From NCBI GenBank assembly GCA_013393545.1, contig JABXHG010000011.1, forward strand, positions 1-23,267: 23,267 bases of DNA, given 5' to 3'. Position 1 is the first letter of the stretch. Each line of letters opens with the position of its first letter. The position numbers were made by a program, and so were the translations under genes. The stretch is from Alteromonadaceae bacterium. GTDB taxonomy: Bacteria > Pseudomonadota > Gammaproteobacteria > Pseudomonadales > Oleiphilaceae. The notes below the pieces were generated by a model. The model was not told the origin of the DNA and did no database searches. It worked only from the letters and a program-made list of their open reading frames with translations. Shown here piece by piece: positions 1 to 23,267 of this stretch.

Positions 1-156
1 GGCTTTGTAGCCGGCGTAATCGTCACACACCAGCTTGCCTTGCCAGTCGCCCAGGAAGGTGCGGGCGTGTTCGCCCGCCCGGCTGGGGGCGAAGTCGTAA
101 ACAGTGGCTTTCAGGTCCGAGAACGGTGTGGTGCAGTACGCCCAGACGTAGGCCTT
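1..156 (-). pseudogene. IS66-family transposase fragment
   Basis: Read on the minus strand, the 52 codons from 156 down to the window edge contain KAYVWAY, then a GEHARTFLGDW-like stretch, then LVCDDYAGYKA. This is the IS66 transposase (TnpC) core pattern, in which a lab-strain IS66 reads like GEHPQxxLxxFxGxLxxDGYxGY. Only this internal piece is visible. It continues off the left edge, so its 3' extent is unknown. Its 5' side is not a normal transposase start: the frame runs straight into the truncated toxin gene at about 157-197, and no terminal inverted repeat is seen. The fragment is therefore the remnant of a rearrangement rather than a complete element in place. No tnpA or tnpB partner is in the window. 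Confidence 0.75.
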
Positions 157-368
157 GAAGAAAAGGGAGCAAGAAAGGGAGTGCCTGTCCATGAAAAAAA
201 ACCCAACTCGTCCTCATGCAACTTCGTGATCCGGCTACTGACCGGAATCCCAACGAAATCGTCAAACGGGAGATTATCCTTGAAGACGATTACTGGCCGG
301 CGCTTACTGGTTTTGAGATCGGAAAAGTAAAACTCGCAAAGCAGCACGTCTCCGGGCTTCAGGTCCAT
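111..368 (-). pseudogene. Truncated MazF/PemK-like toxin
   Basis: The start is the ATG at 368, which overlaps the antitoxin stop by 10 bases, as is usual in toxin-antitoxin operons. Residues 1-57 (MDLKPGDVLLCEFYFSD, then SKRRPVIVF, then GIPVSSRI) match the N-terminal half of MazF/PemK endoribonucleases: the GDVxLxxF opening, the KxRPVxVF strand and the xxPxSSxI strand. Family members are about 110-125 residues. Here the similarity stops near base 197, where sequence continuous with the IS66 fragment begins, and the frame then runs through unrelated codons to 111. The C-terminal half of the fold is lost, so mRNA cleavage activity is unlikely. The call rests on motif recognition; the break is seen directly. 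Confidence 0.7.
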
Positions 369-565
369 ACCTCGTCCTCGGCAACGTCTTGCCATTCGGG
401 AATAGAATTGGCCGAATGCTCGGAAAACGCCTTTACGTCGCTACCCTCTTTGGGCTCTTCAACCATCACCACCACCCGGGCGTGAGTATTCTTGAGCCGA
501 GCGTATTCCGGGGGGATTTTAACAACGCCGTCTTGAATGTCGGCTTCAAACTCAATTGCGTACAT
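359..565 (-). CDS. Antitoxin of the truncated MazF/PemK-like pair
   Basis: This 68-residue protein begins MYAIEFEADIQDGVVKIPPEY and ends in an acidic tail (SEHSANSIPEWQDVAEDEVWT). The N-terminal part looks like the short beta-rich DNA-binding region of small antitoxins that precede PemK-like toxins. The acidic C-terminus would be the toxin-binding segment. GAGG lies 5 bases before the ATG at 565, supporting the start. It overlaps the toxin start by 10 bases, so the pair was translationally coupled. Antitoxins of this kind usually repress their own promoter; here the toxin is broken, so this gene may be an orphan regulator or a relic under relaxed selection. The family is not identified with certainty; the role is inferred mainly from position, size and charge. 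Confidence 0.6.
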   Translation of the reverse strand: MYAIEFEADIQDGVVKIPPEYARLKNTHARVVVMVEEPKEGSDVKAFSEHSANSIPEWQDVAEDEVWT

Positions 566-601
566 ACGGACCTCATGACCGAGCCTTTAACTATAAACGG
601 T

Positions 602-610
602 ATCATAGCA
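602..610 (-). promoter_or_regulatory. Possible extended -10 promoter of the antitoxin-toxin pair
   Basis: On the minus strand this reads TGCTATGAT, an extended -10 box (TGn followed by TATGAT) lying 37 bases before the antitoxin ATG, which leaves a leader of roughly 30 bases. No good -35 box is seen, which is tolerated with an extended -10. Low-moderate support from sequence alone. Confidence 0.3.
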
Positions 611-643
611 CCCACACACCCGGCAGCGGAACGAGTGCCCGGC

Positions 644-778
644 TCACGCCCCGCTCAATGCGACGCCGCCCGCGCAGGCGGGTTTCCGGCGCTGGTGTTG
701 GCCCAGGGTTTCCAGCCGCCGCTCATCATAATAGGCCGGGTCGGCCTCCAGGCCCTTGATAATCTCCGGCCGAGACAA
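644..778 (-). pseudogene. Unidentified coding fragment joined to the response-regulator break
   Basis: On the minus strand an open frame ending at the TGA at 646-644 reads PEIIKGLEADPAYYDERRL followed by ETLGQHQRRKPACAGG and a short tail. It looks like real protein sequence and sits immediately after the point where the response-regulator frame loses its fold. It is in a different frame and has no start codon of its own, so it is the C-terminal end of some other gene or of a frameshifted fusion. I do not recognise the family. Confidence 0.25.
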
Positions 779-1007
779 TAATCAACCCCGCCGCCTGTAC
801 CGTAGCAGCGTTCTCCCGCAGCCATGCCAGGCCACAGCCATCCGGCAACTCGATATCAAGCACGATCATCTCAACCCGTGCATGCTGCAGGCAATCATCG
901 GCCTGCTGCAAGCTGGCCGCCTCATATACCACCCAACCCTGCAGCCGCAGATAGCTGGCCAGCGCTTCCAGAGTCTCGGATTCATCTTCAATTAACAGTA
1001 CATGCAT
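726..1007 (-). pseudogene. Truncated response-regulator receiver domain
   Basis: From the ATG at 1007 the protein opens with MHVLLIEDESETLEALASYL, which is the first strand and acidic pocket (E7, D8) of a CheY-like receiver. VLDIELPDG follows, with D51 as the expected phosphate-accepting aspartate, and LIIVSA gives the fourth strand with its conserved serine. Receivers need about 115-120 residues. Here recognisable sequence ends near residue 82 and the frame stops at residue 93, with no conserved lysine strand and no output domain. No convincing ribosome binding site is seen before the start. It is therefore a broken gene, probably cut during the same rearrangements that shuffled this end of the window. 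Confidence 0.65.
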
Positions 1008-1047
1008 AACCGGGAAACAAGCCTGCGGAAAACTGCAACTTACCAAA

Positions 1048-1079
1048 CGGAAAAACAAAAATCCGGAATGTCAGTTTTT
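1048..1079 (+). repeat. 32-bp direct repeat, left copy
   Basis: These 32 bases are identical to 2270-2301 in the same orientation; the match stops cleanly on both sides. The core reads ATCCGGAATGTCAGTTTTT. This copy abuts the DUF4214 remnant, and the other copy lies upstream of the adhesin pseudogene. The two copies bracket the first Rpn-like gene. Confidence 0.9.
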
Positions 1080-1204
1080 ACTGGATCAACGATCTGGAAA
1101 GCGGCGTGTCACTGCAGGGCGTGGCGGCGTCCATTGCCCTGTCGGAAGAGGCCTCCGGGCAGCCACAGGGGCTGCCCTTTTTTATGCTTGCGTCAAAACG
1201 ATGA
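1079..1204 (+). pseudogene. C-terminal remnant of a DUF4214-type surface protein
   Basis: The plus-strand frame starting at the edge of the 32-bp repeat reads YWINDLESGVSLQGVAASIA then LSEEASGQ. This is the last helix pair of a DUF4214 domain (pattern: YW-x-x-x-L-x-S-G, then a helix ending in S-x-E). DUF4214 also forms the N-terminus of the large surface protein at 8967-12236. There is no start codon or N-terminal portion, and a strong terminator sits within the final codons. It is best read as the tail of a deleted adhesin or surface-protein gene plus its original terminator. The adhesin head at 2448 could be the other end of the same lost gene, but that is inference. Confidence 0.5.
1157..1183 (+). 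terminator. Rho-independent terminator
   Basis: GGGCAGCC and GGCTGCCC form an 8-bp stem around a 5-base loop and are followed by six T. It terminates plus-strand transcription and probably belonged to the DUF4214 remnant. There is no T run in the minus direction. The same stem recurs at 6879-6899. Confidence 0.85.
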
Positions 1205-1205
1205 A

Positions 1206-1439
1206 TCAGTGCTTGTCTTCAATGCGTAGCCGAGCGATCTCATCGAGTGCCATGCCGGTTGCCTCGGCAATCTGTTCATCACTCAGCACACCGAACGCCA
1301 ACAAATGACGGACGGTTTCACGCTTTTCTTCCAATGCACGTCGCTCCGCTTCTCGACGCTCTTTTTCACGCCCTTCTTGAAGCCCTACCTGGCGTTCTTT
1401 CTCACGCTCCAGGCGTTCAACGGTATTGATATAAGGCAT
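1206..1439 (-). CDS. Predicted intragenic small protein of the first Rpn-like gene (77 aa)
   Basis: In the same frame as the nuclease, AGGAGG (1453-1448) lies exactly 8 bases before an ATG (1439-1437), an optimal initiation geometry inside a coding region. The product would be MPYINTVERLEREKERQ..., a coiled coil followed by the conserved helix-turn-helix-like tail. E. coli rpn genes are reported to produce such C-terminal proteins from internal starts, acting as antitoxins to the full-length nuclease. The site is seen in the sequence; separate expression and inhibitory function are inference. Confidence 0.45.
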   Translation of the reverse strand: MPYINTVERLEREKERQVGLQEGREKERREAERRALEEKRETVRHLLAFGVLSDEQIAEATGMALDEIARLRIEDKH

Positions 1440-2162
1440 GTGTTTTTCCTCCTGTATGGTGTAGACCGCCTGTACGAACTCCGGCTCTAAACCTCTCGGC
1501 AACTGAATCATCCAATCAATGATGTTAAACAGCCGAATAATCTCATCACGCTGATAACCCCGCTCAAACAACATTCGTGTCAGTGCAACTTTGGTATCTT
1601 TGCGTGATGCCCCATCCTTCACCCGCTTGGCCCTGATCTGAGCCATCACGACCAACGCAAACAGATTATCGCTGGTTTCCAGCTCTGCCCACCGTGCTTC
1701 CCAGTCAATCAGTTTAGCCATGGGGAAGGTGAAAATCACCCCGCATCCCCAGCGCTTATAATGAAACGTCGTTGGTCGGAAGCTCTTGCGAGTATCGGCC
1801 AATACAGCCAGGCTCACCACATCCATCCCGTAACGATCCCGCAGCCGGTACTGATACGTGTACATGCGCTCGGCAAAATCTTCTTCCGGCTCACCCTGTA
1901 CCTCAACGTGGATCAGCACCCAGGTTTCGCTGCCATCTTTGGCGTAGACCTTGATGAGCTTGTCCGCGTAGCGCCGACCACTCTGCGCATCGGCCGTGAT
2001 CTGCTGCAGTTCATTATCAAGAAAGCTGTAACCCTCTGACCAGTCTACTTGCTCATTAATCTCGGGGAACAACAAGCCAAGAAATTCTTCAAAATACGCC
2101 TCCAGCGCCATCTTCCAGGGGCTGTCGTGATCGGCTCGTCGATTTTCTTCCTGCTCGCTCAT
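1206..2162 (-). CDS. Rpn-like PD-(D/E)XK nuclease (putative transposase family)
   Basis: This 318-residue protein starts at an ATG with AGGAG 5 bases upstream. The N-terminal domain carries a PD-(D/E)XK-like pattern: an aspartate near residue 67 (RRYADKLIKVY), then a strand ending HVEVQ with E87 and Q89, followed by FAERMYTYQYRLRDRYG. This fits the family often annotated as cytosolic protein, DUF4351-associated or Rpn/transposase-like nuclease. A charged coiled coil (residues about 245-285) leads into a conserved tail, RHLLAFGVLSDEQIAEATG, then MALDEIARLRIEDKH. The tail is almost the same as that of the gene at 6944-7909, although the nuclease heads differ. Rpn nucleases act on DNA and have been linked to RecA-independent recombination and to antiphage defence. 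A strong ribosome binding site inside the gene suggests a second product from residue 242. No terminal repeats mark it as a transposon. Confidence 0.7.
   Translation of the reverse strand: MSEQEENRRADHDSPWKMALEAYFEEFLGLLFPEINEQVDWSEGYSFLDNELQQITADAQSGRRYADKLIKVYAKDGSETWVLIHVEVQGEPEEDFAERMYTYQYRLRDRYGMDVVSLAVLADTRKSFRPTTFHYKRWGCGVIFTFPMAKLIDWEARWAELETSDNLFALVVMAQIRAKRVKDGASRKDTKVALTRMLFERGYQRDEIIRLFNIIDWMIQLPRGLEPEFVQAVYTIQEEKHMPYINTVERLEREKERQVGLQEGREKERREAERRALEEKRETVRHLLAFGVLSDEQIAEATGMALDEIARLRIEDKH
1448..1453 (-). promoter_or_regulatory. Internal Shine-Dalgarno sequence
   Basis: On the minus strand this is AGGAGG followed by AAAAACAC and ATG. It is encoded by the codons for Gln-Glu-Glu in TIQEEKHM. 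It is at least as strong as the site used for the full-length gene (AGGAG). Confidence 0.6.
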
Positions 2163-2194
2163 GATCTCTCCTGTTTCGACTACTCAATTCTACC

Positions 2195-2269
2195 ACAGCG
2201 TCCCGAAGAGCCGCCGGGTCAGGCGTTGGTGCCAATCCGAGTAGAACGCGTACAGGCCGTCCAATTGAG
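2195..2269 (-). other. Unidentified minus-strand coding-like scrap
   Basis: Next to the right 32-bp repeat the minus strand can be read as QLDGLYAFYSDWHQRL then TRRLFGTLW and a stop. Its composition is protein-like (aromatic residues, no low-complexity) but there is no start and the upstream side is the repeat. It could be the end of a lost gene. Family not recognised. Confidence 0.15.
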
Positions 2270-2301
2270 CGGAAAAACAAAAATCCGGAATGTCAGTTTT
2301 T
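2270..2301 (+). repeat. 32-bp direct repeat, right copy
   Basis: Perfect copy of 1048-1079 in direct orientation, 1222 bases away. It lies about 150 bases upstream of the adhesin pseudogene start, so it may have been part of that gene's upstream region and been duplicated. Confidence 0.9.
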
Positions 2302-2447
2302 GTCAGCTAAAACGTGATTTTTTCAACCACCCTATTGTGACGCACTTTGATACACAACGAAAATCAAACCCTACCCAAAACCCGAACGCTATTTCGGATT
2401 TTTCTGAAAAACACGAACAACCCATAGCTTGAACAGAGAGATAAACA

Positions 2448-3140
2448 TGGACAGTACAAGTATCACTAACGTCACCGCCTCCACCCCCAACGGCACTTAC
2501 CGAGCAGACGACACCATTTCCATTCAAGGTAGCCTTCAAGGAAACAGTCACCGTCACCGGCACCCCAGAACTGACGCTGGAAACCGGCGACACCGACCGC
2601 GTGGCGACTTACGATTCCGGTTCAGGTTCAGACACCCTGACTTTTACCTATACCGTGCAAGACGGCGACACGCTGGCCATTAACAACAGGATGTACGTGA
2701 CGGCAAACCCACTGAGCGATGAGCCGGATACTGAACTCCAGAAAGCGATGCTTGGACCCAGCTACTACCAGGTTGATCAATTGATCGTAGACTCGGCTGT
2801 GCTATCGCAGCTTGAGACAGTTAGCGATGGCAGTCACCGCGGAAGACTGATGTCTGAAAAAGCCAACTTTAATCTCTCGTCGGTGAAAGTAGAGGGCCAC
2901 ACCAACACACTGCGCACCAACCAAACCGAACTAAACCTGTCGAATGTATGGTCTCTGGAAAACATAAGCACCATCACCACCACCAATAGCAACGGCACTG
3001 TGTTCACCGGTTTTGAGAGCCGTGGCGAAACGTTCGTGGGTGGTGCCGGGGCAGACACCTTTGCCAACATGGATATGCTGGCTCGCACGTCTGCGACCAA
3101 GGTTAAAAACCCGGGCGATACCTTCACCGGCGCAAGAACT
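2448..3140 (+). pseudogene. Frameshifted Ig-like/RTX adhesin fragment
   Basis: The ATG at 2448 opens [20 protein letters not shown], the start of a repeat module common in giant secreted adhesins (xITxVTSSTxNGTYxxGDTIxI). After DDTISIQ the frame must shift by one base: an extra G in the GG at 2528-2529 restores [20 protein letters not shown] and the strand [20 protein letters not shown]. The second frame continues through [20 protein letters not shown] and [12 protein letters not shown], an RTX-like nonapeptide (GGxGxDxF) that would bind calcium in a type I secreted protein. Similarity fades after about 3120, where sequence of the opposite-strand cassette begins. It has one module and one RTX-like unit, whereas such adhesins have hundreds to thousands of residues. 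It is therefore a collapsed remnant. Confidence 0.7.
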
Positions 3141-3163
3141 CACGTAATTCCTCCACAATCATT

Positions 3164-3472
3164 TCAGCAATGCCCGTCTTCGCTCTCTTTGCCTTCTACT
3201 TCTTTAACCAGAACATCAAGCACGATTTTGTAGCCGCTATGCAGCGTAAGTGCAATCACAGGCCATATTGCTGCGCTGAGCCAGAGGGTTGGCTCAGCGC
3301 CAAAGTAAGAGGACATAAGAGCTACAGATAAAGATATAAAAAGAGCGGGAACTCCGACCAACCTAAGCCAAAGCCCATTTTCCCTGCTGACTTTTTTATT
3401 TACCAGCGCACTGAGTGAGACATAATAAGTAAATGCACCAAGTAGGCCTGTGACAATAAGTGCTACTGCCAT
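3164..3472 (-). CDS. Small membrane protein, unknown function (second gene of a two-gene cassette)
   Basis: This 102-residue protein from the ATG at 3472 starts one base after the upstream gene's stop, so translation is probably coupled. A longer start at 3511 is possible but would overlap the upstream gene by 38 bases. Three hydrophobic segments are visible: residues about 1-22 ([18 protein letters not shown]), 34-51 ([16 protein letters not shown]) and 58-80 ([15 protein letters not shown]). The C-terminal tail is charged and cytoplasmic-looking ([13 protein letters not shown]). The size and topology resemble inner-membrane immunity proteins, but no family was recognised. The base composition is visibly richer in A+T than the acyltransferase next door, suggesting a different origin. 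Confidence 0.55.
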
Positions 3473-3473
3473 G

Positions 3474-4133
3474 CTAAAGCTCGCTGTATGCCAAGAGTCC
3501 ACGGGCGGCAAGCTCTCGTTTCGCCATTTCTGATTCTTTTTTTGCCATAATATTTAGACCTGAAATAACAATAATGGCAGGTACACTCATCAGCCCTATA
3601 CCGGATACCATTCGATTCTGAAAGCCTAGACGACGTGCAATTTCTTTGGTCAGTCCACTCTCCTTGAAGGGTTCAAGGACCTGCCTTGCTTGAGCTCTTA
3701 TCCCATTCTTTGATGTGTAATAAACGGCTCCAGCTAATGCTCCCACAGTAACACTTGGTACCGACATTGGGTTCACTTGATCTGTAATAGTAGCTTTCAT
3801 TTTTGAGAACTGAAAAAACTCCTGAAGCTCTTCGTCAGAAAGCGACCACATATACCAGTATGGCTGAACACTTTGATCTATTATAAGCGCCTGTAAGCGT
3901 TGAGTTATAAGGCCTCTTGGCACTTCATCTCTGATTAACCTGTTCACTTCAGCACGAGCCGAGGCCGGGAGATGCCTGAATACAGCAATTCCATTCAATA
4001 TGGGGGTATACAGGTCTGGGGAGGCTGAGATCAAAGGTTGATAGCTTCTTAAGCCCATCAAATCAGCAAGAGCAAGTAAAGGAGAGTTCCGAAAATCAGA
4101 AGTAACGTAGCGATCAGTAGCTGCGGCGCTCAT
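3474..4133 (-). CDS. Protein of unknown function with two hydrophobic segments (first gene of a two-gene cassette)
   Basis: This 219-residue protein has AAGGA 7 bases before its ATG. The first 120 residues are soluble in character (SDFRNSPLLALADLMGLRSY, several Arg-rich helices). Two hydrophobic stretches follow: PSVTVGALAGAVYYT (about 124-139) and GIGLMSVPAIIVISGLNIM (about 178-197). The end is basic (KKESEMAKRELAARG). No signal peptide and no catalytic motif were recognised. It is directly followed, one base apart, by a small three-helix membrane protein. A soluble domain with late hydrophobic hairpins next to a tiny membrane partner recalls pore-forming effector-immunity pairs, but this is only a shape resemblance. 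It could equally be a membrane-associated accessory system of a mobile region. Confidence 0.55.
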   Translation of the reverse strand: MSAAATDRYVTSDFRNSPLLALADLMGLRSYQPLISASPDLYTPILNGIAVFRHLPASARAEVNRLIRDEVPRGLITQRLQALIIDQSVQPYWYMWSLSDEELQEFFQFSKMKATITDQVNPMSVPSVTVGALAGAVYYTSKNGIRAQARQVLEPFKESGLTKEIARRLGFQNRMVSGIGLMSVPAIIVISGLNIMAKKESEMAKRELAARGLLAYSEL

Positions 4134-4369
4134 AACTTATTCCTTGTCGTAGTAGCTTGACGATCCTGTCGGCTAGTTAAGGATAATAGTCGCCGAGGCT
4201 TTATTTGGTGTCAATAGCTCCGAGTACAAAGATGGAAGCACTTCCTGTGCTATACCGCCCCAATTGATGGCCAGGCATCCCCCACAAGGCACCCAAGCGG
4301 GTAACTGTACAGAGCCGGCAGGCGTGGTAAGCTTGCCGGCTTACAGTCACCTCAAACCCGCAGACCCTG
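4134..4369. other. Divergent intergenic region
   Basis: These 236 bases lie between two divergently transcribed genes and must hold both promoters. I see no clear -35/-10 pair. The only obvious structure is a GC-rich dyad, GCCGGCAGGC with GCTTGCCGGC, at 4315-4341, just upstream of the acyltransferase start. Confidence 0.4.
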
Positions 4370-6865
4370 ATGCAAACACAATTCCCCTACGTACCGGCCA
4401 TTGACGGCCTGCGAGCCATTGCCGTGCTCGCCGTTATGGCATTCCACCTGGACCCTGCATTTCTCCCCGGCGGTTTTGCCGGCGTAGACGTTTTCTTTGT
4501 GATCTCCGGCTATGTAGTGGCCCGCTCCCTCATTGGCCGTGCCGATGAAAGCTTTGGCCGCTTCCTGCTCGGCTTTTATTCCCGGCGGGTGCGGCGCATT
4601 GTTCCGGCGCTGATTGTTTGCGTGCTGGCCACCTCATTGCTGACGGTGCTGTTCATACCAGATTCCTGGCTAAGCTCCACCACCAGCCAGGTTGGCCTGT
4701 TTGCGTTTTTCGGCCTCAGCAACCTGGCACTGGTCTGGTTCCAGGACGACTACTTCTCACCCCGTACCGATTTCAACCCGTTTGTACACACCTGGTCCCT
4801 GGGCGTGGAAGAGCAGTTCTACTTTGTATTTCCGCTCCTGATCTTCATCTGGTTCCGCTGGTTCCGAAAGCCCTCCGCCATGCCGGCCGGAGCGCTCATC
4901 AACAGCCTCATCCCGATACTCGCCGTCATTTCGCTGTACATTGCTTATCACATGGGCCAGCAGCGACCAGACTGGGCCTATTACATGCTCCCAGCCCGCT
5001 TCTGGGAACTGGCGGCCGGCGTGGTCCTGTTTCAGCTGCAGGCCCGGCAGAAACTCCCCACCCTATCAACCAGCCTGGCGAGCCTGTGCCTGCTGGCCGG
5101 GATCATACTGATGGCCGCCGGGTTTATCTGGGCCGATAAAAACGCCTTCCCCTACCCCTGGGCGGTACTGCCCGTGGCCGGCACCGTGCTGGCTCTCTGG
5201 GCCGTTTCAGGCACCGAAGGCCGCCCACTGCCACTGGCAAGCGTGTTCACCACAACGGTGGCCATTACCATCGGCAAACTGTCCTACTCGCTGTACCTAT
5301 GGCACTGGCCGGTGTACACCCTGATGCGCTGGACCACCGGGCTACATACCCCCGCTTTAATGGGTACCGCTATCGCCCTTACCTTTATTCTGGCGGCGGT
5401 ATCCTACCACTTCATTGAAACCCCGGTACGCCGGGCCCGCCCACTGGCACAGCCTGCGTGGCGCGCCGTTGCCGTGGGTGGCGTGGCCATCACCCTGTTC
5501 TGGGCAAGCGCCAACACACTCTTTGAAAACCGGGCAGACCTTACCCTGAGTACCACCGGCCAGACCGACCTCTGGTACCCCTACACCTACCCGGACGCTC
5601 CCGAGTACTACCCGGTAACCGGCAAACCCGAAGCCGCCCCCGCGCTTACCGGCCGCCAGATGTTTGTCACCGGGAACTCCCACACCGGTGCCTACACCAC
5701 CATGGTAAAGCTGCTGGAACAGCGCCATGGCATAACCACACACCTGCATCAAACCGGCCACTGCGCGCTTGGCAATATGCTGTACCCCATTGAGCCACTG
5801 GCCGGATGCGAAACCACCGCCGACGATTACCTGAGTTTCCTGAAAGAACAGGCCAACCCCGGCGACATGGTCTTTCTGGCCTCCCTGCGCACCCATCGGC
5901 TATCCGACCAGTGGTACCGAAAACCACCGGAGCAGGTACTGGCCCACAGTCAGAGCCAGGCAGCGCTGGCTGACGTACAAGCGGCTCGCGAGGAAGCAAA
6001 ACAACTGGTGAACGCTCTGGAAGACATGGGCCTGATCGTGCTGCTGGACTACCCCAAGCCCGTTCTCAAGGCCCCACCGTACCGTTGTTCAGACTGGTTC
6101 AACGGCGGCAACCCCATATGCACAGGCGACCTTGGCACCGCCCGCTCATTCATGGACCAACTCCGGGCGCCGGTCGTGCGCTCCATGCAGCAGCTTCGCG
6201 CCACTGCCAGCAACGTGTACCTTTGGGACCCCATGCCAGCACTGTGTACCGGGCACCAATGCGCACCTTTTGATAAAACCGGCCGCCCCCTGTTTTTCGA
6301 CGGCGACCACCTGAGCGCGCACGGTAACCGGGTACTCTACTCCGGCTTTGAAGAACGGGTGCTGAGTGCGTACGCAGCCTGTGACACCTGCCCACCGGCG
6401 CCAGGAACCGTCATTCCCGATTTCGACAGCACCGTGCAAAAGGGTGAGCGAGTCACTTTTGAGGCAGGCTCACAAGGCCAGCAGTACCTTGGCAAGGGCT
6501 GGTCCAACCCTGAACACTGGGGGAACTGGACGGCCGGCAACACGGCTACCCTGTACCTGCCACTGGCCAACGGCGATGTGAGAAGCTTGAAAGTGGAAGC
6601 CCACCCGCTGATCAGCGACAGCCATCTCCGGCAACGGATCAACGCCACCATGAATGGCATACCGGCAGGCTCGGTCACATTGAATGAAGATTCCGGTCCT
6701 GACTTTGAATTAAAGGTGCCCCAGGCCGCTCAACGAGCCCTCAAGGAAAACAAGGTATTGGTGCTTGAACTGGAACTGCCAAACGCCACCAGCCCGGCAC
6801 AGGCGGGGATAAACGGCGACCCAAGAGTTCTGGCTCTTGGGTTAACCGCCGTCACACTTGAGTAA
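4370..6865 (+). CDS. OafA/YrhL-type membrane O-acyltransferase with SGNH domain
   Basis: This 831-residue protein probably transfers acetyl groups to a surface polysaccharide. Residues 1-360 are the acyltransferase-3 domain: PYVPAIDGLRAIAVLAVM with H26, FxGVDVFFVISGYV (about 36-49), SRRVRRIVPAL (71-81), HTWSLGVEEQFYF (140-152) and about ten membrane helices. Residues about 400-660 form an SGNH hydrolase-like domain with TGNSHTG (nucleophile S437) and DGDHLSAHG (D644, H647). Residues about 679-831 form an additional region with GKGWSNPEHWGNWTAGN and DPRVLALGL, which looks like the beta-sandwich accessory domain on some surface-glycan enzymes. Acyltransferase-3/SGNH fusions usually modify O-antigen. 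No strong ribosome binding site is seen before the ATG. The gene stands alone and ends at a bidirectional terminator. Confidence 0.9.
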   Translation: MQTQFPYVPAIDGLRAIAVLAVMAFHLDPAFLPGGFAGVDVFFVISGYVVARSLIGRADESFGRFLLGFYSRRVRRIVPALIVCVLATSLLTVLFIPDSWLSSTTSQVGLFAFFGLSNLALVWFQDDYFSPRTDFNPFVHTWSLGVEEQFYFVFPLLIFIWFRWFRKPSAMPAGALINSLIPILAVISLYIAYHMGQQRPDWAYYMLPARFWELAAGVVLFQLQARQKLPTLSTSLASLCLLAGIILMAAGFIWADKNAFPYPWAVLPVAGTVLALWAVSGTEGRPLPLASVFTTTVAITIGKLSYSLYLWHWPVYTLMRWTTGLHTPALMGTAIALTFILAAVSYHFIETPVRRARPLAQPAWRAVAVGGVAITLFWASANTLFENRADLTLSTTGQTDLWYPYTYPDAPEYYPVTGKPEAAPALTGRQMFVTGNSHTGAYTTMVKLLEQRHGITTHLHQTGHCALGNMLYPIEPLAGCETTADDYLSFLKEQANPGDMVFLASLRTHRLSDQWYRKPPEQVLAHSQSQAALADVQAAREEAKQLVNALEDMGLIVLLDYPKPVLKAPPYRCSDWFNGGNPICTGDLGTARSFMDQLRAPVVRSMQQLRATASNVYLWDPMPALCTGHQCAPFDKTGRPLFFDGDHLSAHGNRVLYSGFEERVLSAYAACDTCPPAPGTVIPDFDSTVQKGERVTFEAGSQGQQYLGKGWSNPEHWGNWTAGNTATLYLPLANGDVRSLKVEAHPLISDSHLRQRINATMNGIPAGSVTLNEDSGPDFELKVPQAAQRALKENKVLVLELELPNATSPAQAGINGDPRVLALGLTAVTLE

Positions 6866-6873
6866 TAACAAAT

Positions 6874-6904
6874 AAAAAGGGCAGCCAACGGGGCTGCCCT
6901 TTTT
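6874..6904. terminator. Bidirectional terminator
   Basis: AAAAAGGGCAGCC, a 5-base loop and GGCTGCCCTTTTT give a 13-bp stem with A run on one side and T run on the other. It can end both the acyltransferase (plus) and the Rpn gene (minus). The stem core is identical to that at 1157-1177. Confidence 0.9.
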
Positions 6905-6943
6905 ATCAGGAGACAAATTATCAGAAGACAAACGCCATCAGAA

Positions 6944-7159
6944 TTAATGCTTATTTTGAATCCGCAAGCTGGCAATTTCATCAAGCGCCATACCCGTGGC
7001 TTCCGCGATTTGCTCATCGCTAAGTACACCGAACGATAACAAGTGACGAACAGTCTCGCGTTTTTCTTCCGAAGCACGCTTCTCGGCTTCCTGCCAAACC
7101 TTCTGACGCTCCTCTCGACGTTCTCGTTGCGCCCAGTTCTCGAGATTTTCTGCCAACAT
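6944..7159 (-). CDS. Predicted intragenic small protein of the Rpn gene (71 aa)
   Basis: GGAGG (7172-7168) lies exactly 8 bases before an in-frame ATG (7159-7157) within VEDKDMLAEN. The product would be MLAENLENWAQRERREERQK plus the shared tail ending IASLRIQNKH. The geometry equals that of the internal site in the other Rpn-like gene, although the local codons differ. By analogy with reported E. coli RpnS proteins it could be an antitoxin; this is inferred, not shown. Confidence 0.45.
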   Translation of the reverse strand: MLAENLENWAQRERREERQKVWQEAEKRASEEKRETVRHLLSFGVLSDEQIAEATGMALDEIASLRIQNKH

Positions 7160-7909
7160 GTCTTTATCCTCCACCAAGCTATTCAATTCATCCAGCCCTA
7201 CATCCGTCCCGAGCCGTTGCAAGTGACGTTTAAGCCAGCGGGTGACGATTTTATCAGTACGCTCCTTGCTTGAGTCCGCCTGAATGATCGCGACAACCCG
7301 ATCGACCGCCGTTTGAAGCCCTTGGCGATCCCTCGAGGCTTTCTCAATACTGAACACGCCGCTCAAGGGTGTCTGCACCAAACCCAGCTCATCATCAGTA
7401 TAGCGCCCTTCATCAATCAAGTAATAACGAAGATGTGGCTGGTAGGCCCTCAAAAATTCCGGCGGTTCCGGCGTAATCATTTCAAAAATGTCAGCTTTCG
7501 CGGTCCACTTCTGAGAGCCATTATACAGTACCACCGGAAAGACCGGCGGCAACCCCTGACCCGGCGTGACAACCCCCTGTTTGAACAATTCACTGTAGAA
7601 ACAGGCCACGTAATGCATCAAGCGAATCGGCATGGTGCGATCCACTGCTGACTGAAACTCCAGAAGAATATACAGGAACACTTCCTGAGTGACCCCGTCC
7701 CAGGTGACCTCCACCGACCACACCACGTCTTCAATTCTCTCCTCGAACATCGGCGTAATGTAGTGTCCACTGTGTTGCCTGAGTGTGGAGAAATCCATGA
7801 GCTGCGCGATTTCGACCGGCGCAAAGCCCTCAATCAGCTGCTGAACAAACTCAGGGTAGCTGAACAGCTCTTTATAGCCGGTATCGTGATGATTGGCAGC
7901 ACCCGCCAT
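6944..7909 (-). CDS. Rpn family recombination-promoting nuclease/putative transposase
   Basis: This 321-residue protein has AGGAG 5 bases before its ATG. It begins with HHDTGYKELFSYPEFVQQLI, the hallmark opening of the Rpn/YhgA-like family (HDxxYKxLFSxPxxVxxLI). Catalytic-type residues of the PD-(D/E)XK fold follow: D61 (ERIEDVVWSVE) and ILLEFQ (E84, Q86), then RLMHYVACFYSEL and PPVFPVVLYNG. Family members are about 290-320 residues. After the nuclease core come a charged helical linker and a C-terminal tail almost identical to that of the gene at 1206-2162. E. coli RpnA-E are DNA endonucleases that stimulate recombination, and Rpn proteins have been tied to phage defence with intragenic antitoxins. 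A matching internal start is present here. The gene sits between the acyltransferase terminator and the SapC-family gene, with no flanking repeats seen. Confidence 0.9.
   Translation of the reverse strand: MAGAANHHDTGYKELFSYPEFVQQLIEGFAPVEIAQLMDFSTLRQHSGHYITPMFEERIEDVVWSVEVTWDGVTQEVFLYILLEFQSAVDRTMPIRLMHYVACFYSELFKQGVVTPGQGLPPVFPVVLYNGSQKWTAKADIFEMITPEPPEFLRAYQPHLRYYLIDEGRYTDDELGLVQTPLSGVFSIEKASRDRQGLQTAVDRVVAIIQADSSKERTDKIVTRWLKRHLQRLGTDVGLDELNSLVEDKDMLAENLENWAQRERREERQKVWQEAEKRASEEKRETVRHLLSFGVLSDEQIAEATGMALDEIASLRIQNKH
7168..7172 (-). promoter_or_regulatory. Internal Shine-Dalgarno sequence
   Basis: GGAGG followed by ATAAAGAC and ATG on the minus strand, encoded across the Val-Glu-Asp codons. 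Strong site with near-optimal 8-base spacing. Confidence 0.6.
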
Positions 7910-7984
7910 GCGTACTCCTATTTCGATGATTCCTTTCTAACACCGCGCCCCGCGCCAAACTGGCGGCGCTGCCCGAACACAACC

Positions 7985-8788
7985 TCAGAACTTGAGGTCG
8001 CCGTCGTCTTCGTCGGCGAACAGGGCTTCCAGGTCCACTTCTTCTTTGGGAGCTGAGGACTGCTGGCTGGCTTTTTGGCGCAGTTCGTACAGGCGGGCCA
8101 CGCCCTGCAAACGGTGTTCGGAGAGCAACTGGGTCATGGCAATCGACAAGGCACCACTTTTCAGAAGCCGGGCAGCCGTTTCCGGCTCCAGATTACGCAT
8201 GGCGTTTTCATCAATGTGATAAGCACCTTGCACGTCATAACCGCTCTCGCCACCGGCGCTTTTCGCGGAAATCTGCCAGGGTACAATCAAACCGGCTTCA
8301 TCGAGCTGGTTGACCAATGCCTGAGTGACTTCCCGTGCATTCTCAAACTTCTCAAGAAACTCCAACAACCTGCGAGTCGCCTCCATTGGCTCCCCTTCGG
8401 CGTTGAACAAGGGCCGGGCATCCACACCGCCCACTTTCTGAAATGCCTCGGAATCCTCATCCACACAGACAACCCGACGGCTGCCGCTTTCGTCCCGCAC
8501 CAGGCGGAAGGGATGAGCGCGATACCAGGCCGGACGATACCCACCAATCCAGCGGCCATCCGTGTGCACGTAAACATTAACGCCAGGCTGCAGTGATTGA
8601 AGCACCACCAATTCATAAGCAGAACCTTCGCCCTGGCTCACAAAAGCCAACGGCATGGTAGGCAATACCTGATTCATTTCTTCGGCGACAACCGGCACCA
8701 CCGCGCGCTCCAGCGCATGGCTGTTACCCGTGGGTAGCAGGCCGGCTTCGCGGTGTTCGGTTTTGCTTAAAGCAACATAACGGGCCAT
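7985..8788 (-). CDS. SapC family protein
   Basis: This 267-residue protein starts at the ATG at 8788, with GAGG 5-6 bases upstream, giving MARYVALSKTEHREAGLLP. An in-frame start 12 codons earlier is possible but lacks such a site. The pattern VPVVAEEMNQVLPTMPLAFV, then YELVVLQSLQPGVNVYV, then GRWIGGYRPAWYRAHPFRL is characteristic of the SapC family (named for Campylobacter fetus SapC, encoded beside the S-layer exporter SapDEF). The C-terminus is helical and ends in an acidic tail (EEVDLEALFADEDDGDLKF). There is no signal peptide or membrane segment, so a cytoplasmic role is likely, perhaps handling the S-layer protein before export. It lies downstream of the putative S-layer gene but behind a terminator, so it probably has its own promoter. 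Its biochemical function is not established. Confidence 0.8.
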   Translation of the reverse strand: MARYVALSKTEHREAGLLPTGNSHALERAVVPVVAEEMNQVLPTMPLAFVSQGEGSAYELVVLQSLQPGVNVYVHTDGRWIGGYRPAWYRAHPFRLVRDESGSRRVVCVDEDSEAFQKVGGVDARPLFNAEGEPMEATRRLLEFLEKFENAREVTQALVNQLDEAGLIVPWQISAKSAGGESGYDVQGAYHIDENAMRNLEPETAARLLKSGALSIAMTQLLSEHRLQGVARLYELRQKASQQSSAPKEEVDLEALFADEDDGDLKF

Positions 8789-8884
8789 AGACACCTCAAC
8801 GTTTTTAAATTTTTGTGGCAGCATACCACAAAGCAGAACTCCCTATTTCAATATGTTCTGTACGCCATTAACCAATCAAAAAAC

Positions 8885-8911
8885 AAAAAAAAAGCCCTGG
8901 AAAACCAGGGC
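8885..8911 (-). terminator. Terminator of the surface-protein gene
   Basis: Reading minus, GCCCTGG, loop TTTT, CCAGGGC is followed by nine T (plus-strand A run at 8885-8893). It lies about 55 bases after the stop of the gene at 8967-12236. Confidence 0.9.
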
Positions 8912-8966
8912 CTTTCTGTTTCAACGTCAAGAGAGACCAGACTGGCCTCTCTTTAACGAAACCGAC

Positions 8967-11900
8967 TTAAGCAATCAAGTTAGCATTGCTCAGATCAGTA
9001 TCAACTTCGGCACCGAAGTCGATTACACCCAGAAGCTGGGCTGAGCCAAAGTCGCCTGCAGTACCGCCGGCGTCTTCAACGCTGGAGGTCACTTCAAAGA
9101 CTTTGTATTCACCACGGTTATGGTTGCTATCTACAAGAACGATGTTCTTGATGGTATCGCCCACAAACGTAGCACCACCCACTTGGCTGGCAGCGTAAGA
9201 GTCTACATTAGCACGAGTGTTCTGAAGGTTCGCAGAACCATCGGCCAAGGTAGTGCCTGTGCCCCAATCTTCCGTGCCGTTAAGCGCCGCAATCAGGTCA
9301 GCACCGTTCAGGTCAGCCCAAGTCTCGTTGTTAGCACTGTCTTCATTGAAAGTCAGTACAACGACTTGGTCTGCATTAACACTGTTGGTAGTCGCTACAG
9401 TGTCGTTCAAGCTGTTCACTGAATTACCAGCACCGCTTCCGCTCACATCGATCTGACCAGTCAGGTAGCTGGTGAAATCAATGAAATCGTAGCCCTGAGT
9501 GTCAGTTGTGTCATCTGCAACGAAGTTCACAACTGTGTTGTGGCCGATGGAGGAACCGGTGACCACCAGCGTGTCATTGCTGTCAACACCTGTACCCATA
9601 ACCACGACGTCGGTGCCGGCACCCAAGTTAACTACGTTGTTGCTCTCAACACCACTGTTCGCGCCGGCAATGGGGTTAGTGCCGTCGGTAGCGAACGAAG
9701 AGTTGTTTGTTGCAGGAGTTCCTTCATCACTGAGACCCTCGTAACCGCCGCCGGTCGTTTGGTCGGTGGTTACGTTATCGATTTCAGTAGAAACCTGAGT
9801 CAAGGCAGCTGCCGAATTCGCAAAAGAAGCGCTGCTATCACCATTGAAGGCTGCCCACGCGTTGTTAACCGTGTTCAGCTCCGCAGAGCTCAGAGCCTCA
9901 GTCGGAGCGTTCAGTTCAATGCGAAGATCGTCCGAACTAAACTCACCGTCGATCAAGGAGCGAACGATCAGGGTGTCGTTCGGGCCATCGATCGCTTCCA
10001 GCAGAGCGCTAAGAACGTCGTCTTCGTTGATGGCTTCTTTGATGGCCTGGTTGATGTGACGCTCGGTGGCGGCATAGTTAGAGCCGGTCGGCACGTCTAC
10101 CTGAGCTTCAAAACCGTTAGCCAGAGCGTCAGCAGCGGCCCCAGTCAGGTTCGCAGCGTTAGTCAGAGCAGCACCTGACAGAGTCACAGTCAGCTTGGTG
10201 TTGTACAGGAAGTACGGACCAGTCTCACCGGAAGTGCCGGCCAGCGGGGAGCCAGTGCCACCCAGCAGATCAGTAACGTCCAGTTCTTCTGAGTTAAACG
10301 CCCAGTGTGCTTTTACATCACCAACGGCGGTTCCTGTTTGCTCACCGCTGTTGTCAGTGTAAACAACGTCGTTGCCAGCGCCTGCGATGATGGTTGCATC
10401 ACCAGCACCCGGAGTAGCAACCACGTCATCACCAGAACCAGAGTTGATCACGATGTTCTTCTGATCTTTCTGGTTGTCGTACCAGTTGCTCGGAGCAGCA
10501 GCGCCGTCGTTGTCCAGAGTCAGGACGATGCGGTCATTGCCAGTACCAGTAGTGATGTTCAGCTCAACGTCTTCGAAGGAGATCACAGACTCACTGAACG
10601 ACAGGAACAGCTGGTTGTCACCGTTACCCAGGTTGTAATCGTAAGTCAGGTTGTCGCCAGCCGGAACTGCATCGTCGTCGGTGCGGTCCAGGTCACGAGC
10701 TACAACTTTCTCAGTTACCTGAGCGTTGATGCGAACGTTCTGAGCAAAGTTGTCAGCGTTGAATTCGCGAACGTCGGTGATACCGGCGTTGTCTTTGCCG
10801 TCAACCACTGTGCCGCCGTCAACGTTCTGGGCAGAGTTCTGCTCAGTACCAACGTGGAAGTAGTCCGCTGCGCCAGTCAGGTTGATCACTTCCAGAGTGT
10901 TCAGGGTGCGATCTTTCAGCGGCTGTGAAGACAGCTCAGTCAGCCATACGCCCAGATCCAGGTTGTGCTTCTCGGCAGTGATGTCGAACTGCTCAACACC
11001 GCGGTCAGACATGGACTGGCCAGAAACGTTTACGCTGCCGCCCTGTGAACCATAACCAACGTTTTGGAATTCCAGGTTGGTGGTGATCAGGTCAGTTTCG
11101 GAACCCAGTACGCTGGTGTCCTGACGACCAGAGGGGTCAACGTTACGGTCGCCGCCAGAGCGCTGACCGAAGCTGAAGCCGCCACGTTCGATCAGGTTGT
11201 TGCCTTCGGCTGTCAGTACAACCTGGCTACCCAGTACGTTGGCACCAGTAGTTTGCAGGGTGTCCGGATCTACTTGTTGACGAGTGAAGTCGCCGCCCAG
11301 CTCAACAGTTACGTCGTTCAGGTCAGCGTTGTCTTCTGCCAGCTCGTCGATACGAGCCTGAATGGCTTCAACCAGCTCAGTGTAGGTTTCAGCGTTCAGG
11401 ATGTCGTCGGAACCAACAACCACGTCTTCACCGTTCAGACGGAAGCTGAAGGATTCGATCGCTACCAGGCTCAATGCTGCGTCTTTGTTGTCCGCTTCGG
11501 CCATACGGTCGATAACTTCAACAGTCAGCTGAGAACCCAGGTTAGTGGTTACGTTATCCAGCAGCGGAGACAGCATGTAGGCTTCGTAGTGACCGTGGTC
11601 GCCCAGCTGGTTTTCGGTGCGGAAAGTGTAGTCCTTGGCGATTGTGCTAACGCCTTGGTCAATCGCTTCGATACCCACGTTGTAGATTTTGTGGGTGTTG
11701 GACATGTAGCTGTCTTCACCAGTGTCGTGGCTTACTTCGCCAGTCTCGTCAGACTTGGTGTGAGTCCAGCCAGTTACGTCAGAAGCGCCTTTGTCGGTGT
11801 TGAAATCGAATTCAGTGGTGATTTCAACCGGCTCTTCGTCGCCGTCGTCCGGCTCGGTCGGAGTAGCGAATTCGCCTTCAACGGTGCTCAAACCAGCAGT

Positions 11901-12236
11901 GCCGTCTACGAAGTTTTCTTCGTTTTCACGGTTGAGATCAGCAGCGTACTGGAATTCAACGGCCAGGCGTGCTTTGCTCAGCTCGCTCGGGGCGCCCAGC
12001 AGAGAAGTCCAGTACTCCAGGCCTTCCTGATCCGGTGTACGGTCAAGCAGGTTTTCGTACAGACTGGTTACAAAAGCAGTGTTCGACGGTTCCGCCTGAT
12101 CGCTCAGCAGTTCGGTTGCCAGAGCGTTCAGCCCTGTAGTTTCGAAGGCTGCCTGCAGCTCTGCCTGCGACGGCGCCTCACCGGTGATTGCAACGTAGGT
12201 GTTGATAACACCAATCTCGTTACCATTCAAAGCCAT
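8967..12236 (-). CDS. Putative S-layer/large surface protein secreted by type I system (DUF4214, RTX-like)
   Basis: This 1089-residue protein starts at an ATG with GGAG 7 bases upstream. Residues about 1-115 form a DUF4214-type helical domain (FVTSLYENLLDRTPDQEGLE, YWTSLLG). The rest is rich in Asp, Asn, Thr, Gly and Val and contains no cysteine. RTX-like calcium-binding motifs appear at about 560-635 (GTGNDRI, GSGDDVV, GAGNDVVY) and 868-895 (NLGAGTDVVVMGTG). There is no Sec signal peptide, and the hydrophobic-acidic C-terminus (GVIDFGAEVDTDLSNANLIA) is in the expected place for a type I secretion signal. The whole set fits an S-layer or abundant surface protein similar in plan to Caulobacter RsaA. 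The sense strand avoids codons that would place stops on the complement, leaving long antisense shadow frames, a sign of the codon bias of highly expressed genes. The exporter operon lies just upstream. Confidence 0.75.
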   Translation of the reverse strand: MALNGNEIGVINTYVAITGEAPSQAELQAAFETTGLNALATELLSDQAEPSNTAFVTSLYENLLDRTPDQEGLEYWTSLLGAPSELSKARLAVEFQYAADLNRENEENFVDGTAGLSTVEGEFATPTEPDDGDEEPVEITTEFDFNTDKGASDVTGWTHTKSDETGEVSHDTGEDSYMSNTHKIYNVGIEAIDQGVSTIAKDYTFRTENQLGDHGHYEAYMLSPLLDNVTTNLGSQLTVEVIDRMAEADNKDAALSLVAIESFSFRLNGEDVVVGSDDILNAETYTELVEAIQARIDELAEDNADLNDVTVELGGDFTRQQVDPDTLQTTGANVLGSQVVLTAEGNNLIERGGFSFGQRSGGDRNVDPSGRQDTSVLGSETDLITTNLEFQNVGYGSQGGSVNVSGQSMSDRGVEQFDITAEKHNLDLGVWLTELSSQPLKDRTLNTLEVINLTGAADYFHVGTEQNSAQNVDGGTVVDGKDNAGITDVREFNADNFAQNVRINAQVTEKVVARDLDRTDDDAVPAGDNLTYDYNLGNGDNQLFLSFSESVISFEDVELNITTGTGNDRIVLTLDNDGAAAPSNWYDNQKDQKNIVINSGSGDDVVATPGAGDATIIAGAGNDVVYTDNSGEQTGTAVGDVKAHWAFNSEELDVTDLLGGTGSPLAGTSGETGPYFLYNTKLTVTLSGAALTNAANLTGAAADALANGFEAQVDVPTGSNYAATERHINQAIKEAINEDDVLSALLEAIDGPNDTLIVRSLIDGEFSSDDLRIELNAPTEALSSAELNTVNNAWAAFNGDSSASFANSAAALTQVSTEIDNVTTDQTTGGGYEGLSDEGTPATNNSSFATDGTNPIAGANSGVESNNVVNLGAGTDVVVMGTGVDSNDTLVVTGSSIGHNTVVNFVADDTTDTQGYDFIDFTSYLTGQIDVSGSGAGNSVNSLNDTVATTNSVNADQVVVLTFNEDSANNETWADLNGADLIAALNGTEDWGTGTTLADGSANLQNTRANVDSYAASQVGGATFVGDTIKNIVLVDSNHNRGEYKVFEVTSSVEDAGGTAGDFGSAQLLGVIDFGAEVDTDLSNANLIA

Positions 12237-12264
12237 GTGCTTTCTCCATCTTTATTTATTGCTA

Positions 12265-12282
12265 ATAAATTGATCAATTTAT
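12265..12282. promoter_or_regulatory. 18-bp perfect palindrome upstream of the surface-protein start
   Basis: ATAAATTGATCAATTTAT is its own reverse complement; with the flanking GCT...AGC and one bulged A it extends to 12261-12285. It lies about 29 bases before the ATG. It could be an operator or a hairpin in the mRNA that shields or positions the ribosome binding site. Confidence 0.5.
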
Positions 12283-12494
12283 AGCAGGTAAAATAACACT
12301 TAGCTAACGACACGCTAGCGCCGTGCCATTTTAGCCACTTCACTTCCTGTGCAGTGTCCTACTGCACGAAAACGGATTCTAATCCGTAGTCTTTCTCCAT
12401 GTAAAGCGAACGGCTTTACACTTTCGAATAAACGGGACAAAACCCAATACGCCATAGAATAATACCTTCACTCCCGCCAATCTACAACACAACC

Positions 12495-12511
12495 GGCGCA
12501 GTTACTGCGCC
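12495..12511 (-). terminator. Possible weak terminator after the type I secretion operon
   Basis: A perfect 7-bp stem, GGCGCAG-TAA-CTGCGCC on the minus strand, 59 bases past the TolC-like stop. It is followed by GGTTGTGTTG, T-rich but without a clean run, so it may be leaky and let the operon read into the surface-protein gene. Confidence 0.35.
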
Positions 12512-12569
12512 AATTAATATGTAAATCCGTGTAACAGCGCACGCACACCATTGGTGCATGCAAGCGCCA

Positions 12570-13877
12570 CTACGCGCCTTCTTTAAAAGGGCGTTCATTC
12601 AAGGTACCCGCCACTTGCTGCAGTTCAAACTGCATCTGCAGGTTGGTGTAGGTTTCACGCACCAGATCGCGCTCGGTGTTGGAGAGCCGGGTGCGGGCGT
12701 CCAGCAGGTCTGTCAGGCTGCGCACGCCACTGGCGAAGCCTCGTTCAGCGGCCTGCAGCGATTCAGCCGCCGATTCTCGTGCCGTTTGCAGCGCGAGGAT
12801 TTTCTGGTGGCTGCCTTCAAGTCCCTGCACCAAGCGGGTGATCTCCACCCTTACCTGCTGCTCCTTGTGTTGCAGCTCCAGCTTGCTGGCCTCTTCCCGG
12901 TAGGCGGCCTGGCGTGTGCGGGCGTTGGTCGCGCCACCTTTATAGAGTGGCAACTTTACCTGTACTTCCACCCGGGTTTCTTCCCGCAGGCTGGTGGCGA
13001 AGGTGTCATTCTCGGTATAACGGGCATTCAGGTAAATTTCCGGGTAATGGCCACTGCGCTCGTAATCGCGGGTTTCACTTACAAATTCCAGATCAGCCCT
13101 GGCCACGCGCAACTGCCCGGAGTTGGCCAGCGCCAGAGTGAGCCAGTCGGTCTGTAACACCTGCGGGGTTTGCTGCCAGCGATCTTCGTTGGCCGGGGCC
13201 AGTGCCACCTCATCAAGGTCCAGCCCGGTTACGGCGGTGAAGTTCTGGCGGGCAGCCCGGTATTCGGTATTCAGGCCGGCGAGCGTGGCTTCGGTCTGGT
13301 CCATGGTGGCCTGGGCATCCAGAACGTCTGCGCGGGTGGCCAGGCCACGGTCAAGCATGTTCTGCATCTGGTCCAGGCGGCGCCGGTGGCTGGCGCGTTC
13401 TTTTTCCACCACTTCAATTTCCCGGGCCAGCGCGAGAGTACTGTAGTAGGCCTCAATGGCCTGGTAGCCGGTTTCCAGTTCCCGGCCACGCAGCTCTTCG
13501 CGAGCCCGTTCTTCACCAGCCTGCGCACGGCCAATGGCGCCAAACGTACGGCCGGAATAAACCACCTGGCTTAGATTTACGTCGTACCGGGTATGCTCGT
13601 CTGTATCTGTTATGGAGTCATTCACACCAAAATCCCGGGTAAAGCGTGACTGGCCATAGCTTGCAGTGGCATCCACCTGGGGCAACACGCCCGCCCAGGC
13701 CTCGCGGGTAGCCTGCTCTTCACCTTTTACGCCGGCCTGCTGGCTGCGCAGGCCGAAGTTGTTTTGAAGGGCGGCGGTGTAGGCCTGTTCAAGGCCTACC
13801 GTAAGCTTTTCTTCTGCCCCGGCGGGCGTTGCAGCCAGGGCCAATGCCAACATGCCGGTTGTCAGTGCTGTTTTCAT
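12570..13877 (-). CDS. TolC family outer membrane channel of type I secretion
   Basis: This 435-residue protein begins with a signal peptide, MKTALTTGMLALALAATPAGA, with likely cleavage after residue 21. The body has the two-fold TolC repeat: LEQAYTAALQNNFGLRSQQA near residue 30 and its counterpart LTLALANSGQLRVARADLEF in the second half. Long heptad-rich helices and the strand signature LSQVVYSGRTFGAI follow the pattern of the AprF/PrtF subgroup. It would be the outer-membrane exit duct of the exporter. GAGG 5 bases before the ATG overlaps the end of the HlyD-like gene, only 8 bases away, so it is the last gene of a tight operon (ABC, HlyD, TolC). The likely substrate is the surface protein encoded immediately downstream. 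Confidence 0.92.
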   Translation of the reverse strand: MKTALTTGMLALALAATPAGAEEKLTVGLEQAYTAALQNNFGLRSQQAGVKGEEQATREAWAGVLPQVDATASYGQSRFTRDFGVNDSITDTDEHTRYDVNLSQVVYSGRTFGAIGRAQAGEERAREELRGRELETGYQAIEAYYSTLALAREIEVVEKERASHRRRLDQMQNMLDRGLATRADVLDAQATMDQTEATLAGLNTEYRAARQNFTAVTGLDLDEVALAPANEDRWQQTPQVLQTDWLTLALANSGQLRVARADLEFVSETRDYERSGHYPEIYLNARYTENDTFATSLREETRVEVQVKLPLYKGGATNARTRQAAYREEASKLELQHKEQQVRVEITRLVQGLEGSHQKILALQTARESAAESLQAAERGFASGVRSLTDLLDARTRLSNTERDLVRETYTNLQMQFELQQVAGTLNERPFKEGA

Positions 13878-13885
13878 GGTTACCT

Positions 13886-15343
13886 CTAGGCTTCCCGGAA
13901 GGAGCGGCTGAACATACGGGTGATCGGCTCAACCAGGTACTGGAACAGAGTGCGTTCGCCGGTTTTGATCAGCACGGTGGCGGGCATGCCAGACACCAGG
14001 AACATGCCCTGCTCGTCCATGCGTTGCATGCCGGCTTCGGTGAGCTTCACCCGGGCTTCGTAATAGCGGTCGCCGCTTTGCTCATCTTCAAAGGCATCGG
14101 CGGAAATACCCACAACCTCGCCTTCTATCACGTGAGACATCTGCAGGTTAAACGCTGAGAACTGCAGGTCGGCCAACTGTCCAATGGCTATGCGATCTAT
14201 ATCCTGGGGTTTTACCCGGGCGGTTACGATGTACTCCTGATCTTTCGGAACAATTTCCATGACCACGTCGCCAGCTGAAATCACGCCGCCCACCGTGTGT
14301 ACGGTTTTACCCACCACGGTGCCGGTATCCGGCGCGTAGAGCGTAGTGCGTTGCAAGGTGTCTTTCAGGGCCACCTGCCGCGCCACCAGGTCGGATTTGG
14401 TTTGCTGGGTTTCACGCAGTTTTGTGGCTACCTGCTCCACGAATTCCTGACGGGTCACCAGCATTTCGCTGCGGGTTTCACCCACTTTTACGTTCAGCTG
14501 GGCTATCTGAGCCTCATTGGAATCCTTTTCACCCTGAAGGCGATAGAGCTCTCGCTGCATTTCGTTAATGCGGGTGCGGTCTGCCAGCTCTTGTTCGTAC
14601 AGCGCCTGCCAGTTTTCCAGCTCTTCTTCGTAACTTTGAATGCGGTTTTGCAGGTTCTGGTTCTGGGAACGCAGGCCCCTCATTTGGGCGTTCAGCGAGT
14701 CTATTCGCTGTTCGAAAATGGTGAGGCGCCCTTCAAGCGCTTCTTTGCGAGCCTGAAACAGCTCTTTCTGACCCGCGATAACATTGCGGGCCTTTTCGCT
14801 GCTCTCGCGGTTTTCAAGCAACTCCGGGGGGAAAGCAATCTCGTCGGAACGCATGCGTTCCGCCAGCAAACGAGCCTCGCGCCCAAGCACTTCCGTAAGC
14901 TCGGACTCAACGATCTCCAAATCGGCTCGGGGACGGGTCGCCGACAGCTCCAGCAGGGGCTCACCCGCTTTTACGGTATCACCATCATCCACGTAGATTT
15001 CGTCAACTATGCCACCTTCAAGGTGCTGCACCACGCGATTCTGGGATTCCACCACTACCTTTCCATCCGCAATGGCGGCACCATCCAGAGGCGCCAGGAA
15101 GGCCCAGCCGCCAAAGCCGACAAAGGTCACCAGCAATACAATGATGCCGACTTTCACCCGGGCAGACCAACCGGTGGGAATGGCGGCCTGGGCGTCTTTG
15201 TCGATGTCGTCGTCGGTTTTGCGGGTGTACTCGGCGGTGAGGTCAGTACTCTCGTCCACTTCTTCCCACTCGGCGCTCTGGTTGTCTTGCGGTTCCTGAT
15301 TATCTCTGGATTCCGGGTTATCCCGGTTTTCACGGTTTTCCAT
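13886..15343 (-). CDS. HlyD family type I secretion periplasmic adaptor
   Basis: This 485-residue protein bridges the inner-membrane ABC exporter and the TolC-like channel. The N-terminal 60 residues are cytosolic and oddly repetitive (MENRENRDNPESRDNQEPQD, rich in Asn, Asp, Glu, Arg). One membrane helix follows at about 63-86 (VGIIVLLVTFVGFGGWAFLA). Next come the lipoyl half-motif QNRVVQHLEGGIVDEIYVDDG, a long coiled coil (about 150-320), the second lipoyl half with TLYAPDTGTVVGKTVHTVGG, and the C-terminal beta-barrel. The order matches PrtE/AprE-type adaptors. It starts 2 bases after the ABC gene's stop with GGGGGAG upstream, so translation is coupled. The acidic Asn-rich N-terminal extension is longer than in PrtE and may be a species-specific contact. 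Confidence 0.93.
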   Translation of the reverse strand: MENRENRDNPESRDNQEPQDNQSAEWEEVDESTDLTAEYTRKTDDDIDKDAQAAIPTGWSARVKVGIIVLLVTFVGFGGWAFLAPLDGAAIADGKVVVESQNRVVQHLEGGIVDEIYVDDGDTVKAGEPLLELSATRPRADLEIVESELTEVLGREARLLAERMRSDEIAFPPELLENRESSEKARNVIAGQKELFQARKEALEGRLTIFEQRIDSLNAQMRGLRSQNQNLQNRIQSYEEELENWQALYEQELADRTRINEMQRELYRLQGEKDSNEAQIAQLNVKVGETRSEMLVTRQEFVEQVATKLRETQQTKSDLVARQVALKDTLQRTTLYAPDTGTVVGKTVHTVGGVISAGDVVMEIVPKDQEYIVTARVKPQDIDRIAIGQLADLQFSAFNLQMSHVIEGEVVGISADAFEDEQSGDRYYEARVKLTEAGMQRMDEQGMFLVSGMPATVLIKTGERTLFQYLVEPITRMFSRSFREA

Positions 15344-15345
15344 GT

Positions 15346-17097
15346 TTATGCTCCCCCACCCTGAATGGCTGGCCGGTTGTTCCCCTTGTTGCCGATGGCT
15401 ATAGAGCCATCTTGCAGGCCTTTCATCACATCATCACGGCTGCCAAATGCCACGGCACGGCCGTCGGCAAGCACCAGCATTTTGTCCACAAGGCGCAGAA
15501 TCGGCTTGCGGTGGGAGATCAGGATAACGGTCACGCCTTCCTCTTTAAGTGCCTGCAGGGCATTGAGCAGGGCTTGCTCGCCCTGGTCATCCAGGTTGGA
15601 GTTTGGCTCGTCCAGCACAATCAGACGAGGCAGGTCGTACACGGCACGGGCCAGCCCGATACGCTGACGCTGGCCGCCAGATAGTACGCCGCCCACAACA
15701 GCTATCTGAGTGTCGTAGCCATTGGGCAGACCAAGGATAAGCTCGTGCACACCGGCCAGTTTGGCTGCGGCCACCACTTTGGCCGGGTCTGGTTCGCCGA
15801 AACGACAAATGTTTTCGCTGATGGTGCCTTCGAACAGCTCAATGTCTTGCGGCAAGTAGCCAATATGGGGGCCCAACTGGCCTTTGTCCCATTGGTGGAT
15901 GTCCGCACCATCAAGGCGCACAGTGCCATTGGCAACAGGCCAAACCCCCAGCACTGCCCGGGCGAGGGTGGATTTCCCGGCCGCACTCGGCCCTACCACA
16001 GCCAACATGTCGCCCCGGTTCAACCCAAAGCCTACACCAGTCAGTGCGGTAGCGTTGGCGCCCGGTGGCACCACCACCAGCGATTCAACCGAGAGGTTGC
16101 CCTCCGGTGCCGGCAGCGGCATGCCAGCTTCCTGGCGGCGGTACTTGTCAAACAATTCATTCAGGCGCTGGTAGGCAGAGCGGGCGCTACTAAAGCCTTT
16201 CCAGGAGCCGATCATCAAATCAAGCGGCGCCAGCGCCCGGCCCATCAGAATAGAGCCTGCGATCACCATACCCGGAGTAATTTCCTGCTCGATAGCCAGG
16301 TAGGCACCCAGACCCAACATGAGTGACTGGAACATCATGCGCAGGGTTTTGGAGGCGTTGGTGAGGATGCCGGCACGGTCTGAGGCGTCCGCCTGGTTGG
16401 AGAGAAACTCCAGATGACGATTCAGCCAGCGGCTGCGCAGGTTGTTTTCCATGCCCATGGCATGAACCACCTCGGCATTGCGCAGGCAGGAGCTGGCGTA
16501 TTGGGTAGACTGGATATTGGCCTTGCCGGCGGTGGCCAGCATTTTGCCGGTGAGCTTTTCGTTGGCGAAGGCCAACGCCACCAGAATCAGTGCGGCAATG
16601 AGTGTGGCCACACCAAACCACACATGGAACAAGAACATGACCGCCACATAAATCGGCAACCAGGGGCCGTCAAAGAATGCGATGGGCCCCTGCCCCGTAA
16701 GGAATTGGCGCAGCGTAGTGAGGTCAGTCAATGGCTGGGAATTCTGGCGGTCAGGCTTGTCGATAGCCTGCCGGAACATGGCGGAGAAGATGCGCTGATT
16801 CATGCCCTGGTCAATTCGGTTGCCCACCCGCACCAGAATGGCGGAACGCACCATTTGCAGCAACGCCATGGTCACAAACAGTAGCACCAGAATAACGGTG
16901 AGCATTATCAGCGTGTCTACGCTGCGGCTACCCAGTGCTCTGTCGTAAACCTGCAGCATGTATATGGCAGGCACGAGCATCAGGAGGTTAATGAATAAAC
17001 TAAAAACACCGGCAGAGAGGAAGCCTTGCTTACAGGCTTTTAGCGATTCCTCAAGCTCTGTAAGCTCGGTTTGCCGGGCGTCTGATTTCTTGAACAT
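15346..17097 (-). CDS. Type I secretion permease/ATPase (PrtD/AprD/RsaD-like)
   Basis: The start MFKKSDARQTELTELEESLK (ATG at 17097) is preferred over an upstream TTG, giving 583 residues, normal for PrtD-type exporters, which lack the C39-like N-terminal domain of HlyB. Membrane helices span about 27-48, 61-83, 145-178 and 253-285. In the ATPase domain the Walker A is GPSAAGKST (369-377), the Q-loop glutamine is near 417, the signature is LSGGQRQRIGLARAVY (472-487), the Walker B is LIVLDEPNSNLD (492-503) and the H-loop histidine is about 529. All catalytic residues are present. It energises export of a C-terminal-signal substrate, most likely the RTX-like surface protein nearby. First gene of the ABC-HlyD-TolC operon. 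The ribosome binding site is weak. Confidence 0.93.
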   Translation of the reverse strand: MFKKSDARQTELTELEESLKACKQGFLSAGVFSLFINLLMLVPAIYMLQVYDRALGSRSVDTLIMLTVILVLLFVTMALLQMVRSAILVRVGNRIDQGMNQRIFSAMFRQAIDKPDRQNSQPLTDLTTLRQFLTGQGPIAFFDGPWLPIYVAVMFLFHVWFGVATLIAALILVALAFANEKLTGKMLATAGKANIQSTQYASSCLRNAEVVHAMGMENNLRSRWLNRHLEFLSNQADASDRAGILTNASKTLRMMFQSLMLGLGAYLAIEQEITPGMVIAGSILMGRALAPLDLMIGSWKGFSSARSAYQRLNELFDKYRRQEAGMPLPAPEGNLSVESLVVVPPGANATALTGVGFGLNRGDMLAVVGPSAAGKSTLARAVLGVWPVANGTVRLDGADIHQWDKGQLGPHIGYLPQDIELFEGTISENICRFGEPDPAKVVAAAKLAGVHELILGLPNGYDTQIAVVGGVLSGGQRQRIGLARAVYDLPRLIVLDEPNSNLDDQGEQALLNALQALKEEGVTVILISHRKPILRLVDKMLVLADGRAVAFGSRDDVMKGLQDGSIAIGNKGNNRPAIQGGGA

Positions 17098-17246
17098 GGG
17101 CAGCGTTACCGATAGGTTTATGAGGGTGTGTGGAGACCAAGTTTGCTGCAGGGCGCCGCGCCCCAAGGGCCGACATTCTAGGTAGGCAGCACGGGGGTGT
17201 CAACGCGGCGGCGGAAGGCCATAAAGAGCCGTTGTCAAGGGCATTT

Positions 17247-17507
17247 TCATAGCCACGGCTGCAACAAGATGAGCCCCAGCGCAATACCGAGGGTGTTTGC
17301 CAGAATGTCGCCCCAACTGAACCCCGCACTGAACCATTTGTCGCCCAGTTCCTTCATCCAGCCAATGGCAAAGGCCAGCATGGCAGCCTGCCAGCTGGTA
17401 AGAATACTGGCACCTGCCTGCACCAGCACGAGGCTGACAATAATATGCTGCAGCTTGTCGGTTTCATGCAGCCAGCGCCTGGTACGTACAAGAAAACTAC
17501 GGAACAT
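17247..17507 (-). CDS. Small VanZ/YfiM-like membrane protein
   Basis: This 86-residue protein has MFRSFLVRTRRWLHETDKLQ, then HIIVSLVLVQAG, a second hydrophobic stretch (AAMLAFAIGWMKELGDKWF) and a C-terminal segment (GDILANTLGIALGLILLQPWL). The DKLQH opening, the G-x-x-K-E motif and the final DxxANTLGxxLG segment recall short VanZ-like or YfiM/DUF2279 proteins, whose function is unclear. It lies 150 bases upstream of the exporter operon on the same strand, so it may share transcription, though nothing shows a functional tie. Family assignment is tentative. Confidence 0.6.
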   Translation of the reverse strand: MFRSFLVRTRRWLHETDKLQHIIVSLVLVQAGASILTSWQAAMLAFAIGWMKELGDKWFSAGFSWGDILANTLGIALGLILLQPWL

Positions 17508-17688
17508 GGGATGGTCTGAGTCGTTGTGTGTTGAAGCCTGTTAATGGGTTGTAGCCATGGCTATTACAACCCGCCGACTGATATTTATTTTTTGTTAATA
17601 GCGGATGAAAACACTGCGCGGGTTTTGTACAATCCCGCGCCTTGTGTTTCGCGGCATTTATTCATCCACTGAGCGGAATTTTGGCATT
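17508..17688. other. Divergent promoter region
   Basis: The gap between the VanZ-like gene (minus) and the first DUF6447-like gene (plus) holds an A+T-rich block near 17580-17600 (TATTTATTTTTTGTTAATA), a plausible promoter location for either side. No unambiguous boxes were identified. Confidence 0.3.
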
Positions 17689-17898
17689 ATGGAAAACTTT
17701 ACTCTTGACGGTAAGCGCTACCAGATTCCGGACCTTCCGGAAGAGGCGCAAAAACTAGCCCGGCAAACAATCATGACCAGCGATCTCATTCAGAAGCTGG
17801 AGGCCCGCGCTAGTATCGCCCGGACAGCCCAGGCTCGCTATCTCAACCGGTTGAAGACCATTCTGGATGAAGCGCCAGCCGGCACCAATAAACAGTAA
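17689..17898 (+). CDS. DUF6447-like small protein
   Basis: This 69-residue protein starts at the ATG at 17689 (GAGCGG upstream, somewhat distant). Its plan is one short beta element (FTLDGKRYQIPDLPEEAQKL) followed by a helix with SDLIQKLEARASIARTAQAR. This (DGxxYxxxxLxxxAxxQ, then a helix with I-A-x-T-A-R-x-x-Y) is the pattern of the DUF6447 family, whose function is unknown. The neighbouring gene, 37 bases downstream, encodes a paralogue with an added basic tail. It lies divergent to the VanZ-like gene and the type I secretion operon. No signal peptide or membrane segment. The start could be further upstream, but this ATG gives the best family fit. Confidence 0.65.
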   Translation: MENFTLDGKRYQIPDLPEEAQKLARQTIMTSDLIQKLEARASIARTAQARYLNRLKTILDEAPAGTNKQ

Positions 17899-17935
17899 TT
17901 ACAGATTATTTCCACTCAGGTCAGGAGCTGCCCCA

Positions 17936-18289
17936 ATGACTGAAAGCAGAAAAACCACAAGCGCACAAAAAAGCACTGAGACCACTGCAAAGAAAACAAC
18001 AACCCGCAAGCCGGCCGCGAAGAAAACCACCGCTACTCGCAAAGCGCCCGCCAAAAAGGCCGCCCCCAAGGCTGCGGAAAAGCAGGGCAAGCAAGTGACG
18101 ATCGACGGCCAAACCTATGCGTTCGACGCCTTGTCTGATAACGCCAAGGCTCAGGTTAATAACATTCGCGCCACGGACAACATGATTGCAGAGCTGGAAC
18201 TGGAACTTTCTATTGCGCGCACAGCTCGCAGCAGCTACTCCGAAGAGCTGGAGCGCGAGCTGTCAGCCATGAACACCACACTGCAATAA
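17936..18289 (+). CDS. DUF6447-like protein with histone-H1-like basic N-terminus
   Basis: This 117-residue protein has AGGAG 8 bases before its ATG. Residues 1-50 are almost entirely Lys, Ala, Thr, Pro and Arg (for example TTTRKPAAKKTTATRKAPAK), like the tails of bacterial histone-H1-like or AlgP-type proteins that coat DNA or RNA. Residues 52-117 repeat the small domain of the preceding gene: VTIDGQTYAFDALSDNAKAQ, then LSIARTARSSY, sharing DGxxY and SIARTA. A nucleic-acid-binding tail on this domain suggests the domain is a small oligomerising or partner-binding module. It probably forms a two-gene operon with the upstream paralogue. Function unknown. Confidence 0.65.
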   Translation: MTESRKTTSAQKSTETTAKKTTTRKPAAKKTTATRKAPAKKAAPKAAEKQGKQVTIDGQTYAFDALSDNAKAQVNNIRATDNMIAELELELSIARTARSSYSEELERELSAMNTTLQ

Positions 18290-18360
18290 AAACGTCATAA
18301 CTTTATGTTTGCTTGACCTTAATCATCGATTCAACGATAATCCGGGTCAGATTGATCAAT

Positions 18361-19329
18361 TTAGTTCTCCAGGTTTGGATTCTTAGCAACCGGCTCTCTT
18401 GAGCCGGTTTTTTTTGGGCTGGAGGAAAGGCAAGCCTGCGTGGTGCCCAGGCGTAGCGGCGCCAAGGCTTCATTGAGACAGGTTGTGTCCATTTCCAGAT
18501 CCCCCGTCAGGCGCTGAACCATCGACTGACGCCCTGCCAACCTGCCGGCCAGAGTAAACAGCGCCACGGGCACAGGAAACAGGCGCACGCGCCGGCCGTG
18601 AGCGGCAGCGAGGTAGCGCACAAGCTCGGCCACGGATACCGGCCCAGGGTCTGCCACATTCAGGCGGCAGGGCCACTCAGCCCTACTCAATAGCGCTTTC
18701 ACCACACAGCCAAGGTTATCGAGGCTCAACAGGCTTCGGCGGTTGCGAATGCTGCCAAAAGGCAGCGGCAGGCCCGAGAGCGAAAGCCGCTCAAGCTTGC
18801 GCACGTTGGCCTTGGCATTGGGGCCATACACCAGGGGCAAGCGCAGCGAACATACCTGCAGCCGCTCACCCGCATGGGCTTCAAGAATGGCTTCGGCCTG
18901 GCGTTTGCTCTCACCGTAGGCATCTTCGGGTGCGAGGGGATCGGTTTCAGTGAAGGGGCTGCGGCCAGCGGTGGATTCGCCGTAAACTTTCACACTGCTC
19001 AGAAAAATCAGCCGGCGCACACCAGCGTGCCGGCAGGCACTGGCGAGCGATTCGGTGGCCTGAACGTTTACGCGGTCAAGATAATCCAGTTCTTCAGGGG
19101 TACAACCCACCGGGCGGTGCGCCACTGCGGCACAGTGTATAACGGTTTCCACACCCTCAAGGCACGCTTCCCAACGCGGCGCCGCGGACAGATCACCCAC
19201 GGAGCGACAGCCGTTTCCGCCATTGCGGGTTATGCCCACAACCGGGAACCCGGCCCGCGCCAGCTCTTGCTGCAGATAATGGCCAATAAATCCCGTGGCA
19301 CCGGTTATGGCTATCAACCCTTGTTGCAC
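18361..19329 (-). CDS. NAD-dependent epimerase/reductase, WbpV/WreQ-like SDR
   Basis: This 322-residue protein of the extended SDR family starts at a GTG with GGAGG close upstream, overlapping the preceding gene by 16 bases. The nucleotide-binding motif is ITGATGFIG (GxxGxxG, residues 10-16). LIFLSSVKVYGES carries the catalytic Ser, and AYGESKRQAE carries Y138 and K142. Substrate-side motifs are LRLPLVYGPNAKAN and SLLSLDNL. Next to a WbpM-type dehydratase and a WbpL-type transferase, the best guess is the reductase that makes UDP-QuiNAc (WbpV/WreQ type) or a C4 epimerase. The last residues (PKKTGSREPVAKNPNLEN) are encoded by the reverse of the opposing terminator, so the natural C-terminus may have been extended. 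Confidence 0.75.
   Translation of the reverse strand: MQQGLIAITGATGFIGHYLQQELARAGFPVVGITRNGGNGCRSVGDLSAAPRWEACLEGVETVIHCAAVAHRPVGCTPEELDYLDRVNVQATESLASACRHAGVRRLIFLSSVKVYGESTAGRSPFTETDPLAPEDAYGESKRQAEAILEAHAGERLQVCSLRLPLVYGPNAKANVRKLERLSLSGLPLPFGSIRNRRSLLSLDNLGCVVKALLSRAEWPCRLNVADPGPVSVAELVRYLAAAHGRRVRLFPVPVALFTLAGRLAGRQSMVQRLTGDLEMDTTCLNEALAPLRLGTTQACLSSSPKKTGSREPVAKNPNLEN
18388..18415 (+). terminator. Rho-independent terminator of the DUF6447-like pair
   Basis: AACCGGCTC, loop TCTT, GAGCCGGTT and a run of eight T: a 9-bp stem, very strong in the plus direction. It lies about 100 bases after the second small gene and overlaps the 3' end of the opposite-strand SDR gene. Confidence 0.9.
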
Positions 19330-20360
19330 TCAGCCTCCGGCTGACCGCAACCGAGCATGAATGCCATGGCGCCCGACACCAGAAACGCCAGGCCAAACAA
19401 CGCCAGCCCGGTATTGGGGAATACGCTGGCCAGCCATGAGAGCGGGGTCAACACAAACACCATGACCGCGCCGTACCCCAGGGTAACGGGCAGGTGACCA
19501 CCCAGCCTACGGGTAAGCAGCTGGTAGGCGTGAGTACGGTGTGCCTGAAGCACATTTTGGCCAGTAAAGAACCGCACCAGCAGGGTGACGGTGGCATCGG
19601 TAATAAACAGGGTGAGCAGGATGGCCCAGCTCCACATGCTGACGCTGGTCTGGGCGGCGGAAAGCAGCATCATGAAGCCGATGACAAAGCCAAGGAAACC
19701 GCTGCCGCCGTCACCCATGAAAATTTTGGCTGGTGGCCAGTTCAGGATGGTAAAGCCGGAGACAGCGCCCACCATGAACACGCAAATCCAGCTCCATTCA
19801 ATGGAGCCGGCCATCCAGAAGTTGAACGCCATGCCCCCGAATAGTGCAAGAGCCTGCACTGCCGCGAGGCCGTCTATGCCGTCCATAAAGTTGTAGAGGT
19901 TGATCAGCCATACCCAGCCAACCAGCAACACCGGCCAGAACAGCAGGTTTGAGGTGGGGTCCAGCTCAAAACCCCAGAAAGACACCACGGGCAAGGCGGG
20001 TATGGAGGCGAGGCCAATGCCGGCAACACCGAAGTGCATGGCCAGCCTGAATTTGGCGGAGACATCGCCGAAGTCGTCCCAAACACCCAGCACCAGCATG
20101 AACAGGCCAAGCCCGATGAAGGCCAGCATGGAATGTTCCGGCACCCAACCGAGCGCCAGGAACATGGCACCCAGGATGATGGTGAGCGCCGCAATGGCAA
20201 TGCCACCACCGTGTGGCGTGGGTATCTGGTGGGAGCACCGTTCGCTTGGCAACACCAGGGCGTTGCGCCGAACTGCCCACGCGCGCACAAGCGCGGTGGC
20301 CATCAGCCCGCCAACAACCAGGCATGCAGCGATTATGGTGCCAGTGGTGAAAGTAATCAT
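19314..20360 (-). CDS. WecA/WbpL-type polyprenyl-phosphate sugar-1-phosphate transferase
   Basis: This 348-residue membrane protein of the MraY/WecA superfamily starts at the ATG at 20360, and GAGCGG lies 4 bases before it. A frame extends upstream but enters a repeat and lacks family character. Key motifs: SHQIPTPHGGGIAI (43-56), the Asp pair GVWDDFGD (92-99), NFMDGIDGLA (157-166), FMGDGGSGFLGF (214-225) and HRTHAYQ (274-280). The HRxHxYQ form marks the WbpL-like branch, which transfers FucNAc- or QuiNAc-1-phosphate to undecaprenyl phosphate to begin O-antigen assembly. About eleven hydrophobic segments are visible. Upstream is the WbpM-type dehydratase and downstream, overlapping, is the SDR that probably completes the sugar. 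Confidence 0.9.
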   Translation of the reverse strand: MITFTTGTIIAACLVVGGLMATALVRAWAVRRNALVLPSERCSHQIPTPHGGGIAIAALTIILGAMFLALGWVPEHSMLAFIGLGLFMLVLGVWDDFGDVSAKFRLAMHFGVAGIGLASIPALPVVSFWGFELDPTSNLLFWPVLLVGWVWLINLYNFMDGIDGLAAVQALALFGGMAFNFWMAGSIEWSWICVFMVGAVSGFTILNWPPAKIFMGDGGSGFLGFVIGFMMLLSAAQTSVSMWSWAILLTLFITDATVTLLVRFFTGQNVLQAHRTHAYQLLTRRLGGHLPVTLGYGAVMVFVLTPLSWLASVFPNTGLALFGLAFLVSGAMAFMLGCGQPEAECNKG

Positions 20361-20415
20361 GAAACCGCTCGTAAAAATTTTCGGGATTTTAGCATACACG
20401 TGGGGGGACTGCTGG

Positions 20416-20525
20416 TTTTTGCCACTAAATCCACGAAAGGACACGAAAGAAAAACAAAGACCAAACAAACAATTTTTTGTTAGTTAATCTTTTTTTCGTG
20501 TGGTTTCGTGGTTTTGGTGGCAAAA
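20416..20525. repeat. Inverted TTTCGTGG-family repeat
   Basis: The left arm (about 20417-20448, containing GCCACTAAATCCACGAAA) and right arm (about 20493-20524, containing TTTCGTGGTTTTGGTGGC) are inverted copies with about 28 of 32 bases matching. The left arm is also repeated directly at 22483-22513. The right arm encodes the last residues of the dehydratase. The structure can form a long hairpin between the two genes. Confidence 0.8.
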
Positions 20526-22453
20526 CTCACCCTTTCCCGGTCTTTTCGTGGCAAATGCGGCGGGGCGGGCTGCCCTGCGCTGCACCACAGGTGATCCGAG
20601 ATATCTGTGGGAGCATAGTTTGTGCCGGCCTGTTCCAGCAACTCGACGATGGCCCGGCAATCGAAGTTACGGCTGGCCTGGGTAAGTTTACCCAGCAGGA
20701 ACTGTACTTCTTCCCAGGGGAGGGAGGCTTCCCGGGCCATCATAATGCGGGGGTGGCTGGTGCCTCTGGGGTCGTCGCCTATCAACAGTTCTTCATAAAG
20801 CTTTTCTCCGGGGCGCAAACCGGTGAACACAATCTCTATGTCGCCATCCGGGTTGTGCTCGTGTTTTTCCTGCAACCCCATCAGGTGGATCATTTTGCGG
20901 GCCAGTTCGATAATTTTTACCGGTTCGCCCATATCCAGCACGAACACCTCTCCACCCTGCCCCATGCTGCCGGCCTGCAATACCAGCTGGCTGGCTTCGG
21001 GGATGGTCATAAAATAGCGGATAATGTCTGGGTGGGTAACGGTTACCGGGCCACCATCGCGAATCTGGTCCCGAAACAGCGGCACCACGGAGCCGGAGGA
21101 GCCCAGTACATTACCGAAACGCACCATTGAGAACACGGTGTTGGTCTGGCGGTTCGCCAGCCCTTGCAGCACCAGTTCCGCCATGCGTTTGCTGGCACCC
21201 ATGACATTGGTGGGGCGCACGGCCTTGTCGGTGGAGATCAGCACAAAACGCTCGACGCCAGCGGCGATGGCGGCTTCGGCGGCATGCAAGGTGCCGAAGA
21301 TGTTGTTCCGCACGCCTTCAATCATGTTGTGTTCCACCAATGGCACATGCTTGTAGGCCGCCGCGTGGTACACGGTGTGCACACCAAAGGCTCGCATAAC
21401 AGCTTCACAACGGCGGCGGTGTTCTATGCTTCCCAACAATGGAACCACGTTCACGCCCCAGTCTTCGGCGTTGTTGATGGCCTGTAGCTCGCGTTCAATC
21501 CGGTAGAGGCAAAATTCAGACTGCTCAAACAGGACCAGCGTAACGGGCTTGTGGCGGATGATCTGGCGGCACAATTCGGAGCCAATGGAGCCGCCCGCCC
21601 CGGTCACCATAACCACCTTATTCCGAAGGGTTCGTGCCACTTGTGTGTCGTCTGAGCGTACCGGGTCCCGGCCCAGAAGGTCTTCAATTTCAAGGTCACG
21701 GATGTCGTTGATGCGCTTCTGACCGGCCACCAGTTCAGACATTCCTGGCACGGTCTGCACCGGTACGGAAAGTGGCTCAAGCTGGAGCAGGAGCCGGCGG
21801 CGGTCTACGCCGGAATCGGCATCCAGCGCGAGCAATATGCGGCCTGCCCGGTGGGCGTCCACTGCTGTTTCAATGGCTTTGATGTCGTATACCGGCAGGC
21901 CGTTGATCAGAGCCCTGTGGTTGCCGGCCTGAAAGCTGATAAATGCCACGGGGTGAAATTCGGTGCCCTGTTGCAACGCTTGGCACAGCTGTAGCCCGGT
22001 TTCGCCGGCACCTACAATAACCACTCGCTCCTTGTTTTTGCGCCGGGGCCGGGACAGGACCATGCGAATGCTCAGGCGGCTGCCGGCCACGAAAATAAAT
22101 GCCAGGGCCGCATAAATGATGGGCACGGAGCGAGGCACGAGTACGTCAAACCAGAAACCCAGAAGAATCAACGCAAGGGCTGAGCTGACAACCCCGGCGA
22201 TAACGGTGCCGAAGGCCTTGTCGCTCAAATACCGGACAACCGCCCGGTATAGCCCCAGGCGGACGAAAACCACGACGGTAAAGAGGATAGTGAAGCCGAA
22301 AACCAGAAGGGATTCCTGTGTGGGCAGCCAGTTCCATTGGTCCAAGCGCAGGGCAAAGGAGGCCCAGAGCGCGAAGGACAGCGCCACTACGTCTGCCGCC
22401 ACGGATATCAGGCGCTTGTGCAGACGTGGCAAATTCAGGAATTTCTGGAACAT
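20480..22453 (-). CDS. WbpM/FlaA1-type UDP-sugar 4,6-dehydratase, membrane-bound
   Basis: This 657-residue protein matches the long WbpM/CapD-like class. Four membrane helices lie at about 14-35, 47-68, 80-103 and 108-126. A first Rossmann unit carries VVIVGAGETGLQ (144-155). The catalytic SDR domain has VMVTGAGGSIGSEL (281-294) and ends with LISTDKAVRPTNVMGASKRM (405-424), in which Met418 replaces the usual catalytic Tyr and Lys422 is retained, as in WbpM and FlaA1. The probable reaction is UDP-GlcNAc to the 4-keto-6-deoxy sugar, the first step towards QuiNAc or FucNAc for O-antigen. It precedes the WbpL-like gene. The final 20 or so residues (KDRERVSFATKTTKPHEKK) derive from a repeat and look like an added tail. 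Confidence 0.92.
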   Translation of the reverse strand: MFQKFLNLPRLHKRLISVAADVVALSFALWASFALRLDQWNWLPTQESLLVFGFTILFTVVVFVRLGLYRAVVRYLSDKAFGTVIAGVVSSALALILLGFWFDVLVPRSVPIIYAALAFIFVAGSRLSIRMVLSRPRRKNKERVVIVGAGETGLQLCQALQQGTEFHPVAFISFQAGNHRALINGLPVYDIKAIETAVDAHRAGRILLALDADSGVDRRRLLLQLEPLSVPVQTVPGMSELVAGQKRINDIRDLEIEDLLGRDPVRSDDTQVARTLRNKVVMVTGAGGSIGSELCRQIIRHKPVTLVLFEQSEFCLYRIERELQAINNAEDWGVNVVPLLGSIEHRRRCEAVMRAFGVHTVYHAAAYKHVPLVEHNMIEGVRNNIFGTLHAAEAAIAAGVERFVLISTDKAVRPTNVMGASKRMAELVLQGLANRQTNTVFSMVRFGNVLGSSGSVVPLFRDQIRDGGPVTVTHPDIIRYFMTIPEASQLVLQAGSMGQGGEVFVLDMGEPVKIIELARKMIHLMGLQEKHEHNPDGDIEIVFTGLRPGEKLYEELLIGDDPRGTSHPRIMMAREASLPWEEVQFLLGKLTQASRNFDCRAIVELLEQAGTNYAPTDISDHLWCSAGQPAPPHLPRKDRERVSFATKTTKPHEKKIN

Positions 22454-22482
22454 GGATGCAACCCTTCAGGGCCAAATGATTC

Positions 22483-22608
22483 TTTGCCACTAAATCCACG
22501 AAAGAACACGAAAAGAGCTTCGCTCTAAAAACATTTTATTTTTTAGTGTTTTTTAGTGGGTTTCGTGGCTAATAAATTTCGTGGTTAGCGAGTTTCGTGG
22601 CCAATCAC
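22483..22608. repeat. Second TTTCGTGG-family repeat with tandem 16-bp units
   Basis: 22483-22513 is a direct copy (one mismatch in 31) of 20418-20448. A small hairpin, AGAGC-TTC-GCTCT, follows at 22514-22526. Inverted TTTCGTGG motifs then start at 22561, 22577 and 22593, a spacing of exactly 16 bases. The block fills the gap between phosphoglucomutase and the dehydratase gene and may act as a terminator or stability element. Confidence 0.75.
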
Positions 22609-22613
22609 TCTTT

Positions 22614-23267
22614 TTATAATAACGTTTCAGCCTGATCAAAGATCTTCTGTAGGTGCTCCGGCCCCACGAAGCTTTCTGCGTAGATTTTGCACAGGTCTTC
22701 GGTGCCACTGGGCCTTGCGGCGAACCATCCGTTTTGGGTGGTGACTTTCAGGCCGCCAATGGCGGCGCCGTTGCCCGGTGCTTCGGTGAACACCTCCTGC
22801 ACGGGATCGCCGGCCAACTCATGGAACGGCACATCGCCGGGTTTCAGGGCTTTTAGGCGCTGTTTTTGTTCCGGCGTGGCGGGAAAATCCTTGCGCTGGT
22901 AGTGGGGCGCGCCGTGCTGCTCGGTCAGTTCCCGGTAATAGTCACTGGGGAGTTTGCCGGTTTTGGCGGTTATCTCGGCAGCCAGTAGGCACAGGATGAC
23001 GCCGTCTTTATCGGTACTCCAGGGCTTGCCGCTGAAGGTCAAAAAGCTGGCGCCGGCGCTTTCTTCACCGCCAAAGGCCAGTTTGCCCTGGTCCAGGCCT
23101 TCCAACAACCACTCGCAGCCTCCGGGCACTTCGTGCAGTTCTCGGGCATTAGCGGCAACCACGCGGTCGATCATTGGTGACGAACCAAGGGTTTTGCCAA
23201 TGGCCAGTTCCGCCGCCCACTGCCGGCGGTGCTTGCGCAGGTAGTCCTCGCACACGGCCAGGTAGTG
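22614..23267 (-). CDS. pgm: Alpha-D-glucose phosphoglucomutase, C-terminal part
   Basis: The gene enters from the right edge, so only 217 C-terminal residues are seen. The sugar-binding loop [12 protein letters not shown] and the following [17 protein letters not shown] are diagnostic of the Pgm type of phosphohexomutase. Near the end the phosphate-binding loop reads [20 protein letters not shown] (RPSGTE). The enzyme interconverts glucose-1-phosphate and glucose-6-phosphate in the cytoplasm, supplying UDP-glucose for surface glycans. The catalytic serine and metal loop lie outside the window. It is followed on the same strand, after 160 bases of repeat, by the dehydratase gene. Confidence 0.93.

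What the first reader, a model, noticed from the sequence alone, without database searches (positions are those of the whole stretch)
1206..1453. Internal ribosome binding site and start codon inside the first Rpn-like nuclease gene
AGGAGG with an 8-base spacer precedes an in-frame ATG at codon 242 of 318. It predicts a separate 77-residue protein made of a coiled coil plus the conserved tail. E. coli rpn antiphage nucleases are reported to encode C-terminal antitoxins from internal starts. Here the head belongs to a different nuclease lineage, so this would extend the arrangement beyond the classic Rpn family.
Basis: partly seen in the sequence, partly recalled or inferred. Interest (0 to 1): 0.8.

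Follow-up and report, generated by a model that had tools for sequence, protein, structure and literature searches.

The report
Hidden antitoxin gene inside nuclease gene
A bacterial DNA-cutting enzyme gene carries a second, strongly conserved start signal that very probably makes a small extra protein from its last quarter, most likely the enzyme's own off-switch, as already shown for related E. coli enzymes.

Summary
Observation confirmed. Gene A (1206-2162, minus, 318 codons) has AGGAGG (1448-1453), 8 bases, then an in-frame ATG (codon 242) opening a 77-residue ORF. Alone the motif is chance-level in the window; comparison makes it compelling. Of 189 distinct relatives, 181 keep a start codon (175 ATG, 6 GTG) and 174 also strong ribosome-binding energy; the next-best of 238 columns reaches 37 of 182. 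No synonymous shuffle of 500 is as strong, also after thinning. In AT-rich genes Glu here is GAG 83:11, elsewhere 442:1438. Thirteen head-less ORFs begin at the aligned Met. Tail length varies mostly in 4-residue steps.

Best explanation: an RpnL/RpnS-type nested toxin-antitoxin, published for E. coli (Zhong 2023), in a divergent nuclease subfamily that misses the Rpn profile cut-offs but keeps RpnA's catalytic residues. Classic Rpn gene B (6944-7909) has the same arrangement, which the finding does not mention. Apparently new: C-terminal cassettes pass between the two head families, with the break downstream of the internal start. Translation and antitoxin action were not measured.

The parts
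1206..2162 (-). gene A, full-length Rpn-like nuclease (L), 318 aa
   Evidence: ORF; 1150 relatives at E<=1e-3; RpnA catalytic residues aligned
2168..2172 (-). AGGAG before the start of gene A
   Evidence: sequence upstream of the start
1448..1453 (-). internal Shine-Dalgarno AGGAGG of gene A
   Evidence: conserved at synonymous level
1437..1439 (-). internal start codon ATG (codon 242 of gene A)
   Evidence: 181 of 189 distinct relatives have ATG or GTG here
1206..1439 (-). nested ORF for the small protein S_A, 77 aa: long helix with repeats plus HTH-like tail
   Evidence: head-less homologous ORFs elsewhere
6944..7909 (-). gene B, classic Rpn nuclease (PF04754, 98.8 bits), 321 aa, same tail type as gene A
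7168..7172 (-). internal Shine-Dalgarno GGAGG of gene B, 8 bases before its internal ATG
6944..7159 (-). nested ORF for the small protein S_B, 71 aa, from codon 251 of gene B
   Evidence: ATG in 45 of 45 distinct relatives, window included; anti-SD energy stronger than 200 of 200 synonymous shuffles

Best explanation
Gene A encodes two proteins in one frame: the full-length nuclease (L) and, from the internal ribosome-binding site and ATG at codon 242, a separate 77-residue C-terminal protein (S). S most likely pairs with the same C-terminal helix in L and keeps the nuclease off, as RpnS does to RpnL in E. coli; release or shortage of S would free a DNA-cutting, growth-stopping nuclease, probably against phage. 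Supported here by comparison: the internal start is under selection as a start, and S-like ORFs exist without a head. Inferred: actual translation in this organism (about 0.93), binding and inhibition of L (about 0.78), phage defence (weaker).
For: Start codon at the column in 181 of 189 distinct relatives, with anti-SD energy of -6 or lower in 174; next-best column 37 of 182. Mean energy -9.76 against -5.83 (sd 0.21) in synonymous shuffles, 0 of 500 as low; 0 of 500 again with 82, 55 and 22 representatives and with the 110 genes found without any motif in the search. Met to Val uses GTG in 6 of 8; 36 tripeptides encode the signal. Weaker local mRNA folding than shuffles. Thirteen head-less ORFs begin at the aligned Met, 10 of 13 with energy of -6 or lower. 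Four-residue length steps in 86 of 107, the RpnS hallmark. Catalytic residues of RpnA aligned. S model superposes on RpnA-S 7TH0, 46 of 46 residues, 1.6 A. Same internal start in gene B and in E. coli rpnA (AAG GAG AGT TTA ATG).
Against: No expression data. Gene A is below the PF04754 and TIGR01784 cut-offs. 8 of 189 relatives have no start codon at the column. Only 8 of 160 genes with 600 nt downstream in hand have a head-less S there, and 3 of the 13 such ORFs have a weak RBS. In the window's own tail cluster (21 genes) lengths split into two classes mod 4 (10 and 11). TrpR chains match the S model as well as or better than 7TH0. No promoter-like site above chance inside the gene. Relatives are not independent, and all were found with this family's own sequences.
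Confidence: 0.78

Rival explanations
1. S is translated from the internal start but is not an antitoxin: it is a working subunit of the nuclease complex (as Cas11 is of Cascade), or an HTH protein that represses its own gene or guides the nuclease to DNA.
Against: In the sequenced and tested relatives S blocks L (Zhong 2023). Four-residue length variation, which tunes RpnS-RpnL matching there, is seen here too. An HTH-like fold is also reported for RpnS (HHpred).
Confidence: 0.16
2. No internal translation: the motif follows from the conserved peptide (Q/E)-E-x-x-x-M and codon preference.
For: A lone motif is expected about once in the window, and the residues here are themselves conserved.
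Against: Synonymous shuffles keep the peptide and codon usage and never reach the observed energy; Glu codon choice reverses here in AT-rich genes; other residues re-make the same signal and GTG replaces ATG; head-less S ORFs exist.
Confidence: 0.04
3. The conserved AGGAG...ATG is a recombination signal for exchanging C-terminal tails rather than a start site.
For: Tails are exchanged: at 70-80% head identity, 212 of 300 gene pairs have tails at most 20% identical in an ungapped count.
Against: In L002 the shared DNA begins 37 nt after the first base of the internal Met, in the repeat region, and in L011/L096 about 52 nt after it, not at the motif. The signal matches the ribosome's anti-SD and start codons, GTG included.
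Confidence: 0.02

Closest known systems
RpnL/RpnS gene-within-gene toxin-antitoxins of E. coli (RpnA-E, plasmid RpnP2) and one C. difficile rpn (Zhong et al. 2023, PMC10327210, bioRxiv text, parts 1-3 of 4 read)
   Same: PD-(D/E)XK head with the residues D, D, E-x-Q, R; internal RBS and start near codon 240; C-terminal S with a long first helix and four-residue repeats; separate S-like ORFs next to full-length genes
   Different: Head below the PF04754 and TIGR01784 cut-offs; S here is 77 residues against 49 for RpnA-S; tails shared with another head family; no functional data
Classic Rpn nucleases, PF04754 (gene B of this window; Kingston et al. 2017, PMC5350276, abstract lines and passages seen)
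   Same: Aligned catalytic residues and internal Met in one alignment column; the window's A and B share a tail type
   Different: Heads are not detectably similar by hhalign with the shallow alignments used (probability 0.26)
Internal in-frame starts that make Cas11 from Cascade large-subunit genes (cited in Zhong 2023; PMC11899642 seen only in a search listing)
   Same: A small C-terminal product from an in-frame internal start
   Different: Cas11 is a working subunit, not an inhibitor

Membership tests
Rpn nucleases by profile | PF04754 (Transposase_31) over the gathering score | tested here: not met
   Gene A 12.8 bits against 21; 30 of 53 family members match at E<=0.1, best 2.3e-4
Rpn nucleases by profile | TIGR01784 over its cut-off | tested here: not met
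   Gene A 33.4 bits against 52.1, best stretch in the tail 236-311; 45 of 53 members match at E<=0.01 (cut-offs per member not shown)
RpnL/RpnS system | Catalytic residues of RpnA (D11, D63, E82, Q84, R94) | tested here: met
   D13, D67, E87, Q89, R99 in the same columns, invariant in 53 relatives; RpnA mutants from passages of Kingston 2017
RpnL/RpnS system | Internal ribosome-binding site and start codon for the C-terminal part | tested here: met
   Comparative test only, no translation measured
RpnL/RpnS system | Four-residue repeats shortly after the internal Met, varying in number | tested here: met
   86 of 107 genes differ from the modal length of their tail cluster by a multiple of 4; the window's own cluster is split 10 to 11 between two classes
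RpnL/RpnS system | Separate S genes beside full-length genes in some genomes | tested here: met
   13 head-less ORFs from the aligned Met; 8 of 160 genes have one within 600 nt downstream; none seen beside gene A among the ORFs
RpnL/RpnS system | Three-helix S fold as in 7TH0 | tested here: inconclusive
RpnL/RpnS system | L toxic, S neutralises it, complex forms | not testable with these tools
   Needs bench work
RpnL/RpnS system | Phage defence | not testable with these tools
   Needs bench work; gene A gave only one PADLOC-DB match, E 0.13, gene B none

The most novel reading that the evidence does not exclude
The nested start makes the C-terminal cassette an exchangeable matching key. Cassettes recombine through the repeat region just downstream of the internal start, between nuclease heads of different sequence families, so one DNA exchange changes toxin and antitoxin together while each head keeps its own ribosome-binding site and start. 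Genes A and B of this window, which share a tail type, would belong to one network in which an S protein may also restrain a nuclease with another head.
Probability: 0.45. Interest if true: 0.78.

Novelty: new variant of a known kind. Interest (0 to 1): 0.62.

Why it matters
It extends an antitoxin-inside-its-toxin design, tested so far (in the paper read) for E. coli rpn genes and expressed from one C. difficile gene, to a divergent nuclease subfamily found in records titled as gammaproteobacteria, cyanobacteria, Chloroflexi, planctomycetes and desulfobacteria, many of them metagenome-assembled. It also suggests why the two proteins stay nested: tails are exchanged wholesale, and nesting keeps toxin and antitoxin matched through each exchange, which can be tested.

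Full report
What is there. Gene A (window 1206-2162, minus) has AGGAGG, 8 bases and an in-frame ATG at codon 242 of 318; the nested ORF has 77 residues. Gene A's own start is preceded by AGGAG. Gene B (6944-7909, minus, 321 aa) is a classic Rpn (PF04754, 98.8 bits) and has GGAGG, 8 bases and an in-frame ATG at codon 251, so both nucleases of the window have the arrangement. No genome is held for the window.

Is it more than chance? Alone, no: 0.94 such motifs are expected in a shuffled window. By comparison, yes. In 25 and in 53 aligned relatives Met242 is invariant, and 117 of the 120 listed proteins have it (2 gaps, 1 Ile). At DNA level, 264 profile hits gave 220 usable and 189 distinct genes, the window's included; 175 have ATG, 6 GTG and 8 another codon at this column. 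A start codon with an anti-SD pairing energy of -6 kcal/mol or lower occurs in 174 of 189; the next-best of 238 columns reaches 37 of 182. Mean energy is -9.76 against -5.83 (sd 0.21) when each gene's synonymous codons are redrawn, 0 of 500 draws as low. With one representative per 70, 60 and 50% head identity (82, 55 and 22 genes) it is still 0 of 500 each; among those 22, 18 have ATG or GTG. In a separate set of 77 genes, E238 is the most biased of 145 synonymous columns (GAG 71 of 73, 39.6 expected).

The AT-rich genes are the sharpest test. In 61 genes with GC3 below 0.4, Glu at the two SD codons is GAG 83 and GAA 11, elsewhere GAG 442 and GAA 1438 (Fisher p 4e-38, not corrected for kinship). 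Among the 174 genes with start and strong energy, 36 different tripeptides stand at codons -5 to -3, among them QGD, GQE, EKE, EQE and RES, so the SD is kept while residues change; where Val stands at the column, 6 of 8 are GTG. Local mRNA folding around the start is weaker than in synonymous draws (-6.11 against -6.84, 0 of 60, 82 genes). One search pattern contained the Met, so the 110 genes that came only from profile searches were counted apart: 102 of 110 have ATG or GTG, 98 with strong energy, 0 of 500 draws as low. By record titles the signal is seen in cyanobacterial, Chloroflexi/Anaerolineae, planctomycete and desulfobacterial loci as well as gammaproteobacteria; L039, titled Kuenenia, has the ATG but a weak SD. 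For gene B, 45 of 45 distinct genes keep ATG, energy -8.60 against -5.67 (sd 0.46), 0 of 200.

S as its own gene. Thirteen ORFs begin at the aligned Met with at most 12 codons since the last stop and end with a family tail (35 to 93% identity to the best tail); 10 of 13 have an energy of -6 or lower. Eight of 160 family genes with 600 nt of downstream DNA in hand are followed by one within 600 nt; L186 holds three in a row. In L108 an S ORF 98.7% identical to that of L003 is intact, while the rows shown find only a 40-residue stretch of this head type in the 700 nt upstream. This is hard to explain unless S works as a separate protein.

Repeats and tails. Tail length varies mostly in steps of four residues: 86 of 107 genes differ from their cluster's modal length by a multiple of 4, and the largest cluster (37) lies wholly in one class; the window's own cluster (21) is split 10 to 11 between two classes. 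Four-residue repeats are the hallmark described for RpnS. Tails fall into 116 clusters among 275 S regions. At 70-80% head identity 212 of 300 pairs have tails at most 20% identical (ungapped count), while 17 of 184 tails behind gene-A-type heads are at least 50% identical to a tail behind a gene-B-type head. In one genome (L002, L083) a gene-A-type gene and a gene-B relative (36% identical to gene B) share the last 52 codons, stop included, with 2 synonymous differences; the shared DNA begins 37 nt after the first base of the internal Met and runs into the 3' flank. L011/L096 is a second case, about 52 nt after it. In the window A and B tails are alike in protein but mostly different at synonymous sites (73% DNA identity over 143 nt), so that sharing is old.

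Mechanism. Established for E. coli (Zhong 2023, bioRxiv text in PMC, parts 1-3 of 4 read; the journal version is recalled only): S is translated from the internal start, complexes with L and blocks DNA cleavage; L alone is toxic; one plasmid system restrains T-even phages. Inferred for gene A: the same. I put translation of S at about 0.93 and antitoxin action at about 0.78.

Known or new. The arrangement is known for Rpn. Gene A misses two Rpn profile cut-offs, so I do not file it as a PF04754 or TIGR01784 member; it works like RpnL/RpnS and keeps the active site, hence a new variant. Whether Zhong et al. [quoted passage not shown] some relatives are named 'RpnC/YadD family protein' by NCBI, and the words swap, exchange, cyanobacter and Halomonas do not occur in their main text. 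Six paper searches listed no other paper that, by title or abstract start, treats this subfamily or tail exchange between Rpn heads; the library lacks most subscription journals.

Against. There are no expression data. Taxon titles of assembled metagenomes may be wrong. Genes are related, and synonymous draws do not remove kinship. All relatives were found with this family's own sequences. The family is patchy: 21 of 369, 41 of 194, 10 of 199 and 3 of 201 genomes in four searches with different E limits.

Noticed in passing
window 1048-1079 and 2270-2301: Perfect 32-nt direct repeats flank gene A (start-to-start 1222 nt; near matches expected by chance 0.00); not found exactly in the 264 loci held. 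[quoted passage not shown]
   Followed up: partly
window 111-395, 359-565 and 1-192, minus strand: A PemK/MazF-like ORF (16.9 bits, below the 23.1 cut-off) whose 3' end runs into an IS66 transposase fragment, with a 68-aa ORF without a Pfam match just upstream of it: possibly a broken toxin-antitoxin pair beside gene A.
   Followed up: partly
L002 2735-6451: An array of tail cassettes behind different heads, with a related element of about 70-175 nt repeated in the flanks.
   Followed up: partly
gene A codons 115-119 (window about 1806-1820): Strong codon bias also at V115, S117 and A119 (z 6.0, 7.6, 7.0 among 145 columns); unexplained.
   Followed up: no
L186 1625-2775 and L182 2362-3044: Tandem runs of three and two head-less S ORFs after a full-length gene.
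   Followed up: partly
cyanobacterial search, genome G1209: Eleven matches to the gene A family in one genome, some of them partial or with a stop.
   Followed up: no
L205, L206, L212, L213: Distant relatives without a start codon or strong SD at the column: a loss, a sister group without S, or misalignment.
   Followed up: no
window 7985-12236, minus strand: A SapC protein beside a 1089-aa protein with a DUF4214 domain, followed by ORFs that look like type I secretion parts (by eye only).
   Followed up: no
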